Assembly (NCBI GenBank): GCA_910575815.1
Contig: CAJTFN010000005.1
Span: 80,023 to 144,022 of the forward strand
From: Oscillospiraceae bacterium
GTDB taxonomy: Bacteria > Bacillota > Clostridia > Oscillospirales > Oscillospiraceae
Length of the DNA stretch: 64,000 nt
Direction: 5' to 3'
How positions within the stretch are numbered: the stretch's first letter is position 1; each line of letters starts with the position of its first letter. Below the pieces are notes generated by a model. The model was not told where the DNA came from and did not search any database. It saw only the letters and a list, made by a program, of their open reading frames with translations. Below, in pieces: positions 1 through 64,000 of this stretch. The translations under genes and the position numbers were made by a program.

Positions 1-1
1 T

Positions 2-355
2 GCGCAGAACGCAATGCGGGAGAGCTGGGAGAGCACAGTCAAGGCGTGGGAATACGACGCAAAAGAGCACAAGGATGAGGATGAGTGCGAGTGCTGTGAG
101 AGCACGGCGGTTATCCGTGATGACAGCGACGTGGAGAGTTGGCGAATTGAGGAACAGGAGCTGGATGTGCAGATAGCTGTGCGGGTTAAGGGCGGCTTGG
201 TGGAGGAGGTTCACGCCAACGCCGATGTGAGCGTCGAGGTGTACGATCTGGACGTGTCCGACTTTCCTGACGATGGTGAGCAGGACGAGGCCGACAAGAA
301 AGAGGTGGAGCTGGAGGAGCTGGTCAAGTCTCCCGGCTGGCGGAATGTTTGGTGA
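2..355 (+). CDS. Small acidic protein, open at left edge
   Basis: The frame is open to the left edge, so the gene probably starts outside the window; the first internal ATG is at 14 and has no ribosome-binding site. The visible 113 residues are very rich in Asp and Glu with a Cys-rich patch (ECECC near residue 25) and end in a run of acidic residues. No family recognised. It is followed after 11 nt by another small gene in the same direction, as part of a run of small early genes. Confidence 0.55.
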   Translation, partial: AQNAMRESWESTVKAWEYDAKEHKDEDECECCESTAVIRDDSDVESWRIEEQELDVQIAVRVKGGLVEEVHANADVSVEVYDLDVSDFPDDGEQDEADKKEVELEELVKSPGWRNVW

Positions 356-366
356 GGAGGAACAAC

Positions 367-648
367 ATGGAACGGGATAAGAATGAGATCTGGAGTGGCG
401 CTTATAAGGCGCTGACGGTGGGCGATGTGTTACGCATTGACCGACTGAACGCCCGTAACAACTGGGGTATCTCATATGCAACTGCGGAGCGGCTGTTCTC
501 TGAGCACCGGCAAGCCTATAAGTGTGGAGACATTAGGAAAATGGAACAGGTGGAGTATCGGCTGACCGACTGCAATTTTCACAAAGAATGTGCTTTGCTT
601 CGGGCCGGAAAATATAACGAGGCTCTGACGGAGCTTCATCGGAATTAA
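367..648 (+). CDS. Hypothetical protein, 93 aa
   Basis: Unrecognised soluble protein. ATG at 367 is chosen over an upstream GTG-type start because a GAGGAGG site lies 8-14 nt before it. The sequence contains a helical, basic/aromatic segment (AERLFSEHRQAYKCGD). It lies between two other small genes with short gaps, so it is probably co-transcribed. Confidence 0.55.
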   Translation: MERDKNEIWSGAYKALTVGDVLRIDRLNARNNWGISYATAERLFSEHRQAYKCGDIRKMEQVEYRLTDCNFHKECALLRAGKYNEALTELHRN

Positions 649-658
649 GGAGTGTAAA

Positions 659-841
659 ATGCAGATTACCTATGATGTGTCCAAACAGAAGGGTAGCTCT
701 CGCTGGTATCCCCATAAAGTCGAGTCTCCCAAGGTAGCCGCCGGCCCGCTGGCCGACAAGAAAACGGCGCTCCACGCTGCCGCTGACCTCATGGGAGTGA
801 GCTATAAAGAGTACATGGATATGAGGAGGAAGACGCAGTGA
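659..841 (+). CDS. Hypothetical protein, 60 aa
   Basis: Small basic protein preceded by AAGGAG. It overlaps the next gene by four bases (GTGA), typical of translational coupling. No family recognised. Confidence 0.5.
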   Translation: MQITYDVSKQKGSSRWYPHKVESPKVAAGPLADKKTALHAAADLMGVSYKEYMDMRRKTQ

Positions 842-1344
842 AAAAGAAATGGGATTTGCAGAAACGTGTTGACATTGACTCTCTCCGGCTGGGCTATCTG
901 GCCGGAGAGATTTCTACCGCTGATGTGGCGCATCAACTCAACTGTGCCGAGGATGAGGCGTTAGATCGTATTGGTGTAACGGAACTGCGGAGAACGCTGG
1001 CCTACTCCCCAGAGGAGATTGAGGCGATGTATCAGCGAAACGAAAATTTCAATGGAAAGCGGGCTGATTTTGACAAGCTGCGGCTGTTCCAGGAGATCAA
1101 GGCGGGGCTGACCAAGTTTCTTCAACGCTGTGGTGATGTGCGAAAGCTGGAAGAGATTAAGCCCAACCAGTACGAAAAGAACGCTATTCTCTTTTTGGAT
1201 GTGAGTAGTGTAGCTGCGTTTAACAAGGATGAGACGGCTATGCTGACCGCCATTATGAACAAGGCAGATCGGATGGTGGTTAGTACAGTTGGCGGTAGCT
1301 GTACACGGTTTTCTTTCTGTGTAGAAAATTGCTGGACAGAATAA
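838..1344 (+). CDS. Hypothetical protein, 168 aa
   Basis: GTG start overlapping the preceding stop codon, with AGGAGGA about 12 nt upstream. The first 50 residues look like a helix-turn-helix (GYLAGEISTADVAHQLNCAE), which suggests possible nucleic-acid binding; the rest is not recognised. The gene ends just before the first copy of the GGTTAGCA promoter-like module. Confidence 0.5.
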   Translation: MKKKWDLQKRVDIDSLRLGYLAGEISTADVAHQLNCAEDEALDRIGVTELRRTLAYSPEEIEAMYQRNENFNGKRADFDKLRLFQEIKAGLTKFLQRCGDVRKLEEIKPNQYEKNAILFLDVSSVAAFNKDETAMLTAIMNKADRMVVSTVGGSCTRFSFCVENCWTE

Positions 1345-1355
1345 TTTTTCTGAAC

Positions 1356-1387
1356 GGTTAGCAAACGACACATTTTTGCTGTCAAAA
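1356..1387 (+). promoter_or_regulatory. GGTTAGCA-type promoter-like module 1
   Basis: GGTTAGCA at 1356-1363, then 17 nt, then G and TCAAAA at 1382-1387. This is the weakest -10 of the family. It lies directly after the preceding gene, with AGGAGG at about 1391. Confidence 0.45.
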
Positions 1388-1431
1388 GAATAGGAGGCGG
1401 CAAGCCTACTGCAAAAGGAGGTTCAACCGAG

Positions 1432-1647
1432 GTATGCAAGCTGTGCAATGAGCGCCGCTTCTGTGAGGATGTGGACAATCTGGAGCTGTACATCCAAGCA
1501 GTACGCAATGATGACAGTGAGGCCGGAATTAACAACGAGTTTTTGGAGCTGTGCAGGGAGGATGCGCTTGCCCTGGTGGAAGATTTCTACAAGTGGCGTC
1601 AGGAGTTGTTTCCGAAAGTGCTGGCAGTATACGAGAGCAACAAATAA
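1432..1647 (+). CDS. Putative small zinc-binding protein, start unclear
   Basis: This frame encodes a protein-like, acidic sequence beginning VCKLCNERRFC and ending at TAA 1645-1647, whereas overlapping frames give low-complexity translations. The CxxC-x4-C pattern suggests a zinc knuckle. No ATG, GTG or TTG lies in frame at the expected place 8-12 nt after AAAGGAGG; an out-of-frame ATG sits at 1434. Either a non-standard start is used or one base is missing near the start. Confidence 0.4.
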   Translation, partial: VCKLCNERRFCEDVDNLELYIQAVRNDDSEAGINNEFLELCREDALALVEDFYKWRQELFPKVLAVYESNK

Positions 1648-1672
1648 ATTGGAGGAGTAAATTTTTCTTTGT

Positions 1673-1704
1673 GGTTAGCAAAACTGATTTTCTGACTGCT
1701 ATAA
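1673..1704 (+). promoter_or_regulatory. GGTTAGCA-type promoter-like module 2
   Basis: GGTTAGCA at 1673-1680, 17-nt spacer, then G and CTATAA at 1699-1704. It lies 45 nt upstream of the DUF932 gene, far enough for its AGGAGG to be transcribed. Confidence 0.55.
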
Positions 1705-1749
1705 GAATGTACCTGTTCACCACACTACAAAATTTAGGAGGTTTGCAAA

Positions 1750-2685
1750 ATGGCAGCTAATGTTGAAACTATGATGTACGTTCGTGAGAAGCCCTGGCAC
1801 GGTCTGGGCACGATGGTTGAGGAAGCGCCCACCAGCGCCGACGCTCTGCGGCTGGCTGGTCTGGACTGGACTGTGGACAAGAAGAACATCCAGGTCTGTG
1901 GTGGGGCGAAGATCGTCAACTACAAGGCCAATGTGCGGAGCAGTGACGGCGCTGTGCTGGGTGTCGTGACCGACCGCTATCGTATTGTTCAGAATGCGGA
2001 GGCATTCGCCTTTACGGACTCCCTGATTGACGGTGAGGTTCACTACGAGACGGCGGGCAGTTTGCAGGGTGGCAAGAAGATCTGGCTGCTGGCGAAGCTG
2101 CCGGAGACGGAGATTGTGGGAGACAAGACGGAGCCTTACCTGTGCTTCACCAACACCCATGACGGGAGCGGCGCTATTAGGGTCTGTATGACACCTATTC
2201 GGGTGGTCTGCAACAACACACTCAACTTCGCGCTGAACAGTGCGAAACGCGCTTGGGCTGTCCGTCACACTGGTGACATTCAGGCCAAGCTCCATGAGGC
2301 GCGAGTCTGTTTGGACATGGCGAATAAGTACATGGACGGGCTGGGTGAGTATGCCGATCAGATGGCGAACACCACCGTCACCGACGAGCGGATCAAGGCC
2401 ATTCTGGACGAGATGTTCCCCGTGACGGAAGATATGAGCGACCGCGAGAAGCGGAACGCCAAAAAGGTCAAGGACGAGTACATGGTCTGCTACTTCGCTC
2501 CTGACATCGCCAAGTTCATGGGGACTGCATGGGGAGCACTGAATGCCATGAGCGATATGGTCAGCCACAACGCACCGCGCCGCCAGACGGCCAACTATCG
2601 GGAGAACAACTGGGGCCGTATCATGGATGGTCACGCTATGATGGACAAGATGGCCTCTCTGTTGGCAGGGGTGGGCACAAAGTAA
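1750..2685 (+). CDS. DUF932 phage/plasmid-like protein
   Basis: The 311-aa protein resembles the DUF932 (TIGR03299) family common on phages and plasmids. Recognisable stretches are the N-terminal REKPWHGLGTMVEEAPT, the YRIVQNAEAF segment, and CMTPIRVVCNNTLNFAL in the middle. The function of the family is not established. The ATG has a good site (TTAGGAGG, 8 nt away). It has its own promoter-like module upstream and a strong hairpin terminator downstream, so it is a single-gene transcription unit. Confidence 0.85.
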   Translation: MAANVETMMYVREKPWHGLGTMVEEAPTSADALRLAGLDWTVDKKNIQVCGGAKIVNYKANVRSSDGAVLGVVTDRYRIVQNAEAFAFTDSLIDGEVHYETAGSLQGGKKIWLLAKLPETEIVGDKTEPYLCFTNTHDGSGAIRVCMTPIRVVCNNTLNFALNSAKRAWAVRHTGDIQAKLHEARVCLDMANKYMDGLGEYADQMANTTVTDERIKAILDEMFPVTEDMSDREKRNAKKVKDEYMVCYFAPDIAKFMGTAWGALNAMSDMVSHNAPRRQTANYRENNWGRIMDGHAMMDKMASLLAGVGTK

Positions 2686-2691
2686 AATAAA

Positions 2692-2730
2692 ACAGGCGAG
2701 GCAGATTTTCTCCACCTCGCCTGTAATTTT
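2692..2730 (+). terminator. Rho-independent terminator after the DUF932 gene
   Basis: A 10-bp perfect stem (ACAGGCGAGG with CCTCGCCTGT, 2692-2701 and 2715-2724) is followed by AATTTTT. The next promoter-like module starts immediately after the T run. Confidence 0.8.
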
Positions 2731-2731
2731 T

Positions 2732-2767
2732 GGTTAGCAAGATTTTAGAACGATTCGTAAATATAAT
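2732..2767 (+). promoter_or_regulatory. GGTTAGCA-type promoter-like module 3
   Basis: GGTTAGCA at 2732-2739; with the family spacing the -10 is TAAATA at 2758-2763, and a consensus TATAAT overlaps at 2762-2767. It starts directly behind the terminator, about 85 nt before the next gene. Confidence 0.6.
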
Positions 2768-2851
2768 AGGAGCCTGCACCCTTGCAAATGAGTTGGATGT
2801 TTGATACAATGAGGCTGTCCTATCGGCTATACGGGGAGGAAGGACGGCAGA

Positions 2852-3070
2852 ATGAGCGGTAAAAAGATTTTCTTCTTCTGTATGACTGTGTGCCACCGCC
2901 GTACCGATGAGCATATCGGGAAACGTTGCGGTGTGGTGTTGGCCGACAGCCAGGAGGAAGCGGAGCACACCGCCTGGGATAAGTACGGCAACGACGCCAC
3001 CTGCCAGTTGTGGGTGGAGGAGGTGACGGACAACAGCTACGACTTCACTGTTTACAGAAGTGAAATTTAG
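2852..3070 (+). CDS. Hypothetical protein, 72 aa
   Basis: Starts MSGKKIFFFCMTVCHRR after GGGGAGGA. The small mixed sequence contains an acidic EEAEHTAWDKYGN segment. No family recognised. The next gene follows after 13 nt, so the two are likely one operon. Confidence 0.55.
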   Translation: MSGKKIFFFCMTVCHRRTDEHIGKRCGVVLADSQEEAEHTAWDKYGNDATCQLWVEEVTDNSYDFTVYRSEI

Positions 3071-3083
3071 GAGGATACAACTG

Positions 3084-3323
3084 ATGATTTATTATAACAC
3101 CATTTCCGACATCAAGAGCGCAATCCTGGAGCCGTTCAGAATGTGTGGGCGGTTCGTGGATGACTTCGAGGTAACAGTCGGCAGTAACGATGAGAGCGAC
3201 TGCATGGAAAAGCTGGGCGAGCTGACGGAGCAGCACGGTGAGCTGGTCTGGTACTCCGGCTATGTCGATGAGGACTATGCGAATGGTGAGTATATCGGAC
3301 GTGAGAACTTCAAGTACGACTAA
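3084..3323 (+). CDS. Hypothetical acidic protein, 79 aa
   Basis: ATG at 3084 is chosen because AGGAGG lies 8 nt upstream. The product is acidic and begins MIYYNTISDIKSAI. Unrecognised. A terminator hairpin follows within 12 nt. Confidence 0.55.
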   Translation: MIYYNTISDIKSAILEPFRMCGRFVDDFEVTVGSNDESDCMEKLGELTEQHGELVWYSGYVDEDYANGEYIGRENFKYD

Positions 3324-3334
3324 CAAAAAGTTTT

Positions 3335-3366
3335 GGGGAGAGGTTAGCAGACCTCTCCCCTTTTTC
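3335..3366 (+). terminator. Terminator with a promoter -35 in its loop
   Basis: A 10-bp perfect stem (GGGGAGAGGT with ACCTCTCCCC) with loop TAGCAG is followed by TTTTT. The GGTTAGCA of the next module spans the 5' stem and loop, so terminator and promoter-like element share bases. Confidence 0.8.
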
Positions 3367-3374
3367 TGTAATAG
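3342..3374 (+). promoter_or_regulatory. GGTTAGCA-type promoter-like module 4
   Basis: GGTTAGCA at 3342-3349 and TG-TAATAG ending at 3374; the spacer is one nt longer than in most copies. A start site about 7 nt downstream would fall inside the GGGAGG of the next gene, which is a caution against a simple promoter reading. Confidence 0.5.
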
Positions 3375-3393
3375 TAATGGGAGGAGTGGTCAT

Positions 3394-3633
3394 ATGACAG
3401 AAATCAATACTTGGATGGCGGGAGGATACAAAGTCCGTGCATTTGACTGGATTGACGGGAAGAACATCTATCTCCACATTGAGTATTACCATCCTGGCGC
3501 GTCACTTTCCAGGCCACCGGCACGGGAAAAGAGTTTCTTGCTTCCTTTATCGGAAGAACCGAAAATTAAAAACTTTTTGCACAGTGTTGTAATTGGTCTG
3601 ATGGAAATGCCAGATGTACAAACCGTAAAGTAG
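3394..3633 (+). CDS. Hypothetical protein, 79 aa
   Basis: Begins MTEINTWMAGGYKVRAFDW with GGGAGGAG upstream. Short mixed alpha/beta composition, no family recognised. It sits alone between two promoter-like modules. Confidence 0.5.
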   Translation: MTEINTWMAGGYKVRAFDWIDGKNIYLHIEYYHPGASLSRPPAREKSFLLPLSEEPKIKNFLHSVVIGLMEMPDVQTVK

Positions 3634-3637
3634 CAAA

Positions 3638-3669
3638 GGTTAGCAAACAATGGTTTCATTCAGTTATAT
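3638..3669 (+). promoter_or_regulatory. GGTTAGCA-type promoter-like module 5
   Basis: GGTTAGCA at 3638-3645, 17 nt, then G and TTATAT at 3664-3669. It lies 75 nt upstream of the next start codon, and one copy of the AACRAAYAAAATCA repeat sits between them. Confidence 0.55.
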
Positions 3670-3716
3670 AGAATGGGTGCCGTAAGCACGAAGCACCTAA
3701 CAAGCCTTATCATAGC

Positions 3717-3730
3717 GACAAACAAAATCA
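3717..3730 (+). repeat. AACRAAYAAAATCA repeat, copy 1
   Basis: Variant GACAAACAAAATCA, followed directly by AGGAGG and an ATG 13 nt downstream. Confidence 0.75.
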
Positions 3731-3743
3731 AGGAGGCGGCGAT

Positions 3744-3860
3744 ATGGAGATTCTGATAGGCGTGATTATCACGGCAGTCAAACTGATTTGCGAGGCTTTC
3801 CAAGAAAAAGAGGCTAACAGGTACGCCGATATGGTGGTGCGACGCTACAAGGAGGAGTGA
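3744..3860 (+). CDS. Small amphipathic protein, 38 aa
   Basis: ATG with AAGGAGG 8 nt upstream. The first 16 residues (MEILIGVIITAVKLIC) are hydrophobic and could insert in a membrane; the tail is charged. The gene ends in a GGAGGAG run that serves as ribosome site for the next gene. Too short for family assignment. Confidence 0.5.
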   Translation: MEILIGVIITAVKLICEAFQEKEANRYADMVVRRYKEE

Positions 3861-3866
3861 GTTCTA

Positions 3867-4577
3867 TTGGAATATGTAATTCGACACTGCGAGTCTGGGA
3901 AATATCTCAGTCTTGTAAAGCTACGGAATGAGGCTGTGTGGGTTGATCTGGATAAAGCTCATCGTTTTAGCGACCGACAGAAAGTGGATAACTTCATGCG
4001 TATGAATTTCAATAATGCGGTCAAGGGGCAGATCAGAAAGTCGGAGGTGGAGATTCTTCCTTGTGATACAGCACATATGCCTTTCGATAGTTCAGGTACT
4101 CTTAGGGCTGAAATTACCGAGGAACAGGCCAATGTGTATCTGGATACGCTACCCGATATGATCGGACAGATGTACGAAACAGGACGCATTATGCGGGTAC
4201 TTCTCTCCTACTATTCAGATCAAGTCCGTGTAGCGGACAAAGCGCAGGAGGATATGCTTCACAAGATCGAGTTCACTAACGCCAATGTAGTGGACGGGTT
4301 CAAACTCTACAAGGCATTGCAGGAAATTCGTCAGCGCCGCCGTCAGTGCAAGGATGTCTGCGATATGCTTGGAACTATTCATCGTTCTGGCACGGTATCC
4401 AGTTTGATGAACCTGCAGAATGAGATGACAAAATACCATGAGCATTTGGAAACACGGACATATACGCCGCGCATTCTGGAGGAGCTTTTTAACACCATTA
4501 CCTCCGCTAATCTGGACAAGGTGTTAAGTGGAGTACAAAACATTGAAAGTGAGGAGAATTTAGATGAGTCTGCTTAA
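3867..4577 (+). CDS. Hypothetical protein, 236 aa, helical
   Basis: A TTG start is used because AAGGAGGAG lies 8 nt before it and no ATG is near. The protein is largely helical and charged; residues 120-190 have coiled-coil character (ALQEIRQRRRQCKDVCDML). Unrecognised. Its end overlaps the next start by 14 nt, indicating coupling. Confidence 0.55.
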   Translation: MEYVIRHCESGKYLSLVKLRNEAVWVDLDKAHRFSDRQKVDNFMRMNFNNAVKGQIRKSEVEILPCDTAHMPFDSSGTLRAEITEEQANVYLDTLPDMIGQMYETGRIMRVLLSYYSDQVRVADKAQEDMLHKIEFTNANVVDGFKLYKALQEIRQRRRQCKDVCDMLGTIHRSGTVSSLMNLQNEMTKYHEHLETRTYTPRILEELFNTITSANLDKVLSGVQNIESEENLDESA

Positions 4578-5517
4578 TAAGTTCGCGTCCGTGGAGATCA
4601 AGGCGGATAACAGAATTTCTGAGGAGGACAAGGCGTTTTGTCTGCGACACCAGGATGCGTTTGACAAATCTGGGCCGGCACTCCAAAAAATTGCGAATGT
4701 CATATCCGACACGAGATATGAGCAGCGGCAGATCCTTGGGAACGATAGTTATGGAACATACATCACTTGTAACAGCTTTAAGTGTGATGATGAGCACATC
4801 TACGAGATGATGCAAAAACGAAATAAGCGATTTATTAAGGCAATCGTGGACTACTTTAGCCGGAAATATACCGTGGAGCTGGATAGCTCAATAATTCTGG
4901 AACATCTTATCCCTACCCCACCAAAAGAACCGCAGCTGCCTTGGGGTGGATATCGTGAGATGAGTGATGAGCAAATCGACCAGTTTAAGGAACAGATGGA
5001 GGTCTACCATCAGGAAGAAAGCAAGTATAGCGAGGCTATGAGAACGCTCCCCCTTCGTTATGAACAGATCGTGGATGAGATTTTCGTCCAGCTGGGAGGT
5101 TTCTCTTTCCAGGAGCAGGCTATGAACGAGTTCCTGGAGCGCACATGGAATTGCTGTCACCAGAACTGGGACGGGAAAGAAAAGTTTGAAATCAAGAACG
5201 ACACGCTTCGGCTGACCAGTGGTTGGTGTTACTGTGATGACCAGTGGAGCTGGGGGCCGGAGTGGAAGCCTAACGAGAATCTTCATACCTTACTGGATGC
5301 GTTGGCGTGGTATCAGTGTGGACGCATGGGTGAAGCCGCGCTGTGGTTTCCTGAGTTGTGCAAATACACGACCAAGGTAAATGAGTTCGACACTTGTAAT
5401 ATGAGCAAGGTCAAATTTATCAAACTGTTCAAAAATGGTCGTGTAGATATCAAATTCAGAAGCGCCGCCTATGTCCAGGAGTTTGTGGAGCAGTGCATGA
5501 GGAGGAGATCTGTATGA
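4564..5517 (+). CDS. Hypothetical protein, 317 aa
   Basis: Begins MSLLNKFASVEIKADNR with GAGGAG upstream inside the previous gene. The central region is Trp-rich (CYCDDQWSWGPEWKP). No domain recognised. It overlaps the next gene by four bases (ATGA), so genes from 3867 to 6432 appear to form one operon. Confidence 0.55.
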   Translation: MSLLNKFASVEIKADNRISEEDKAFCLRHQDAFDKSGPALQKIANVISDTRYEQRQILGNDSYGTYITCNSFKCDDEHIYEMMQKRNKRFIKAIVDYFSRKYTVELDSSIILEHLIPTPPKEPQLPWGGYREMSDEQIDQFKEQMEVYHQEESKYSEAMRTLPLRYEQIVDEIFVQLGGFSFQEQAMNEFLERTWNCCHQNWDGKEKFEIKNDTLRLTSGWCYCDDQWSWGPEWKPNENLHTLLDALAWYQCGRMGEAALWFPELCKYTTKVNEFDTCNMSKVKFIKLFKNGRVDIKFRSAAYVQEFVEQCMRRRSV

Positions 5518-6065
5518 CAAAGAAGCAAATTGCGGCACTGAGCAATATTATTGCCAATGAAAATGCACGCCTTGAGGAGCGAAAGTCGGCAGTAAAACCC
5601 GGCATTCATGCCGCATGGGATAAGTGGATCGTTACCGATGGGATCTCGGCAGTGCTGCTTGCCGAAAAGCCGGATGGGTTGCCGGAGGGCGAGGAGATGC
5701 GGAAGATTTATGAGATGGTGGAGCGGGAGGTCAAGCGTGGAGATTCTGTGCTGGCCTGTACCGCTACTGTGGAAAAAATCAAAGAATGGAAAGCTCTGGT
5801 AAAGCCGTGGAAACAGGGCAAGGACAGCAAGACCGGCGCAACGCCGGTGGAGATCACCGCCCGTATGGAGGATGGACGTGCCGTGACTGGATACTACAAT
5901 CCTTGGTATCTGGTAAATGTCGTGGAGGCTGTGGGCACGAACGCCTTGGTTTACATTGGGTATAGCGTTCAGTTTAGCAAGTTTCCCTCTCTGTTCGTGT
6001 ACCCAAAGGACTGGATGGAGCATAACCCAGATAGGATTGGGTTCCTACTTTCGATTCGGCAATAA
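5514..6065 (+). CDS. Hypothetical protein, 183 aa
   Basis: ATG at 5514 overlaps the previous stop and has GAGGAGGAG about 8 nt upstream. The Lys/Glu-rich N-terminal half is followed by a compact C-terminal part (ITARMEDGRAVTGYYNPW). Not recognised. Confidence 0.55.
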   Translation: MTKKQIAALSNIIANENARLEERKSAVKPGIHAAWDKWIVTDGISAVLLAEKPDGLPEGEEMRKIYEMVEREVKRGDSVLACTATVEKIKEWKALVKPWKQGKDSKTGATPVEITARMEDGRAVTGYYNPWYLVNVVEAVGTNALVYIGYSVQFSKFPSLFVYPKDWMEHNPDRIGFLLSIRQ

Positions 6066-6078
6066 TGGAGGTTTTATC

Positions 6079-6432
6079 ATGACACGACGGCAGATTTACT
6101 TTTACTCCCCGCAAAGTGGCAAATATTATGTCTCTGAGGAAATCAATGGTGACAAGACCGAGTTGGAACGGATGGGATCAAGCGACTACTGTGAAAACAC
6201 CTGGGAGGAAATTCTGGACAGCTTGAAAAATGTCGCTGGGATGGGAGATTTTCTTCAGGCACTGGCCCGACTTAACGGGATATACCATTCTTCCCTCGGA
6301 TTCGACCGTCCGCCTACCAGATTGCGGATTGCTCATACCCATGCGGAGGTAGGCATGAAAGATCAGACCTATGGGATTACGGAGGGAACGCTTGGGATTT
6401 TTCTGGACGAGGAACTTTCTATCTGGAAATAG
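6079..6432 (+). CDS. Hypothetical protein, 117 aa
   Basis: ATG at 6079 with TGGAGG 9 nt upstream. Begins MTRRQIYFYSPQSGKYY. Unrecognised. Its stop codon is immediately followed by a promoter-like module, so it is probably the last gene of the 3.9-6.4 kb operon. Confidence 0.55.
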   Translation: MTRRQIYFYSPQSGKYYVSEEINGDKTELERMGSSDYCENTWEEILDSLKNVAGMGDFLQALARLNGIYHSSLGFDRPPTRLRIAHTHAEVGMKDQTYGITEGTLGIFLDEELSIWK

Positions 6433-6463
6433 GTTAGCAAACTCCGTTTTCTGCCTGTAAATA
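6432..6463 (+). promoter_or_regulatory. GGTTAGCA-type promoter-like module 6
   Basis: GGTTAGCA at 6432-6439 overlaps the previous stop codon; 17 nt, then G and TAAATA at 6458-6463. The TTG start of the next gene is 26 nt further. Confidence 0.55.
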
Positions 6464-6488
6464 GGAATAAGAATTGGAGGTGTTTATT

Positions 6489-7346
6489 TTGAAACGGTTC
6501 ACAATTATGGCGGAAGACGGTACGTTTCTGAAGCTATATTACCCCACTATGGAGGTGGCTCAGGAGCATTATCCGAACGCCAAAATCTCCGAGTGTCACG
6601 ATCAATCCCATATAGAGTACATCAACAAAATGCTTGCCAGCGCGGATGAGCACAAGACGATGGAACGTAAAGGTTCCATCGTCCATGTGCTACGGTTCAA
6701 TACATCGGTTGGAACGTGCATTGCTACGCTGCATCAGGACGCCAGCGATGGTGTATGGTACGACTTCTGTAAGTACCAACTATGGAAAAACGGGGCGCTT
6801 GTTGTGCCGGTCACATTCACATTGACCACTCCCGATAACTTCTGTAAAGAGTTCATTTTCCCAACATCGGAGTATACAGTGCTTTGCTCTGGCAAGAAGG
6901 TACAAAAGCCGCAGGAACTGAAAGGGATACGGAAATTTGCATCTGTTCCTTTCGATGGGAAAAGCCAGTGTCAACTGTTTTTAAGTGGTGACGATCTTTA
7001 CATTAACCACAGTGACTATTTCAGTCAGATGTGGAGGCCACCAGCGGATGATATTGGGAAGCCAACGTCGTACTACATGAAGAAATATTTTGGCGTTCTA
7101 AGACCGGAAAAGTTCATCTATGCGGATTCTTGGGGTGCTATTGTAATAAGGAATAGAGCGTGGTTGCAGATCACTAATTTTGTTCAGTTGGTAAAGCATC
7201 TGAACAGCACCCAAGTTGCTACTACGGTCTGGCCTATGATTCGGCAGTATCACCATTGGGCCACTGAAGAGTATAATCTGGAGTGGGAGCGCTTTTTAGA
7301 GGCAGTTGCAAAGGTCACTCAAAAATATACCAGTGAGATTGGTTAG
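6489..7346 (+). CDS. Hypothetical protein, 285 aa
   Basis: The TTG at 6489 is preferred because TGGAGG lies 8 nt before it; a longer frame starts at 6474, inside the ribosome site. The sequence begins MKRFTIMAEDGTFLKLYYPT. Mixed composition, no domain recognised, single transcription unit flanked by promoter-like modules. Confidence 0.55.
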   Translation: MKRFTIMAEDGTFLKLYYPTMEVAQEHYPNAKISECHDQSHIEYINKMLASADEHKTMERKGSIVHVLRFNTSVGTCIATLHQDASDGVWYDFCKYQLWKNGALVVPVTFTLTTPDNFCKEFIFPTSEYTVLCSGKKVQKPQELKGIRKFASVPFDGKSQCQLFLSGDDLYINHSDYFSQMWRPPADDIGKPTSYYMKKYFGVLRPEKFIYADSWGAIVIRNRAWLQITNFVQLVKHLNSTQVATTVWPMIRQYHHWATEEYNLEWERFLEAVAKVTQKYTSEIG

Positions 7347-7372
7347 CAAAGTTCCGCTTTGCTTTGTATTAA
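7341..7372 (+). promoter_or_regulatory. GGTTAGCA-type promoter-like module 7
   Basis: GGTTAGCA at 7341-7348, 17 nt, then G and TATTAA at 7367-7372. A hairpin (AGCAAAG with CTTTGCT) spans the spacer. The expected start site would cut into the TGGAGG of the next gene. Confidence 0.5.
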
Positions 7373-7388
7373 AAATGGAGGTATTGAT

Positions 7389-7634
7389 ATGAATGTTCAG
7401 CTTACTCTTATCTATATCCGGAACGGGCATGAGACTATTTTCCCTGTTAAGGATATTGACCAGGCCGTGCGTCTTGCGGACGCTATCGCAGACAGTGATT
7501 TACTTAACGACGATGTGGATTACAATATGTTCGATGTGTGCCAATATCGCAATGGGCAGGTAGGAGATTCTTGGGAGAACGAGGAGGGTGACGATTTTGA
7601 GGCATATTGGAAATTATGCCGAGATGATGCCTGA
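7389..7634 (+). CDS. Hypothetical acidic protein, 81 aa
   Basis: ATG at 7389 with TGGAGG 8 nt upstream. Acidic (WENEEGDDFEAYWK near the end). Unrecognised. Confidence 0.5.
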   Translation: MNVQLTLIYIRNGHETIFPVKDIDQAVRLADAIADSDLLNDDVDYNMFDVCQYRNGQVGDSWENEEGDDFEAYWKLCRDDA

Positions 7635-7672
7635 AAAGACAGACAAAACAGTCCTTTTATGGAGGTGTTAGC

Positions 7673-7948
7673 GTGAAACTTAAAGAGTTTTCTGAAAAGT
7701 CTGTCAAGGCAGCGGAAGCTGCCAATACACTTGGTTTTGACTGTATTGAAAAATATGCAGTTGATAAATGTGGAGGCAGGATAAGTGTTCCTCACGTTAG
7801 GATGATGAATGTTAAAACCTCATGCGAGTTGGACTCCAAATTCTTCCCTGAGCTTGAAGTCGGGGATAAAATTAGTATTCTCTATATCATCCACTTCCGT
7901 GAGTGCAACAAGTTATATAAAGAACGCGGAATGTATCAGGACGAATAA
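7673..7948 (+). CDS. Hypothetical protein, 91 aa
   Basis: GTG start with TGGAGG 8 nt upstream. A short possible OB/SH3-like beta region (FFPELEVGDKISILYI) follows a helical N-terminus. No family recognised; co-transcribed with the gene before it. Confidence 0.5.
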   Translation: MKLKEFSEKSVKAAEAANTLGFDCIEKYAVDKCGGRISVPHVRMMNVKTSCELDSKFFPELEVGDKISILYIIHFRECNKLYKERGMYQDE

Positions 7949-7962
7949 AATTACTCTTTCAT

Positions 7963-7994
7963 GGTTAGCAAGATTTGAATTGCCTCTGTAATAA
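7963..7994 (+). promoter_or_regulatory. GGTTAGCA-type promoter-like module 8
   Basis: GGTTAGCA at 7963-7970, 17 nt, then G and TAATAA at 7989-7994, the closest fit to the family consensus. It drives into a 90-nt leader before the methylase-helicase gene; the leader can fold (TGGAGG with CCTCCA) and ends with a copy of the AACRAAYAAAATCA repeat. Confidence 0.6.
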
Positions 7995-8056
7995 GAATAG
8001 GGGCGTGGTTCTTGGAGGACTCTACTCAAAAGCCTCCATCCACAACTTTTTATAAT

Positions 8057-8070
8057 AACGAACAAAATCA
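8057..8070 (+). repeat. AACRAAYAAAATCA repeat, copy 2
   Basis: AACGAACAAAATCA, preceded by TATAAT and followed 13 nt later by the ATG of the methylase-helicase gene. Confidence 0.75.
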
Positions 8071-8083
8071 AGGTGGTGACTGT

Positions 8084-11000
8084 ATGAAATACACGTTTCA
8101 CAATGAGAGAATCCCACAGGAGGCCCGTCAGGAACTGAATGAAAAGATTCTCTACCTTGTCGATCAGGATCTGGCGGAGCGTGAGGGAATTACCCGTGAG
8201 GATATTTTCAACGCCTACACTGGGGACGGTGGGCTGCATGGCCTGAAGCGTTCTGATTTCGCCAACTATTACGAGTTCTCTGAGGCTAAGAAAGAAATCG
8301 AAAACGGCCAATTTTTTACCCCTCCAGTTCTGTGCCAGTTCATCATGAATGTGCTGGGCGTTGGAATGGGAGAGACTGTGGCTGATCTCACTTCTGGAAT
8401 TGCTAACTTTTGTAACTATATGCCAGTAGAGGCAAACTTCTATGGGTGCGAGCTGGATATCAAATCTCACAAGGTAGCGCATTACCTCTACCCTACCGCA
8501 AATCTGGAACACAAGGATATCCGTTTCTACGAGCCAGATATGCGTTTTGACTACATCGTGGGAAATCCGCCGTTTAATCTGAAATGGGACACACCACAGG
8601 GGGAAATCATTTCTCAGATGTACTACTGCCTGAAAGCCGCCCAGCTGTTAAAGCCCTTGGGGATTATGGCTATCGTCGTTCCTGCCTCTTTTCTGGCTGA
8701 TGATTATTTGGACAGCGCCAAGCGGAATGAACTGGAGAAGTTGTTCAGCTTCTTAGGGCAGGTTTCAGTCCAGAAAGACGCTTTTAAGTCCTTGGGTGTA
8801 GAGGACTATGCCACTAAAATTCTCTTTTGGCAGCGCAAGCTGACCGATGAGGAGACTGGAAACCAATATGAGCTGAATACCGCTAATTGGTTCAACATTT
8901 CCAGTATGGAGCACGCCAGCGACCTGCTCGATGTGGTTCAGGAGGCAATTATCAAACAAGCAAAGGAGCGGATGTCTTCAGAGCGCACCCGTGTTAAGCT
9001 GGTATCTCGTGGTGAAAACGAAGATGATTTTCATTATCAGGTACAGAAAATGTTGTACCACATTAAGAACAATCCCAAACTGGTAGACAAATATGCGAAA
9101 TGCCAGGAATATCTTTACCGTTTTGAAAATCAGAAACAGCCAGACGGAATGAAGTATGAAGAGTGGGCAAAAATCCGCATTACCCAGCCCAAGGTTTTGG
9201 CCTACCTTCGTCGAGTTATCCGCTCTCAGAACAGAAAGCCCGACCGTGATATCGTGCGGCTGGTCAAGCAGGACAGCGGACTGATCCACAAAGGATACAG
9301 TAAAAAAGCTCGGCAGACCATGACCCCAGATATGAAAGAGCCTATCCCTTTTTACGCTCTCGCTTCGGGACAGGTAGAAAATACGGGATTGGAGCCTTTT
9401 GCCCGCCTCATTCGGCGTAAGCAGAGAAATTATGAACGGGAAACAAAGCCTTTTGCGGATATGGAGGAGAACGCTGAGATTGCCCGTTTTCTGTCGGAGT
9501 TTACCGTTTACGATCAGGAAAACGAAGAATGGATATACCTCAATGAAATCCAACGCCACGATTTGAACCTTGTACTTCAAAAGCACTATCACCTGCTGCA
9601 GTGGGAACAGGGTGGCGGTAAGACGCTGGCTGGTATCTCTACTGGCCGGTATCGGATGGAACACCAAGGGGCAAGGAATGTCTGGGTAGTATCAACAGCT
9701 ATCTCCATCAAGAATAACTGGGATTTGGTATTCAAGAATTATGGCATGACCAACTATCGAATGATCCGTAACCTTGCTGATTTGAACACAGTGCAGGATG
9801 GAGAGTTCGTCATTATCACTTTGAATATGCTTTCCAAGTATCGGAAACAAGTTAAACGCCACATCAAAATTAGGAACAGAAATGTTTGCCTGGTCTTTGA
9901 TGAATCGGACGAGATGACTAACCCTAACAGCAAGCGTACTAAGGCTGTGCTGGATTGCTTTCGGAAAGTGCGTTTTAAGCTGGCAATGACCGGCACCGTT
10001 ACCCGCAACAATATTTCGGAGAGTGCTCCTCAGTTGGAACTGCTCTACAACAACTCTTACAACATGATATCCTGGGCGGATTCGCTCTATTATTACGAGA
10101 AGGGTAGCGATGGCAAGGACTATTTGAGCATTTCAAACAACCCCTTCTATGGAAAACCCATCCCCGCCTATAAACCAGGTTACACACTCTTTGCTGAGTC
10201 CCATCTGCCGGAGAAAATTACAGTTTTTGGAGTGGGTAAGAAAAACCAGGATATTTTCAACGCTGAGGCACTAAACAAAATTCTGTCCTATTCCGTCATT
10301 ACTCGGACGTTTGCGGAAATCACCGGAAAAGAGATCCGTCGTATTCATCAGGTGCAGGTTTCTTTTTCCCTTGCGGAACAAGCGGTTTATAAGAAAGCGG
10401 TGGAGGAGTTTTATTTCATGCGGCAGCACTACTTTGCTCTTACTGGTAACAGCCGTAAGGACAGCATGATGGCGTTGATTCAGCAGATTACTTTACTACT
10501 CAGAATTTCTGCTGCGCCCAACACTGTGGAAGAGTATAACAGCGACAAGACACCAACCAAGATAGAAAAAGTCTGCTCCATGCTGGATGGGTGGAAAAAT
10601 GAGATCGTGGTGATTGGTGTTCGTCACAAGAATGTTGTGGCCGCATATGCAGATGAGATTCGCCGATGTTTCCCAGACCGTCCATTGTTTGTAGTTACTG
10701 GCAGCACGACTACACTGGCCGGACGCCGAAAGCTGAAACAGACGCTCAAGGACAGTGGGAATGGCATTCTGCTTTGCACGCAGCAGTGCCTCCCCTCCTC
10801 CGTCAACTTTGAGTTCGTGAATAAGATATTGATTCCAGAGTTGCACTACAACAACGCTCGGATGAGCCAGTTTTATATGCGGTTTGTCCGCTTTACTTCA
10901 ACGGACTGGAAGGATATCTATTTCATTACACACGCTGGAAGCATTGAGTCAAATCAGATGCAGATGGTTCTTTCCAAAGAAAAGCTGAACCTCTTCATGA

Positions 11001-11137
11001 AAGGGCAGGATGTCGATTTGGACGAGATTTATGACAGATTCGGCGTGGACTACGATTTGATGAGCCTCCTCATGTCTCGTGAGGTGGATGAGGATGGAAA
11101 GTCCTACATCGCTTGGGGTGAACAAAAGATTGAATAA
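8084..11137 (+). CDS. Fused N6-adenine methylase and SNF2-like helicase
   Basis: A 1017-aa two-part protein. Residues about 70-280 form an adenine methyltransferase: AdoMet site near VADLTSGIANF and catalytic motif NPPF at about residue 160. Residues about 500-960 form a superfamily 2 helicase: Walker A GGGKT near 512, DESD box near 606, MTGT motif III, and a conserved helicase C-terminal half. Such fusions occur in large phages and may protect DNA from restriction, or act in modification during replication; which applies here is unknown. The ATG at 8084 has GGTGGTGA upstream; a longer frame from 8012 lacks a ribosome site. Confidence 0.8.
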   Translation: MKYTFHNERIPQEARQELNEKILYLVDQDLAEREGITREDIFNAYTGDGGLHGLKRSDFANYYEFSEAKKEIENGQFFTPPVLCQFIMNVLGVGMGETVADLTSGIANFCNYMPVEANFYGCELDIKSHKVAHYLYPTANLEHKDIRFYEPDMRFDYIVGNPPFNLKWDTPQGEIISQMYYCLKAAQLLKPLGIMAIVVPASFLADDYLDSAKRNELEKLFSFLGQVSVQKDAFKSLGVEDYATKILFWQRKLTDEETGNQYELNTANWFNISSMEHASDLLDVVQEAIIKQAKERMSSERTRVKLVSRGENEDDFHYQVQKMLYHIKNNPKLVDKYAKCQEYLYRFENQKQPDGMKYEEWAKIRITQPKVLAYLRRVIRSQNRKPDRDIVRLVKQDSGLIHKGYSKKARQTMTPDMKEPIPFYALASGQVENTGLEPFARLIRRKQRNYERETKPFADMEENAEIARFLSEFTVYDQENEEWIYLNEIQRHDLNLVLQKHYHLLQWEQGGGKTLAGISTGRYRMEHQGARNVWVVSTAISIKNNWDLVFKNYGMTNYRMIRNLADLNTVQDGEFVIITLNMLSKYRKQVKRHIKIRNRNVCLVFDESDEMTNPNSKRTKAVLDCFRKVRFKLAMTGTVTRNNISESAPQLELLYNNSYNMISWADSLYYYEKGSDGKDYLSISNNPFYGKPIPAYKPGYTLFAESHLPEKITVFGVGKKNQDIFNAEALNKILSYSVITRTFAEITGKEIRRIHQVQVSFSLAEQAVYKKAVEEFYFMRQHYFALTGNSRKDSMMALIQQITLLLRISAAPNTVEEYNSDKTPTKIEKVCSMLDGWKNEIVVIGVRHKNVVAAYADEIRRCFPDRPLFVVTGSTTTLAGRRKLKQTLKDSGNGILLCTQQCLPSSVNFEFVNKILIPELHYNNARMSQFYMRFVRFTSTDWKDIYFITHAGSIESNQMQMVLSKEKLNLFMKGQDVDLDEIYDRFGVDYDLMSLLMSREVDEDGKSYIAWGEQKIE

Positions 11138-11150
11138 TGGAGGTGTCAAT

Positions 11151-11459
11151 ATGACATTTATAAACGAGAAAAAGGAACGTGTTGAAATCGTTGTTAGAAC
11201 AATGTTGGATTATCACGGAAACTGCACATATAGGATTGAGGACATCTATATCACGCCGTTCCGAAAGCGAAAGCCTATCAGCATAGCGGCTCAAGTAAGA
11301 GATCTGTACGAATATCGGAAGTTGAATCATGAGGAGCGTGCTGAGTACGCACATCAGGAATATATGAAATATTGTACGGAAGATCAGTTGTGGGAGGCTA
11401 TACAGGAGGTGTATCATCAAATGGCACCTCAAAAGGAGTCTATTGTGTTTCGGGCGTGA
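11151..11459 (+). CDS. Hypothetical protein, 102 aa
   Basis: ATG at 11151 with TGGAGG 8 nt upstream, 13 nt after the methylase-helicase stop. Charged, mostly helical; unrecognised. A hairpin follows before the convergent peptidase gene. Confidence 0.5.
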   Translation: MTFINEKKERVEIVVRTMLDYHGNCTYRIEDIYITPFRKRKPISIAAQVRDLYEYRKLNHEERAEYAHQEYMKYCTEDQLWEAIQEVYHQMAPQKESIVFRA

Positions 11460-11461
11460 AG

Positions 11462-11488
11462 AAAAAGCCGCCCTCGAAAGAGGGCGGC
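11462..11488 (-). terminator. Terminator for the leftward immunity operon
   Basis: Perfect 9-bp stem GCCGCCCTC/GAGGGCGGC with a GAAA loop. On the minus strand it is followed by TTTTTC, so it ends leftward transcription just past the peptidase gene; it may also slow rightward transcription. Confidence 0.8.
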
Positions 11489-11496
11489 TCCTGTGG

Positions 11497-12096
11497 TCAA
11501 CATTTGTGCTTAGTGCGGAACTCTCGTAACATATTGTTTTCCCACGCAGTTTTTATGTGGCTTCGGCACCATTTTGTGTATCGGTCATATTGAAGTGCCG
11601 CAGCTTGGGATGATAGGCCAAACACAGTTTGAATCTCCGTAACGGTACGGATGCCCATTTCGCGCATAATCGGTAGTGGAGCAATCATATTCCATGCGAA
11701 GTAATCAGCCTCGCTTTCAAACTGATCGTATGGCTCCCGCCAATCCGTATAGGCAATTTCAGCCTCCTCAATCGTTTCAAGATGGCCAATACAGATATGA
11801 CCAACTTCATGGCAGAGTGTCCACAAAATCCTACCCTGATTCATGGATGCGTTATAGAGAATCAAATATCTGTTCTGTTCCACATCATGATGGGTCGCAC
11901 CGGAGTTGCTTTTACACATGATAGCAATATCACGGATAGAACAGCGATTCAGTTCGGCCATTGTTTGATAGGTAAGGATACGGCAGCTTTTGGGGATACA
12001 AGGGATAATCTTTTGCGGTTGAATAGGATAGGAAATGGTATCCATAAGCTGATATAATTCCAACACCTTGCGCTGTATAAATGCCGTTCTGACCAT
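11497..12096 (-). CDS. ImmA/IrrE-family metallopeptidase
   Basis: The 199-aa protein has the zinc-protease motif HEVGH (with CHEVGHICIGHLE context) and a downstream acidic ESEADYFAWNM helix, typical of ImmA/IrrE peptidases. In ICEBs1-type elements ImmA cleaves the ImmR repressor to derepress the element. It lies immediately downstream of, and in the same direction as, an HTH repressor, which supports that role. Unlike most neighbours it is on the minus strand. Confidence 0.85.
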   Translation of the reverse strand: MVRTAFIQRKVLELYQLMDTISYPIQPQKIIPCIPKSCRILTYQTMAELNRCSIRDIAIMCKSNSGATHHDVEQNRYLILYNASMNQGRILWTLCHEVGHICIGHLETIEEAEIAYTDWREPYDQFESEADYFAWNMIAPLPIMREMGIRTVTEIQTVFGLSSQAAALQYDRYTKWCRSHIKTAWENNMLREFRTKHKC

Positions 12097-12160
12097 TTAG
12101 ACCTCCCCTCCTAACTGGAAAATGACAGACTCTCCATGTTGGAGAACTCAGTATAACATA

Positions 12161-12526
12161 TCAGGTGTCCGATTTATCGGACTTTTCATCAGAAAATGCG
12201 TAGTCAAAACCAACCTTCAGCATTGCCATCATGCGGCTCTTGTCCCGATCTGTCATCCGTTCTCTGGCGCGTTGCAGGGAAACAAAGTCTTGATCGCACA
12301 TAACAGTATCAATAGGTGTGCGGATGTCGGTAGCGCCCACGAGATAGTCAATAGAAACATCAAAATATTTTGCAATCTTGGAAATTTTTTCGATTGTCGG
12401 GCTGGTAGCGTTTTTCCACCTGCCAATAGAATACTGGCTCATACCAAGTTCGGTTTCCAGTTTGTTGACTGTGATATCGTTTTCAGCGCACAAATCTTTA
12501 ATTCTCGTAAAAATGATAGAGTCCAT
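12161..12526 (-). CDS. Cro/CI-type (ImmR-like) repressor
   Basis: A 121-aa protein with an HTH_3 domain in residues 1-65 (KLETELGMSQYSIGRWKN) and the typical DYLVG end. The C-terminus is short and charged. The ATG at 12526 is chosen because a GGGGG-rich site precedes it; the frame extends upstream without one. Together with the adjacent peptidase it forms an ImmR/ImmA-type switch. Two palindromes in the divergent promoter region are probable binding sites. Confidence 0.8.
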   Translation of the reverse strand: MDSIIFTRIKDLCAENDITVNKLETELGMSQYSIGRWKNATSPTIEKISKIAKYFDVSIDYLVGATDIRTPIDTVMCDQDFVSLQRARERMTDRDKSRMMAMLKVGFDYAFSDEKSDKSDT

Positions 12527-12558
12527 AACACAACCCCCAAACAGAAAAATCTGCAAAG

Positions 12559-12576
12559 TCACGAAAAGAATCGTGA
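12559..12576. promoter_or_regulatory. Operator palindrome O1
   Basis: TCACGA-AAAGAA-TCGTGA, a perfect 6-6-6 dyad, located between the repressor start and the rightward -35 box. Confidence 0.7.
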
Positions 12577-12583
12577 AAACCAC

Positions 12584-12612
12584 TTGACATCACGAGAAAA
12601 TGCTGGTATAGT
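12584..12612 (+). promoter_or_regulatory. Rightward sigma-A promoter of the immunity region
   Basis: TTGACA (12584-12589), 17 nt, TATAGT (12607-12612). It is bracketed by two palindromes, which fits repression by the divergent HTH protein. Confidence 0.75.
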
Positions 12613-12622
12613 AATCACCAGA

Positions 12623-12638
12623 CACGAAACTATTCGTG
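12623..12638. promoter_or_regulatory. Operator palindrome O2
   Basis: CACGAA-ACTA-TTCGTG, a perfect 6-4-6 dyad sharing the CACGAA half-site with O1. It lies just past the -10 box. Confidence 0.7.
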
Positions 12639-12709
12639 ATATCGAGGATAGTATATCACATATTTTCGGGTATGTCAACCCAAAACTATAAAAATTGGAG
12701 GAGTGCAAT

Positions 12710-13150
12710 ATGAGAATCGTCAATAGCCTGGTGGAAGATTTCGGTGGTTTTGAGCTGGATACCGGTGCAATCAAACTGCATAGTGCAAATTCACAGGATA
12801 TCATGCTCCCGTACAGTGGCACTCTTCCGGAGCAAATGTCCTCGGTATCCAGCGCTTTCCTCCAGGTAAATGTTCAGCCTATCCAGGGCGCTATGTTGGC
12901 TCTGGTAGTTGAGAGAAATGGCAAGCAGTTCCGCCGGCCTATGGAGGCAACCAATCAAGAAATTATGACCCTACTGGATCAGTTTTTCAACCAACAGGAT
13001 ACAGGGCTTGATACCTATTGGCTGGGCTTCGAGCAGGCCAACTATATGGGATGGAGGCAAGTCGCCGCCGATTATCGCCGACTGCTGAAACCGCTGATGG
13101 CGTTGCCTATTCAGGAAAGGGCATATCTTTCCCGTCGATTGCTGGAATAA
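12710..13150 (+). CDS. Hypothetical protein behind the switch promoter
   Basis: A 146-aa protein of unknown function, ATG at 12710 with TTGGAGG upstream. First rightward gene from the operator-flanked promoter, so its expression probably follows induction. No domain recognised. Confidence 0.55.
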   Translation: MRIVNSLVEDFGGFELDTGAIKLHSANSQDIMLPYSGTLPEQMSSVSSAFLQVNVQPIQGAMLALVVERNGKQFRRPMEATNQEIMTLLDQFFNQQDTGLDTYWLGFEQANYMGWRQVAADYRRLLKPLMALPIQERAYLSRRLLE

Positions 13151-13202
13151 GCAGGCTGGCGCTCCTCCCCCAAAAAATTTTCAATGATTTTGTTATTTGC
13201 TA

Positions 13203-13234
13203 TTGACAACGGCAGAAACTTGTGGTAGTATAAT
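13203..13234 (+). promoter_or_regulatory. Sigma-A promoter
   Basis: TTGACA at 13203-13208, then TAGTAT after 17 nt or TATAAT (13229-13234) after 20 nt. It precedes the integrase-fold gene. Confidence 0.65.
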
Positions 13235-13270
13235 GGCATGAGAGATCGTTAGAGGGAAATGGAGGGCACC

Positions 13271-14212
13271 ATGAACCGAACACAATTTTTTGAGGATGCC
13301 GATGGAGGTTATACCTCTTTCTCTCACCCGAAGCACTTCACCAAGACTTGGAACAAAGTTAGAGCGTTTGAGGAGAGCATCGGTAAAACTCTTGACGATG
13401 GATACACCAGAGAGGAATATATCGCACTGTTTAACTTTGCGTTAGCCCGCTGTTCCAGCACTTTTTACAATGACAAAAAGGTTGTTGTATTCTATATCCG
13501 ATATCTGATTGCACGCGGAGCGTTACCAGCTGAACACGAAACTATTTTAGCTGGTATTACAGCGGATGATTTGAGCATCAAGGGCGGGACAGACCGTATC
13601 CGTTACTTCAAAAATCTCAATCATCTGCGCGAAGCGATCGAGGATACGGTCAAAGCTGCGGATCGAGTGGACGAGACGATGTACGATGTACCCAGTGCCG
13701 TTCTCTATTTGGCCTGGTATGGATTGACTGAGGAACAGGTTCTGACGCTTCCCAAAACAGCTGTTCTGGAAGACGGAATTATACTGAATGGTCAGAAAAT
13801 TGAGATGCCCTATTTCTTGACAGACTTGTTGGTTCGTCTGCGGGACGCTGAGGGGTTCAACACAAAAGGTAGAGGGATTATTTTCCGAAAGTATATGTAT
13901 TCGGATTATCTGATTCGGACTGAGGATAGCCACCAAGTAAGCGTCTTTCAAATGCGGGCCAGTCTCAGTCGAATGGATAAGGTGATGGATCACACCTACT
14001 CTTTGCGGTTCGATACTGCTCGTCAGTCTGGTATATTCTATCGAGCGTATATGCTGGAATGTGAAAACAACAATTTTGATTTGAGCGATCCTGAGTTTGC
14101 AGCCAATGTATTCTGTGAGGATTTTACTCAGAAGCAAAACAAGGCAGATCCTGGCAAGCGTCTTCGTGAACGGATACGGGACTATACGCTGTACAAACAG
14201 CTATTCTCCTAA
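13271..14212 (+). CDS. Integrase-fold-like protein of unknown role
   Basis: A 313-aa protein. The middle (VLYLAWYGLTEEQVLTLP) looks like the start of a tyrosine-recombinase catalytic fold, but the expected catalytic Arg, HxxR and Tyr set is not evident, so activity is doubtful. ATG at 13271 has TGGAGG upstream. It lies between the immunity switch and the SPFH operon with its own promoter and a downstream hairpin. Confidence 0.45.
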   Translation: MNRTQFFEDADGGYTSFSHPKHFTKTWNKVRAFEESIGKTLDDGYTREEYIALFNFALARCSSTFYNDKKVVVFYIRYLIARGALPAEHETILAGITADDLSIKGGTDRIRYFKNLNHLREAIEDTVKAADRVDETMYDVPSAVLYLAWYGLTEEQVLTLPKTAVLEDGIILNGQKIEMPYFLTDLLVRLRDAEGFNTKGRGIIFRKYMYSDYLIRTEDSHQVSVFQMRASLSRMDKVMDHTYSLRFDTARQSGIFYRAYMLECENNNFDLSDPEFAANVFCEDFTQKQNKADPGKRLRERIRDYTLYKQLFS

Positions 14213-14233
14213 AGCGGCGAAAGCCGTTTTAGG
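14210..14233 (+). terminator. Probable terminator hairpin
   Basis: CTAAAGCGGC and GCCGTTTTAG pair over 10 bp (one G-U) around a GAAA loop. It overlaps the preceding stop codon; the only T run is within the stem. Confidence 0.5.
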
Positions 14234-14244
14234 ATTAGCATAAT

Positions 14245-14258
14245 AACGAACAAAATCA
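14245..14258 (+). repeat. AACRAAYAAAATCA repeat, copy 3
   Basis: AACGAACAAAATCA, followed by a G8 tract (14271-14278) and the ATG of a small membrane protein 25 nt away. Confidence 0.75.
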
Positions 14259-14283
14259 ATGTATGCTTATGGGGGGGGTAGAG

Positions 14284-14451
14284 ATGCCGGTATTCATTTT
14301 CCTGGTCTTTGTGTTAGCGGCTGTGCTGTGGGTGCTGCTATCATTCGTATTTAGGCCGCTCGGTCGTTTTGTCGGACGAGTTTGGAAGGATGCAAAAGAC
14401 GCAATGGACGAGGAAGATCCCAGCGAAGACGACACAGCAAATAAAAACTGA
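14284..14451 (+). CDS. Small single-pass membrane protein
   Basis: A 55-aa protein: residues 2-22 (FIFLVFVLAAVLWVLLSFVF) form a transmembrane helix, followed by a basic stretch and an acidic tail. Two in-frame ATGs (14263, 14284) flank a G8 tract; 14284 is preferred because the G run is the likely ribosome site. Precedes the SPFH gene by 18 nt. Confidence 0.6.
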   Translation: MPVFIFLVFVLAAVLWVLLSFVFRPLGRFVGRVWKDAKDAMDEEDPSEDDTANKN

Positions 14452-14469
14452 CGGAGGTAAAAGAACACT

Positions 14470-15402
14470 ATGAGAAAGAAAGGTTTCATTGGAGCGATCG
14501 TTCTGGCTGTCCTAATTTTTGGCGGTATTATCCTGGCTCTGCTGTGTACCAGCCGTGTGCCCGCAGGTTACGTCGGAGTGGTTTACAACATGAACGGTGG
14601 TGTAGACGGTGAGGTTCTATCCCAGGGCTGGAATTTGGTAGCGCCCACCAAAAAGGTCACTACCTATTCCATCGGCATTGAGCAAAGCTACCTGACATCC
14701 GACGATAAGGGAGACAGCAAGAACGACGAGAGTTTCAGTATTCCCACATCGGATGGTAAGACAGTCCGAGTTAATCTGGAGTTCTCCTACCGCTTCGATG
14801 AGGCGCGTGTAGCAAGCACATTTGTTACCTTTAAGGGCAAGTCTGGCGAGGAAATCAAGGATACCTTTATTAAGCCCAAGATTATCGCATGGACACAGGA
14901 AGTCAGTGCCAACTATCCCGTTACAGACATCTTTGGCGATAAACGCACAGCCATCAATGCGGAATTGGATCTGTACCTCAAGGAGAAGTTTGACAAGTAC
15001 GGCATTATCATTGATACGGTGAACTTTACTGACATCTCCGTGGATTCTGAAACGGCAGCGGCTATTCAGAAGAAAGTAACTGCCCAGCAGGAACTGGAAC
15101 TGGCAAATATTGAGGCTCAGACCGCCAAAATCCAGGCTAACAAAGACAAGGAAGTCGCTATGATTCAGGCACAGAAGGATAAGGAGGCCGCTGAGATTCA
15201 AGCAGAGACTGCTATCGTTAAAGCGAATGCCGAGGCGGAAGTTGTTCGGATTGCGGCAGAGGCAGAGGCTCAGGCTAACCGTGAAATTGCTTCCTCTCTC
15301 ACTCCTGAGCTGATTGAGAAGATCAAATACGAACAGTGGGATGGTAAGATGCCTACGGTGTCTGGTTCTAACGCTATCGTATCCATCCCCGGCATGAATT
15401 AA
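14470..15402 (+). CDS. SPFH/Band 7 membrane protein
   Basis: A 310-aa prohibitin/stomatin-like protein. A transmembrane anchor spans residues 5-28, followed by the SPFH region (VPAGYVGVVYNMNGG; YFDEA-like core VNLEFSYRFDEA) and a long Ala/Glu/Lys coiled coil (about residues 195-265). SPFH proteins scaffold membranes or regulate proteases. GGAGG precedes the ATG. It sits in an operon with a small membrane protein and a coiled-coil protein. Confidence 0.85.
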   Translation: MRKKGFIGAIVLAVLIFGGIILALLCTSRVPAGYVGVVYNMNGGVDGEVLSQGWNLVAPTKKVTTYSIGIEQSYLTSDDKGDSKNDESFSIPTSDGKTVRVNLEFSYRFDEARVASTFVTFKGKSGEEIKDTFIKPKIIAWTQEVSANYPVTDIFGDKRTAINAELDLYLKEKFDKYGIIIDTVNFTDISVDSETAAAIQKKVTAQQELELANIEAQTAKIQANKDKEVAMIQAQKDKEAAEIQAETAIVKANAEAEVVRIAAEAEAQANREIASSLTPELIEKIKYEQWDGKMPTVSGSNAIVSIPGMN

Positions 15403-15415
15403 GGAGGAGAGCAAT

Positions 15416-15742
15416 ATGGCTTTTGGAAAGAAGACTACCTCTTCCAGTTCACATGACATTCTGAGGGAAAAGCAGCAGGAAATTAACCGACTGGAACGGC
15501 AGGCGGACGATGCGGTTGAAATCGTAACCCGCACTATCTCTCGACTGGAACTCATCAACCAGCAGATCGACGACGGCATGACCGAGATCGACACCTATAT
15601 GGCCGACCTTGTAAAGACACGGGAAACCATGTCCACACAGCGTCAGAACAACGCGGCTATCATCAGCAATTTCTCTAAGCTCCTCAATCCGCATTATGCT
15701 GAGGAGACTACTGGTGCCGGCGACGGCGAAACTACTGAATAA
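15416..15742 (+). CDS. Coiled-coil protein, 108 aa
   Basis: Heptad-like helical protein (ILREKQQEINRLERQADD) with a Ser-rich start, 13 nt after the SPFH gene with GGAGG upstream. Probably a partner of the SPFH protein; no named family. It is the last coding gene before a 1.97-kb non-coding tRNA region. Confidence 0.6.
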   Translation: MAFGKKTTSSSSHDILREKQQEINRLERQADDAVEIVTRTISRLELINQQIDDGMTEIDTYMADLVKTRETMSTQRQNNAAIISNFSKLLNPHYAEETTGAGDGETTE

Positions 15743-15759
15743 AACGAGCATTTTGTTTT

Positions 15760-15821
15760 GGGACGCTAACAGCAATTTCAAAACAATGAACATTTAATTC
15801 ATCCAGTTGAAAATGCGTCCC
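15760..15821 (+). ncRNA. CAGCAA hairpin module E1
   Basis: Outer stem GGGACGC/GCGTCCC (7 bp) encloses TAACAGCAA, an inner stem TTTCAA/TTGAAA and a terminal stem ATGAA/TTCAT. It lies just upstream of the serine tRNA leader hairpin. Confidence 0.65.
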
Positions 15822-15845
15822 GTGGTGGCGGAAATCGCCACATAT

Positions 15846-15936
15846 GGAGGGGTAATCCTAATTGGTAAGGAAGCATCCTGCTAAGGTGCCAGTAACCCGC
15901 AAGGGCGTGTGGGTTCAAGTCCCACCCTCTCCGCCA
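15846..15936 (+). tRNA. tRNA-Ser(GCU)
   Basis: Complete class II cloverleaf: acceptor GGAGGGG/CCTCTCC, anticodon stem GCATC/GGTGC around CTGCTAA, long variable arm with a CCC/GGG stem, T arm GTGGG/CCCAC, G73 and encoded CCA. It has no insertion. A small hairpin (TGGCG/CGCCA) plus CATAT directly precedes it. Confidence 0.93.
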
Positions 15937-16025
15937 GCCGTGTGGTGAGCGGCATAGCGTACATTGTAAGCCCCCTTTCTTGACGGCGGGAAAGACCGCT
16001 GACAGCTCGGAAAGACGAGCAATAT

Positions 16026-16139
16026 GGGAGCGTCGGGTGGCAGGCCATACCGTGTAACGGGCGGCGGACACGCACAGCAATTTACTATACAAGAAGACTG
16101 CAAATCTTTTCCTCTACGGTTCGAGTCCGTAGGCTCCCC
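16026..16139 (+). tRNA. tRNA-Cys(GCA) with a ~40-nt insertion
   Basis: The 3' half is clear: anticodon stem GAAGA/TCTTT around CTGCAAA, T arm TACGG/CCGTA, acceptor GGCTCCC. The 5' acceptor GGGAGCG (16026) pairs over 6 bp, with a G-G at the seventh. D arm GGTG/TACC ends at 16051. About 40 nt (16053-16092) separate base 26 from base 27; this segment has CGTGT/ACACG and then CACAGCAA. The 3' end is C73 without CCA, so this copy may be imperfect. Confidence 0.7.
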
Positions 16140-16180
16140 TAAAAGCCGCTATGATAATTCTTAGAAAGGAGATTCGTGCC

Positions 16181-16210
16181 ATGAGTAGAGCACGTGACCA
16201 GACCATCTGA
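16181..16210 (+). other. Mini-ORF MSRARDQTI with strong ribosome site
   Basis: Nine codons after AAAGGAG at 7-nt spacing, inside the non-coding tRNA array. A similar mini-ORF lies 154 nt downstream. Whether it is translated is unknown. Confidence 0.4.
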
Positions 16211-16244
16211 GTTATCTTTGGAAAATGTAATGTAATCGGCTGCT

Positions 16245-16276
16245 GAAACGTATGGGGCGGTGCCCCAACAGGTTTC
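16245..16276 (+). ncRNA. Stable hairpin in the Cys-Pro spacer
   Basis: GAAAC/GTTTC closes a loop that contains GGGGC/GCCCC; a downstream ACCGCCC (16285-16291) can pair alternatively with GGGCGGT, forming a possible switch or pseudoknot. The 280-nt stretch 16140-16421 has no long ORF. Confidence 0.45.
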
Positions 16277-16334
16277 AAAATGTGAACCGCCCACAAAAGT
16301 GCGGAAGATTGGGATGCAGTTAAGGAGGCTCTGC

Positions 16335-16361
16335 ATGAACAAAGCACGAGACAAGCCCTAA
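16335..16361 (+). other. Mini-ORF MNKARDKP with strong ribosome site
   Basis: Eight codons after AAGGAGG at 6-nt spacing. Shares the pattern M-(S/N)-(R/K)-A-R-D-(Q/K)-(T/P) with the mini-ORF at 16181; 18 of the first 24 bases agree. Confidence 0.4.
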
Positions 16362-16421
16362 GTGATGTCAATAACATCATACTTACCGCTTCCGGCACAA
16401 CATTGAAAAAGTTATCAACTG

Positions 16422-16467
16422 GGACGCTAACAGCAATTCATTCTAAAATTTTGGAAAAAATGCGTCC
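16422..16467 (+). ncRNA. CAGCAA hairpin module E2
   Basis: Outer stem GGACGC/GCGTCC encloses TAACAGCAATT and a smaller inner fold. Stem and motif are nearly identical to E1, but the interior differs, as expected for a conserved RNA element rather than a recent DNA duplication. Confidence 0.65.
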
Positions 16468-16494
16468 ACTAATATCATGAATACGGCGGTTCCT

Positions 16495-16553
16495 GGGAGG
16501 TTCCCGCATTCATATGTGTAATGAAAAAACACAGGCAGCAATGAAAACCTCCC
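16495..16553 (+). ncRNA. Leader hairpin of tRNA-Pro with CAGCAA
   Basis: GGGAGGTT pairs with AACCTCCC; the interior has TGTG/CACA followed by GGCAGCAATG. AATAT separates it from the tRNA start, matching the CATAT, AATAT and AACTAT spacers at other tRNAs. Confidence 0.55.
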
Positions 16554-16558
16554 AATAT

Positions 16559-16674
16559 GCAGAGGTAGCTCAGTCGGTAGAGCAATAGTATAGAAAATGT
16601 GGAGCGCACAGCCTCACTAACAGCAATGTATAATGGGGAACTATGTGTCGTAGGTTCGAGTCCTACCCTCTGCA
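16559..16674 (+). tRNA. tRNA-Pro(GGG) with a 43-nt insertion
   Basis: Acceptor GCAGAGG/CCTCTGC, D arm GCTC/GAGC, T arm GTAGG/CCTAC and A73 are all perfect. The anticodon stem ATAGT (16585-16589) pairs with ACTAT (16640-16644), but 50 nt lie between instead of 7. Removing 43 nt (16590-16632, or shifted by up to two bases because AT is repeated) leaves the loop ATGGGGA: U33, anticodon GGG, G37 as in normal proline tRNAs. The insert has GTGGAG/CTCAC followed by TAACAGCAATG. Confidence 0.85.
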
Positions 16675-16902
16675 CAAGCGTACTTTTGTACGCAAATCCT
16701 TTCTTTGCGGTTCGGATGCAGAATGCGATTGCTCTGGTACAGAGAACGCCGTCTAAAGGTGATCAGCAACGGACGTAAAACAAGTGTAGTGACCGTGCAA
16801 ATCGGAACGTCTGGGAGTTGTACCACTCCCACCTGTGAGAGCCAGGACAGCAAGAGATAGGTGAGCAAAGAGAAAGCTCATAAGGCAAATCCTCGTGCCT
16901 TA

Positions 16903-16978
16903 GCAGATGTGGTGTAGCTGGATAGCACGCTGGCCCATGTGGGGCCGGAAGGATTGGGTTCGAGTCCCATTCGCTGTG
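16903..16978 (+). tRNA. Degenerate tRNA-like sequence (His, GUG?)
   Basis: D arm GTGT/GCAC with a normal GG loop, T loop TTCGAGT with 4 paired bases, and a 5-nt variable region are clear. The acceptor pairs at only 5 of 7 positions (two G-U). The anticodon arm can form 7 bp (CTGGCCC/GGGCCGG) with only ATGTG left as loop; reading U33-GTG-G37 gives histidine. It is directly preceded by TAAGGCA/TGCCTTA. It may be a decayed tRNA or a tRNA-like domain of another RNA. The spacer before it, 16675-16902, has several hairpins (for example GGGAGT/ACTCCC) and no ORF. Confidence 0.45.
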
Positions 16979-17179
16979 ACTAAAAAGAAGGGCGTCATGG
17001 AATAGCTGACCATGCGCATTGGGAGTAGCTGCCCGATGTACAAAAACGACGGATGAACCCTTATGTAAAACGGTGTAGCATAGACGAAAAGATTGTAAAC
17101 GTCATGTTTATTGAAACGGGTGCGCAACCGTGGAGAACACTGTTTGTATGGGAGAGTGGCCCATACCCTATCACCTCAA

Positions 17180-17294
17180 GCCAGGGTAGCTCAGTGGATA
17201 GAGCGCGTATCAATGCGTATCGTATGAAACGCTCACAGCAATGATTGAAGGAATTTTAATCCCGTGGTCGTGGGTTCGATTCCCACCCCTGGCA
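17180..17294 (+). tRNA. tRNA-Lys(UUU) with a 42-nt insertion
   Basis: Acceptor GCCAGGG/CCCTGGC, D arm GCTC/GAGC, T arm GTGGG/CCCAC and A73 are perfect. The 3' strand of the anticodon stem is TCCCG; its partner CGGGA exists only if CG (17206-17207) is joined to GGA (17250-17252), removing 17208-17249. The resulting loop ATTTTAA is the canonical Lys loop. The insert has TCAAT/ATTGA, GCGT/ACGC and CACAGCAATG. The junction lies between bases 28 and 29, unlike any standard bacterial intron site. Confidence 0.85.
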
Positions 17295-17508
17295 CAAGAC
17301 TCCTTTGTTTTCCGGTGTTCTTTCGAGTCGTCAAGAAAAAAACCGGCGTAGTTGCGGATGATAAAACGCAAGCGAAATCCATTCTCGCTAATGAATGGAT
17401 AAGGGCAGGGCTTTGGGATCGCTTACGTCTGCTCTGAAAATAAGCGCCAGATAATCAGCCCAAATATCTTGAACTGGGCTGTGGCAGCTTGGAAAGACAA
17501 GCAACTAT

Positions 17509-17632
17509 GCGGCAGTGGTGAAGTGGTAACACAGCAGCCCTATAAAAAATGTGAAGCGGAAGTTTCACTAACAGCAAGGTAAAAAGGAAGCCAAGCTGCC
17601 ATTCGTAGGTTCGATTCCTACCTGCCGCTCCA
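17509..17632 (+). tRNA. tRNA-Gly(GCC) with a ~49-nt insertion
   Basis: Acceptor GCGGCAG/CTGCCGC, U73 and encoded CCA; anticodon stem GCAGC (17534-17538) pairs with GCTGC (17595-17599), T arm GTAGG/CCTAC. About 56 nt lie between the two stem strands. The anticodon GCC at 17590-17592 is followed by AA. The insert (about 17540-17589) has GTGAA/TTCAC and then TAACAGCAA. The exact junction is unclear: joining after CCT gives an 8-nt loop with U before the anticodon, while a 7-nt loop lacks U33. Leader hairpin GCTTG/CAAGC precedes it. Confidence 0.8.
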
Positions 17633-17639
17633 ATTCTCT

Positions 17640-17676
17640 GAACACATACAGCAATAGCAAGATGACAACTGTGTTC
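17640..17676 (+). ncRNA. CAGCAA hairpin module E3 upstream of the Ro60 gene
   Basis: Perfect 7-bp stem GAACACA/TGTGTTC enclosing TACAGCAATAG. It lies 8 nt after tRNA-Gly and 35 nt before the TROVE start codon, so it could be a leader element or a ligand of that protein. Confidence 0.6.
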
Positions 17677-17710
17677 CGAGGTATCTCAAAATTATAGGAG
17701 GTAAGAGAAT

Positions 17711-19270
17711 ATGAGCAACTTTATGGAAAGTGTCAAGGACACGATGCTGGACGGCGCAAACAATATCTCTGTTACCGAGAATGGGGCGGTCGGCTATCGC
17801 ACCACTGGTCGATCTTTGCTGGATCTCAACTTTGCCGTGGCGTCTCTCCGTAACGCCAGCGTTAAGGAGATCGCGGATCGCTTCACCCAGGCGTTTTTCG
17901 AGGATAAGGTGACAGCGATGAAGTGGCTGTTCTTTGCCCGCGATGTGCGTGGCGGGCTGGGTGAGCGCCGACTGTTTCGTGCGGCTATGGTGCCGATGGC
18001 AAAGAAGTTTCCGGAGTACGTTACACCGGTGCTGTCGTTGGTGCCTGAGTATGGGCGTTGGGACGATCTCTGGTGTCTGCTGGATACGCCGGTGGGCGAT
18101 AAGGTGATTGAGCTGGTGGCAAGGCAGCTGCATGACGATCTGCATAACAACGTCGAGCAGAAGCCGATCTCTCTGCTGGCAAAGTGGATGCCGCGCCGCA
18201 AGTCCTCTTCTAAGGAGTCTCGTCATTACGCCCGTATTCTGTGCGAAGGGTTGAATATGACCGAGCGTACCTATCGGCATACTCTTTCTGGCCTGTCCCG
18301 TTACCTGGTTGTTGTGGAGCAGCAGATGTCCAAGAACGATTGGGACGGGATTGATTACCAGCGAGTCCCCTCCCGTGCCAACCTGATTTACAACAAGGCT
18401 TTCCTCCGCCACGATGAGGAGCGCCGCCGTGAGTTCCTTAGTCGGGTGGAGAACGGCGAGGCCAAGATCAACGCTGGTACGCTGTTCCCGCACGATATTG
18501 TCAACAAGTATCGTCAGAGCCACGGCGTGGACGCCACACTGGAGGCATTGTGGCAGAATTTGCCTGACACGGTACAGGGTTGTGGAAACACGATGGTGGT
18601 TATGGACGATAGCGGAAGTATGGAGTGGGTGATGCTCCCTGGGAGTTCCGCTCGTCCGTTGGAGGTGGCAAACGCCTTGGCGATCTATTTTGCCGAGCGA
18701 TCTTCTGGTCAATTCAAGGATCAGTATATGTCCTTCTCCGACAGACCGCAGCTCCTCGACATCTCCAGTGGCAAGAACCTCTATGAGCGGCTTCAAATTG
18801 TCCATGCTTGCCATGCTGGAGCCAATACCAACGTGGAGGCAGTCTTTGATCTCATCCTGGAAACAGCGGTTTCTAAGCATATGAATCAGAATGACTTGCC
18901 TGCCAACATTCTCATCATTTCCGATATGGAGTTTGATGCTTGTGCCAGCTGCGGTGCTCCTTCGAGAGATCGGTGGAGCTACAACACGCAGAGGCCAAAC
19001 GCCCGCCTTTTTGACGAGATCAATAGGCGGTATCAGCAGGCAGGTTACAAAATGCCCAGATTGGTGTTCTGGAATGTTGCCAGCCGCTCTGGGACGATTC
19101 CCGTTAGGGAGAACGACATGGGCGTGGCGCTGGTCAGCGGTTTCTCCGTCAACATCGCTCAGATGGTGATGAGTGGCAAGCTCGATCCCTATGAGTGTCT
19201 GTTGGAAACGCTGAACACTGAGCGCTACCAGCCTATCGAGGACGCACTGCGTCCTGTTGTCAACGACTAA
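17711..19270 (+). CDS. rsr: TROVE-domain protein, bacterial Ro60 homologue
   Basis: A 519-aa Ro60/Rsr-type ring protein. The N-terminal HEAT-like TROVE domain (about residues 15-285) includes FFARDVRGGLGERRLFR. The C-terminal von Willebrand A domain has the metal site DDSGS at residues 299-303. Bacterial Ro proteins bind Y RNAs and structured or misfolded RNAs and can direct exonucleases. Directly downstream of the tRNA array and upstream of RNA ligase, nucleotidyltransferase and kinase-phosphatase genes, which supports a role in RNA maturation or repair. AGGAGG precedes the ATG. The symbol follows the bacterial name. Confidence 0.92.
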   Translation: MSNFMESVKDTMLDGANNISVTENGAVGYRTTGRSLLDLNFAVASLRNASVKEIADRFTQAFFEDKVTAMKWLFFARDVRGGLGERRLFRAAMVPMAKKFPEYVTPVLSLVPEYGRWDDLWCLLDTPVGDKVIELVARQLHDDLHNNVEQKPISLLAKWMPRRKSSSKESRHYARILCEGLNMTERTYRHTLSGLSRYLVVVEQQMSKNDWDGIDYQRVPSRANLIYNKAFLRHDEERRREFLSRVENGEAKINAGTLFPHDIVNKYRQSHGVDATLEALWQNLPDTVQGCGNTMVVMDDSGSMEWVMLPGSSARPLEVANALAIYFAERSSGQFKDQYMSFSDRPQLLDISSGKNLYERLQIVHACHAGANTNVEAVFDLILETAVSKHMNQNDLPANILIISDMEFDACASCGAPSRDRWSYNTQRPNARLFDEINRRYQQAGYKMPRLVFWNVASRSGTIPVRENDMGVALVSGFSVNIAQMVMSGKLDPYECLLETLNTERYQPIEDALRPVVND

Positions 19271-19271
19271 T

Positions 19272-19285
19272 AACGAATAAAATCA
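19272..19285 (+). repeat. AACRAAYAAAATCA repeat, copy 4
   Basis: AACGAATAAAATCA immediately after the TROVE stop codon; AAGGAGG follows, but no start codon follows that site. Confidence 0.75.
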
Positions 19286-19288
19286 AAG

Positions 19289-19340
19289 GAGGCTCAGAAC
19301 GATAGAGTAGCACGCCGGCTGTCTACGGTCTGAGCCTCTT
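19289..19340 (+). promoter_or_regulatory. Hairpin sequestering a ribosome-binding-like site
   Basis: GAGGCTCAGA pairs perfectly with TCTGAGCCTC over 10 bp, followed by TTCTT. It hides a GGAGG and lies between the TROVE and cysteine desulfurase genes; it may attenuate or process the transcript. Confidence 0.5.
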
Positions 19341-19362
19341 CTTATACGAAGGAGTGATATCA

Positions 19363-20508
19363 TTGGTCTATCTCGACCATGCGGCATCGACCGCACCTTT
19401 TCCCGAAGTCTTGGATACCATGCTTCCATGGTTTCAGACGTGTCATGTTGGAAACCCCAGCAGTATCCATTCCCAGGGTATCAACGCCCGCCACGCTATC
19501 GAAAAGGCACGAGAACAGGTAGCGCTAATGATCGGTGCAGACCCTTCGGAGATATTTTTTACCTCCGGCGGAACTGAGGCGAACAACGCCTGGTTCCGAT
19601 GTCTGACCAAACACGTTGTCCTTACGGACGAGATTGAGCATCATTCGATTTCTGAACCGTTGAAAAATGCGTGTGTATGCCCGCTCCCCGTTGTTATGAA
19701 ATACGCAAGGGTTTGGTCGGACGGCTCGGTAGACCTGGATGATTTGGAGCGGCTTATCATTGAAAACAAGAAAGAGCTGGGTGCCGTTTCTGTCATGTGG
19801 GTCAACAACGAACTTGGAACGGTGAATCCTATCAAAGAAATCGGAACACTTTGTAAAAAGTATGACGTTCCTTTCCATACAGACGCAGTAGCGGCGGCGG
19901 GTCACGTTCCAATCGACGTTCACGCCTATAATGTGGACTTCCTATCTCTCTCCGGTCATAAGTTCGGAGCACCCCAGGGAATTGGAGTGCTGTATATCTC
20001 CAATCGAATCAGAAAGGAACCGTGGGTTTATGGTGGAGGTCAGGAGCGTGGATTGCGAGGCGGCACCGAGAATGTACCAGGAATCGTGGGGATTGGCAAA
20101 GCGGCAGAGATAGCGACCAAGCGCCTGCCAAGGCAGATGGCACAGTGGGCACATTTGCGGGATGTGTTTTTGAATGAGCTTAATGTCGAAATGGATGGAG
20201 AGTTTCATATCAACGGCGATACCGACCGGCGTTCCTCCGCTATCATCAGCTTGACACTGCCGGGAGTCAACAGCGAATCTTTACTTCTGTTGCTGGATCA
20301 GCAAGACATCTACCTTTCTGCTGGTTCCGCTTGCAGCGCATCCGACGCCACAACTTCACACGTTCTGCGTGGAATTGGATTATCTGAGGAAAGCGCTGCC
20401 TGTACCGTCCGTATTTCAATGGGGTTTGATACTACGGAAGATGAAATGCGTCAAGCTGCTCAGGGTGTTGCGAGTGTGGCGCATAGGCTGAAAGCTATGT
20501 ATTCCTAA
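19363..20508 (+). CDS. Cysteine desulfurase (NifS/IscS family)
   Basis: A 381-aa PLP enzyme that takes sulfur from cysteine. N-terminal VYLDHAAST, PLP lysine in SGHKFGAPQGIG (Lys 200) and active-site Cys in SAGSACSAS (about residue 324) are all present, so it should be active. The TTG start at 19363 is preferred, with GAAGGAG 8 nt upstream. Sulfur could serve tRNA thiolation, Fe-S assembly (NrdG and radical SAM enzymes are encoded nearby) or DNA phosphorothioation; no dndB/D/E-like genes are seen. Lies inside the RNA-repair cluster. Confidence 0.9.
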   Translation: MVYLDHAASTAPFPEVLDTMLPWFQTCHVGNPSSIHSQGINARHAIEKAREQVALMIGADPSEIFFTSGGTEANNAWFRCLTKHVVLTDEIEHHSISEPLKNACVCPLPVVMKYARVWSDGSVDLDDLERLIIENKKELGAVSVMWVNNELGTVNPIKEIGTLCKKYDVPFHTDAVAAAGHVPIDVHAYNVDFLSLSGHKFGAPQGIGVLYISNRIRKEPWVYGGGQERGLRGGTENVPGIVGIGKAAEIATKRLPRQMAQWAHLRDVFLNELNVEMDGEFHINGDTDRRSSAIISLTLPGVNSESLLLLLDQQDIYLSAGSACSASDATTSHVLRGIGLSEESAACTVRISMGFDTTEDEMRQAAQGVASVAHRLKAMYS

Positions 20509-20545
20509 CCCCCTATATTTATTCTTTTTTGTTTTTTCTATTAAC

Positions 20546-20559
20546 AACGAATAAAATCA
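20546..20559 (+). repeat. AACRAAYAAAATCA repeat, copy 5
   Basis: AACGAATAAAATCA, 14 nt before the RNA ligase start codon. Confidence 0.75.
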
Positions 20560-20573
20560 AAGGAGAGATGCAA

Positions 20574-22013
20574 ATGTATTGTGCGTATGTCACCAAAATC
20601 CGCAATCTGCGTAAGCACACCAACGCTGATCGTCTGCTCTGTGGCGAGTGCTTTGGGAACACGGTAATTGTGGATCTTGGAACCGAACCTGACCAGCTGG
20701 GGGTCTACTTCCCCGTAGACGGCAAGCTCGGTGTAGAGTTCGCTCAGAAGAACGACCTTCTGCGGCGAAAAGATGAGAACGGCAACCCCGCCGGCGGCTA
20801 CCTCGATCCAGAGAAGCGCAACATTAAGGCGCTGAAGCTCCGAGGAGAAAAAAGTGATGGCTTGTTTCTGCCCATCTCCTGCATGGAGGGATTTATTGAT
20901 ACCTCTTTGCTGAAAGATGGAGACACAATTTCTGTCGTGAACGGTATCACCATCTGTGAGAAGTACATTCCTAAGCGCAACCGTAGTGGTGGAAGTCCTG
21001 GCGGCGGAAGTCGTGTCCGCAAGAAGTCCGATCCGATTTCTCCGCTCTTCATGGAACACGCCGATACAGAGCAGCTTGCCTACAATCTGTCTGCTTTCCG
21101 TGCCGGCGACCTGGTAGAGATCACGCTGAAAATGCACGGCACCAGTCAGCGTACTGGCTATCTTCCTGTGCTTCAAGGCTACAAGTATAAGAACGGTTTG
21201 CAAAAGCGGCTGTTTGAGAGCGATAAAACTCCGAACTGGCTACGCTCTATGATTGAGCGGACGCCCATCTATGATTGGGGTTATGTTACCGGAACCCGCC
21301 GTGTAGTGTTGGATAGCTTTGACGGAGGTTTCTATGGTAGCAATGCTTTCCGTGAACAGCACGCCAAGATTTTTGAAGGGAAGCTCCACAAAGGCGAGGA
21401 GGTCTACTATGAGGTGGTGGGTTTCACGGATGATGGCACGCCCATCATGTCTCCTAGCAATAACGCCAAGATTGGTGACAAGGAGTTTTCCAAACAGTAC
21501 GGCAAAACCACTTTCTTTAGCTATGGCTGCGATCCTACCGGCAAGAAAACGACAGCAGACGGTTCTGGAGTATCTGCCGAGCCTGTTCCCAAATCCGACA
21601 TCTATGTCTACCGGATGACCATGACCAACGAGGATGGTGATGTGGTGGAGTACCCGCCCGACTTCATGCGTTATCGCTGTGAACAGATGGGTGTCAAGTG
21701 TGTGCCGCTGTTCTGGCGTTGCTTTATCCCGGATATGGTTCAGCTTCCCGACGCTGTGGGTTCTCCCCAAGCTGTGGACGCTGGCGAATACATCAAAGCT
21801 ATCGCAGAGAGGTATTATGACGGCCCCGACCCTGTTGGCAAAACCCATATTCGAGAGGGCGTTGTGTGTCGGATTGTCAATCGTCCCAAGTTTGCGGCCT
21901 ACAAGCATAAGAACTTCTACTTCAAGGCACTGGAGGGGCTTATTAAAGATACCGCCGCTGCGCCGGATATGGAGGAAGCCCAGGAGGTGGAGGTTATGGA
22001 AGAAGAGGGATGA
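20574..22013 (+). CDS. RNA ligase, DRB0094/Rnl5-like
   Basis: A 479-aa ATP-dependent ligase. The nucleotidyl-acceptor motif I is KMHGTSQR with Lys about 186; motif III-like YDWGYVTGTRRVVLD and EEVYYEVVGF (motif IIIa/IV region) follow, and a later KHKNFYFKA segment may be motif V. The N-terminal 170 residues look like the OB-type module of the Deinococcus DraRnl (Rnl5) family, which seals 3'-OH/5'-phosphate RNA ends. ATG at 20574 is chosen for spacing from AAAGGAG. Forms an operon with RlaP-like and kinase-phosphatase genes. Confidence 0.85.
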   Translation: MYCAYVTKIRNLRKHTNADRLLCGECFGNTVIVDLGTEPDQLGVYFPVDGKLGVEFAQKNDLLRRKDENGNPAGGYLDPEKRNIKALKLRGEKSDGLFLPISCMEGFIDTSLLKDGDTISVVNGITICEKYIPKRNRSGGSPGGGSRVRKKSDPISPLFMEHADTEQLAYNLSAFRAGDLVEITLKMHGTSQRTGYLPVLQGYKYKNGLQKRLFESDKTPNWLRSMIERTPIYDWGYVTGTRRVVLDSFDGGFYGSNAFREQHAKIFEGKLHKGEEVYYEVVGFTDDGTPIMSPSNNAKIGDKEFSKQYGKTTFFSYGCDPTGKKTTADGSGVSAEPVPKSDIYVYRMTMTNEDGDVVEYPPDFMRYRCEQMGVKCVPLFWRCFIPDMVQLPDAVGSPQAVDAGEYIKAIAERYYDGPDPVGKTHIREGVVCRIVNRPKFAAYKHKNFYFKALEGLIKDTAAAPDMEEAQEVEVMEEEG

Positions 22014-22321
22014 ATAAGTCTACAATCCTCAACTTTATCCAGAACTTCAAAGGCTCTGAGGAGGTTTTTCTAAATGGCTGCTGTTACTGGTTTGCCTTTA
22101 TTCTTCAAGAGAGATTTGGCGGAAACATGATGTATGAGCCAGTGATTAACCACTTCGTTCAGGAAATCGGTGGCCGGCTTTACGATGTCTCCGGTGATGT
22201 GACCGATCAGTACACCACAGAGTATTTGATGTTCTGGGCTGATATGGAGGGGTATGACCCCTCCCTCTATCAGCGGATTTTACGAGACTGTGTGAGAAAG
22301 AAGGAGTGTAGCGATGAATAA
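22010..22321 (+). CDS. Hypothetical protein in the RNA-repair operon
   Basis: A 103-aa protein overlapping the ligase gene by four bases and the next gene by eight. It has Cys (NGCCYWFAFIL), His (NHFVQEIGG) and Asp (LYDVSGDV) in the order seen in papain-like folds, so a cysteine hydrolase fold is possible. No activity can be claimed. Confidence 0.6.
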   Translation: MNKSTILNFIQNFKGSEEVFLNGCCYWFAFILQERFGGNMMYEPVINHFVQEIGGRLYDVSGDVTDQYTTEYLMFWADMEGYDPSLYQRILRDCVRKKECSDE

Positions 22322-23117
22322 GGAGCGCATTATGGCTCGGATGCAAGAGCATTTGGCTACCGTTCAAGAACACTTCGGAGATGCGTGGGTTGGCCTGTTC
22401 CTGCAAGGTTCACAAAATTACAAACTGGATTATGAGAGTAGCGATATTGATACCAAGGCAATCGTACTCCCCAGCTTCTCAGATTTCGTTCTTACCCACA
22501 AGCCCGTCAGCACCACCCATGTTATGGAAAACGATGAGCACGTGGACTTTAAGGATATTCGGCTCATGTTTGAGTGTATTCGCAAACAAAACGTCAATTT
22601 CATTGAGATTCTGTTCACGCCCTACTGCATTATCAACCCGCTCTACACCGATCTGTTTCAATCGGTGTTGGACGCCAGAGAAGATATTGCCCGCTATAAC
22701 AACTATGCTGGTATGAGTTGTCTGCTGGGTATGGCGTTGGAAAAGCAACACGCTATGGAGCATCCTTATCCCGCCGCTCTTGCCAAGATTGAGCAATTTG
22801 GGTACGACCCTAAGCAGCTTCATCATGCCTTGCGGATGCGGGAATTTATGACCCGCTATATGGCCGGCGAAAATTATTTTGATTGTCTGGTTAGCAAACA
22901 GTCGGATTACCTTGTAGAGGTAAAAAGAGGGTGTCACACCTTAGAGGAGGCGCGGCAGCTTATGCAGGAGGCAGTTGATTCCATGATCGCCGATAAAAAG
23001 CAATATATGGATACAGTGCCTCTCGCAATCAATCAGCACGCCGATCAGGTGCTACAGACAGCGACGGTGGAGATTTTGAAGCGGCGGTTTCTGATGGAAT
23101 TACAGGAGGGTAAGTAA
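22314..23117 (+). CDS. RlaP-like nucleotidyltransferase
   Basis: A 267-aa member of the DNA polymerase beta-type nucleotidyltransferase superfamily (COG3541/RlaP-like): GSQNYKLDYESSDIDT near residues 32-47 gives the GS...DxD active site, and the remainder is helical (FIEILFTPY). RlaP proteins are known as neighbours of RNA ligases and were predicted to act on RNA ends. Its position between the ligase and the kinase-phosphatase supports this. Confidence 0.8.
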   Translation: MNKERIMARMQEHLATVQEHFGDAWVGLFLQGSQNYKLDYESSDIDTKAIVLPSFSDFVLTHKPVSTTHVMENDEHVDFKDIRLMFECIRKQNVNFIEILFTPYCIINPLYTDLFQSVLDAREDIARYNNYAGMSCLLGMALEKQHAMEHPYPAALAKIEQFGYDPKQLHHALRMREFMTRYMAGENYFDCLVSKQSDYLVEVKRGCHTLEEARQLMQEAVDSMIADKKQYMDTVPLAINQHADQVLQTATVEILKRRFLMELQEGK

Positions 23118-23118
23118 A

Positions 23119-24039
23119 ATGCAGTGCTTCTATATGATGGTTGGTCTTCCTGGAAGTGGAAAGTCTTGGTATGCCGAGAACAAGTTGCCTGACGCCGTGA
23201 TCCATTCCAGTGATACCATTCGTGAAGAGCTACTGAGTGACATCTCCGACCAAAACCACCAGGAGCTGGTATTCCAGACGCTCCATGACCGTGTGCTCTC
23301 CGATTTGCGTGCTGGTAAAGATGTGGTCTACGACGCCACGAATGTCAGTTACAAGCGCCGAATGGGATTTCTGCATCGTGTCACCGCTGTTAATCCCCAG
23401 ATCAAGAAAGTGTGCGTTTTCATGGCGACGCCGTATATCCTCTGTGTAGAGCGCAACGCCAACCGTGAACGTAGTGTTCCAGAGAATGTGATCGACCGAA
23501 TGTACCGGGGTTTTGATATCCCTATGGAAGCTGAAGGCTGGGACGAAATCTGGGTTGAGGGTGTGGAACCGTTTATCGGCGGTATCAGCCTTCTGCTCTC
23601 CCGCCTTGCAGCTCTGGAGCACGATAATCCCCATCATGAGTTTACTGTAGGGCAACATATGCTAACGGCCTATGAGTATTTCGACAAACAGTATCCCCAG
23701 TGGGTGAATGATATCTCTTTGGGCCGGGCGGTAGCGATTCACGATATTGGCAAGGAGTATACGAAAGTTTTCTGTAATGCCAAAGGTGAACCTACAGATA
23801 TTGCTCATTTTTATCAACATGAGCGTGTCGGTGCTTATGAGAGCTTTGCCCACACTACCGATTTGACTCTGCACGAAAGGTTGAAAGTAGCACTTTTGAT
23901 TCGCTGGCATATGGCACCTTTCGCAGTAGAAAAGTCAGATAACCCGAACAAGACGGAGAGAAAGTTCAAAGGCTTGCTCGGTGAGGATATCTGGAATCAG
24001 GTTATGGTCTTGAATGACTGTGACCGTCATGCACATTAA
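23119..24039 (+). CDS. Polynucleotide kinase with HD phosphatase domain
   Basis: A 306-aa bifunctional end-healing enzyme. Residues 1-150: P-loop kinase with GLPGSGKS (9-16), SDTIREE and DATNVSYKRR, as in polynucleotide 5'-kinases. Residues 170-300: HD phosphohydrolase with QHMLTAYE, AIHDIGKE (His 208, Asp 209) and LLIRWHM. HD-Pnk enzymes convert 2',3'-cyclic or 3'-phosphate and 5'-OH ends to ligatable ends, and the ligase three genes upstream would then seal. The domain order here is kinase then HD. Confidence 0.85.
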   Translation: MQCFYMMVGLPGSGKSWYAENKLPDAVIHSSDTIREELLSDISDQNHQELVFQTLHDRVLSDLRAGKDVVYDATNVSYKRRMGFLHRVTAVNPQIKKVCVFMATPYILCVERNANRERSVPENVIDRMYRGFDIPMEAEGWDEIWVEGVEPFIGGISLLLSRLAALEHDNPHHEFTVGQHMLTAYEYFDKQYPQWVNDISLGRAVAIHDIGKEYTKVFCNAKGEPTDIAHFYQHERVGAYESFAHTTDLTLHERLKVALLIRWHMAPFAVEKSDNPNKTERKFKGLLGEDIWNQVMVLNDCDRHAH

Positions 24040-24062
24040 CCAAATTATAGGAGGAAAATGCA

Positions 24063-24520
24063 ATGCGTAACAATGAAATGAGTTTGTATCCGCTGAGGGC
24101 TGTTCAGGTTCACCCCCCCTCGCAAATTTTGTGGCTGTACCAGTAAATGGTGATTTGCGTCGGCTTCTGTCTTTGCCTGCTGAATCCAAAGGGGTTGAGA
24201 CGGCAATGGATCACGAGGGATTTCACAATGGCTGGAACGCTGCACTGCGGCATATGCGGCAGCATTCCGACACACTTCTTCCTGAGATTGAGCGTTTGAT
24301 CTTTAACGATCCCGCTACCATTGTCTATTGGAGTGACGGTACGAAGACTGTGGTGAAGTGTCAGCAGGGAGACACCTTCAGCGCAGAGACTGGTTTGATG
24401 GCCGCTATGCTCAAGCGTTTCATGGGCAATGACAACAGCTACAACAAAGTCATCAATTACTGGTTGGCTACTACTCATCAGCCTGCTCTGCCGAAGGCTA
24501 CCGAAGACCATGGGAGTTAA
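24063..24520 (+). pseudogene. Phage protein frameshifted at a C7 tract
   Basis: Starts MRNNEMSLYPLRAVQVHPP after AGGAGG; at C7 (24113-24119) the frame runs to a stop 27 nt later. With C8 it continues as LANFVAVPVNGDLRR... to 24520. The C-terminal part (FNDPATIVYWSDGTKTVVKC) matches a small phage protein common in clostridial phages, function unknown. Either phase-variable or an assembly error. Confidence 0.6.
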
Positions 24521-24522
24521 TT

Positions 24523-24630
24523 ATGTCAAATGAGGTTTATATCTTCATAGGTTGTGCTTTGCTACTGCTTCTCCTCTATCTGTTTGATGGAGGAGGCGGT
24601 GGCGGGCAAGGAGGTGGACGTTTTGCATAG
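24523..24630 (+). CDS. Tiny membrane protein with a Gly-rich tail
   Basis: A 35-aa ORF: MSNEVYIFIGCALLLLLLYL forms one transmembrane helix, followed by a run of glycines. It overlaps the next gene's start region, whose AAGGAGG lies inside it. Ribosome site for this ORF is weak (GGGAG). Confidence 0.45.
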   Translation: MSNEVYIFIGCALLLLLLYLFDGGGGGGQGGGRFA

Positions 24631-25560
24631 CAAGGAACAACTGGAAGAAATGCAGCGTCTGCCTCTTCCCCGCAAAATCCAGATTACCACAGCTCGGATC
24701 ATCGAATGGTATCAGCATTACAATGGCAAGGTCTATGTGGCCTTTTCTGGCGGCAAGGACTCGACCGTACTCCTTGATATTGTGCGGCGTATCTATCCTG
24801 ATGTGCCGGCTGTGTTCTCGGATACTGGGTTAGAGTTTCCAGAGGTTCGCCAATTTGCCATGAGCCGAGACAATGTGGTAGTGGTAAAACCTGAGATGAA
24901 TTTCCGAAAAGTTATTGAGGTATACGGATATCCTGTGGTTTCCAAGCGTGTAGCTGACACAGTAGAGTACGGGCATAAGCCTGGCTCCTTCCGGTGGAAG
25001 GAACTACACGGCGAGATTATGCGGAGCAATGGGACACCCTCAGAGTTTAATTGTGAGAAATGGTGTTATCTGCTGGATGCGCCGTTTAAGGTATCTTCCC
25101 GATGCTGTGCTGTTATGAAAAAGCGCCCCATGAAGAAATACGCTAAGGAAACTGGAAGAGTGCCTATCATCGCAACAATGGCGAATGAGAGCCGATCCCG
25201 CCGCGCTACATGGTTGCGTATGGGGTGCAACGCCTTTTCTGGCAAGAAACCCAGTTCTCAGCCTATGTCGTTTTGGACAGAGGAAGACGTACTCGAATAT
25301 CTTTACACTTACCAAATCCCCTATGCACCTGTCTATGGCGAGATCATTAAGACTGACGGGGGGGGTGGACAACAACAGGAGAAAAGCGTACTGGCTGTGT
25401 CTTTTGTGCCTTTGGCGCTCATCTGGAAAAGGCACCGAACCGTTTCCAACGTCTGAAAACAACCCACCCAAAACTCTGGAGCTACTGCATGAAGCCGTGG
25501 GAAGAACATGGTCTTGGTATGCAGAGAGTGCTTGAGTATATCGGTGTGCCTATTGAATAA
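24623..25560 (+). pseudogene. PP-loop (PAPS-reductase family) protein, frameshifted at G8
   Basis: N-terminal 245 residues are intact: PP-loop SGGKDS, DTGLEFPEV, ANESRSRRATW. At G8 (25358-25365) the open frame runs on into an unrelated tail ending at 25456. With G9 the frame continues as WTTTGEKRTGCVFCAFG and ends YIGVPIE at 25560, the expected family C-terminus with CxxC. TTG at 24623 follows AAGGAGG. Members of this family on phages are of uncertain function (sulfur transfer or reduction). Confidence 0.75.
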
Positions 25561-25577
25561 GTAAAGGAGTGTAAGTT

Positions 25578-25853
25578 TTGAAAAGGACATTTGAGGGTAT
25601 CGGCATTGTAACGACCATTTTAGGATTTATCGGATTGCTGGTTTTCAGTCCGGTTCTCACATTTGGGTGTGCATGGATCGGTGGCTGGATACTAAAAGTA
25701 TGTGTTGGCAATGCCATCGCTGGTGGCATGAACCTAATGTTCAACACAACCCGATTTACCCCGGATTTCATTCCATTGGCCTGTGCAACACTGGCTACAA
25801 TCGGAAAATACTTCAAGAGTTCACAAACGAACAATAACAACGGAAGGAGTTAA
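25578..25853 (+). CDS. Membrane protein, 91 aa
   Basis: TTG start. Two hydrophobic segments: residues 8-38 (IVTTILGFIGLLVFSPVLTF) and about 39-60, followed by a polar Asn-rich tail. No family recognised. The next 157 nt (25854-26010) have no convincing gene; CCTGG/CCAGG forms a small hairpin there. Confidence 0.5.
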   Translation: MKRTFEGIGIVTTILGFIGLLVFSPVLTFGCAWIGGWILKVCVGNAIAGGMNLMFNTTRFTPDFIPLACATLATIGKYFKSSQTNNNNGRS

Positions 25854-26010
25854 TACCAATCCTGGTAAACCAGGTTCATGTAAGATTGATAAGTACATGG
25901 TAAAGCTGCCTGTTACAGCGTGAAATTATTCAAACACGGACTTTAGGTTTGTGGAAAGTAGCTTAGGAGGATTAGGCAGTTGACCTCAGCCAGTGATGGT
26001 TGTGGTCGGT

Positions 26011-26823
26011 ATGAAACACATCGTATGTTTTTCTGGCGGTCATTCTTCAGCAATCGCCGCCGTGGAGGTAGTCAGAAGGTACGGGGCAGAGAACACGATT
26101 TTGCTCAATCATGATCTATGTCCCCGTACCGAAGACGAAGATATCAAACGTTTTAAGAATGAGGTTTCGGATTATTTGGGCGTTCCTATCACTTATGCCA
26201 ATATGCCTGGATGGGAAGTCAAAGACCAGTTTGATGTGTGTATGGAAATTAAAGCGTTCAAGTCTGGCGCTCAGTCAACCGCTTTCTGCACAAACAGGCT
26301 AAAGACCGAACCGTTTCATAAATGGTTATCCGAGCACTATCCCACAAATCCTCCCCAGATAAGGGACGATATTTCTCTGGTCTACGGCTTTGATACTAAT
26401 GAGCAGCATCGTATTCAGCGTAGGGTTGGTATCATGGCTGCTATGGGATATCACACGGAATACCCGCTGACCTGGGAGATACGTACTGTTCATAATATTG
26501 AAGAGGTTGGGATCGAACGTCCGAAGACCTACAGCATTTTCAATCATGCAAATTGCACCGGTTGCCTCAAAGCTGGTAAACAGCACTGGTTTATTGTCTA
26601 TTGTCTTTATCCCGAGATCTGGGAGAAAGCAAAACAGGCTGAGGCGGCTATCGGATACAGCATTCTCAAACAGGGCTATCTTTCAGATTTTGAGATGGAA
26701 TTTGCCAGGCTCAAAGAAAAAGCATTACCACCATCTGAGAAGACTAAGCCGCAAAAGTTCTGGGCGGCAGCAAGGAAACTTGTCCAAGATGATGGCAACT
26801 TGCCTTGTGAGTGCTCATTCTAA
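26011..26823 (+). CDS. PP-loop ATPase, PAPS-reductase family
   Basis: A 270-aa protein with SGGHSSA near residue 8, NHDLCPRTEDED, and a CTGCLKAGKQHW cysteine pair. The PP-loop variant SGGHS is found in phage PAPS-reductase-like proteins. Second PP-loop gene of the cluster and, unlike the first, intact. ATG at 26011 has no clear ribosome site, so the upstream start at 25993 is possible. Confidence 0.7.
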   Translation: MKHIVCFSGGHSSAIAAVEVVRRYGAENTILLNHDLCPRTEDEDIKRFKNEVSDYLGVPITYANMPGWEVKDQFDVCMEIKAFKSGAQSTAFCTNRLKTEPFHKWLSEHYPTNPPQIRDDISLVYGFDTNEQHRIQRRVGIMAAMGYHTEYPLTWEIRTVHNIEEVGIERPKTYSIFNHANCTGCLKAGKQHWFIVYCLYPEIWEKAKQAEAAIGYSILKQGYLSDFEMEFARLKEKALPPSEKTKPQKFWAAARKLVQDDGNLPCECSF

Positions 26824-26843
26824 AAACTATGGAGGTTTTTGCA

Positions 26844-27398
26844 ATGGCAACATTTAATGTAACAGTCAACTTGGACTGGTTGGACGAGGAAGAGAACCTT
26901 GACGGGCGGCTGAGGGACGAAATTCTTTCGGGCATTGTCGCAAAGGTTGGAACAAACATCACAAACTCTTTGGAAAGCGAAGCGAGAAAACTCTTAGACG
27001 CAAAAATGGCATCCCTCGAAAACGAAATCAGCGAAAAACTTAATGCTATGATGCAGGAGTTTTTTGACACGCCTAAAGACATCACCGATAGGTGGGGAGA
27101 TGTTGTAAAGCGTGGTATAACCGTTCGGGAGCAGTTGAAGGAGTCCTGCGCTCAATACCTGGATCAAAAAGTAGACAGCTCTGGAAAGCCCGCCTCCGGA
27201 TATGGCTCCTGTAAAACGCGCCTGGAATACATTCTTGATAAGGCCGTAAACCACGACATGGAATATGCAATTAAGAGGGCTACTACCGAAGTTACGGACA
27301 ACATCAAGAAAAAGATTACGGAAGAGGTGAAAAGGCAAATCGGGGAAAAACTTGCCGACGTGATTGGCCTTGATTCGATGATGGGGAACAAAAAGTAG
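26844..27398 (+). CDS. Hypothetical helical protein, 184 aa
   Basis: ATG at 26844 with TGGAGG upstream. Begins MATFNVTVNLDWLDEEENLD; the rest is helical and charged with amphipathic repeats. A short possible ORF (16 codons, 27408) lies in the gap after it. No domain recognised. Confidence 0.5.
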   Translation: MATFNVTVNLDWLDEEENLDGRLRDEILSGIVAKVGTNITNSLESEARKLLDAKMASLENEISEKLNAMMQEFFDTPKDITDRWGDVVKRGITVREQLKESCAQYLDQKVDSSGKPASGYGSCKTRLEYILDKAVNHDMEYAIKRATTEVTDNIKKKITEEVKRQIGEKLADVIGLDSMMGNKK

Positions 27399-27443
27399 TC
27401 AGTAGGATGAAAGCAGACTTTTATGACCAAGGAGGAATCTTTT

Positions 27444-27970
27444 ATGAAGATGGATAAAGTTGCCGGTAGCGGCAACGACGAGTTCTACACGCTGGAGTAT
27501 GCGATTGCTCCGCTGTACAAGTATTTAGCACCCCCCCCGCAGTGATATGGTGCCCCTTTGACACGGAGGATAGCCTATTCGTAAAGCTGTTCCGCCAGCG
27601 CGGGTATACCGTAATTGCTACGCACATTTGCAACGGGCAGGATTTCTTTGAGTTGGAACCGCCACAGTGCGACTATATTATCAGCAACCCGCCCTACTCT
27701 CTGAAAGGTGAAGTGTTTGAGCGGCTGTTCCAGCTCAAAATCCCCTTTGCCATGCTGGTCGGTGTGGTGGGACTCTTTGAGAGCCAGCGGCGGTTCAGTA
27801 TGTTCCGAGATCACGATTTCGAGATTATGTATCTGAACCGCCGTGTCTCTTACTTCAAGAGTTATACGGATCAAAAACCGTCGCTTAACCCGCCGTTCAG
27901 TAGCGTGTATGGGTGCTACAGCATACTCCCGAAGCAAATCATCTTTGAGGAGATCGACAAAAGCGCATAA
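27444..27970 (+). pseudogene. Adenine methyltransferase-like protein, frameshifted at C8
   Basis: Begins MKMDKVAGSGNDEFYTLEYA after AAGGAGG; at C8 (27531-27538) the frame hits TGA. With C9 it continues as AVIWCPFDTEDSLFVKLFRQ and includes the NPPYS catalytic motif (ISNPPYSLKGEVFERL). This resembles phage methyltransferase-like proteins. The downstream frame alone is open to 27970. Confidence 0.65.
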
Positions 27971-27984
27971 AAAACTTCATTAAC

Positions 27985-27998
27985 AACGAACAAAATCG
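27985..27998 (+). repeat. AACRAAYAAAATCA repeat, copy 6
   Basis: AACGAACAAAATCG (last base differs), directly abutting a consensus -35 box. Confidence 0.7.
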
Positions 27999-28027
27999 TT
28001 GACAAGAAGCCCGAAATACGCTATAAT
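27999..28027 (+). promoter_or_regulatory. Perfect consensus sigma-A promoter
   Basis: TTGACA, 17 nt, TATAAT with no mismatch. The predicted start point (about 28034) falls within the AGGAGG at 28030-28035, so the transcript would have almost no leader before TTG 28044. Confidence 0.8.
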
Positions 28028-28043
28028 ATAGGAGGTAAGAACC

Positions 28044-28922
28044 TTGGATTTCAAAACCGCCCTTTTCTGCGAGTTCGATAAGTACGCCGCAGAAAGCTAT
28101 TGCGCCATTCACGGTGTCGATTCGACAGCCAACATCGGTGATATCACACAGGCCGACGAGAAAGCTGTTCCAGATTTTAACACCATGTTTGGTGGAAGCC
28201 CGTGCCAGGACTTCAGCATAGCGGGCAAACAGGGGGGGGCTGCATGGACTTGTAAACACTGCGGTCATGTGTACAACCCTCTGGAAGCTCACTACGATCA
28301 GCGTGACCATTGCCCTAAGTGTGGTTCAACCGAGATTGAGAAGACTCGTTCTTCTTTGCTCGTCGAATGGTTGCGCTTCCTGAGAGAAAAGAAGCCCCGC
28401 TTTGCCATCTATGAAAATGTCAAAAACATTACTGGTTCCCGCTTCCGCACCACTTTCGACCTCTTTGTAAAAGAGTTGGAAGACTACGGCTACAATGTCT
28501 ATTGGCAGGTGCTGAACGCAAAACACTATGGTATTCCTCAAAACCGAGAGCGTGTGTATTGTGTCATCGTCCGCAAGGATCTGGACAACGGAAAATTCAA
28601 GTTTCCCACGCCGATTCCGCTGAAAAAGGCGCTGGTCGATATGCTTGACGACCATGTTGACGAGCGCTATTACCTATCTGACGATAAAGTAGCTGCCATG
28701 ATTACCCCCCCCCGCTCAAACCAATCAGTAACACCGTCAGAGCCGGAGGTCGAGGCTCCACAGACAGGCACTCATGGGATTTGCTCTCTTTCCGGCGTGA
28801 AACTGAGTAAGAAAGGAAGCAAGTTTGAAGGGTACTGCGATACAGCCTTGGCACTGCTGGCCCGCGATTACAAAGGCTTTGGGAACCAGCAAATGACAGG
28901 AGTGATGGAGAAGAATGAATGA
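28044..28922 (+). CDS. m5C DNA methyltransferase, part lacking motif I
   Basis: A 292-aa part of a C5-cytosine methyltransferase: motif IV GGSPCQDFS with catalytic Cys, motif VI IYENVKN, motif VIII PQNRERVY, and the start of the target region. It begins at CEFDKYAAESYCAIHG (motif II region); motif I (FSGIG) is missing. A zinc-ribbon insert (CKHCGH...CPKCG) lies between motifs IV and VI. The gene contains G8 (28232) and C9 (28705) tracts but stays in frame. It overlaps the next ORF by eight bases. Confidence 0.8.
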   Translation: MDFKTALFCEFDKYAAESYCAIHGVDSTANIGDITQADEKAVPDFNTMFGGSPCQDFSIAGKQGGAAWTCKHCGHVYNPLEAHYDQRDHCPKCGSTEIEKTRSSLLVEWLRFLREKKPRFAIYENVKNITGSRFRTTFDLFVKELEDYGYNVYWQVLNAKHYGIPQNRERVYCVIVRKDLDNGKFKFPTPIPLKKALVDMLDDHVDERYYLSDDKVAAMITPPRSNQSVTPSEPEVEAPQTGTHGICSLSGVKLSKKGSKFEGYCDTALALLARDYKGFGNQQMTGVMEKNE

Positions 28923-29786
28923 CTTGGTAAAGGTGTTGCTTGCACCACCAGTGGCATATTGCATTGATGCAAATTACTATAAGGGCACCACCATCCAACA
29001 GTATCTTAAAAAGAAACGAAGACAACTGGTTATGGAAATTACCATGGAGGATGAAGAAGATATGAAGATTGTATGTGAGCAGCGATGTGACGAGGGCATT
29101 CGGTTTTTCCGAGATGATGTCTGCGGCACGATTCGCACCATTGACGGGGGGGGGACAAGAGAGTGATTGAGAACGATATTACAATGATTGGTGGTCTTCA
29201 GAAACACCAATCTCCCCGGTCGGACGGGATTTGCCCGTGTGTAAACAGTGCGGCACGGATGGGTGGCGGACAAACGCCTATCGCGATCCGTCCAGGGTTT
29301 CGGGTGAGAAAGCTCACCCAGCGAGAGTGTTGGCGGCTTATGGGCTTCACAGACGAAGACTTCGCTAAGGCACAAACCGCAATGAATCAGAACCTATACA
29401 GTGGCAATGACCGTAGCGGCTCTCAGCTTTACAAGCAGGCCGGAAATTCCATTGTGGTGGATGTGCTTTGTGCCATTATGGGAGAACTGTGTGAAGCTAT
29501 GCCGTATCTTTTTGAAGATATGGTGGTAGGATCTTTTTTCTCTGGTATTGGCGCTTTTGAAAAGGCGCTTGCCAGTTTTGATAAATCGCCTAATAGCGAC
29601 GAACAAAATCAGGCTATCGAAAGTGACGATCTCCACCAGCTTGGATATATCAACGACTACAACGGAGATGCTAACCGCATTTACGATGGAAGTACCGTGG
29701 CCCGTGCCCTGAAAGCCGAAGCTGGTGGGGGGGGTGCAAAAACGGGCTGGTATCAGCTTCCTAATAGAAAGGATGAGATCCTTTGA
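28915..29786 (+). pseudogene. m5C methyltransferase C-terminal part with a terminal motif I, frameshifted
   Basis: Two frames joined at G9 (29146-29154): MNDLVKVLLAPPVAYCID up to IDGGG, then with G10 DKRVIENDITMIGG. The second frame (29163-29786) has motif IX (RKLTQRECWRLMGFTDEDF) and motif X (QAGNSIVVDVLCAI). After these comes VVGSFFSGIGAFEKAL, a motif I, then a copy of the AACRAAYAAAATCA repeat and another target-region-like piece. Motif order over the locus is therefore II-VIII, IX, X, I, a circular permutation or a recombined gene pair. Confidence 0.7.
29598..29611 (+). repeat. AACRAAYAAAATCA repeat, copy 7 (inside an ORF)
   Basis: GACGAACAAAATCA within the methyltransferase frame, right after its motif I segment. 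It is the only copy inside a long coding frame. Confidence 0.7.
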
Positions 29787-30076
29787 GCATCGTAATTATG
29801 AATCGTCGTGAAGCCTACAATGAGATTAAACCGAAACGGGAAAGCCGTAAGGATATGATCCTGGAGGTGCTAAAGAATGGCGATCCTGGGGGTATGACGG
29901 CGGAAGAGATTGCCCAGCAGCTTCTTCACGACGGAAAGATTTCTCACATTGACCCTAACTTTACTCGTCCTCGTTTGACAGAGTTGAAAGAGGATGGTGT
30001 AGTAGAGGTGGTCGGCAAACGCCGGAGTCAGATCACCACTCGCAATACTGCCGTTTGGAAAGTGGTTAAGCATTGA
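29783..30076 (+). CDS. Winged-helix-like protein, 97 aa
   Basis: TTG start overlapping the previous stop (TTGA), AAAGGA upstream; ATG 29798 is an alternative. The body GMTAEEIAQQL...RPRLTELKEDGVVEVVGK reads as a winged helix-turn-helix. Likely DNA-binding; role unknown. Confidence 0.6.
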   Translation: MSIVIMNRREAYNEIKPKRESRKDMILEVLKNGDPGGMTAEEIAQQLLHDGKISHIDPNFTRPRLTELKEDGVVEVVGKRRSQITTRNTAVWKVVKH

Positions 30077-30330
30077 TGTTGGGAGAATACACCTGTTTGG
30101 ACTGTGGGGCGACTTTCGATGAACCCAAGAGATGGGAAGAACGTCACGGATTGGACACGCCACCATATGAGCAATTCAGCGGTTGCCCAGTCTGCGATGG
30201 GGCATATGCGTCAACAATCGTGTGCGACGGCTGTGGCGAAGCAATTACCGGCGAATATGTACGAATCGAATCAAGCGGTGAGTGCTATTGCGACTCATGC
30301 TTTATGCTCAAATCGTTTGGTGACGATTAA
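30076..30330 (+). CDS. Zinc-ribbon protein, 84 aa
   Basis: ATG overlaps the previous stop (TGATG). Several CxxC pairs (CLDCGA, CPVCDG, CDGCGE, CDSCF) predict two zinc-binding sites. Common type of phage zinc-finger protein, function unknown. Confidence 0.65.
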   Translation: MLGEYTCLDCGATFDEPKRWEERHGLDTPPYEQFSGCPVCDGAYASTIVCDGCGEAITGEYVRIESSGECYCDSCFMLKSFGDD

Positions 30331-30344
30331 AAATCTCGGTTAAC

Positions 30345-30358
30345 AACAAACAAAATCA
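30345..30358 (+). repeat. AACRAAYAAAATCA repeat, copy 8
   Basis: AACAAACAAAATCA followed by AGGAGG; the start codon of the ERF gene is 11 nt downstream. Confidence 0.75.
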
Positions 30359-30369
30359 AGGAGGATAGT

Positions 30370-31116
30370 ATGGCAAATGAAGAAATCAAAGACCTAAACC
30401 TTGTCCAGAAGTTGGCGGGTATCCGCAAGATGGTTGAGGTTATCCGTAAGAACAAATCGGGCTACAACTACAAGTATGTGTCCGAGGATGAGATTCTGGC
30501 CCGTGTGACAGCCGGCATGGATAAATACCATGTTCTGTTGTATCCCGGCATTGTCCCGCAGACGGCGGAGGTAAGCCCGTACAACTACACCAAGATCAAG
30601 AATGCCAAAGATGGCAAGAAGATCGAAGAGAGCGTCAACGAGGTGCTGGTTAAGGCCGACATGACCTTTACATGGATCAACTTGGACAATCCGGAAGACA
30701 CACTGGTGGTGCCGTGGGTAATTGTCGGTCAGCAGAGCGACGCCAGCCAAGCGGTCGGCAGCGGTCTTAGCTATCTCCACCGCTACTTCCTGCTGAAGTT
30801 TTTCCAGATCGCTACACCTGACGACGACCCCGACAACTGGCGGAGTAAGAAGCTACAGGCCGCTGAGGAAGAGGAGCGGGCAGTCGTTTCCGCCATGATT
30901 GACGAAATCGACGAGCTTATTTCCAACTACCTCAACAGCTTCCAGGACGAGGAGAAACTGAAAGACGCCCGCACTAAGCTAACTGCCGTGGTGAAGAAAC
31001 ACGTCAAGGACGAAAAGGGCAAGCCGTCCGGCAACTACCGGATTGTTACCAACATGAAGACCGCCACTGATGTTTTGGAAGCGGTTAAGAAATTTGTAGG
31101 AGGCAATGGAGCATGA
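30370..31116 (+). CDS. ERF-family single-strand annealing protein
   Basis: A 248-aa recombination protein. The ERF core spans residues 5-150 with YKYVSEDEILARV and SDASQAVGSGLSYLHRYFL, which are characteristic; the tail is Lys/Glu-rich. ERF proteins anneal single strands during phage recombination. Overlaps the SSB gene by four bases and heads a recombination-replication operon. AGGAGG precedes the ATG. Confidence 0.88.
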   Translation: MANEEIKDLNLVQKLAGIRKMVEVIRKNKSGYNYKYVSEDEILARVTAGMDKYHVLLYPGIVPQTAEVSPYNYTKIKNAKDGKKIEESVNEVLVKADMTFTWINLDNPEDTLVVPWVIVGQQSDASQAVGSGLSYLHRYFLLKFFQIATPDDDPDNWRSKKLQAAEEEERAVVSAMIDEIDELISNYLNSFQDEEKLKDARTKLTAVVKKHVKDEKGKPSGNYRIVTNMKTATDVLEAVKKFVGGNGA

Positions 31117-31547
31117 ATAGTATCATCATTAAAGGCCGACTGACCAAAGATCCTGAACTGCGCTACACCCAGAGTGACACCGCTGTGTGTACGGTGAATG
31201 TTGCCGTAGATCGCCCCTATTCTAAAGATAAGGAGACGGATTTCTTTACTGTTGTGTTCTGGCGGCAGACTGCCGAGTTTGTGTCCAAGTATTTTTCCAA
31301 AGGGCAGGAAATCTTGGTGCAAGGTGAGATGCAGAGCCGCAAATACGAGGACAAAGAGGGCAACAACCGCATTGCATGGGAGATTAAGGCCGACCGTGTA
31401 GAGTTCTGTGGTAGCAAGGGGCAAGGTGAGGAAAATGCCTCTGCGCCCGCCACCAAGGGTAAATCTACAAAGAAAGCACCTCCTCCCACCGCCGAGAGTG
31501 AGGTAGAATCCGGTGAGACTGAGGATGACGGTGAGCTTCCGTTCTAA
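31113..31547 (+). CDS. ssb: Single-stranded DNA-binding protein
   Basis: A 144-aa SSB: OB fold in residues 1-105 beginning MNSIIIKGRLTKDPELRY, with FFTVVFWRQTAEFVSKYF, then a Ser/Pro/Thr/Glu-rich linker and the acidic tip DDGELPF that recruits partners. Coupled to the ERF gene by overlapping codons. Confidence 0.93.
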   Translation: MNSIIIKGRLTKDPELRYTQSDTAVCTVNVAVDRPYSKDKETDFFTVVFWRQTAEFVSKYFSKGQEILVQGEMQSRKYEDKEGNNRIAWEIKADRVEFCGSKGQGEENASAPATKGKSTKKAPPPTAESEVESGETEDDGELPF

Positions 31548-31558
31548 GGAGGAACTAA

Positions 31559-32329
31559 ATGCGATATGACCTAACGATTGAGGCGATGGAGTGGAGCTAT
31601 TCGAGGCTGTCCGCCTTTGAGGACTGCCCTTATCTATGGCTCCAACGGTACATCTACGAAATACCAGGTCAGTCGAAGTTCTTCGCTCAATATGGAAGCC
31701 TGATGCACTCTATTCTTCAGCAATATCTGACTGGTATGCTGCATAAGGAAGAGCTTACACCTTACTACCTTTCCCATTTTACAACTGACATCACAGATAA
31801 AGCTCCATTACACAAGATTCATATGGGTTATCTGGAGCAGGGACGGCAGTACCTTAAAACGCTGTCGTTCCCTGCCCGAAAAGTAATAAAGGTAGAGGAC
31901 AAGATGCAATTCCAATTTGCCGGGCATTCGTTTATAGGCTTTCTGGATCTGTTGTCTGAGGATGAGAGCGGTAAGCTGTACATTACCGATCACAAATCCA
32001 GAGCATTGAAGCCTCGCTCCAACAGGGCGAAGCCCACCCTCGGAGATGTTGAATTGGATAAGTACCTACGGCAGCTCTATATCTACGCCAGTGCGGTCTA
32101 TCAGTTATATGGCCGATATCCCGACTATCTCGAATTTAACTGTTTTCGGACTGGCACATGGATTTGTGAACCATTTAGAAAAGAGCGGTTAGACGAGGTG
32201 GAAATGTGGGCAGCAAAGCTGATTGCCAAAATCACAGCGACTGACGACTGGTATGCTAACTTGGATTTTTGGTTTTGTAAACACCTCTGTGATGTAGCTG
32301 TGGAGTGTGAGTACGAAGAATTTCTATGA
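31559..32329 (+). CDS. PD-(D/E)XK nuclease, RecB/Cas4-like
   Basis: A 256-aa protein with WSYSRLSAFEDCPYLWLQRY at the start and the nuclease core GFLDLL...LYITDHKS (Asp...Asp-x-Lys). This matches the PDDEXK_1 family. Likely processes DNA ends for the ERF/SSB recombination system. No C-terminal Cys cluster of the Cas4 type except Cys residues near the end (CKHLC). AAGGAGG precedes the ATG. Confidence 0.8.
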   Translation: MRYDLTIEAMEWSYSRLSAFEDCPYLWLQRYIYEIPGQSKFFAQYGSLMHSILQQYLTGMLHKEELTPYYLSHFTTDITDKAPLHKIHMGYLEQGRQYLKTLSFPARKVIKVEDKMQFQFAGHSFIGFLDLLSEDESGKLYITDHKSRALKPRSNRAKPTLGDVELDKYLRQLYIYASAVYQLYGRYPDYLEFNCFRTGTWICEPFRKERLDEVEMWAAKLIAKITATDDWYANLDFWFCKHLCDVAVECEYEEFL

Positions 32330-32373
32330 TGAAAGTTAAGTTTCATTCACAAACAGAAAGCGAGGATTGCAAT

Positions 32374-33177
32374 ATGAATTTTTACATTTCGGCAGAAGAG
32401 CTTGCCCAGCGTAAGCACATCAACTTCAGTGTGGATCTGGATGAGAGCGGCCTGCTCATTTCCAGCTGCCCGCAGGAGATTGTTACACCTACCCTTGTCC
32501 AACAGCCTGCCGCTGGGCTTTTGACAGATTTGAACCACCTGACATGGGGTGAGCTGGATGCTATTGGGCGGAGTAAGAAAGCGCGACAGCAAATCGCGGT
32601 TGGTGCAGTAAAGACCGATCACATGAAGAACGGCTTCGCCGCAGAGTATCGCATCATCGGTTTCGACCACGACGATCTGGCGGATGGTTCCGGCAAAGCT
32701 CCATTCTCTTGGGAGGCCGTTCGGATTTATAAGGAGCGGCGTCCTTGGAATAGTGAATGCACTAACGAGGGCGGCTGGGACAAAAGTGAGCTTCGGCAGT
32801 GGCTTAATTCGGAGTTCTTGGCACTTTGCTCCGATGAACTACAGGCTGTTATTCGCCCCGTGGTCAAACTTACCTCTGCTGGTGGGCGTAGCAAGGAGAT
32901 TGTCAAAAGCGTTGATCGTATCTTCATTCTCAGCGAGAAAGAGGTTTACGGTCGTGTAGCCTACTCTGTTCCGGGCGAGGGTAGCTGGTACGAATATTAC
33001 CGCTTGGAGGATGTGCCTTACTTCGCTCTTGATGAAGATGGCGACCCCTGCTCCAGCGGGTTGCGTTCCCCCTGTTACGGCACCGACAACAATTTCTGTT
33101 TTGTGAACGGCGGCGGCGGCATCAGCAACGCCATTGCTTCCTGGTCGGCGGGTGTGCGCCCCGGCTTTAGCTTCTAA
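32374..33177 (+). CDS. DUF6273-type C-lectin-like domain protein
   Basis: A 267-aa protein. The C-terminal half has the DUF6273 pattern: W...S.LRQWLN, VYGRVAYSVPGEGSWYEYY, and an end in GLRSPCYG...SAGVRPGFSF typical of formylglycine-enzyme/C-lectin folds. Binding proteins of this fold are sometimes diversified on mobile elements, but no reverse transcriptase is present. ATG 32374 with GAGGA is favoured over an upstream overlapping ATG at 32326. Confidence 0.65.
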   Translation: MNFYISAEELAQRKHINFSVDLDESGLLISSCPQEIVTPTLVQQPAAGLLTDLNHLTWGELDAIGRSKKARQQIAVGAVKTDHMKNGFAAEYRIIGFDHDDLADGSGKAPFSWEAVRIYKERRPWNSECTNEGGWDKSELRQWLNSEFLALCSDELQAVIRPVVKLTSAGGRSKEIVKSVDRIFILSEKEVYGRVAYSVPGEGSWYEYYRLEDVPYFALDEDGDPCSSGLRSPCYGTDNNFCFVNGGGGISNAIASWSAGVRPGFSF

Positions 33178-33185
33178 TCTCCGAT

Positions 33186-33223
33186 CGGTAAAGTCAAGCC
33201 CACGAAAGTGGGCTGACTTGCCG
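33186..33223 (+). terminator. Long hairpin, possible terminator
   Basis: CGGTAAAGTCA-A-GCCCAC pairs with GTGGGCTGACTTGCCG around a GAAA loop, with one bulge and one mismatch. No T run follows, so it may be an attenuator or processing site. Confidence 0.5.
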
Positions 33224-33246
33224 AACGAATCGAGGTGATTTTATCT

Positions 33247-35208
33247 GTGCAGATTGACCGCGACGCAATTATGCAGGCAAAAGAAAAGCTCGGTGACGAT
33301 AATGCCCGAATCATCGTGGAGGAGCTTGGCATAACCGATTATGATGTGCGGGATATGAAATGCTGTTGCCCGTTCCACCAAGAAGATCACGCTTCGTTTA
33401 TCTATAATAAAAAGGCGTTCAATTTTCGGTGCTTTGGTGCGTGTTCACGTAGCTATGACATTTTGGATGTGCTGATGTACAAAGGGATGACCTATGCTCA
33501 AGCGTGTCGTAAGCTCTTTGAATTGGCTGGCATATCCTACTCATTCGGAGAGTTGGGAGTAAAAACACGACGGCAATACCAGTACCCAAAAGAGGTCGTG
33601 TGTGATGATAAGACTCAGGTTTACGAATACTTCAAAAAACGCAAAATTAGCCCTCATACGATAGATTATGCTGATGTAAGACAGGACGGTGAGGGGAATG
33701 CCGTTTTTAACTACTACGACACCAACGATGTGTTGACAATGGTGAAATATCGTCCGTCCAGAAAAGTCAAAAAGGGTGAAAACAAATGTTGGTGCCAAAA
33801 AGGAGCAGACACCACACCACTTCTTTTCAACATGAATCGGATCAACACTACAGTCCCATTGTTGATTTGCGAGGGAGAGCCAGATTGCCTTTCAGCAATC
33901 GAAGCAGGTTTCACAAATGCAGTTTCTGTTCCGCTTGGCAGCACCAACTTCCACTGGATTGAAGAGAACTGGGATTTTCTTGAACAATTCAGTTCTATCG
34001 TAATTTGTTCTGATAATGACGAAGCTGGCCTCAAAATGCAAAAGGAATGTATCTATCGGCTGGGAAGCTGGCGGACAAAAGTTGTAGAAGTTCCTCAACT
34101 CTATGTTGACGAAACGACAAATCAGCGATATTCCGTTAATGATCTCAATGAAGTGCTTTACTACTTCGGTAAAGAGAAAGTTATGGAGATCATATTGGAC
34201 GCCAAAGACTCCCCTGTTCCGGGCGTAGTTGATTTCGCTGATATTGAAGACATTGACCTTGATGCTCTTGACGGCATCCCGACCGGACTTCCCAATCTTG
34301 ACCGATACCTGATGAAACTATTCTATGGAACGCTGAACATTGTAACCGGCATTAACGGCAGCGGTAAATCATCCTTCTTAAATCAAGTGATATGCCAATG
34401 CTTAGATCGAGGCGAAAACGCATACCTCTTTTCCGGTGAATTGCCTAACTTCCAGGCAAAGAACTGGCTCAACTTTATTTTCGCAGGCCAACGGAACGTG
34501 AAGGAATGTCAATATAATGATTCTGTCTTCTATAAAGTGACACCAGAAGCAAAAAGAGCAATCAGCGAATTTTACCGTGGTCGGCTCTATATTCGGCAAG
34601 ACGGTGAATCCAACAAATCAGCAGATCTCTTAAAATCCATGGAGGATTCGGTGAGGAAATACGGCACAAAACTGTTGATTCTCGATAATCTGACAGCTAT
34701 CAATTTGGAAAGCAATGACAACAACAAGTACGATAAGCAGGCGGATTTCATTATGGATTTGATTGCGTTTGCTGTAAAGTTCAATGTCGTTGTAATCCTG
34801 GTTGTCCATCCACATAAAATCGACATGATGCGGCGGTTAAGCAAAATGGATGTGCAAGGTATTTCAGCTATTATTGACCTTGCTCATCGTATCATTAGCC
34901 TTTACCGTGTACAGGAGTCAGATCGTCAAGGCGTTCCCAAAATGAATGGGAGCGGATGGAAGGTAAAACCCATTAAAGCGGATGTCATTTTTGATATTCT
35001 GAAAGACCGACTAACGGGCTATGAAAGTCGTAGTATCGAAACCTTTTACGATCGTCCGTCTAAGCGGTTCTTCACAACCGAGGCAGAGCTTGACTACCAA
35101 TACGCATGGGATAAACGGAAATATACTACGCCACTTCCGTTCCCACCCCAGCAACTGGTAGAGGATGATAGCGAAGACGAGGTGTTTGGCAGAGTGAGTA
35201 ACCAATAA
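33247..35208 (+). CDS. Primase-helicase (T7 gp4/Twinkle-like)
   Basis: A 653-aa replication protein. Zinc-binding primase domain (CCCPFHQEDHASF...FRCFGAC), TOPRIM domain (LLICEGEPDCLSAIEAG, VICSDNDEAG), then a DnaB-family helicase with Walker A GINGSGKSSF (about residue 370), Walker B LLILDNL and VVHPHK. It could prime and unwind at the phage fork. GTG at 33247 is preferred, with GAGGTGAT 8 nt before it. Immediately upstream of the polymerase gene. Confidence 0.88.
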   Translation: MQIDRDAIMQAKEKLGDDNARIIVEELGITDYDVRDMKCCCPFHQEDHASFIYNKKAFNFRCFGACSRSYDILDVLMYKGMTYAQACRKLFELAGISYSFGELGVKTRRQYQYPKEVVCDDKTQVYEYFKKRKISPHTIDYADVRQDGEGNAVFNYYDTNDVLTMVKYRPSRKVKKGENKCWCQKGADTTPLLFNMNRINTTVPLLICEGEPDCLSAIEAGFTNAVSVPLGSTNFHWIEENWDFLEQFSSIVICSDNDEAGLKMQKECIYRLGSWRTKVVEVPQLYVDETTNQRYSVNDLNEVLYYFGKEKVMEIILDAKDSPVPGVVDFADIEDIDLDALDGIPTGLPNLDRYLMKLFYGTLNIVTGINGSGKSSFLNQVICQCLDRGENAYLFSGELPNFQAKNWLNFIFAGQRNVKECQYNDSVFYKVTPEAKRAISEFYRGRLYIRQDGESNKSADLLKSMEDSVRKYGTKLLILDNLTAINLESNDNNKYDKQADFIMDLIAFAVKFNVVVILVVHPHKIDMMRRLSKMDVQGISAIIDLAHRIISLYRVQESDRQGVPKMNGSGWKVKPIKADVIFDILKDRLTGYESRSIETFYDRPSKRFFTTEAELDYQYAWDKRKYTTPLPFPPQQLVEDDSEDEVFGRVSNQ

Positions 35209-35309
35209 TCAGCACGAAGCCACGTACCGAAAAAACGGGATCGCCAATCTATTGTATGATGATTCCCGTTGACGATACGCTTGTGGCTCGTGAAATAGGA
35301 GTAATCAAA

Positions 35310-38300
35310 ATGGGAAACAAAAACTATACAGTATATCACCTGCATACTCAGCTATCCTTGTTGGATAGCACCACCAAGCATTCAGATTACATTGCTCGTG
35401 CGGTAGAACTGGGGCAGACCGCTATTGCATTTACGGAGCACGGTCATATCTATCAGTGGGTTGAGAAGAAGATGGCCTGCGAGAAAGCTGGGCTGAAATA
35501 TCTTCATGGCTGCGAAGTTTATTTGACGGAAGCGCTTTTGGTGCCACCTGACCCCAGCGAGGTGCGCCGCCAGGTTATGGAGGAGGTTTGGCAGCGTGAG
35601 AAGGAATATGACGAACTGCGGGAAGCTCCGAAAAAGTTAGAGGCATACCTTGAGATGTTGCAAAAAAACCCAGAGGGTAAAGCGTACTATGACCGCTTTT
35701 GTGACGATTTGGATGCCCTACATGAAAATGAAGCCAAAGAACCAGAGCCTTTCGATACCGCAAATTATATTAGCTGGCGCACCGATGAGCTGACCAAGGC
35801 TGGGATGCACAAGGTTCGTGATAACTTCCACACCATCCTAATTGCCCGAAACTATGCCGGTCTACAGGAAATGAATGAGTTGATTAGCCGCTCTACTCAC
35901 AGCGATCACTTCTATTATAAGCCTCGAATTACGTTTGAGGAGTTTCTTAGCCTCTCCAATAATGTTATCAAAATCAGTGCTTGTCTTGCTTCTCCGCTCA
36001 ATAAGATGAGCATTACCCACCCTATGTACGAGCGGTTACTGCGGCACTATGACTATTTGGAAATCCAGGCGCATGATCATCCAGAGCAAATCGCTTATAA
36101 CCGCCATTTGGCCGATTTGTCCCAGCGCTATAACATCCCTTTGATTGCTGGTACTGACACGCACAGTATTGACAAATACAAAGCTGAGTGTCGGAGCATT
36201 CTTCAGCTGGCGAAACATATCGAGTTTGCAGACGAGGACAGTTTTGACCTCACCTACAAAAGCTATGATGAGCTGGTTGCAATGTTTGCCAAACAGGATG
36301 CTATTCCTGCAACACTCTATCTTGAAGCAATCGAAAACACCAATCGCATGGCTGATTCCGTAGAACCCTTTGAATTGGATATCTCTTTCAAATATCCCCC
36401 GCTGTACGGAGATCGTGATAAACAAGTGCTACATGAAACGATTGAACGCAATTTTCAAGCAAAGATTGCTGATGGCGCAATTACCCCAGAGCAGATAGCG
36501 CCATTCCGAGAAGCTATTGAGGAGGAGTTGCGGGTCTTTGAAAAGATTGATATGTCAGGTTTTATGCTGTTCATGGGCGAAATGGTGACGTGGTGCAAGG
36601 AGAATGGTATTCCGATTGGGCCGAACCGTGGTTCGTGCGGTGGCTCCCGTGTTGCTTATGTTACCAACACAACCGATTTGAACCCTGAAAAGTGGCATAC
36701 GGTGTTCAGTCGTTTTTGTAACGAGGATCGTAAAGAGATTGGCGATATTGATATCGACGTATCTCCGTCTCAGCGCGATCAGGTGTATGACTATATTATC
36801 AATCGGTTTGGACAAGACCGAACCGCATTCATCCTTGCTATTGGCACTATCAAATCTAAAGGGTGCATTGACGAGATATGCCGAGCCTTGGGCGTTATGT
36901 GGAACAAAGAGCACCAACACAATTTGAAAGAGATCAAGCAGCAGATCGCAGAGGCTAAAGAACAAGGAAACGATCAGCTGGCACAGCAGCTTATCAAAGA
37001 GCTGGATCACTTGAAAAAGGAAAACGAAAGGATATTTGCAAAGAATCCTTGGGTTGGCAAAATTAACGCCACAATCAAAGATGAATATAGCGCGGCAGAA
37101 CAGCGAGCACTTAGTTTAGCAGAGGGCAAGAGTAAAGAAGAAGCTAAACAAATCATGAGAGATGAGACTGCTGAAGTACGTAAAAAGTATTCAGATGTCT
37201 TTTACTACTATGACGGTCTGCTTGATGTGGCAATCTCGCAATCCATGCACCCTGCCGGCATTGTGGCAAGTCCTATTACACTCCGAGATAATTATGGCAC
37301 TTTCATTTCAGAGGGCAAAGAGATCTTGCAGATTGACATGGAGTGCGTGCATGAAGTCAGCCTGGTCAAGTACGATATCTTAGGGCTGAAGAATATCGAG
37401 ATCATCAAGGATGCCTATGAACTGCTGGGAAAACCTTATCCTAAGTCTCACGAAATCAACTGGGATGATGAGGCAGTTTGGAAAGATATGTTGCGTTCCC
37501 CTATCGGTATCTTCCAGTTTGAAGGAGACTTTGCTTTCCAAATGCTCAAGCAGTATGCGCCTCATAGCATTTTTGATATGAGTCTTGTAACGGCAGCACT
37601 TCGTCCTTCTGGTGCTTCTTACCGTGACGATCTTATGCAGCATAAGCCACACAAAAACCCCTCCCCAATTATTGATGAACTTCTGGCGGACAACAATGGC
37701 TATCTAATCTACCAAGAGGATGTTATCAAGTTTCTACAACAGATTTGTGGTTATTCTGGCTCTGATGCAGATAACACGCGAAGGATGATTGCTCGGAAGG
37801 TGCCAGAGGACTTGGAGAAGGAACTGCCCAACATTCTGAACGGATATTGTAGTAAATCCCCTCAGCCAAGAGAAGTTGCAGAGCAGGAGGCAAAAGAGTT
37901 TCTGCAAATTATCAGTGACGCTTCCAGCTATATGTTCGGTTATAACCATTCAGTTGGCTACTGCATGATCGGATATCTCTGTGCGTATCTGCGCTACTAC
38001 CATCCGTATGAGTTCATCACAGCCTACCTTAACAACGCCAACAACGATGAAGATGTAAAAAACGGTAATGAGCTGGCGCTTTTATACGGGATCAAAATTG
38101 TTCCACCGCGCTTTGGACTCTCCAAGGACAAATACTTACTCAATAAAGAAGAGAAGGTCATTGCCAAGGGGATTAGCTCTGTGAAATATATGAATGCAGA
38201 TGTTGCCAACGAGTTGTATGCTTTGGCTGAGACTGGAAAACCCAAATCCTTTATGGAGCTACTACAACTGATGAATGAAAAAACACATCTGGATACGCGG

Positions 38301-38888
38301 CAGCGGGACATCTTAATCAAGATCGACTACTTTATCGAATATGGCAACGCCAAAGAATTATTGCGGATGGTAGATCTGTTTTCTTTCTTCAAAAATGGCA
38401 CTATGAAAAAAGTCCTCAAAGAGAAGTTGACGCCAAATCTGGAACCTATCGTTGCTCAATATGCTACTGGACTTTCAAAAAATGGAGCAGAGGCGAAAAG
38501 CTACACTTTTACAGATATGCCAGGGTTGCTTCTCCATCTGGAGGGTGTGGTAAGAGATATGCACATTCCGGACTTTGACCTAAAAAGCAAAATGCAAGAC
38601 CAGATGGAGAACCTGGGCTATATTGATTTGACAACGGACAAAAAAGAAGACCGACGCAAACTTATCATTTTGGAAGTATTTCCACTGAAGAGCAAGGCAA
38701 GTAAAGAAATCTGGGGATATGCGCTCCAAACAAGATCTATTGGGAGTGGTAAAACCTCCAGACTGACGGTACGCAGCAGACTCTTTGAAAAGAGGCCATT
38801 GAAGCGTCTTGATGTAATCTACGCCAGCGATGTAAGGCAAGAGCGCTCTGGATACTGGTATCTGATTGGTTACGACTATGTAATTTAG
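35310..38888 (+). CDS. dnaE: DNA polymerase III alpha subunit, DnaE type
   Basis: A 1192-aa replicative polymerase. PHP domain at the start (YTVYHLHTQLSLLD, FTEHGH), palm with GPNRGSCGGSRVAY and catalytic GDIDIDV near residue 480, further DnaE motifs HPAGIVASP and FQFEGDFAFQML, and helix-hairpin-helix/OB C-terminal regions. No proofreading exonuclease domain is seen, so it is DnaE rather than PolC. ATG at 35310 has AGGAG upstream; a longer frame from 35256 has none. The 100-nt gap before it has a hairpin (AACGGGA/TCCCGTT). Confidence 0.92.
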   Translation: MGNKNYTVYHLHTQLSLLDSTTKHSDYIARAVELGQTAIAFTEHGHIYQWVEKKMACEKAGLKYLHGCEVYLTEALLVPPDPSEVRRQVMEEVWQREKEYDELREAPKKLEAYLEMLQKNPEGKAYYDRFCDDLDALHENEAKEPEPFDTANYISWRTDELTKAGMHKVRDNFHTILIARNYAGLQEMNELISRSTHSDHFYYKPRITFEEFLSLSNNVIKISACLASPLNKMSITHPMYERLLRHYDYLEIQAHDHPEQIAYNRHLADLSQRYNIPLIAGTDTHSIDKYKAECRSILQLAKHIEFADEDSFDLTYKSYDELVAMFAKQDAIPATLYLEAIENTNRMADSVEPFELDISFKYPPLYGDRDKQVLHETIERNFQAKIADGAITPEQIAPFREAIEEELRVFEKIDMSGFMLFMGEMVTWCKENGIPIGPNRGSCGGSRVAYVTNTTDLNPEKWHTVFSRFCNEDRKEIGDIDIDVSPSQRDQVYDYIINRFGQDRTAFILAIGTIKSKGCIDEICRALGVMWNKEHQHNLKEIKQQIAEAKEQGNDQLAQQLIKELDHLKKENERIFAKNPWVGKINATIKDEYSAAEQRALSLAEGKSKEEAKQIMRDETAEVRKKYSDVFYYYDGLLDVAISQSMHPAGIVASPITLRDNYGTFISEGKEILQIDMECVHEVSLVKYDILGLKNIEIIKDAYELLGKPYPKSHEINWDDEAVWKDMLRSPIGIFQFEGDFAFQMLKQYAPHSIFDMSLVTAALRPSGASYRDDLMQHKPHKNPSPIIDELLADNNGYLIYQEDVIKFLQQICGYSGSDADNTRRMIARKVPEDLEKELPNILNGYCSKSPQPREVAEQEAKEFLQIISDASSYMFGYNHSVGYCMIGYLCAYLRYYHPYEFITAYLNNANNDEDVKNGNELALLYGIKIVPPRFGLSKDKYLLNKEEKVIAKGISSVKYMNADVANELYALAETGKPKSFMELLQLMNEKTHLDTRQRDILIKIDYFIEYGNAKELLRMVDLFSFFKNGTMKKVLKEKLTPNLEPIVAQYATGLSKNGAEAKSYTFTDMPGLLLHLEGVVRDMHIPDFDLKSKMQDQMENLGYIDLTTDKKEDRRKLIILEVFPLKSKASKEIWGYALQTRSIGSGKTSRLTVRSRLFEKRPLKRLDVIYASDVRQERSGYWYLIGYDYVI

Positions 38889-38909
38889 CCGTATTCAATA
38901 TATCAAAGC

Positions 38910-38923
38910 AACGAATAAAATCA
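38910..38923 (+). repeat. AACRAAYAAAATCA repeat, copy 9
   Basis: AACGAATAAAATCA then AGGAGG, 13 nt before the thyX start. Confidence 0.75.
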
Positions 38924-38936
38924 AGGAGGAACGAGT

Positions 38937-39566
38937 ATGAAGATTATCAAAGCGGGATTTCATATCCTTTCGCCTGCCAATGGGGCAGAGATTTTGAAAT
39001 CCATTGAGCAGGCCGGACGAGTCTGCTACAAATCCGAAGACAAGATCACAGACGGCAGCGCCAAGAAATTTGTTGCTGGGATTATCAAGCGTGGTCATGA
39101 GGCGGTGCTGGAGCATGAATCCATTCGAGTTAAGTTCATCGTTGATCGTGGCGTATCCCATGAGATTGTACGTAATCGGCTGGCGGCGTATTGCCAGGAA
39201 AGTACCCGTTACTGCAACTACTCTAAGGATGGTTTTGGAAACGAGATTACTGTTATTGAGCCTTGTTTCTTGGAGCATGACACTCCGCAATGGGTAGCAT
39301 GGGAGTCTGCTATGAAAAACGCAGAGTTCTTCTATTTTAGGATGCTGGATCTCGGCTGTTCTCCCCAAGAAGCCCGTAGTGTTCTCCCTAACAGTCTCAA
39401 AACTGAGGTAGTTATGACAGCCAATATCCGTGAGTGGCGGCATTTCTTTAAGCTCCGGACTTCGCTGGCAGCGCATCCGCAAATGCGTGAGGTTGCAATT
39501 TCTCTCCTTCAAGAGTTCCAGCGGTTGATTCCTGTGCTCTTTGATGATATTGAGGTGGCCGCATGA
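38937..39566 (+). CDS. thyX: Flavin-dependent thymidylate synthase
   Basis: A 209-aa ThyX: signature VRNRLAAYCQESTRY (variant of RHRx7S), HEAVLEHE upstream, and REWRHFFKLRTSLAAHPQMR near the end. It converts dUMP to dTMP using methylene-tetrahydrofolate and FAD. First gene of a nucleotide operon; the dUTPase and FolD in this window would supply dUMP and folate. Overlaps the next gene by four bases. Confidence 0.93.
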   Translation: MKIIKAGFHILSPANGAEILKSIEQAGRVCYKSEDKITDGSAKKFVAGIIKRGHEAVLEHESIRVKFIVDRGVSHEIVRNRLAAYCQESTRYCNYSKDGFGNEITVIEPCFLEHDTPQWVAWESAMKNAEFFYFRMLDLGCSPQEARSVLPNSLKTEVVMTANIREWRHFFKLRTSLAAHPQMREVAISLLQEFQRLIPVLFDDIEVAA

Positions 39567-40660
39567 AAGTGATTTGCATTTCCGGCAAAGCGCAGCATGG
39601 CAAGGACACTACCGCCACTATGTTGAAAGAGATGTTGGAGAATAATGGCAAGAACGTCATAATTGCTCATTTTGCAGACCTCCTCAAATACATCTGCAAG
39701 ACCTATTTCGGTTGGGATGGGCAGAAAGACGAGCGTGGTCGGCACATTCTCCAATATGTCGGAACCGATGTGATTCGAGCAAAATCCCCTAACTACTGGG
39801 CCGATTTCATTGTCAACTTCTTTTCCATGTTCCAAGACGAATGGGACTATGTGATTTTGCCTGACTGCCGTTTCCCGAATGAATACGAGTTGTTCAAATA
39901 CAGTGGCATTGATACGGTTTTGGTGAGGGTGGTACGTCCCAATTTCGTCTCCCCGCTGACACCGGAGCAGCAAGCTCACAAATCTGAAACAGCGTTGGAT
40001 GACTACCACTTTGATTACGTCATCCAAAACGATGAGGATTTGGATAAGCTGCGTGTTACGGTTGCCATTCTTATCACAGAATTGGAATCACCGCCTACAC
40101 CTCTGACGATCCTTTTTGACGCCGATGATGTGGCGGAAAATTTGCTGAACTGCTGGGTTGATCTGCTGAATGAGCGGTATGGCACATCGGTTGCCTTTGA
40201 GGATGTTAAGGATTGGGATATGACGATAGCATTCCCCACTCTGACAAAACAGCAAGTATTTGGCGTTTTGTTGGACGATGAACTGTGGCACAGACTGGAA
40301 CCTATGCCTGGTAGCCAGTGTGTTCTCCAGAAATGGTATGACCAAGGACACCAGCTTTATATGGTGACTGCCTCAGACTACCGCACTTGCAAGGTAAAAG
40401 TAGAACGAATTTTGCAGATGTTCCCGTTCCTCGATTGGGAGCATATCATCTTGGCCTCAAATAAGCAGATGGTGCATGGCGACATTCTGATCGACGACGG
40501 TATCCACAATCTTGTCAACGGCGACTACTTCAAAATCCTGTTTAACCGTCCGCATAATTGTGGTCTGGATGTGGAGAAATACGACATTCATCGTGCGGAA
40601 ACATGGGATGATGTTGACGCCTTAGTACAGCAGTATGCAGAAAGAAGGAAGATTGAATGA
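39563..40660 (+). CDS. dNMP kinase fused to a HAD-type 5'-nucleotidase
   Basis: A 365-aa fusion. Residues 1-170 resemble deoxynucleoside monophosphate kinase: P-loop SGKAQHGKDT and LPDCRFPNEYE. Residues 175-360 resemble 5'(3')-deoxyribonucleotidases: TILFDADDVAENL (Asp-x-Asp), VTASDY and LIDDGIHNL. Joining a kinase and a nucleotidase is unexpected and could tune dNMP pools, or one half could have another substrate. ATGA overlap with thyX; four-base overlap with the next gene. Confidence 0.8.
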   Translation: MKVICISGKAQHGKDTTATMLKEMLENNGKNVIIAHFADLLKYICKTYFGWDGQKDERGRHILQYVGTDVIRAKSPNYWADFIVNFFSMFQDEWDYVILPDCRFPNEYELFKYSGIDTVLVRVVRPNFVSPLTPEQQAHKSETALDDYHFDYVIQNDEDLDKLRVTVAILITELESPPTPLTILFDADDVAENLLNCWVDLLNERYGTSVAFEDVKDWDMTIAFPTLTKQQVFGVLLDDELWHRLEPMPGSQCVLQKWYDQGHQLYMVTASDYRTCKVKVERILQMFPFLDWEHIILASNKQMVHGDILIDDGIHNLVNGDYFKILFNRPHNCGLDVEKYDIHRAETWDDVDALVQQYAERRKIE

Positions 40661-40866
40661 TTGTTCTTTTTTCAACAGGATGCCCGAAGTGCTCGATTCT
40701 GAAAAAGAAATTGGAGCAAAAAGGAATCGTTTACCAAGAAAATAACTCTGTCGAGGAGATGTTGGGACTTGGGATTACTCAGGTGCCAGTTCTAAAAATT
40801 GGAAGTAGGCTCCTTGAGTTTGCGGATGCAAATGACTGGGTTAATAAACAGGAGAGTGCAGAATGA
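40657..40866 (+). CDS. Glutaredoxin/thioredoxin-like protein
   Basis: A 69-aa protein with redox motif CPKC near residue 9 and the cis-Pro segment ITQVPVLKIG, a compact thioredoxin fold. It is wedged between overlapping genes upstream of nrdD and probably reduces enzymes of deoxynucleotide synthesis. Confidence 0.85.
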   Translation: MIVLFSTGCPKCSILKKKLEQKGIVYQENNSVEEMLGLGITQVPVLKIGSRLLEFADANDWVNKQESAE

Positions 40867-42776
40867 ACATCAACATCGAGCTAAAAAAGAATTTTATTAA
40901 CGCATACAACAGAATGCAGAATGACTATGGAGAAGAAATGGCAAAAATCAACGGCTTCTCTACCGGTCAGTTAAGCTATACCGACTTTATTGACAACTTT
41001 ATTGATTCGGACACTGTGGCTGATGCTTCAGTAGACGGCAACGCCAATGTCGGTCAAAAAGATATTGTCACTTTGATCAACGAAATGCCTAAGCCACATC
41101 AGAAACTATTGGCATTCAATAAGATTTACTACGAGATCAACAAAAAGTATGGATTCAGAGTGGCGAATGAGTGGTTACGCTGTGAATGGGATGGTCATTT
41201 GTACCTTCATGACGCAAATACCTCCACATTTGTCCATTACTGCTTTGCATATGACTTGAAGAGTCTGGCAGAACGTGGGCTGTATTTTATTGAAAACTTC
41301 AACGCCGAGCCGCCCCAGCATCTTGAAACATTCGTGGATTTTGTCAAGGAGTTTGTTAGCTGGACGTGTAACCGTAGTTCTGGAGCTGTTGGCCTGCCCA
41401 ACCTGATTCCCTATATGTACTACTTCTGGAAGAAGGATTGCGCCGAAAATCTGTATACAGACTGCAATCGAGCTGCCCAACAGGAGATTCAGCGCTTGAT
41501 TTACGCATTAAACCAGCCGTTCCTTCGTGGTGGTATCCAGTCTGCATTTACTAACACCAGTATCTTCGACAGACCTTATTTAGAAGCTCTGTTCGGCGGA
41601 GCAGAGTTTCCTGACGGTTCTTTTATGATTGACGAAATTGACGGGATCATGGAGTTCCAGAAAGTATTTCTTGAAACCATGGCAAAGATTCGTTCCAAGA
41701 ACATGATGACATTTCCTGTCAACTCCATTTCTCTACTTCGCGTTGACGGAAAGTTCGTGGACGAAGATTTTGCTAAATATGCTTGTGCTCACAATATAAA
41801 GTGGAACGACAGCAATCTATTTATCGACGATTCTGTCACCAGTTTATCTAACTGCTGCCGTTTGAAAAACAACATTGAGGACTTAGGTTACTTTAACTCT
41901 ATCGGTGGCACTGCGCTCAAGGTTGGCTCCGTTAAAGTTAGTACCATCAATTTGGCTCGTCTGGCTTTGGAGAATAAAACAGAGGACGAGTATTTGGTAG
42001 CACTTAAAGAAATGGTCGTACTAAATCTAAAAGTGCTTGATTGCGTCCGAAATATCATCAAACGAAACGTGGATAAAGGGCTGCTCCGTAACTTCTCTCT
42101 TGGTATTGTAGATTTTGAGCATCTTTACAACACCATTGGTTTTATCGGTATCTACGAAACGATGAAAACCTTTGGCTATGTCCGCAAGGATACTCTTGGC
42201 AATACGTATTACACTGAGAATGCAGAGAGATTTGGCAAAAAAATCTTTGAAGTGATTCACAATACCAAGGCTGAGTTCGCAAAGGCAGTTGATTATCAAA
42301 TCAACTGTGAACAAATTCCTGGTGAAACTGCAGCTGCCAAACTGATGAAGAAGGATCTCTTCTTCTATCCCGATGCCACCGTGACCGATTTGCCCCTCTA
42401 TGGCAATCAATTCATTCCTCTTGGGATTAAGACCACTATGCAAGAGCGTATTCGTATCGCTTCCATGTTTGACGGATTCTGCAACGGCGGCAGTATTCTT
42501 CATGTCAATATTGAAGCTCCGTTCAACACCTTCGAGCAAGCATGGGATATGCTTAACTACATTGCTGATCAAGGTGTGACTTACTTTGCGTTTAACACAA
42601 AAATCCAGGTTTGTAAAAACAACCACGCATTTTTCGGCAAGGTTTGTCCTGAATGCGGGGAACCTGTTGCAACAGAATACACCCGTATTGTAGGATTTTA
42701 TGTTCCTATCACAACCTATTCTAAGGAACGTAAGGCAGAGTATCAGATGAGGGAGTGGGAAAAAGTTGCTGATTAA
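40863..42776 (+). CDS. nrdD: Anaerobic (class III) ribonucleotide reductase
   Basis: A 637-aa NrdD. Recognisable: RNRSSGAVGLPN-type region (SWTCNRSSGAVGLPNL), NCCRL active-site segment, C-terminal zinc site (CKNNH...CPECG), and the glycyl-radical region RIVGFYVPIT. No N-terminal ATP cone is visible, so allosteric control may be reduced. Oxygen-sensitive, it implies an anaerobic host. Coupled to the upstream redox protein and the downstream activase gene. Confidence 0.93.
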   Translation: MNINIELKKNFINAYNRMQNDYGEEMAKINGFSTGQLSYTDFIDNFIDSDTVADASVDGNANVGQKDIVTLINEMPKPHQKLLAFNKIYYEINKKYGFRVANEWLRCEWDGHLYLHDANTSTFVHYCFAYDLKSLAERGLYFIENFNAEPPQHLETFVDFVKEFVSWTCNRSSGAVGLPNLIPYMYYFWKKDCAENLYTDCNRAAQQEIQRLIYALNQPFLRGGIQSAFTNTSIFDRPYLEALFGGAEFPDGSFMIDEIDGIMEFQKVFLETMAKIRSKNMMTFPVNSISLLRVDGKFVDEDFAKYACAHNIKWNDSNLFIDDSVTSLSNCCRLKNNIEDLGYFNSIGGTALKVGSVKVSTINLARLALENKTEDEYLVALKEMVVLNLKVLDCVRNIIKRNVDKGLLRNFSLGIVDFEHLYNTIGFIGIYETMKTFGYVRKDTLGNTYYTENAERFGKKIFEVIHNTKAEFAKAVDYQINCEQIPGETAAAKLMKKDLFFYPDATVTDLPLYGNQFIPLGIKTTMQERIRIASMFDGFCNGGSILHVNIEAPFNTFEQAWDMLNYIADQGVTYFAFNTKIQVCKNNHAFFGKVCPECGEPVATEYTRIVGFYVPITTYSKERKAEYQMREWEKVAD

Positions 42777-43245
42777 AGGATTGGTGGACGAAGATTTCGT
42801 CAATTACAAAAAACCGTCCATGTTTATCATCTTTCCCTACTGCACTTTCAAATGTGAGAAGGAGGCCAAGGTTTGCTGTTGCCAGAACAGCAACCTTGCC
42901 CATTCTCCTATAATTAAGGTGGGGGTCGAAGACATTATCCAACGCTATATTTCCAACCCTATCAGCAAAGCTATTGTTTGTGGTGGTATGGAACCTATGG
43001 ACACCTTTGATTCTTTGTTAGAGTTATTATGTAGGTTTCGTAATGAAAGCAGCGACGATTTTGTAATCTACACAGGATATACCAGAGATGAATGTACAGA
43101 AAAAGGATGGCTTAATTCATTAGCTAACTTTCCGAATGTTATCATTAAATTTGGACGTTACATTCCTAATCAATCCAGGAAGTATGACACTGTACTGGGA
43201 ACAACACTGGCAAGTGACAACCAATATGCAGAAAGGATTTCATAA
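42766..43245 (+). CDS. nrdG: NrdG-like radical SAM activase
   Basis: A 159-aa protein with the Fe-S cluster motif in FPYCTFKCEKEAKVCCCQNS and a GGMEPMD segment. It should generate the glycyl radical of NrdD. A TTG start inside the end of nrdD is used, with GGGAG upstream. The spacing of the cysteines differs slightly from the usual CxxxCxxC of NrdG. Confidence 0.8.
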   Translation: MLIKGLVDEDFVNYKKPSMFIIFPYCTFKCEKEAKVCCCQNSNLAHSPIIKVGVEDIIQRYISNPISKAIVCGGMEPMDTFDSLLELLCRFRNESSDDFVIYTGYTRDECTEKGWLNSLANFPNVIIKFGRYIPNQSRKYDTVLGTTLASDNQYAERIS

Positions 43246-43436
43246 TGAAAATACGTTTGAATCCTGATCAGAAATATGTAAAAGAGATTAGAAGACAACT
43301 CAAAGAAAACTCAGGCTATTGTCCGTGCTCTCTGCTAAAAAGTGAAGATACGAAATGTATGTGCAAGGAGTTTCGTGAAATGGAAAGTGGTATGTGTCAT
43401 TGCGGTTTATACATCAAGGAGGATGATTTGAAATGA
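43245..43436 (+). CDS. FTR catalytic-chain-like Fe-S protein
   Basis: A 63-aa protein with the ordered cysteine motifs CPC...CMC...CHC (YCPCSLL, CMCKEF, CHCGLY), the pattern of the ferredoxin:thioredoxin reductase catalytic subunit with its 4Fe-4S cluster and adjacent disulfide. Overlaps nrdG and the next gene, so it may pass electrons to the CPKC redox protein or to NrdD. Confidence 0.75.
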   Translation: MKIRLNPDQKYVKEIRRQLKENSGYCPCSLLKSEDTKCMCKEFREMESGMCHCGLYIKEDDLK

Positions 43437-43756
43437 ATGGAAAGTTGGAGTTTCGTTGTTCTAAGTGCGGGAAACTGCTGAACGGTGCAACCCTGGATTA
43501 CAGTCAAAAATGGTTGTGCAGTAAATGTGCAGCAGATCAAACTGATGTTTTGTATTGTGAGCGCGGCTGCAAAGTCAGGGCTGTTGATCTGGACGCCGGC
43601 ATGAGTGGAGATTCCAAACAGGCGCATCAATTTCTGACTGAGGGAGAAGTTTATGAGGTAGAAAGCCTCAATGTAGGTGGCTGGATTTCCCATATTGTAC
43701 TGAAAGAAATCCCTGGTCAGCGTTTTAATACCGTACACTTCGTTCGGTGTGAATGA
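43433..43756 (+). CDS. Zinc-ribbon protein, 107 aa
   Basis: N-terminal CSKCGKLL...LCSKCAAD zinc ribbon, then a beta-rich part (EGEVYEVESLNVGGWISHI). Overlaps the FTR-like gene by four bases. Role unknown. Confidence 0.6.
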   Translation: MNGKLEFRCSKCGKLLNGATLDYSQKWLCSKCAADQTDVLYCERGCKVRAVDLDAGMSGDSKQAHQFLTEGEVYEVESLNVGGWISHIVLKEIPGQRFNTVHFVRCE

Positions 43757-43765
43757 GGTAGCAAT

Positions 43766-44134
43766 ATGCAAAGAGATAGACCTTTGACCGGTTGTGCAGT
43801 CTGCCCTGTTAAGGAATGTGACACTATGTATCGAGGATCGCGCTGCTCTGTTTATCGGGATAGGGTAGGTGTGGATTTCGACCCCCAAACCAATGCGGAA
43901 ACACTTGTAACTCTGGAAGAGGATAAACTGCGGGAAACTTTAATTGAGTATTTCTGCCAGTGGGCGAGTTGTGGTGACAGTTATATCTTCGATTTGACCA
44001 GGGTAAAAGAAGCATTTGCTATCGGCACAATGAGCTTTGACGACTTTGTGGAGTGGGATGAAAGCCGAGTAGCGGAGCTGGTGGACGAATTTATTGCATG
44101 GCTAAAAGAGCCAGCACAAAAACAGAAAGGGTGA
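43766..44134 (+). CDS. Hypothetical protein with Cys-rich start
   Basis: A 122-aa protein; CAVCPVKECD...SRCSVYRD near the N-terminus may bind metal; the rest is helical and acidic. Its stop overlaps the next start (TGATG). Confidence 0.5.
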   Translation: MQRDRPLTGCAVCPVKECDTMYRGSRCSVYRDRVGVDFDPQTNAETLVTLEEDKLRETLIEYFCQWASCGDSYIFDLTRVKEAFAIGTMSFDDFVEWDESRVAELVDEFIAWLKEPAQKQKG

Positions 44135-44679
44135 TGAAAATGCTTATCGTTAATTTATATGGCGCTCCTGGAGCGGGTAAATCCACCGGAGCAGCTTATG
44201 TCTTTTCTCAGCTGAAAATGCGTGGAATCAATGCTGAGTTGGTAACGGAATTTGCTAAGGATAAGGTGTGGGAGGAAAGTAAAGCTGTTTTCCAGAATCA
44301 GGCGTACATCTTTGGTAAGCAATATTTCCGCATCAGTCGCGTTCAAGACAAGGTGGATGTGGTTATTACTGACTCCCCCATCCTGCTGTCTCCGTTCTAC
44401 GCCAACGATCCTGTTCTGGGTGAGGAGTTCGATCGGTTGGTCACAAAGGTTTCTGAGTCATACGACTCTATGAATGTCTTTATCAATCGCACTAAACCTT
44501 ATAACGGTGCTGGTCGTTTCCAGACTGAAGCAGAGAGTGATGCGCTTTCTCGTGATCTTCATGAATTTCTTGTAGGCCACGGTGTCGCCTGTCGGCATTA
44601 TAGTGGTGATATCGAAGGGTACGATGTGTTAGTAACCGACATTTTAAGTAAGCTCAATTCAAAGAAAACGGAGGGTTAA
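44134..44679 (+). CDS. P-loop nucleotide kinase-like ATPase
   Basis: A 181-aa protein: Walker A GAPGAGKST at residues 9-17, TEFAKD, and VVITDSP as Walker B. Resembles small AAA_28/NadR-kinase-like phage ATPases; possible deoxynucleoside or cofactor kinase. ATG at 44134 is chosen over an upstream frame extension because of the GAAAGGGTG site and TGATG coupling. Confidence 0.65.
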   Translation: MKMLIVNLYGAPGAGKSTGAAYVFSQLKMRGINAELVTEFAKDKVWEESKAVFQNQAYIFGKQYFRISRVQDKVDVVITDSPILLSPFYANDPVLGEEFDRLVTKVSESYDSMNVFINRTKPYNGAGRFQTEAESDALSRDLHEFLVGHGVACRHYSGDIEGYDVLVTDILSKLNSKKTEG

Positions 44680-44682
44680 GAT

Positions 44683-45339
44683 ATGTCGATGGTTCATGTA
44701 TGTGATGCCTGCGGAAAAGTCATTCAGCATCCGCATGATCAAAAAATGCGGGAGTTCACGTTGAATACCAGTTATGATTATGGGACTGTTCTTACGAATC
44801 CCACTGTAGAACGTAAGGAAATCCATCTATGCGATAACTGCTTTCACGCTCTCTATCTCATTGCTGAGGGAGCAAAAATGCCTGGACAACCCGAACAGCC
44901 TATCGGACAGACAATCAAGGTCAAATACCTAAGCGATAAAATTGAGAAATTGGACTATATCGCCAGCAAGTCTGATTGGATTGATTTACGGGCCGCTGAA
45001 AATGTGGATCTGAAAGCCGGCGACTTTAAGTTGATTTCGCTGGGTGTGGCGATGCAGCTCCCCAAGGGATATGAGGCGCACATCATTCCCCGCAGCTCAA
45101 CTTTCAAAAATTTCGGTGTTATTCAGGCCAACCACATGGGGATGGTGGATGAAAGTTATTGTGGAGACAACGATCAATGGTATTTCCCGGCCATTGCTAT
45201 GCGTGATACCTCAATCAAGGTTGGCGACCGCATTTGTCAGTTCCGCATTGTGGAGCACCAGCCTCAGATCTCTTTTGAAGCCGTAGAAACGCTGGGTAAT
45301 GAAGATCGCGGCGGTATTGGCTCTACAGGAACGAGGTAA
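44683..45339 (+). CDS. dUTPase-like trimeric nucleotidohydrolase with zinc-finger N-terminus
   Basis: A 218-aa protein. Residues 80-218 carry dUTPase motifs: [37 protein letters not shown] and C-terminal [10 protein letters not shown]. Residues 1-65 add a CDACGK...CDNC zinc-binding region not present in standard dUTPases. It should hydrolyse dUTP to dUMP for ThyX. Confidence 0.88.
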
Positions 45340-45343
45340 GCAA

Positions 45344-45643
45344 ATGGCAAAGAAGCAGTTTGTACGTGGTTCCTGGTTGCTCGAAAAGAATGTTGCTGAC
45401 AGTAATGCTTACTGTAAAACACATAAGGCTGCTATCGACAGCATAATTGCATGGGCGAACACACTAAACATTTATGTAGGCTTTGGATTATCTGAAGATA
45501 AGACGTTCCTATGTGAATATGAAGTGTTTGGCGATACGAAAGCTATGTGCAAAGGTGTCGCAAGCGAGCTGAAAGCAAAGCTCAAGCCAGAATGGAAAGG
45601 TGTTAGCCTTGGATACCAAACATTTGGGTTTACATTGAGGTGA
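45344..45643 (+). CDS. Hypothetical protein, 99 aa
   Basis: ATG at 45344 after GAGGTAAG. Begins MAKKQFVRGSWLLEKNVAD. Lys-rich, unrecognised. Five nt after the dUTPase stop. Confidence 0.5.
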   Translation: MAKKQFVRGSWLLEKNVADSNAYCKTHKAAIDSIIAWANTLNIYVGFGLSEDKTFLCEYEVFGDTKAMCKGVASELKAKLKPEWKGVSLGYQTFGFTLR

Positions 45644-45647
45644 TGAT

Positions 45648-45980
45648 ATGACCGTATATGAATATCTTATCAAACTACCCCGTCCTCTCTTCGAGGCCAC
45701 ACTACTTGGTCTTATGGGGATTCCGCTCAATCCTGAGAAAGAGGCATGGTTTCACGAGTGGATGGATCGCCCCTATGATGTGTTTCCGTCTTGTAATCTT
45801 TCCAGTTTGCAAAGTGAAGCCGTTGTTCCGCTCGACCACATGACCATGTTGCTGGGCAAGACGGCATCTACACTTCCAGCAGAAAAGCAGGAGCAGTTGA
45901 GATCCGCTATGAAGAACTACTGCGAGATTTGCGATTATATCAACGACCATCTGGCAAGACAACAAGCCAGCGATTATTAG
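45648..45980 (+). CDS. Hypothetical protein, 110 aa
   Basis: ATG after GAGGTGAT. Helical, begins MTVYEYLIKLPRPLFEA. No domain recognised. Confidence 0.5.
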   Translation: MTVYEYLIKLPRPLFEATLLGLMGIPLNPEKEAWFHEWMDRPYDVFPSCNLSSLQSEAVVPLDHMTMLLGKTASTLPAEKQEQLRSAMKNYCEICDYINDHLARQQASDY

Positions 45981-45999
45981 AACATGGAGAAATGCGGAA

Positions 46000-46338
46000 A
46001 TGAGATTGATTGATGCAGACGCTTTAGAGGATGCGCTTGGATCATCTGATCGTGATATTTACTGTAAAGAGTGGATACGAGACGCACCTACCATTGAAAT
46101 CACGTCTAACGATGGCTGGATAGCTGTAAATGAAAGACTGCCAGTTGAGGATGATTTGGTACTTATTCTGTGTAAAAACAAAGCAATATTCGTTGGGGTG
46201 TGTTTCAGGATAAGCTATGAGAATGAACCACGGTGGAGAATCAAAACGGCTCTTAACTCAACTAAGCTATTAAATAAGGGATGTGTCACGCATTGGATGC
46301 CTCTGCCGAAGCCACCAGAAGATACTACAAAACAATAA
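46000..46338 (+). CDS. DUF551-domain protein
   Basis: A 112-aa protein: N-terminal MRLIDADALEDAL phage leader typical of clostridial elements, then GWIAVNERLPVEDD and the ending THWMPLPKPPE, the hallmarks of DUF551. Function unknown. A second DUF551 protein is at 57231. Confidence 0.75.
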   Translation: MRLIDADALEDALGSSDRDIYCKEWIRDAPTIEITSNDGWIAVNERLPVEDDLVLILCKNKAIFVGVCFRISYENEPRWRIKTALNSTKLLNKGCVTHWMPLPKPPEDTTKQ

Positions 46339-46359
46339 CATTCCACGATGGAGGTAAAA

Positions 46360-46563
46360 ATGGACATAAAGTATCGCAGGTTTGCAATCGGAACAAAAGA
46401 GCGCCCTACAGTGTTTTTAATGAAAAGCGGCGAAGTCAGTGAGGACGCTGAGGATGCTCAACTATTTGAAACGATTGAGGAAGCAAATGCCGAAATCCAA
46501 AAATGTGACGAACCTGAACTCTTCAAATTGTACGATGTTGAAATAAGCGTTCAGGGCATATGA
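46360..46563 (+). CDS. Hypothetical protein, 67 aa
   Basis: ATG at 46360 with TGGAGG upstream. Acidic C-terminal half; unrecognised. Confidence 0.5.
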   Translation: MDIKYRRFAIGTKERPTVFLMKSGEVSEDAEDAQLFETIEEANAEIQKCDEPELFKLYDVEISVQGI

Positions 46564-46612
46564 AAGACTGGTTTTATTCAGAAAGCGAACTGCTTTATTT
46601 CTTTCGGTAAAT

Positions 46613-46626
46613 AACGAATAAAATCA
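46613..46626 (+). repeat. AACRAAYAAAATCA repeat, copy 10
   Basis: AACGAATAAAATCA, 20 nt before the start of the membrane-anchored lysozyme-like gene. Confidence 0.75.
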
Positions 46627-46646
46627 AAGAATGTGAGGGAAAGAAT

Positions 46647-47441
46647 ATGAATAACAAACGACGATCCGGCCTTGTGCCGGTGAAAAAGATAACGGTGCTC
46701 TTTCTTGTAGCGCTGGTCGGCTTCACAATTTTGGGCGTTGGGGTAAAAGCTCTTGCTCCTTTACTGATCACCGACCAAATTGAAGTTGTCGGCTATCAAG
46801 ATGGTGTGGATTATTACCGCCAGATGCGAGAGTGCGCCAAAGACGGTAGTAAGTACGCCATGCTTGTTGGGGAGATTTATGAAGAGCAAAGAAATTTCAA
46901 GATAGATCGGCTAAACCTGCCGTATGAGAAAACCGAACTCTTTATAGATAACCGCACCGGCGAAGAGGTACTTAAAGCGATAGATGATGATCCCCCCCCC
47001 ACTGCAAAGAAGATTGAACGACTGAAATCTGAGTATGATGTAGCTGGTCAGGTTTATGAATATCTAAACACACAGGGTATGTCAGATATTGTGATTGCCG
47101 GCATCCTTGGCAACATGATGACCGAGTGCGGCGGTCAAACCTTGGATTTGCAGTGGGATATTTATGGGTATGATGGCAGCTATTACTACGGCCTATGCCA
47201 GTGGAGCCTTTATTATAACCCTTCGGTTGACGGTGCAGATATCACCGGCCAGCTTGATTACTTAATGAGCAACATTCGTACCAATATGGATTACTTCGGC
47301 GGAGACTATGATGAGTTTTGCGCTATTGCCGACCCAGGCGACGCAGCCAAATATTTTTGCAGTTACTATGAGCGCGGCGCTGGCAAATCTACACGCGCCA
47401 CCAACGCCGAAACCGCTTTTAAGTGGATACAAGCAGAATAA
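46647..47441 (+). CDS. Membrane-anchored phage-tail-lysozyme-like protein
   Basis: A 264-aa protein: basic N-terminus and one transmembrane helix (about residues 14-36), a linker with a C9 tract (46992-47000, in frame), then a region like phage tail lysozymes (QVYEYLNTQGMSDIVIAGIL, GNMMTECGG, YYGLCQWS). Such domains cleave peptidoglycan. Isolated among accessory genes, so it may act in entry, or in a transfer apparatus outside the window. Confidence 0.7.
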   Translation: MNNKRRSGLVPVKKITVLFLVALVGFTILGVGVKALAPLLITDQIEVVGYQDGVDYYRQMRECAKDGSKYAMLVGEIYEEQRNFKIDRLNLPYEKTELFIDNRTGEEVLKAIDDDPPPTAKKIERLKSEYDVAGQVYEYLNTQGMSDIVIAGILGNMMTECGGQTLDLQWDIYGYDGSYYYGLCQWSLYYNPSVDGADITGQLDYLMSNIRTNMDYFGGDYDEFCAIADPGDAAKYFCSYYERGAGKSTRATNAETAFKWIQAE

Positions 47442-47462
47442 CCAAAGAGAGGGTGATTTGCT

Positions 47463-48266
47463 GTGAGCATTTCTCTTGACACCGTTATCAACGGTGATTG
47501 CCTAGAAATAATGTCCCAAATTGATACCGGAAGCATTGATATGATTCTTTGCGATTTACCTTACGGAGCGACACAGAACAAGTGGGATGTGGTGATCTCT
47601 CCCAATCTGCTCTGGCAACAGTACGAGCGCATTATCAAACCTAATGGCGCGATTCTTCTCTTCGGACAGGATAAGTTTACCGCCACAATGATGCTATCCA
47701 ATCCTAAACTTCACCGTTACAACATCATATGGGATAAGGTCTTGAAGAGCGGATTTCTGAACGCTAAGAAAATGCCGCTTCGAGAGCATGAGGATATTAT
47801 GGTATTCTATAAGTCTCCACCGACATACAATCCTCAGATGGAGAAAGGCGAAAAGAATCATAGCAAGGGTAAGGCTGTGGGCAAACAAGTTGAAGACATT
47901 CATTCCAATCGGAGTTATGGCAACTATATTTGCGTCCAGTCAGAGGACACCGATATGAAGTATCCTGCGTCGATTTGGCGGTTCCCGAAGCCACACCCCT
48001 CTGTTGCGCTCCACTCTACCGAAAAACCCATAGAGCTACTGCGATATGCTATCCGTACTTACACGCTGCAGGGGGAGGTAGTTCTGGACAACTGCTGTGG
48101 CACTGGCTCAACACTGATTGCGGCGAAGCTGGAGGGGCGGCATTATATCGGAATTGATAACGGTGTGTGCGACAAGAAGAAAAGCCCGTATTATGGAGTG
48201 CCTTGGGCTGAGGTTGCCCAGCGGAGACTGGAGGAAATCAATGGATCTAAATATGAATCAGCGTGA
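47463..48266 (+). CDS. DNA methyltransferase, N4/N6 type (beta order)
   Basis: A 267-aa amino-methyltransferase: catalytic CDLPYG (motif IV) precedes the AdoMet site DNCCGTGST (motif I), as in the beta group. HSTEKPIELLRY is typical. GTG start. The next gene starts inside its end. No restriction partner is seen. Confidence 0.85.
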   Translation: MSISLDTVINGDCLEIMSQIDTGSIDMILCDLPYGATQNKWDVVISPNLLWQQYERIIKPNGAILLFGQDKFTATMMLSNPKLHRYNIIWDKVLKSGFLNAKKMPLREHEDIMVFYKSPPTYNPQMEKGEKNHSKGKAVGKQVEDIHSNRSYGNYICVQSEDTDMKYPASIWRFPKPHPSVALHSTEKPIELLRYAIRTYTLQGEVVLDNCCGTGSTLIAAKLEGRHYIGIDNGVCDKKKSPYYGVPWAEVAQRRLEEINGSKYESA

Positions 48267-48786
48267 CCTCGAACTGTGGGAGCAAGGTAAACTGAAAGCG
48301 TTTGCCGTCCCGCAGGGGGTAGACGACCTTAGCGTGGGTCAAACGGTTGGAATTAAAGAACCGTTCAAGAGATTGACAGTGACAGAGGAGTTTGAAAAGG
48401 ACGGAGAGACGCGGGAAAGAAAAGTGCCTGTCGGTGTCATGTATCGTACCGATAAGAAAATCGCGTGGGTGGGCGACGAGCCGAGTCAGTACGATGAAGC
48501 CCCCAGATGGAGTCCCGCATTTCAGCTGCCGGAATATGCTATCCGCCGCCATGCAGTTATCTCCTCGGTGAGTAAGGAAAAGCCTATCCAATCCATCACA
48601 GAAGATGAGTTACATCTTATGTATTTGGACTACGCATCGCAAAACGATCCCCAGTTGCTCTTGGAAGAGTATCTTCCCACCAAGAACTTTGAGTTGTTGT
48701 ACCACCGGTGGAAAGAGCATTATAAGGCAACACTGAAAAATACCGATAGTCCTCTGGCTATACTCTTGTGCGTCCAGCCTGCCTAA
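48241..48786 (+). CDS. Hypothetical protein, 181 aa
   Basis: ATG at 48241 lies within the methyltransferase end and has GGAGGAA upstream. Contains KRLTVTEEFEKDGETRERKV and a C-terminal helical region. No domain recognised. Confidence 0.5.
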   Translation: MDLNMNQRDLELWEQGKLKAFAVPQGVDDLSVGQTVGIKEPFKRLTVTEEFEKDGETRERKVPVGVMYRTDKKIAWVGDEPSQYDEAPRWSPAFQLPEYAIRRHAVISSVSKEKPIQSITEDELHLMYLDYASQNDPQLLLEEYLPTKNFELLYHRWKEHYKATLKNTDSPLAILLCVQPA

Positions 48787-48795
48787 TAAAAAAAT

Positions 48796-48809
48796 AACGA
48801 ACAAAATCA
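48796..48809 (+). repeat. AACRAAYAAAATCA repeat, copy 11
   Basis: AACGAACAAAATCA just upstream of, and partly overlapping, a promoter-operator palindrome; no start codon is near. Confidence 0.75.
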
Positions 48810-48848
48810 CGGATTTCCTATTGACAAACGGGAAATCCGTGATATACT
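48806..48848 (+). promoter_or_regulatory. Sigma-A promoter inside a 13-bp inverted repeat
   Basis: TTGACA (48821-48826), 16 nt, TATACT (48843-48848). The -35 box lies between two arms of a perfect inverted repeat, ATCACGGATTTCC and GGAAATCCGTGAT (48806-48818, 48831-48843). This is a likely operator for an unidentified repressor. The TCACG half-site resembles the immunity operators. Confidence 0.75.
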
Positions 48849-48857
48849 ACATATAGC

Positions 48858-48871
48858 GACGAATAAAATCA
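48858..48871 (+). repeat. AACRAAYAAAATCA repeat, copy 12
   Basis: GACGAATAAAATCA in the 5' leader of the transcript from the operator-controlled promoter, 22 nt before the next start codon. Confidence 0.75.
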
Positions 48872-48893
48872 ATGAATAACGGAGGTGCTTATA

Positions 48894-49376
48894 ATGAACG
48901 TCGCAATGATTAAGCATGGGAACTGTGGGAAAGTGTACTGGTTTGAAGTTCCTGACCATCTCGCCGATAAGGTAAAGCCTAACGCCCGTGTCGCCTGCGA
49001 TACCGCGCGAGGCAGAAAATGTGGTGTCGTGGTCGGCTCTGTTGTCAACGATGCAGATGTGCGGGAACTTATGATAGCCTCTGGAGCTACTTTCCCGCTC
49101 CGCAAGATTGTTGGTACAACCTGCGATGTTGCAGTGGACAGCATTGTGATTCCGGACTATATGAAGCGCAGCAGGCCGAGTGATGACAAGATCGCCAAGC
49201 GTTTCATGGAATACTATCATACCGGCAAATTCAGCACGAATGTGGTAGTTGCAGACAACAATGTGCTGATGGACGGCTACACGGCATATTTGGTGGCGAA
49301 AGTTCTGAAGCTGCCTTATCTTTCCGGTATCAAACACCTTCCGAAGCCTCTGGCAGAGAACATACCTTTTGCATGA
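48894..49376 (+). CDS. ParB/sulfiredoxin-like domain protein
   Basis: A 160-aa protein with ATG at 48894 after GGAGG. The C-terminal half (RPSDDKIAKRFMEYYHTGKF, VADNNVLMDGYTAYLVAK) resembles the ParB N-terminal/Srx-like fold, where DGY follows a polar loop. N-terminal part unrecognised. First gene of an operon regulated by the upstream palindrome. Confidence 0.55.
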   Translation: MNVAMIKHGNCGKVYWFEVPDHLADKVKPNARVACDTARGRKCGVVVGSVVNDADVRELMIASGATFPLRKIVGTTCDVAVDSIVIPDYMKRSRPSDDKIAKRFMEYYHTGKFSTNVVVADNNVLMDGYTAYLVAKVLKLPYLSGIKHLPKPLAENIPFA

Positions 49377-49387
49377 GAGGAGGACAA

Positions 49388-50812
49388 ATGAAAATCTTCT
49401 TAGCAAATTTGGGTGCGCAAGATCCCTCTTTGTCCAAAGACGCTATTGCTGAACTTTTGAAAGTCAGCCCAGAGACGCTTGCCAAATTTGAAGAGTCCTA
49501 TCAAGCCTATACCTTAAATGAAGAGCCGGACGACCTGTATCAGCAAAACTCCCGGCAGGCCGCAGAGCAAAACCATGCCATAGATGTAAACACTGCTCCT
49601 GTTTCGGCTGATACCTCAGAGCTTGAGCGTCGCATCGTAGACGAATTGCTTTCCCAGACCAGTGTTTACATTTTCGACGGGAATTTGGGAACCGTACAGA
49701 ATTTTAAGGCACTTCCAGATGGTACGAAACCAGTCGCCCTCCAAGAAATTACGAGCCTACCTCCGGCAATGCAGCCGCAGCTCACCGGCGCACTTATGAA
49801 GCGTGATATCTCTGAGGATTCTGGGCCGATGCTGCTCTACCAATACAAGGAATATCTGGACAATCCCAACTCCGAGAGAGGTCGTACTGCCTACAATATG
49901 TTTCGGCAGGGCTTGGACATCCTCGATCTGGACGCTCTTACCTATGAGATTATTGGCACCAACCCCAACTCAATGGGGCATTGGCTCCCACAGCTCGTAG
50001 AAGCCTGCCGAGGCAAGCATTTCTTCAAGATACCAGCGACAACTATTGCGAAAGTGCCGCTGACTTTGCTGCAGCTGACTCGACAGGAATATGGCGGGCT
50101 TACGCCTACAACGCTATCCATCGTTGACATTTGGGCGCATAAGGCTTTTCAGCTGAACGATGATAAGGAATACTTTATCAAAACGGGCACGTATTCCTCC
50201 AAGTTTGATTTTCGCAATGCTCATGTAAAAGGAGCAAAAGAAGTGAGGGAGTTGGGTGAGTATCTGCTTTATATTCACTTCCAAGCGCTCCAAATGGCAA
50301 GCTACCTATCCTCCCCCTGTATCTATGGCGTCTCAACCACAAATGAATGGGTGGTAAGGGAGTGGATCGAAGACAAGGAGAATAACCCCTGTATCTACAA
50401 GGGGTTGCCGCTACACACCGAGTATCGCATCTTTATTGACTGTGACCAGCGTAAGGTAATTGGTTGCACACCGTATTGGGAACCGCAAACGATGAAGCAG
50501 CGTTTTGGGCACGGGAATGACGCCAACTCTCCACACCAGATCCATGACTATATCATCTATCGTGCGCACGAGGATACGCTGATGAGGCGCTACCAAGACA
50601 ACATTGAAAAGCTGATTGCCGAGGTAGAAAACCTCCTTCCCGACCTGCACCTGCATGGTCAGTGGTCACTGGACATCATGCAAAATGGCGACGACTTCTG
50701 GCTTATCGACATGGCACTTGCAGAAACATCAGCATTTTATCAAATGTGTGTTCCTAAATCAATCCGAATGCCAACCCCAGAAAATTGGCTTCCTCAGCTT
50801 CCAGAGAGGTGA
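49388..50812 (+). CDS. ATP-grasp-like (D123-type) protein
   Basis: A 474-aa protein with ATG at 49388. The C-terminal 200 residues look like a D123/ATP-grasp fold: EYFIKTGTYSSKFD, WVVREWIEDKE, LHTEYRIFID, WSLDIMQNGDDFWLIDMALA. ATP-grasp enzymes ligate a carboxylate to an amine; the substrate is unknown. The N-terminal 150 residues are unrecognised. Confidence 0.6.
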   Translation: MKIFLANLGAQDPSLSKDAIAELLKVSPETLAKFEESYQAYTLNEEPDDLYQQNSRQAAEQNHAIDVNTAPVSADTSELERRIVDELLSQTSVYIFDGNLGTVQNFKALPDGTKPVALQEITSLPPAMQPQLTGALMKRDISEDSGPMLLYQYKEYLDNPNSERGRTAYNMFRQGLDILDLDALTYEIIGTNPNSMGHWLPQLVEACRGKHFFKIPATTIAKVPLTLLQLTRQEYGGLTPTTLSIVDIWAHKAFQLNDDKEYFIKTGTYSSKFDFRNAHVKGAKEVRELGEYLLYIHFQALQMASYLSSPCIYGVSTTNEWVVREWIEDKENNPCIYKGLPLHTEYRIFIDCDQRKVIGCTPYWEPQTMKQRFGHGNDANSPHQIHDYIIYRAHEDTLMRRYQDNIEKLIAEVENLLPDLHLHGQWSLDIMQNGDDFWLIDMALAETSAFYQMCVPKSIRMPTPENWLPQLPER

Positions 50813-50816
50813 GATT

Positions 50817-51185
50817 ATGTTCCGTGTTATCATTGCCGGCGGAAGAGACTTCAACAACTATCTTGGTCTTGCCAAAGCAATGGATCAGCTGCTTGCCAAC
50901 GTTACCGACGAAATTGTCATTGTCTGCGGTATGGCTCAAGGCGCTGATCGGCTTGGAGAGCAATATGGAAAAGAGCGTGGATATTCCATTAGGTACTTCC
51001 CGGCAGATTGGGACGGGAAAGGACGCGGGGCAGGGTTTATCCGAAATGAGGAGATGGCTAAAAACGCCGACGCTTTGGTTGCCTTTTGGGACGGAAAGAG
51101 TCGTGGTACAAAACACATGATTGAAACAGCTCAAAAATACAAGCTGGATATTCGTGTAAAACATTACACTACGAGGAGGAGATAA
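50817..51185 (+). CDS. SLOG/DUF2493 protein
   Basis: A 122-aa Rossmann-like protein: RVIIAGGRDF at the start, VCGMAQGADRLGEQY, and ADWDGKGRGAGFIRNEEM, characteristic of the YspA/DUF2493 group of SLOG nucleotide-ligand sensors. Role on this element unknown. Confidence 0.8.
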   Translation: MFRVIIAGGRDFNNYLGLAKAMDQLLANVTDEIVIVCGMAQGADRLGEQYGKERGYSIRYFPADWDGKGRGAGFIRNEEMAKNADALVAFWDGKSRGTKHMIETAQKYKLDIRVKHYTTRRR

Positions 51186-51186
51186 T

Positions 51187-51603
51187 GTGCTGAAAATTTA
51201 CGATGTAAGATCGGTTTTTCAAATCAATCGACAGCAGTGGGAAGCCTGTGGGGATGCTGGGTATGCCTGTAAAGATGACTCGGAAGTACAAGAAGAGCGG
51301 ATTATCTTGGATAAGTGTCCATTCAGCAAGGCTTTCCAAGAAATCTACAATAATTACCTCAATGGGATATACGCTAATGAAACTTTAATCTTGCACCGTC
51401 CGTATATCGGAGTTGTAGGATGTTGTAGGTCGAGAGGTTCACGGTATTTTGCCGATGATGTACACACCGTTTCTTATAAAATAATCTACCGAGAGCGAGA
51501 GTGTGTTTCTATCGACTGGATCACTAAACACCTCACAGCAGAGCAGGCAATCCAGTATTTCAAAGATCGCGGGATGACAGTCTGCCCTATCAGCCTGCAA
51601 TAG
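51187..51603 (+). CDS. Hypothetical protein, 138 aa
   Basis: GTG start after GAGGAG. Begins MLKIYDVRSVFQINRQQWEA; ends near a copy of the 14-bp repeat. Unrecognised. Confidence 0.5.
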   Translation: MLKIYDVRSVFQINRQQWEACGDAGYACKDDSEVQEERIILDKCPFSKAFQEIYNNYLNGIYANETLILHRPYIGVVGCCRSRGSRYFADDVHTVSYKIIYRERECVSIDWITKHLTAEQAIQYFKDRGMTVCPISLQ

Positions 51604-51604
51604 T

Positions 51605-51618
51605 AACGAACAAAATCA
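51605..51618 (+). repeat. AACRAAYAAAATCA repeat, copy 13
   Basis: AACGAACAAAATCA right after a stop codon, 19 nt before the GTG of the HTH gene. Confidence 0.75.
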
Positions 51619-51637
51619 ATGTGCAGAGGTGAAGTCT

Positions 51638-51970
51638 GTGACTAAATCAGAAAACTATATGAGGCTGAGAAAGCAAGGCATGACCTATGCTGCTATCGCC
51701 AAAAAGTATGGCGTTAGTCGGCAAGCCGTACACCAGTGTGTTAAGGAATATGGCACTCTCAGTATCAACATCAGACCTACAACGGTTGTTTTCCCTGGTC
51801 TGCGTCAGTGGATGTGTGAGAACCACATTTTCGTCGCCGATTTGGAGCAAATAACTGGTAAATGTCTACGTAAAGCACTAAGTAGCGGAAAAATCAGCCA
51901 TAAAAACATCGCCGCTATTCTAAAAGCCACCGGTCTTTCCTATGACCAGGCTTTTGGACAGTCGGAATAA
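51638..51970 (+). CDS. Helix-turn-helix protein, 110 aa
   Basis: The N-terminal 45 residues read as a sigma-70 region 4-like HTH (RKQGMTYAAIAKKYGVSRQAVHQ). A second, Cro-like helical segment follows (ITGKCLRKALSSGKISHKNI). Could be a regulator, even one acting at the unusual GGTTAGCA modules, but that is speculation. GTG 51638 is preferred, with AGAGGTGA upstream. Confidence 0.7.
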   Translation: MTKSENYMRLRKQGMTYAAIAKKYGVSRQAVHQCVKEYGTLSINIRPTTVVFPGLRQWMCENHIFVADLEQITGKCLRKALSSGKISHKNIAAILKATGLSYDQAFGQSE

Positions 51971-51989
51971 AAGAGGAGGAACTATCTCA

Positions 51990-52988
51990 ATGGAAACCAA
52001 AGTTGTTCATACCCATACTGGGAAGATTTATTTCAATCCGCTGATGGGATTGGAGTTCCTAACCGTAGGTGACTATGGCAAGGAAAACAATATCAAAGCA
52101 GATTTCTTAGGGCTTACCAAGAAGATTGATGGTGTTCAGCACCACGATGTAAACATTCAGGACAAGTGGGTGGCAACGATCAGTACCCAGAAAGGGTGCC
52201 CTATGAAGTGTACGTTCTGTGACGTTCATAAGTACGGCTTCTTCGGCAACGCCTCAATGCTTGATCTGGAATACCAAATCCGCTATATCATTGAGCATGA
52301 GGATGTACGGTTTACCAACCGTTTCAATGTTCACTACGCCCGTATGGGTGAACCTACATGGAATCCCTCGGTTTTGGAGTTCACTGAGCATCGGCTTGAC
52401 GCCTTGGTCAGAGAATGCGGTCTGCACGCCGTCACAATCCACCCTGTCATATCTACCATGATGCCGGCAAACAACGAGCGGCTGGCGGAATTTTTACAAA
52501 AATGGTGTGAAATCAAGAACGTTTTGCGACACGGAGAAGCTGGGCTGCAACTCAGCATTAACAGTACCTCCGACGAACAGCGGAGTGCTCAATTTGCGGG
52601 CAAATCTCTAAATCTGGAGGAGATTGCAGCTATCGCAAACGCTCTTCCTACTCCGGTTGGTAGGAAATACACTCTGAACTTTGCTGTTACAGAGCAGACG
52701 GTTCTGGATGCCACAAAACTCGACCAGCTTTTTGATAAGCAGAAGTTCATCGTCAAAATCACACCGATCCATCAAACCACAGCTGCATCAGAAAACGGTT
52801 ATAATATCACAACCACCTACGACAATTACAGCGTCTATGACCAATTCGAGAAACCCTTACTGGATTTGGGCTGGGATGTAATTGTGTTTGTTCCCAGTAA
52901 AGAGGAGGATTCCGACCGCATTACCTGTGGCAACGCCCTCATCTCTTATGCTCCAAAACCGTTTAGCGAAAGCGCTGAGAGGGAGTAA
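51990..52988 (+). CDS. RlmN/Cfr-like radical SAM protein A
   Basis: A 332-aa radical SAM enzyme: cluster motif GCPMKCTFCD in the RlmN-type context STQKGC, ARMGEPTWN matching the GGEP region, and a C-terminal Cys in DRITCGNAL where RlmN has its methyl-carrier Cys. It lacks the N-terminal RNA-binding domain of full RlmN. Might methylate adenosine in tRNA or rRNA. Paralogue at 58972. GAGGAGGAA precedes the ATG. Confidence 0.75.
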   Translation: METKVVHTHTGKIYFNPLMGLEFLTVGDYGKENNIKADFLGLTKKIDGVQHHDVNIQDKWVATISTQKGCPMKCTFCDVHKYGFFGNASMLDLEYQIRYIIEHEDVRFTNRFNVHYARMGEPTWNPSVLEFTEHRLDALVRECGLHAVTIHPVISTMMPANNERLAEFLQKWCEIKNVLRHGEAGLQLSINSTSDEQRSAQFAGKSLNLEEIAAIANALPTPVGRKYTLNFAVTEQTVLDATKLDQLFDKQKFIVKITPIHQTTAASENGYNITTTYDNYSVYDQFEKPLLDLGWDVIVFVPSKEEDSDRITCGNALISYAPKPFSESAERE

Positions 52989-52991
52989 ATA

Positions 52992-53807
52992 ATGGAAAAG
53001 CTGATTAACGTAGGACTATATGGAGATGGTAGCCGTAAGGCACGTCTCCGAGCTGAGTACATCTATTGTGATCATGCCGAAGAGTGCTCGGCCTATAAAG
53101 AAGGGAGATGTTTTCGTGTAACAACCTTGTTCGGATTACGATGCGAATTTGGGCGTATCAACCATGTTGATGGAGGTACAAAACAGTCAAAAATGTACCA
53201 CCGTCTTTATAGAGAGGCCAAGGCGGATGAGCATTATCACAAATTATCTTACCCATCCAACACCTATATCACTCGTATTGGTAACGGTGTATTTCTTACT
53301 CCACCTTATATCAATATTGAGTTACAGGGAGAGCGGCTGATGTGTCATGATCCTGGTTTTGGTGGCAACCGTCTTTTTGTACCGCAAGAGGTATTGACAC
53401 CCGAGAATATCAAACGTATTTGCGATTATCGACCTCATGCACTCATGGGTGGAGAAATCACTGATTATCAGGCGAAAACAGTCCCTATGTTTTTGCATCA
53501 GCTCTCTCAGTTGTGCCCTGAGCTGTTTGAGGCGTTTACCACAATGTATCCGGACTACAATATCACGCCACCTAACTGGACTGGACGCTATGCAAAGCTA
53601 TCCACTTGCAATCGCAAAGCAGAGTATAAGGATTTACAAGGCAACTTGTTCCATTTTGATGGAGATGATATCGTATGTGACTGCTATTGTTCGTCATTTC
53701 TTCCGTTCAATGGTTCTCTCACCAAACTTCGGATGGCGGTCACTGACAGCATGACAGTGAAAATCACCGATAACAACCAGGTCACAAACGAAACCATTTT
53801 TGTATAG
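52992..53807 (+). CDS. Hypothetical Cys-containing protein, 271 aa
   Basis: The N-terminal region has CDHAEECSAYKEGRCFRV and a further Cys, possibly Fe-S or zinc binding. Otherwise unrecognised. It starts 3 nt after the RlmN-like gene, so the two probably function together. Confidence 0.5.
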   Translation: MEKLINVGLYGDGSRKARLRAEYIYCDHAEECSAYKEGRCFRVTTLFGLRCEFGRINHVDGGTKQSKMYHRLYREAKADEHYHKLSYPSNTYITRIGNGVFLTPPYINIELQGERLMCHDPGFGGNRLFVPQEVLTPENIKRICDYRPHALMGGEITDYQAKTVPMFLHQLSQLCPELFEAFTTMYPDYNITPPNWTGRYAKLSTCNRKAEYKDLQGNLFHFDGDDIVCDCYCSSFLPFNGSLTKLRMAVTDSMTVKITDNNQVTNETIFV

Positions 53808-53823
53808 GGGTGGGTGAAAGCAA

Positions 53824-54738
53824 ATGAATGACAACGAACGAATGCTCCTCCGTGCCGTAGTTGACAATGATCCTAAAAAAGCCCATGCGTATGCCAAACT
53901 TATCTTGAATAATATTACTGCACAGCGGGATCAGCGTTTCAAGGCAGAGTTACTTCGCAAGCTCGAAGCTAAGACAAGTTTCATTGAACTGCCATACAAT
54001 CTCAAAGATCTATTGGTGGCAGAAGATGTCACGGACTATCCTATGGGAAAGTTTCTCCTACGTAGTGGCGAGGAGGCTATTGCAGACAAAATCCTCGCCA
54101 CCTACAGAGCGTCTAACCGTCTTATGGAGCTTGGTATTTCCTATCTGCCGGCAGCAATCCTTTATGGGCAAAGCGGTACAGGTAAGACTGAGCTTGCTCG
54201 ATATATCGCACACAAAGCTGATCTGCCGTTTGTTTATGTGCGATTTTCCAGCTTGATCAATTCTCTTCTCGGCGGCACACAATCCAACATAAACAAAGTA
54301 TTCTCATATGCAAAGATCTCTCCCTGCCTCCTTTGCTTTGATGAGATTGACGCCATTGGATTAAAACGAGGAGACTCGCACGATGTTTCGGAAATGAGTC
54401 GCGTAACCATCGCACTTATGCAAGAGATGGATTCTCTACCCAATAATGTCATCATTATCGGCACTACAAACAGATACGACAGGCTTGATCCCGCCCTTGT
54501 TCGTCGCTTCCCCATCAGCTATCGGGTAATGCCATTCACACGCCAAGAGGTTGTGTCCCTCACTGACAAATTCTTTCGATACGCCGGATACGAAATGGAC
54601 AGCAATACTCTGCAATCGTGGTGTGATGACAACTTTGAAGCTCTGGATCTTGCTGAAAACGGAGTTCCCGTATTCGAGGTTATCTCCAAATGTACGGATT
54701 TCATTGTCGAGCAGATTGTGTTAGAAGAAAAGCCTTAA
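53824..54738 (+). CDS. AAA+ ATPase, FtsH/katanin-type core
   Basis: A 304-aa AAA protein: Walker A GQSGTGKTE (about residue 117), Walker B LLCFDEIDAIG, sensor 1 GTTNR, and arginine fingers in LDPALVRRF. No protease or membrane domain, so it is a stand-alone remodelling ATPase. Start ATG after GGTGGGTGA. Confidence 0.85.
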   Translation: MNDNERMLLRAVVDNDPKKAHAYAKLILNNITAQRDQRFKAELLRKLEAKTSFIELPYNLKDLLVAEDVTDYPMGKFLLRSGEEAIADKILATYRASNRLMELGISYLPAAILYGQSGTGKTELARYIAHKADLPFVYVRFSSLINSLLGGTQSNINKVFSYAKISPCLLCFDEIDAIGLKRGDSHDVSEMSRVTIALMQEMDSLPNNVIIIGTTNRYDRLDPALVRRFPISYRVMPFTRQEVVSLTDKFFRYAGYEMDSNTLQSWCDDNFEALDLAENGVPVFEVISKCTDFIVEQIVLEEKP

Positions 54739-54766
54739 AACAAAAAAATCACAAGAGGTGAAGCAA

Positions 54767-55196
54767 ATGAATACAGAGGTTATGTTCTCGTCCAAAGCTA
54801 TGGACTGGGCGACGCCACAAGATTTCTTTAACCAGCTGGATTCGGAGTTTCACTTCACCCTTGACCCCTGCGCCAATCAGTCCAACCACAAATGCGCCCA
54901 CTACTTTACAGAGACGGACGATGGACTGAAACAGTCGTGGGGGGGGGCAGACAGTCTTCTGCAACCCGCCGTATGGCAAGGCTATCAAAGACTGGGTGAA
55001 GAAATGCTTCGAGGAAGCCAAGCAGCCTAATACCACTGTGGTGCTGCTGATACCTGCCAGAACAGATACGGCATATTTTCACGACTATATCTATTTGAAA
55101 CCCAATGTGGAAATCCGCTTTATCCGTGGCCGGTTGAAATTTGGAGATGGTAAAAATTCCGCACCTTTCCCCAGCATGGTAGTTATCTTTCGTTAA
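54767..55196 (+). pseudogene. Phage N6-adenine methyltransferase, frameshifted at G9
   Basis: Begins MNTEVMFSSKAMDWATPQDF, typical of phage DNA N-6-adenine methyltransferases. At G9 (54939-54947) the frame changes; with G8 it continues as QTVFCNPPYGKAIKDWVKK (catalytic NPPY) and ends at 55196. Here the tract is one base too long, unlike the other broken genes. Confidence 0.75.
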
Positions 55197-55197
55197 T

Positions 55198-55211
55198 AAC
55201 AAACAAAATCA
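55198..55211 (+). repeat. AACRAAYAAAATCA repeat, copy 14
   Basis: AACAAACAAAATCA next to AAGGTGAT, 11 nt before the chosen start codon. Confidence 0.75.
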
Positions 55212-55222
55212 AGGTGATGCAC

Positions 55223-55528
55223 GTGGAGAAAAATCACATTCTTATTTTTGTAGGCAACCGTGGCAATAAGAAAAAGATTGCCTTTATCAAAGACCTACAC
55301 GATACAGGCCGACTCAAAACCGACCAAGAGATTATGAGCGAAGCTGGGAAACTCATTAACGCTTTCTGTTCCGAACGCAACTTCAAAATCTACTATACCC
55401 GCGTTTGGAACTCTGATGGCAAGACCATTTTCGATGTAGGAAGCCATACTGAGTTCTTCCACCTCATTCCAGCAGTAAATTTTACACACCACGAACAGGA
55501 GGATACTACCGATGGCAAAAGCACCTGA
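55223..55528 (+). CDS. Hypothetical protein, 101 aa
   Basis: GTG at 55223 is favoured by the AAGGTGAT site; ATG 55217 would be too close. Begins MEKNHILIFVGNRGNKKK. Overlaps the next gene. Unrecognised. Confidence 0.5.
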   Translation: MEKNHILIFVGNRGNKKKIAFIKDLHDTGRLKTDQEIMSEAGKLINAFCSERNFKIYYTRVWNSDGKTIFDVGSHTEFFHLIPAVNFTHHEQEDTTDGKST

Positions 55529-55811
55529 AACTCTAAATCTTGTGCCCGCGATCCGCGAAGTTGAAGCTCAGATCCACCGGCTCACAGTGGAGTTTGAGGA
55601 AAAGATAAAACCATACAATGACAGCTTGGCCGCTCTCAAAAAGGCCAACACCGCTTGTGAACGGTGCGAAGGAACAGGGAAAGTCCTTCGCAGTCGCGCC
55701 TGTGCGGAAGATGACCGTCCCGACCCCGACGATCCAAAGGACTGGAACACCTGCCCAGTTTGCCACGGTACTGGATATGCCAAGACAAAGAAGGGAACAC
55801 AGGATGGCTAA
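55512..55811 (+). CDS. Coiled coil plus DnaJ-type zinc-finger protein
   Basis: A 99-aa protein: residues 8-45 form a helix of coiled-coil type, then CERCEGTG and CPVCHGTG, the repeat of DnaJ zinc fingers. Probably a small zinc-binding adaptor. Confidence 0.65.
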   Translation: MAKAPETLNLVPAIREVEAQIHRLTVEFEEKIKPYNDSLAALKKANTACERCEGTGKVLRSRACAEDDRPDPDDPKDWNTCPVCHGTGYAKTKKGTQDG

Positions 55812-56379
55812 AGTAGAGAACAGAACGCCCAACATAGTCTCTCTTTACTTCCAACAAGAAAAAGGAGATCCAGACTATGGCTCCTGCCTTTGGGCAATCT
55901 TTAACTTCGACCTTGATCGTTATGAGTTGTCTATTACTTCGGACTGTGGAAACTACGCTTATGGATGGGTTCCTACTCCTCATAGTGAGAGCTTCATGCA
56001 CCTCATAGCACGAATAGACAGTGGGTACTTGCTTGACAAAATCGCAACGCAAAAAATCTTAAACACTGGTGAGACATTCAAAGCGGTTAAGCAACTCATA
56101 AGTGACTATGGCGTCGATCCTTCAGAGCTGAATGAATATGATGAGCCAACCATTGATCTAAGTGTGGTTAAAAGTTGTTGTGAGGAAAGCATACCACCAG
56201 AGGTAATTTTCGCCTTGCGAAATACGTTTAGAGGCACACCTATGGAGGATTGCGATGACGGCGACTTGTGGGGTTGTATTTGTATGGATTTTACCGCAAA
56301 CGCAAAGAAAATCGTTCAAATCTTTATAGACTATATTAAGCCACTATGTAAAAAGGCTTCTGACAAGGAGGTAATGTGA
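55804..56379 (+). CDS. Hypothetical protein, 191 aa
   Basis: ATG at 55804 overlaps the preceding gene. Begins MAKVENRTPNIVSLYFQQEK; several Cys (KSCCEES, WGCICMDF). Unrecognised. Confidence 0.5.
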   Translation: MAKVENRTPNIVSLYFQQEKGDPDYGSCLWAIFNFDLDRYELSITSDCGNYAYGWVPTPHSESFMHLIARIDSGYLLDKIATQKILNTGETFKAVKQLISDYGVDPSELNEYDEPTIDLSVVKSCCEESIPPEVIFALRNTFRGTPMEDCDDGDLWGCICMDFTANAKKIVQIFIDYIKPLCKKASDKEVM

Positions 56380-57224
56380 TGTCACTCATTTTAGACGGCA
56401 ACCATGCCGCGTCCGCTATCAAGCACAAAGTCAGAGAGGCGATTGCTGAGTCTGGCACACAGCCGCGACTTGCTGTTGTTTTGGTCGGGCATGATCCAGC
56501 GTCCAAAATTTATGTCCGAAACAAAGCAAAAGACTGTGAGCAGTGCGGTATCGACAGTGTGACCTATGTGCTCCCTGAAGACACAAGCGAGGAAAAGCTG
56601 GTTGAACTAATCCGCTCGTTGTCTAATGACGACAGCGTACATGGTATCTTGGTTCAGCTCCCGCTTCCTAAGCACATCAACAAGGATCACGTTATCTCCG
56701 CAATCAAACCAGAAAAGGATGTTGATGGATTCACCAAGGCTAATACCATGGCAATGTTAGACGGCAAGTTCCGATTCGTTCCCTGCACTCCTGGAGGCAT
56801 TATTGAACTGATGAGGTTTTACAAGATTCCAATCGTAGGAAGACACTGCGTTATAGTGGGTCGTTCTGACATTGTTGGCAAACCTATGGCTACGATAGCA
56901 CTTTGGAATAACGCCACAACTACAATCTGTCATTCGCATACAAGAAACCTTGGCGGTATCTGTAAATCAGCTGACATTTTGATATCTGCTACCGGAAGAA
57001 AAAACCTCATTAAGCCGGAGTTTATAAAGCCAAACACAACCATCATTGATGTTGGCATGAACCGTGACAAAGACGGAAAATTATGCGGAGACTGTAATCC
57101 AGAAGCTTACGAAAGAAGCTCCGCATATACACCCGTTCCTGGTGGTGTCGGCCCAATGACACGTGCTATGCTCCTATTGAACGCAGTGACAGCAGCTGGA
57201 TTGAAAGTAAGATTGGATTGGTGA
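56379..57224 (+). CDS. folD: Methylene-THF dehydrogenase/cyclohydrolase
   Basis: A 281-aa FolD: PRLAVVLVGHDPASKIYVRN (active-site Lys region), GILVQLPLPKHI, KDVDGF, PCTPGG, VGRSDIVGKP and a C-terminal PVPGGVGPMTRAML. Interconverts methylene- and formyl-tetrahydrofolate in the cytoplasm. On this element it could supply methylene-THF to ThyX, whose reaction consumes it. ATG 56379 follows AGGAGG. Confidence 0.95.
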   Translation: MSLILDGNHAASAIKHKVREAIAESGTQPRLAVVLVGHDPASKIYVRNKAKDCEQCGIDSVTYVLPEDTSEEKLVELIRSLSNDDSVHGILVQLPLPKHINKDHVISAIKPEKDVDGFTKANTMAMLDGKFRFVPCTPGGIIELMRFYKIPIVGRHCVIVGRSDIVGKPMATIALWNNATTTICHSHTRNLGGICKSADILISATGRKNLIKPEFIKPNTTIIDVGMNRDKDGKLCGDCNPEAYERSSAYTPVPGGVGPMTRAMLLLNAVTAAGLKVRLDW

Positions 57225-57230
57225 CAATCA

Positions 57231-57482
57231 ATGAGCGAGTGGATTTCCGTAAAAGATCGTCTACCCATCGACAATCAAGTCGTTTTAGGCTATACTCCAA
57301 TAGACGGGTACATCTTCATCGGGTATTACCGTAAAGATCCGATGAATGAACGCTATCCCAGAGCAAAGCGCAAAGAGTGGTACATCTTCACTTCCATGCG
57401 CTCAACACAGAAAGTGACCAAGCGGGTGACGCACTGGATGCCTCTCCCCAATCCACCAGATCACACTGAACAGAGGGTATAA
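57231..57482 (+). CDS. DUF551-domain protein, 83 aa
   Basis: Begins MSEWISVKDRLP and ends THWMPLPNPP, the complete DUF551 pattern. Shorter than the copy at 46000, lacking its N-terminal part. Function unknown. Confidence 0.75.
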   Translation: MSEWISVKDRLPIDNQVVLGYTPIDGYIFIGYYRKDPMNERYPRAKRKEWYIFTSMRSTQKVTKRVTHWMPLPNPPDHTEQRV

Positions 57483-57484
57483 AG

Positions 57485-58003
57485 ATGGTAGAGCTGTTCG
57501 ACACATACGGCGTTTTGCATATAGGCACAGCGGTTTTCTATTTCGATTTGGAAGACCTTGTGCTAATCCAAAGTCGCAACTGGTATGCGGATAAAGACGG
57601 ATACCTTACAAGCAGCTACTACTATCTGGGGCAACTACGGATTGTCAGGTTTCACAGGGTGGTTGCTCACGCCAAGCCTGGTCAATGGGTAGACCACAAA
57701 GACAAAAATCGGGCAAACAACAGAAAGCAAAATCTGCGGTGCTGCAACTGCTCCCAAAACAATAGGAATCGAGGCCGGTACTCTACCAACACCTCTGGCG
57801 TGACTGGTGTTACCTTTGACAAAAGACGGGAGCGTTGGGTAGCAACAATCATGTGTGACCACAAACGGATATTTATTGGCCGTTTTCAAAACAGGGATGA
57901 CGCAATTCTGGCCCGCCTTGAAACTGAGGTGCGCCTATTTGGGAAGTTTGCTCCACAGTGGGAATTATATGTTACGTTGATGCAACAGAACGGAGGTGTA
58001 TAA
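57485..58003 (+). CDS. HNH homing-type endonuclease with AP2-like domain
   Basis: A 172-aa protein: HNH motif FHRVVAHAKPGQWVDHKDKN...NNRKQNLR, followed by SGVTGVTFDKRRERWVAT, an AP2-like DNA-binding domain. Typical free-standing phage HNH nuclease. Possibly a mobile gene inserted between small ORFs. Confidence 0.85.
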   Translation: MVELFDTYGVLHIGTAVFYFDLEDLVLIQSRNWYADKDGYLTSSYYYLGQLRIVRFHRVVAHAKPGQWVDHKDKNRANNRKQNLRCCNCSQNNRNRGRYSTNTSGVTGVTFDKRRERWVATIMCDHKRIFIGRFQNRDDAILARLETEVRLFGKFAPQWELYVTLMQQNGGV

Positions 58004-58396
58004 ATGTCCATCGTTGATAATGGAAATGATGTTCATGTTGAGTACCAGATCCCCGATGAAATAAAGAGCAAGATACCACAGCATTTTTATAGCGCACTCG
58101 CTGGAGAACTATGCAGCGTTTTTGGACGTATGATTTTCGACAAAGACGAGTCTGGGGTTTATGGTATATCCTATATTGGTGGTACAACTGGATGGATGGA
58201 AGCTCTGAAAATGACCAGTGAAAAGCTGGATATGGCATGGCTGCTTGACTATTACAAATCACTTCCATGGCATGACTCAGATATATTTGATGGTGAGATA
58301 GAAGACAAGATTATCTCTGAGTTTATCGAAGCTGATCAGAAGCCGGAAAGCACCAACGCCTATTATGAATTTTTACTTCAAAGAAAGACTGTATGA
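58004..58396 (+). CDS. Hypothetical protein, 130 aa
   Basis: Starts directly after the HNH stop codon with GGAGG upstream. Acidic, mixed structure (EYQIPDEIKSKIPQHFYS). Unrecognised. Confidence 0.5.
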   Translation: MSIVDNGNDVHVEYQIPDEIKSKIPQHFYSALAGELCSVFGRMIFDKDESGVYGISYIGGTTGWMEALKMTSEKLDMAWLLDYYKSLPWHDSDIFDGEIEDKIISEFIEADQKPESTNAYYEFLLQRKTV

Positions 58397-58411
58397 AATG
58401 AGGGTTTCATT

Positions 58412-58579
58412 ATGAATGATAACAACAAGCATATGGAGCGGAATCCTCCGTCGATTGAGCGGAGGGAGAGAACCTGTTATGATTGTAATTTATTTCTTGG
58501 TGGTGCCTGTGATGGCTTTGACGAAGATATAAAAGAATGTGCGGACTACTCCGATTGCTGGAGTACATCGGAAGGTTGA
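58412..58579 (+). CDS. Small Cys-rich protein, 55 aa
   Basis: ATG at 58412 with TGAGGG upstream. CYDCNLFLGGACDGF...ECADYSDCW contains six Cys and could bind zinc or an Fe-S cluster. No named family. Confidence 0.5.
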   Translation: MNDNNKHMERNPPSIERRERTCYDCNLFLGGACDGFDEDIKECADYSDCWSTSEG

Positions 58580-58583
58580 TTTT

Positions 58584-58958
58584 ATGAAAGTTATTGAATT
58601 TCTCAAAGCGGTCAGGGATGTTCCGCAAAAGAATCGGACTCCGGCTATCAGCGATGTTGATTTGGAGGATTTGATTAACCAAATTGACATGACCAAGGAT
58701 GATGAACGGTATGCCCCATATCCCATTCTTGGAAGTAGACCGCAACAGTATATTCCTTGCGGACTACTTATGATTCATGAGGGGCAGGCATGGGAAAATC
58801 ATATGCAATCTCTTAACCAGTTAGCAAAGAGGGGCGGTCTGAGTTGGGCAGAAGCTCTGGCTATCATAGAAGGTAAGAAATGGCGGGATGCGGAGCACAA
58901 CGAAAACACAGCAGAGGTTATTGTCCGAAAAATGGTATCAGAGTATATGAAAGGTTAA
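58584..58958 (+). CDS. Hypothetical protein, 124 aa
   Basis: ATG at 58584, 4 nt after the previous stop. Begins MKVIEFLKAVRDVPQ. Helical, unrecognised. Confidence 0.5.
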   Translation: MKVIEFLKAVRDVPQKNRTPAISDVDLEDLINQIDMTKDDERYAPYPILGSRPQQYIPCGLLMIHEGQAWENHMQSLNQLAKRGGLSWAEALAIIEGKKWRDAEHNENTAEVIVRKMVSEYMKG

Positions 58959-58971
58959 TTTGGTGATATAA

Positions 58972-59931
58972 ATGAAAATTATTAAAACACACACAGGCAA
59001 AATCTATGTTGACCAAGAGCATAAGCTGGAGTTCCTGACCGTGGGAGATTACGGGAAGGAGAACAACATCAAGGCTGACTTCCTTGGCCTGCATAAAGAA
59101 ATCCACGGTGTGCAGCACCATGATGTTGACCTGACACAGAAATGGGTCGCCACAATCAGCACACAGAAGGGCTGTCCGATGCACTGTCAGTTCTGCGATT
59201 GCCCCAAGTTTGGTTTCTATGGTAATGTTGCTCGTGGCGAGCTGGCCTATGAAGTCGAAACGATTCTCAGGAATGAGGATGTGCGCTCAACCAGCCGGTT
59301 CAATGTCCACTTCGCCCGTATGGGAGAGCCCACATGGAATGGCGAAGTCCTCGCTTTCACAGAGCATGACCTGCGGGGGTTGGTCGCCAAGTATATCGTC
59401 GCGGATACCGTTCATCCTGTGGTTTCCACTATGCTCCCCAAGCACAACAAGGGACTTGAGGGGTTTGTTCTGGAATGGTGCCGCATTAAGAATAAAGTAT
59501 ACAGCGGAGAAGCCGGGCTTCAGTTCAGTATTAACTCTACAGATAACGAGCAGAGAGATACACAGTTCAATAATATGAGCCTGAGTCTGGAGGAAATCTC
59601 CGCCTTAGCTCGTCACCTTCCCCGCCCAGTTGGCCGGAAGTATACGCTAAACTTCGCCGTCACGGAAGAAACCATTCTGGACACCGACCGGCTGTCCAAG
59701 CTGTTTGATAAAGACCGTTTTATCGTGAAGATTACGCCCATCCACAAAACGGCGTCTGCCGTCAGAAATGGCTTTAATGTGACGACCGAATACACTGATT
59801 ACAATGTCTATCGTAAGTTCGAGGCCCCGCTTGTTGCTGCTGGATGGGACGTAATCGTGTTTGTCCCCAGCGAGGAAGAGGATAGCGACCGTATTACGTG
59901 TGGAAATGCGTTAATTGCAGTAAAAGATTAG
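58972..59931 (+). CDS. RlmN/Cfr-like radical SAM protein B
   Basis: A 319-aa paralogue of the protein at 51990, close over its whole length (GDYGKENNIKADFLGL, STQKGCPMHCQFCDC, ARMGEPTWN, DRITCGNAL all shared). Two copies in one element suggest different RNA targets. Like copy A it lacks the RlmN N-terminal extension. Weak ribosome site (TTTGGTGAT). Confidence 0.75.
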   Translation: MKIIKTHTGKIYVDQEHKLEFLTVGDYGKENNIKADFLGLHKEIHGVQHHDVDLTQKWVATISTQKGCPMHCQFCDCPKFGFYGNVARGELAYEVETILRNEDVRSTSRFNVHFARMGEPTWNGEVLAFTEHDLRGLVAKYIVADTVHPVVSTMLPKHNKGLEGFVLEWCRIKNKVYSGEAGLQFSINSTDNEQRDTQFNNMSLSLEEISALARHLPRPVGRKYTLNFAVTEETILDTDRLSKLFDKDRFIVKITPIHKTASAVRNGFNVTTEYTDYNVYRKFEAPLVAAGWDVIVFVPSEEEDSDRITCGNALIAVKD

Positions 59932-59946
59932 TTTGGTGGTGATTTT

Positions 59947-60326
59947 GTGACCTATAGAGAAGCAGCAAACAGGATTGAAGAACACATCCAAATTCATTAT
60001 AAGAATGAGTATCCTCATGCAGTTCTGATTACAGAAGCATTGCAAATGGCTATGACGCTGCTAAGAGAAAGAGCTAACCTTGAAAACTGCTCCAAGGCTA
60101 TTAGAAAAGGCGACGCAATATGGTATGTGGACTTTGAATCCACAGGATTGAGGAAAGAGAAGTCTTTTCCATTCAGTTCAAAGATGGCCGCATTGACAGC
60201 TTCTCGGTAGACTTCAAAGAAACTGGAAACTTTGATGAGTTTGTTGGTGACGCAATCGGAGACTGCTTCTTTATCAGCAAAGAAATGGCAGAGTCAGCTC
60301 TTGCCAATGGGCATGGAATAAAATAA
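59947..60326 (+). pseudogene. Hypothetical protein with a frameshift
   Basis: GTG start; residues 1-66 read MTYREAANRIEEHIQIHYKN. Around 60147 the protein-like reading moves to another frame (VFSIQFKDGRIDSFSVDF, ETGNFDEFVGDAIGDC) which continues to TAA at 60326. There is no long homopolymer here, only GG/AAA stretches. Confidence 0.5.
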
Positions 60327-60342
60327 AGTTTTTGCGGAGTTG

Positions 60343-60729
60343 ATGGCAGGTATGCTCAGTTTTGAATCTTATAAGAATTTTAGAAACTATCTTGACAATA
60401 CAACAGAAACCACTGTGCTACCTCTGGGGCAATCTGCAAAAGTGTTTTGTGGAAATTGTGAGGTAATTTATAAGACAGACGACAGAGGAATTATGAGTAT
60501 TGCTCGTTGTATCCCAGCTCATGGTTTTTACCTCTTTGAAATCTGTGCTACTTATGCAAAAACAATTCCACCATGCACCTATTACAGGCTGGCTAAAACA
60601 ATGAACGAGGCCAAGCGGAATTTCAAAGCTGTAATGGGTGACTGGATGAAGATTATAAGTGCCAGGTTAATTCCGCCAGGTGAAGAGGCAGAATCAATAC
60701 TAACCAATCCAATACGGGTTCCATTATGA
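60343..60729 (+). CDS. Hypothetical protein, 128 aa
   Basis: ATG at 60343 with GGAG upstream. Overlaps the next gene by four bases. Unrecognised. Confidence 0.5.
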   Translation: MAGMLSFESYKNFRNYLDNTTETTVLPLGQSAKVFCGNCEVIYKTDDRGIMSIARCIPAHGFYLFEICATYAKTIPPCTYYRLAKTMNEAKRNFKAVMGDWMKIISARLIPPGEEAESILTNPIRVPL

Positions 60730-60941
60730 AGCAGTGTATAGCAAATAGAATTTTGGTGGTGACGAATATATTGCAAGGGCTGTATTTTGGAGCACTGCTA
60801 CTTTATCGTTCTCCGCTTGATGGGCATAAAACAAGATGCGTTTATGTCCGAGATGACGAAGATAGGGCGGTAGTATTATTTTGCCATGCCGAAAATGTAG
60901 CCAGGGTTGATCACAAGCAGCTTGAATGGTATCGCAGATAA
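60726..60941 (+). CDS. Hypothetical protein, 71 aa
   Basis: ATGA overlap with the previous gene. Begins MKQCIANRILVVTNILQG; small basic protein. Unrecognised. Confidence 0.45.
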   Translation: MKQCIANRILVVTNILQGLYFGALLLYRSPLDGHKTRCVYVRDDEDRAVVLFCHAENVARVDHKQLEWYRR

Positions 60942-60958
60942 AAATAGGTGGTGATGTT

Positions 60959-61210
60959 ATGGCAGAATATCATGTTGGCTGCGGTGCATTTGCAATCTAT
61001 GCAGGTACGCTGAACAGCAGAAACAAAAATTTGTGGCAGAACAAAACAGAGTGTACAGATGAAGCGTTGTGCGCTGTTAGGGATTATATGGTGCAAGAGC
61101 TTCTTGGTGGCATTGATTGCCACAAGGCTACTTCGAGTGGCTATGAATGGACGCTGAAAGATGGACGCACCGTGGAACTCAGAGTGACAATAAAGGAATC
61201 CAGCCCATGA
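60959..61210 (+). CDS. Hypothetical protein, 83 aa
   Basis: ATG at 60959 after GGTGGTGA. Begins MAEYHVGCGAFAIYAGTLN; a conserved-looking N-terminus of a small phage protein. Overlaps the next gene (ATGA). Confidence 0.5.
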   Translation: MAEYHVGCGAFAIYAGTLNSRNKNLWQNKTECTDEALCAVRDYMVQELLGGIDCHKATSSGYEWTLKDGRTVELRVTIKESSP

Positions 61211-61509
61211 AAGACAGATTCATAACTGAGTGGTATCACTCCAACTGCTTCATAGAAGCGCTGAAAGCCAAGTTCCATAATCCACTGGTAAAGATCTACT
61301 TCTGCAAGCCACGGATCACAGAGAACAAGCACTTTCAAATGATGCACTTTATGTGGTCAGACGGCACAGCTGACTATGACTTTTCAGATAACGAGGCCGA
61401 TGGGCTTCCGTGGTATAGGTGCTTCTGGTTCAAGGGCGCAATCCGACAGTTTGAATTAGGCTTCGCAAAAAAGTATTCCGACTACCGCAACAAAAGGCGG
61501 TTCTGCTAA
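61207..61509 (+). CDS. Hypothetical protein, 100 aa
   Basis: ATG at 61207 overlaps the preceding stop. Aromatic-rich with DGTADYDFSDNEADG. Unrecognised. Last gene before the recombination module. Confidence 0.5.
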   Translation: MKDRFITEWYHSNCFIEALKAKFHNPLVKIYFCKPRITENKHFQMMHFMWSDGTADYDFSDNEADGLPWYRCFWFKGAIRQFELGFAKKYSDYRNKRRFC

Positions 61510-61520
61510 TTTTCTATAAC

Positions 61521-61534
61521 AACAAACAAAATCA
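61521..61534 (+). repeat. AACRAAYAAAATCA repeat, copy 15
   Basis: AACAAACAAAATCA, 22 nt before the excisionase start; the last copy in the window. Confidence 0.75.
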
Positions 61535-61556
61535 ACGAAACAAGAGGTGAGTGCCC

Positions 61557-61757
61557 ATGACTCTTGAAATCCCATTCTGGGAGCGATACACGCTCTCCAT
61601 AGAAGAGGCCGCAGCATATTTCAGAGTGGGAGAAAACAAGCTGCGGAAGTTAATCAGCGAAAATCCCGACGCTGACTTCATCCTCTGGAATAATACCAGA
61701 GCACAGATAAAACGCAAGAAATTTGAAAGCTACATTGACCGAATCAGTCTGATTTGA
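61557..61757 (+). CDS. xis: Tn916-type excisionase
   Basis: A 66-aa Xis: WERYTLSIEEAAAYFRVGENKLRKLI and the end in KRKKFESYIDRIS match the Tn916/ICE excisionase family, a winged-helix DNA-bending protein that directs the integrase toward excision. ATG 61557 after AGAGGTGA. The integrase promoter lies just beyond its end, so int can be transcribed separately. Confidence 0.9.
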   Translation: MTLEIPFWERYTLSIEEAAAYFRVGENKLRKLISENPDADFILWNNTRAQIKRKKFESYIDRISLI

Positions 61758-61763
61758 TTGCGC

Positions 61764-61792
61764 TTGAGATTGGATACTCGGTGTGGTATAAT
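61764..61792 (+). promoter_or_regulatory. Integrase promoter
   Basis: TTGAGA, 17 nt, TATAAT; the start point leaves a 40-nt leader with AAAGGAG before the integrase ATG. Confidence 0.75.
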
Positions 61793-61838
61793 GCAAGTAC
61801 CACATCGAGTTTCTTCTTCAGGCAGAAAGGAGTTTGCA

Positions 61839-63110
61839 ATGGCCTCGAAAAGAAGAGACTCAAAAGGCCGGCTTCTCAAAGTCGGTGAATCCCAGCGATC
61901 CGATGGGATGTATATGTACCGATATAACGATGCAGGAGGGGTGAGACGGACTATTTACAGCTGGCGGCTGGTAGATACTGATAAGTTGCCAGTAGGCAAA
62001 AAGGCTGGTGCGCCTTTACGCGATCTGGAAAAGCAGTTGACTCGTGATACCGATGACGGTATTGAAAGTTTTGTAGCCAGTAAGAAAACTCTGGACGACT
62101 TCTTTCGGAAGTACATGGCAATGAAGAAAGAGCTGAAGCCTACTACCCGCTCTGGCTATATCCAAGTGTACAATAACTACATCAAGGACGAGCTGGGAAG
62201 TCGAAGTATCAGCTCTATCAAGTACAGTGATGTCAAGCAGTTCTATCTCTCCCTGTTCTATGAGAAAGGATTTAAGCCCAATACCGTTCATGCTGTCAAT
62301 ACCGTCCTCCATCCTATCTTCACATTGGCTGTACGTGACGGTTACATCCGAGCAAATCCCGCCTATCAGGTATATGCCGAGTTGAAAAAGCAGAACGGCT
62401 GGGGACAGGATAAGCGTCACGCTCTGACCGAAGTTCAGCAACAGATGTTCGTTGACTTCATTCGTAGCTCTCCGAAGTATGCTGGTTTCCTCAACCTGTT
62501 TACTGTATTCCTGGGTACTGGCTGTCGTGTGGGTGAGGTTATTGGCCTGCGCTGGGACGACTGTGACTTTGAAGAAAACCTTATCTCGATCAACCACAAC
62601 ATGGCTTTTTGTAGGCCTGAGAATGAAGAGAGGATGAGGTTCCTCGTGTCTACACCCAAGACCGAAGCTGGTACAAGGGTAATTCCCATGCTCCGTGAAG
62701 TCAAATCTGCTCTGCTAAATGAGCGGCTTCGCCAGATGGCAGAGGGCTTTACTCGAAATGAAGTAGACGGCTACACTGGCTTTATCTTCCAAACGAAGAA
62801 AGGTAATCTCTACACGAGTACATCTATCAACCAGATCATCAAGCACATCATCCGTGACTGCAATGCTGAGGAAACTGCTGCCGCTAAAAAGCAGCGGCGG
62901 GAGCCGATCTTGCTCCCGCACTTCTCCGTCCATAATTTGAGGCACACCTTCTGCACCCGCTTCTGTGAGAACGAAACCAACTTGAAAATCATCCAGGAAA
63001 TCATGGGGCACGCCAATATTTCTACCACCATGGATATCTATAATGAAGCCACGATGGAGAAGAAAAAGGCCAGCTTTGGGAACCTGGAGGGGAAGATTAA
63101 GATTGGCTGA
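61839..63110 (+). CDS. int: Tn916-type tyrosine recombinase (integrase)
   Basis: A 423-aa integrase: N-terminal arm-binding domain (ASKRRDSKGRLLKVGESQRS), SAM-like core-binding domain, catalytic domain with Arg in GTGCRVGEVIGLRW, HNLRHTFCTRF (HxxR) and the Tyr in HANISTTMDIY. It integrates and, with Xis, excises the element. ATG at 61839 has AAAGGAG upstream; a longer frame starts inside the promoter. Adjacent repeats to its right mark a probable attachment end. Confidence 0.95.
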   Translation: MASKRRDSKGRLLKVGESQRSDGMYMYRYNDAGGVRRTIYSWRLVDTDKLPVGKKAGAPLRDLEKQLTRDTDDGIESFVASKKTLDDFFRKYMAMKKELKPTTRSGYIQVYNNYIKDELGSRSISSIKYSDVKQFYLSLFYEKGFKPNTVHAVNTVLHPIFTLAVRDGYIRANPAYQVYAELKKQNGWGQDKRHALTEVQQQMFVDFIRSSPKYAGFLNLFTVFLGTGCRVGEVIGLRWDDCDFEENLISINHNMAFCRPENEERMRFLVSTPKTEAGTRVIPMLREVKSALLNERLRQMAEGFTRNEVDGYTGFIFQTKKGNLYTSTSINQIIKHIIRDCNAEETAAAKKQRREPILLPHFSVHNLRHTFCTRFCENETNLKIIQEIMGHANISTTMDIYNEATMEKKKASFGNLEGKIKIG

Positions 63111-63133
63111 GTCGTACACCAAAACCTACACCA

Positions 63134-63225
63134 TCTCACGCAGTTTTTCTAAGAAGTTATGAGAAATTGCGTGAGATAATTCGGAAGAATTGCTTGAACA
63201 GAGCCGTTCTAAGAACTTATGAGAA
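63134..63225. other. Candidate right attachment region
   Basis: A 19-bp near-identical direct repeat, TTCTAAGAA(G or C)TTATGAGAA, occurs at 63147-63165 and 63207-63225, exactly 60 bp apart. The first copy is enclosed by a 9-bp inverted repeat, TCTCACGCA/TGCGTGAGA (63134-63142, 63168-63176). Its position directly after int, at a visible drop in GC, suggests att or Int/Xis arm sites; the inverted repeat could also be the int terminator. Confidence 0.6.
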
Positions 63226-63228
63226 GAT

Positions 63229-64000
63229 ATGCACCATAAAATTTTTATCCATAGGATTTATTTTCCTACTCAATCAACTGCAAAGGACATCGACAATTTA
63301 ATGCTTCATTTCAAGGATTGTCCTGTCGCTATTGTAGGGTATGAAAACGAGAGAAATTATACTGCCTTGCTTAGAGAAGTCGCCAATATCCCGACAAAGA
63401 AAAAGGCCCTTGATTTAAGAGAACGCTTTAACTTATTACCTGTATTCGTATGCCCAGCAATTAAGTCAAGTTTCGACAACGTCTTTGATATAGACCTAAC
63501 AGGCTGTGAAGTCAGTGCTAAGTATTTGACTTTAATAAAAGAGAAGAAGCAAATGCTTGCGTCATGGGTTTTAGAACTTGTAACAAGCGTCGAAAAATAC
63601 CAATCACAAGAGACTGAATTAATTGATAGACGCCGGATTGCACGGAACCGCAGTCTGATTTCAAGTATGATTAGTCCCTATATAAATCAGGTTTGTCAAG
63701 GTTATCCTAACTTGACGCTGGATAATGCTAAGAATGTTGGATTCCTAAACTATTTCTTTAGTAGATACATAGACACAATTCGGCGACTATGTACTTTCCC
63801 TGATAATGAGAAATTTGAATTTTTTGAATCTGATAATGTACCCCCCCAACAGGATATTGGAGAAATAGTCGATATAATAAAAACACAATCTGAAAAATCT
63901 CTGGCAGATCTCCATCACCGGTATTTACCTGCACCTACAGCAGTTGGAATTAAAGATAGAGGGGCTGCAAATTTGGCCAGGCAAATCGAAAACCATTATA
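63229..64000 (+). CDS. Hypothetical protein, open at right edge (probably host)
   Basis: An uninterrupted frame of 257 codons from ATG 63229 (first start after an in-frame TGA) to the window end. Begins MHHKIFIHRIYFPTQS; AT-richer than the element. It has LDLRERFNLLPVFVCPAIKS and Lys/Glu-rich helices; no domain recognised. There is no obvious ribosome site. Probably outside the element, or the start may be altered by integration. It contains an in-frame C7 tract (63841-63847). Confidence 0.55.
   Translation, partial: MHHKIFIHRIYFPTQSTAKDIDNLMLHFKDCPVAIVGYENERNYTALLREVANIPTKKKALDLRERFNLLPVFVCPAIKSSFDNVFDIDLTGCEVSAKYLTLIKEKKQMLASWVLELVTSVEKYQSQETELIDRRRIARNRSLISSMISPYINQVCQGYPNLTLDNAKNVGFLNYFFSRYIDTIRRLCTFPDNEKFEFFESDNVPPQQDIGEIVDIIKTQSEKSLADLHHRYLPAPTAVGIKDRGAANLARQIENHY

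Follow-up and report, generated by a model that had tools for sequence, protein, structure and literature searches.

Four tRNA-like genes in one cluster carry an extra segment within the anticodon arm; is this segment an intron that is spliced out, the mark of a decaying gene, or a working part of some other kind of RNA? The cluster lies in the window (the whole stretch of 64,000 nucleotides that was analysed), which comprises bases 80023–144022 of contig C5 (258,964 bases) in a genome of 4.56 Mb. C5 resembles a large phage, since it carries phage-type genes for a DNA polymerase, a primase-helicase and NrdD; a single test, comparison of its first and last 3 kb, found no overlap between its ends. 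A Tn916-type integrase gene also lies in this phage-like contig, at 61758–63110 of the window.

Anticodon-arm inserts in a tRNA cluster

Between 15.7 and 17.7 kb the window holds one ordinary tRNA-Ser gene, four tRNA-like genes with inserts, one degenerate tRNA-like unit and two stand-alone hairpins. The tRNA-Ser(GCU) gene has no insert (15846–15936, plus strand; found by ARAGORN and Rfam) and is the sole ARAGORN match in this cluster. The four interrupted genes, all on the plus strand, are as an earlier note had described them, and each insert has a hairpin followed by the motif (C/A)ACAGCAA: Cys(GCA) at 16026–16138 (insert ~16052–16093, 42 nt, with a short stem GTGT/ACAC and the motif at 16072–16080), Pro(GGG) at 16559–16674 (insert ~16592–16634, 43 nt, motif at 16618–16626, junction placed by hand), Lys(UUU) at 17180–17294 (insert 17208–17249, 42 nt, hairpin at 17215–17232, motif at 17233–17241) and Gly(GCC) at 17509–17629 (insert ~17541–17589, 49 nt, stem at 17551–17568, motif at 17569–17577). 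Group I and II introns can interrupt tRNA genes, but the inserts, at 42–49 nt, are far smaller than these, as the same note had said, and Rfam gave no group I or II match in the window. Nor did Rfam yield a family for the insert itself when the window and six module-bearing loci (below) were scanned.

The Rfam tRNA model matched the Pro, Gly and Lys genes above its gathering score (56.5, 51.1 and 48.5 bits, respectively) and left 49–55 nt of each anticodon arm unaligned. The Cys gene gave no Rfam match at E ≤ 1; by script it has six of seven acceptor pairs and a T arm. The degenerate unit (16903–16978) scores 25.6 bits, under the Rfam cut-off, and its acceptor and T stems are imperfect. The claim that removal of the insert restores the anticodon arm holds in part: the Lys arm becomes canonical, the Pro arm does so with our hand-placed junction 33|34 (two bases from the one proposed earlier), the Cys arm is plausible, and the Gly arm is not restored, as none of the junctions tried yields a 7-nt loop with U33. 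In a near-identical locus, L347, the script placed the Lys junction identically, and its Pro junction conflicts with the hand-placed one. Comparison by eye shows Lys UUU and Gly GCC conserved in relatives of the window, with Pro UGG in place of GGG, so the window genes may remain under tRNA-like selection.

A conserved RNA module in three settings

The hairpin followed by NNACAGCAA forms an RNA module that occurs in three settings: alone, as an insert in a tRNA anticodon arm, and around circularly permuted tRNAs. The window holds only the insert and stand-alone forms; the permuted forms lie in other loci and phages, where the tRNA 3′ half is followed by a short linker and then the 5′ half, and the module stem encloses both halves. 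One stand-alone copy (15760–15821, plus strand; GGGACGC-TAACAGCAA-inner hairpin-AAAAT-GCGTCCC) has a module score of 20.5, and the segment 15755–15825 around it folds at −17.7 kcal/mol; the second (16422–16467, plus strand; GGACGC-TAACAGCAA-...-AAAAAAT-GCGTCC) scores 16.6. At a module score of 14.5 the window matches are these two copies, the Gly insert (15.2) and two minus-strand matches that are probably due to chance. The Cys, Pro and Lys inserts have the ACAGCAA loop with short or imperfect stems, and fall below that score. Directly ahead of the Ro60-like gene described below, at 17640–17676, is a hairpin GAACACA-TACAGCAA...TGTGTTC that is possibly a weaker module copy. A second cluster in C5 (G000:C5:50640-55041; L011 10640–15041, minus strand) has 19 ordinary tRNAs and three further stand-alone modules, and a tmRNA-like sequence was seen there by eye; ARAGORN gave none.

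How widespread is the module? IMG/VR and GTDB contigs were scanned for T loops preceded by an ACAGCAA variant and for the stand-alone pattern, and these scans gave at least 573 loci. ACAGCAA with complete tRNA arms was matched at least 301 times in the gathered loci and six scrambled 7-mers 0–2 times, a control that is generous to ACAGCAA because the motif itself had been used to fetch most of the loci; 111 of these matches are of insert type and 190 are circularly permuted. Strong modules of all kinds number at least 667 in the 573 loci, among the matches listed, compared with 7–18 for three scrambled motifs, and stand-alone copies are common among these matches. A consensus drawn from 53 insert-type and 81 permuted cases, selected to have a good joined arm and a stem of ≥5 bp, has an A-rich strand ending in AAY and then GNRUCYWG, and an opposite strand of WNGANNY and then UN-ACAGCAA; 34 of the 53 insert-type cases have a hairpin of 18 nt. 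Every stem position shows at least four pair types among 82 distinct 7-bp stems. When candidates were not selected on the stem, it was 6 bp or longer in 126/137 permuted and 77/128 insert-type candidates, versus 16% and 6%, respectively, with shuffled partners. The helix between module and junctions (P1) shows no consistent conservation, and the acceptor stem of module tRNAs is not lengthened. In phage Lolly9 and Felix-type phages, the anticodon loops of the permuted units look poor on inspection by eye. No published description of the module was found in the open-access journal literature searched, and a search for the name OrbRNA returned nothing relevant.

Anticodons are uncoupled from tRNA bodies

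Do these genes look like decoding tRNAs? Body and anticodon agree in 8/123 module tRNAs versus 145/200 ordinary tRNAs, and in a set-wide test the agreement of body isotype with anticodon in module tRNAs is at chance level. Ser anticodons sit on short-arm bodies in 14/123 module tRNAs (1/2078 ordinary ones), and in L095 and L328 His GUG and Pro GGG are carried by identical bodies. Discriminator agreement across the set is 57% and 45%, versus 90% in ordinary tRNAs, values that nonetheless exceed shuffles (P = 0.004 and 0.009). CCA is rarely encoded, and the anticodon loop is well formed in most module tRNAs. Their anticodons duplicate ordinary ones of the same locus in 34/76 cases, slightly above the expected 27, and the filling of codon gaps was therefore rejected as a role. 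A34 anticodons other than ACG occur in 11/123 module tRNAs of other loci and in 22/1199 ordinary tRNAs.

A predicted Ro60-like protein is encoded beside the module

The gene that follows the cluster (17711–19270, plus strand) encodes a 519-aa DUF2828+DUF7788 protein (Pfam) that matches the RNA-binding protein family phrog_850. Its predicted structure (pLDDT 74) has the TROVE ring and vWA domain of the Ro60/TROVE-vWA family, and the best structural matches of the model are a TROVE domain, Deinococcus Rsr, the Ro60 of Thermus phage phiLo and human Ro60; the protein is thus predicted to fold like Ro60. The Pfam TROVE profile PF05731 matched none of 40 records whereas DUF2828 did match, and a profile search of PDB sequences listed no Ro60 chain. 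Homologues are present in 681/50,697 phage records. The listing for a DUF2828 homologue, protein P0054, also gives it a phage integrase domain.

Among the matches listed, the 573 loci divide into 126 with a strong module copy and a DUF2828 gene, 167 with the module only, 14 with DUF2828 only and 266 with neither (p = 9e-29), in a sample that includes many short loci and was gathered almost entirely by searching for the motif. A strong module copy is thus present in 126/140 DUF2828-encoding loci, and DUF2828 is encoded by 14/280 loci that have no such copy; the nearest copy shares the strand of the DUF2828 gene in 123/126 loci (all among the matches listed). The linkage is tightest for module copies in general, since loci with tRNA-linked modules have DUF2828 in only 61/144 cases (within the stretch fetched). 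When whole records were searched, DUF2828 was found in 32/40 with tRNA-linked modules versus 6/28 that lack one in the fetched stretch; some of the 8/40 module-bearing records without it are fragments. Near the six control-record DUF2828 genes, module candidates were found for four (one of them marginal) and none for two. DUF2828 genes lie within ~50–550 bp of modules in Mycobacterium phage Lolly9, Felixounavirus GEP101, Listeria phage LP-124 and Campylobacter phage CP30A; the Lolly9 gene is annotated as RNA-binding and its counterparts in sister records as Ro-like. Sequence comparison thus gives good support for an RNA module that is conserved, widespread and tied to phage genes whose products are predicted to be Ro60-like.

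RNA-repair genes nearby

Three genes lie after the Ro60-like gene and within 5 kb of it, all on the plus strand: an RNA ligase (20529–22013; phrog_968, E = 8e-64, with PF09414 and DRB0094-type ligase matches that are both below cut-off), a nucleotidyltransferase (22314–23117; phrog_388, E = 4e-15, no Pfam match) and a polynucleotide kinase-like protein with a weak HD-domain match (23119–24039; profile matches). Between the Ro60-like and ligase genes is a gene for a NifS/IscS-like cysteine desulfurase (19354–20508). RNA ligase PF09414 occurs in 20/36 module records versus 6/28 controls, and by hand count, window included, an RNA ligase gene is within 5 kb of DUF2828 in 10 of the 22 records that have both. 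RtcB, present in 5/36 module records, was rejected as a general partner; annotated genes for RtcB and an RNA ligase lie near the DUF2828 gene and tRNA cluster of Listeria phage LP-124. In a 2026 mycobacteriophage screen, the genes reported as toxic include those for a Ro-like protein, an RNA ligase and a polynucleotide kinase, and the main text does not use the term Y RNA (PMC13148394). Iyer et al. (2021), in the relevant part of their paper, noted that a few jumbo phages encode a TROVE protein, associated it with RNA repair and described such proteins in cells as a repair platform with a tRNA-like partner; that part identifies no phage RNA, for which the present module is a candidate (PMC7824862).

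Splicing, self-cleavage or decay?

The earlier note suggested an undescribed class of small tRNA introns. Permuted tRNA genes and the BHB introns of algae and archaea have either the 3′ half first, followed by a short linker, or an anticodon arm with a small insert, and the phage genes are like them in these respects; unlike them, they have a conserved ACAGCAA loop, uncoupled anticodons and stand-alone copies. Splicing would require that the precursor be cut at both junctions and that exons or permuted ends be joined, perhaps by the Ro60-like protein with a phage or host RNA ligase, and several observations are in its favor. A canonical joined anticodon arm can be drawn for 175/301 motif matches (among those listed), a score that is not independent evidence because candidates were picked for a good joined arm, and ARAGORN accepts 172/172 unique joined sequences versus 1/172 unjoined, a test that cannot pinpoint junctions because most shifted joins pass too. 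The junction is at 28|29 or 29|30 in 106/142 best-scored cases, in both topologies, and exon 1 ends in C[G/U] in 82 of these 106, versus 17% (positions 27–28) and 32% (28–29) in 1151 ordinary tRNAs of the same loci; such a 5′ preference, C[G/U]|[U/A], favors either a processed site or a structural rule of a three-way junction. The proximity of ligase genes (10/22 records, and both ligases in LP-124) also fits. However, the intron reading is weakened by the uncoupling of bodies and anticodons, by the scarcity of encoded CCA and by a Gly gene for which no join tried gives a canonical loop; the anticodons duplicate those of ordinary tRNAs, the module also stands alone without tRNA exons and encloses permuted tRNAs, and it accompanies a Ro60-like gene. 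Over the whole set the joined products do not look cognate. Insert-free sister tRNAs were also sought by comparing the 172 joined sequences with 2628 ordinary tRNAs from the same loci; 14 matches reached 68 nt or more, two of them ungapped (the best of the 14 at 93%, with three gaps), and none was a clear twin. The intron claim is not supported so far, and we regard splicing as rather unlikely, though it is the main rival reading. Its fuller form, in which the Ro60-like protein recognises the ACAGCAA module, the anticodon stem is cut at C[G/U]|[U/A] and the halves are sealed by an RNA ligase, so that intron-bearing and permuted genes mature into tRNAs hidden until then from anticodon nucleases, has much the same probability.

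Could the module act by itself? Small nucleolytic ribozymes have a compact conserved loop and a covarying stem in open and closed topologies, as the module does, and its internal loop AAY/NNACAGCAA might be the catalytic core of a self-cleaving or self-splicing RNA. Yet the presumed junctions lie ~5–20 nt away at a distance that varies among genes, the close association with a single protein family points to a protein partner, and no ribozyme is among the Rfam matches; we think this explanation very improbable. Decay of tRNA genes broken by unrelated insertions would account for the imperfect Cys and Gly arms, the degenerate unit at 16903–16978 and the poor loops of the permuted units in Lolly9 and Felix-type phages. 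It is largely contradicted by a single conserved module with a covarying stem that recurs across hundreds of contigs, many of them from phages, and we give it almost no credence.

A probable Ro60-docking stem on a tRNA scaffold

We favor the reading, at a probability of roughly 0.6, that the genes encode Y-RNA-like RNAs with a tRNA as their scaffold and that the inserts are the stem on which Ro60 docks, rather than introns. They are likely docking sites because the module accompanies the Ro60-like (DUF2828) gene in 126 fetched virus or genome fragments (among the matches listed), and the DUF2828 protein is predicted to bind it. The insert and permuted forms would then share a single fold, in which the docking stem projects from the anticodon stem of a tRNA body, and would differ by circular permutation. 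Together with the ligase, kinase and nucleotidyltransferase encoded nearby, the ribonucleoprotein could form a platform for RNA repair, and the anticodon loop that is kept might be displayed to host anticodon nucleases as bait or decoy. That the loop is displayed and not used in cognate decoding is suggested by the uncoupled bodies and anticodons, mismatched discriminators, scarce CCA and repeated anticodons, together with a loop that is nonetheless well formed; from such display we infer the bait role. Several points count against docking: the C[G/U]|[U/A] junction bias has no obvious reason if the RNA is uncut, some tRNA identity survives (in discriminators, and in Lys UUU and Gly GCC of window relatives), only Gly among the window inserts reaches a module score of 14.5, and the module is unlike the Rfam YrlA stem. 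The excess of RNA ligase in module records also fits cut-and-join splicing.

The closest parallel to such docking is YrlA with Rsr/Ro60, in which, as the relevant passages of two papers describe, an RNA with an outer stem formed from its ends and a tRNA-like domain is encoded beside the Ro60 gene, with RNA-repair genes adjoining YrlA/Rsr in Salmonella (PMC8394870, PMC7790460). Here too a Ro60 homologue, as judged by predicted fold, adjoins the module (in the 126 of 140 DUF2828 loci above and at 17711–19270 in the window), the permuted forms of other loci carry D, T and acceptor arms on a basal stem, and the permuted arm order is that seen in the Rfam alignment of YrlA. Compared with YrlA, the stem and loop sequence differ, the anticodon arm is for the most part retained, there is also an unpermuted form (the insert), and the protein concerned is a DUF2828 protein with no Pfam TROVE match. 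The best Rfam YrlA score was 37.7 bits, below the gathering score of 69 bits, with no YrlA match in the window; because of this score, and because Ro60 binding is putative, we consider the module to work like YrlA rather than to be a member of that family. If the module is a widespread RNA partner of phage Ro60-like proteins, the question becomes testable in laboratory-host phages, and a partner with kept anticodon loops and, frequently, a close RNA ligase gene would tie Ro60 to the arms race over tRNA cleavage. Our results also suggest that some phage "pseudo-tRNA" annotations may be module RNAs.

Vibrio phage KVP40 (L601) has three annotated tRNA pseudogenes (29302–31214) of 113–124 nt in which an anticodon-arm hairpin is visible by eye; its variant loop, CUGCA/CCAGCA, possibly marks the same kind of insert. 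In the same record a module-like hairpin (~19710–19760, score 14.1) overlaps the start codon of a DUF2828-family gene, which hints at autoregulation.
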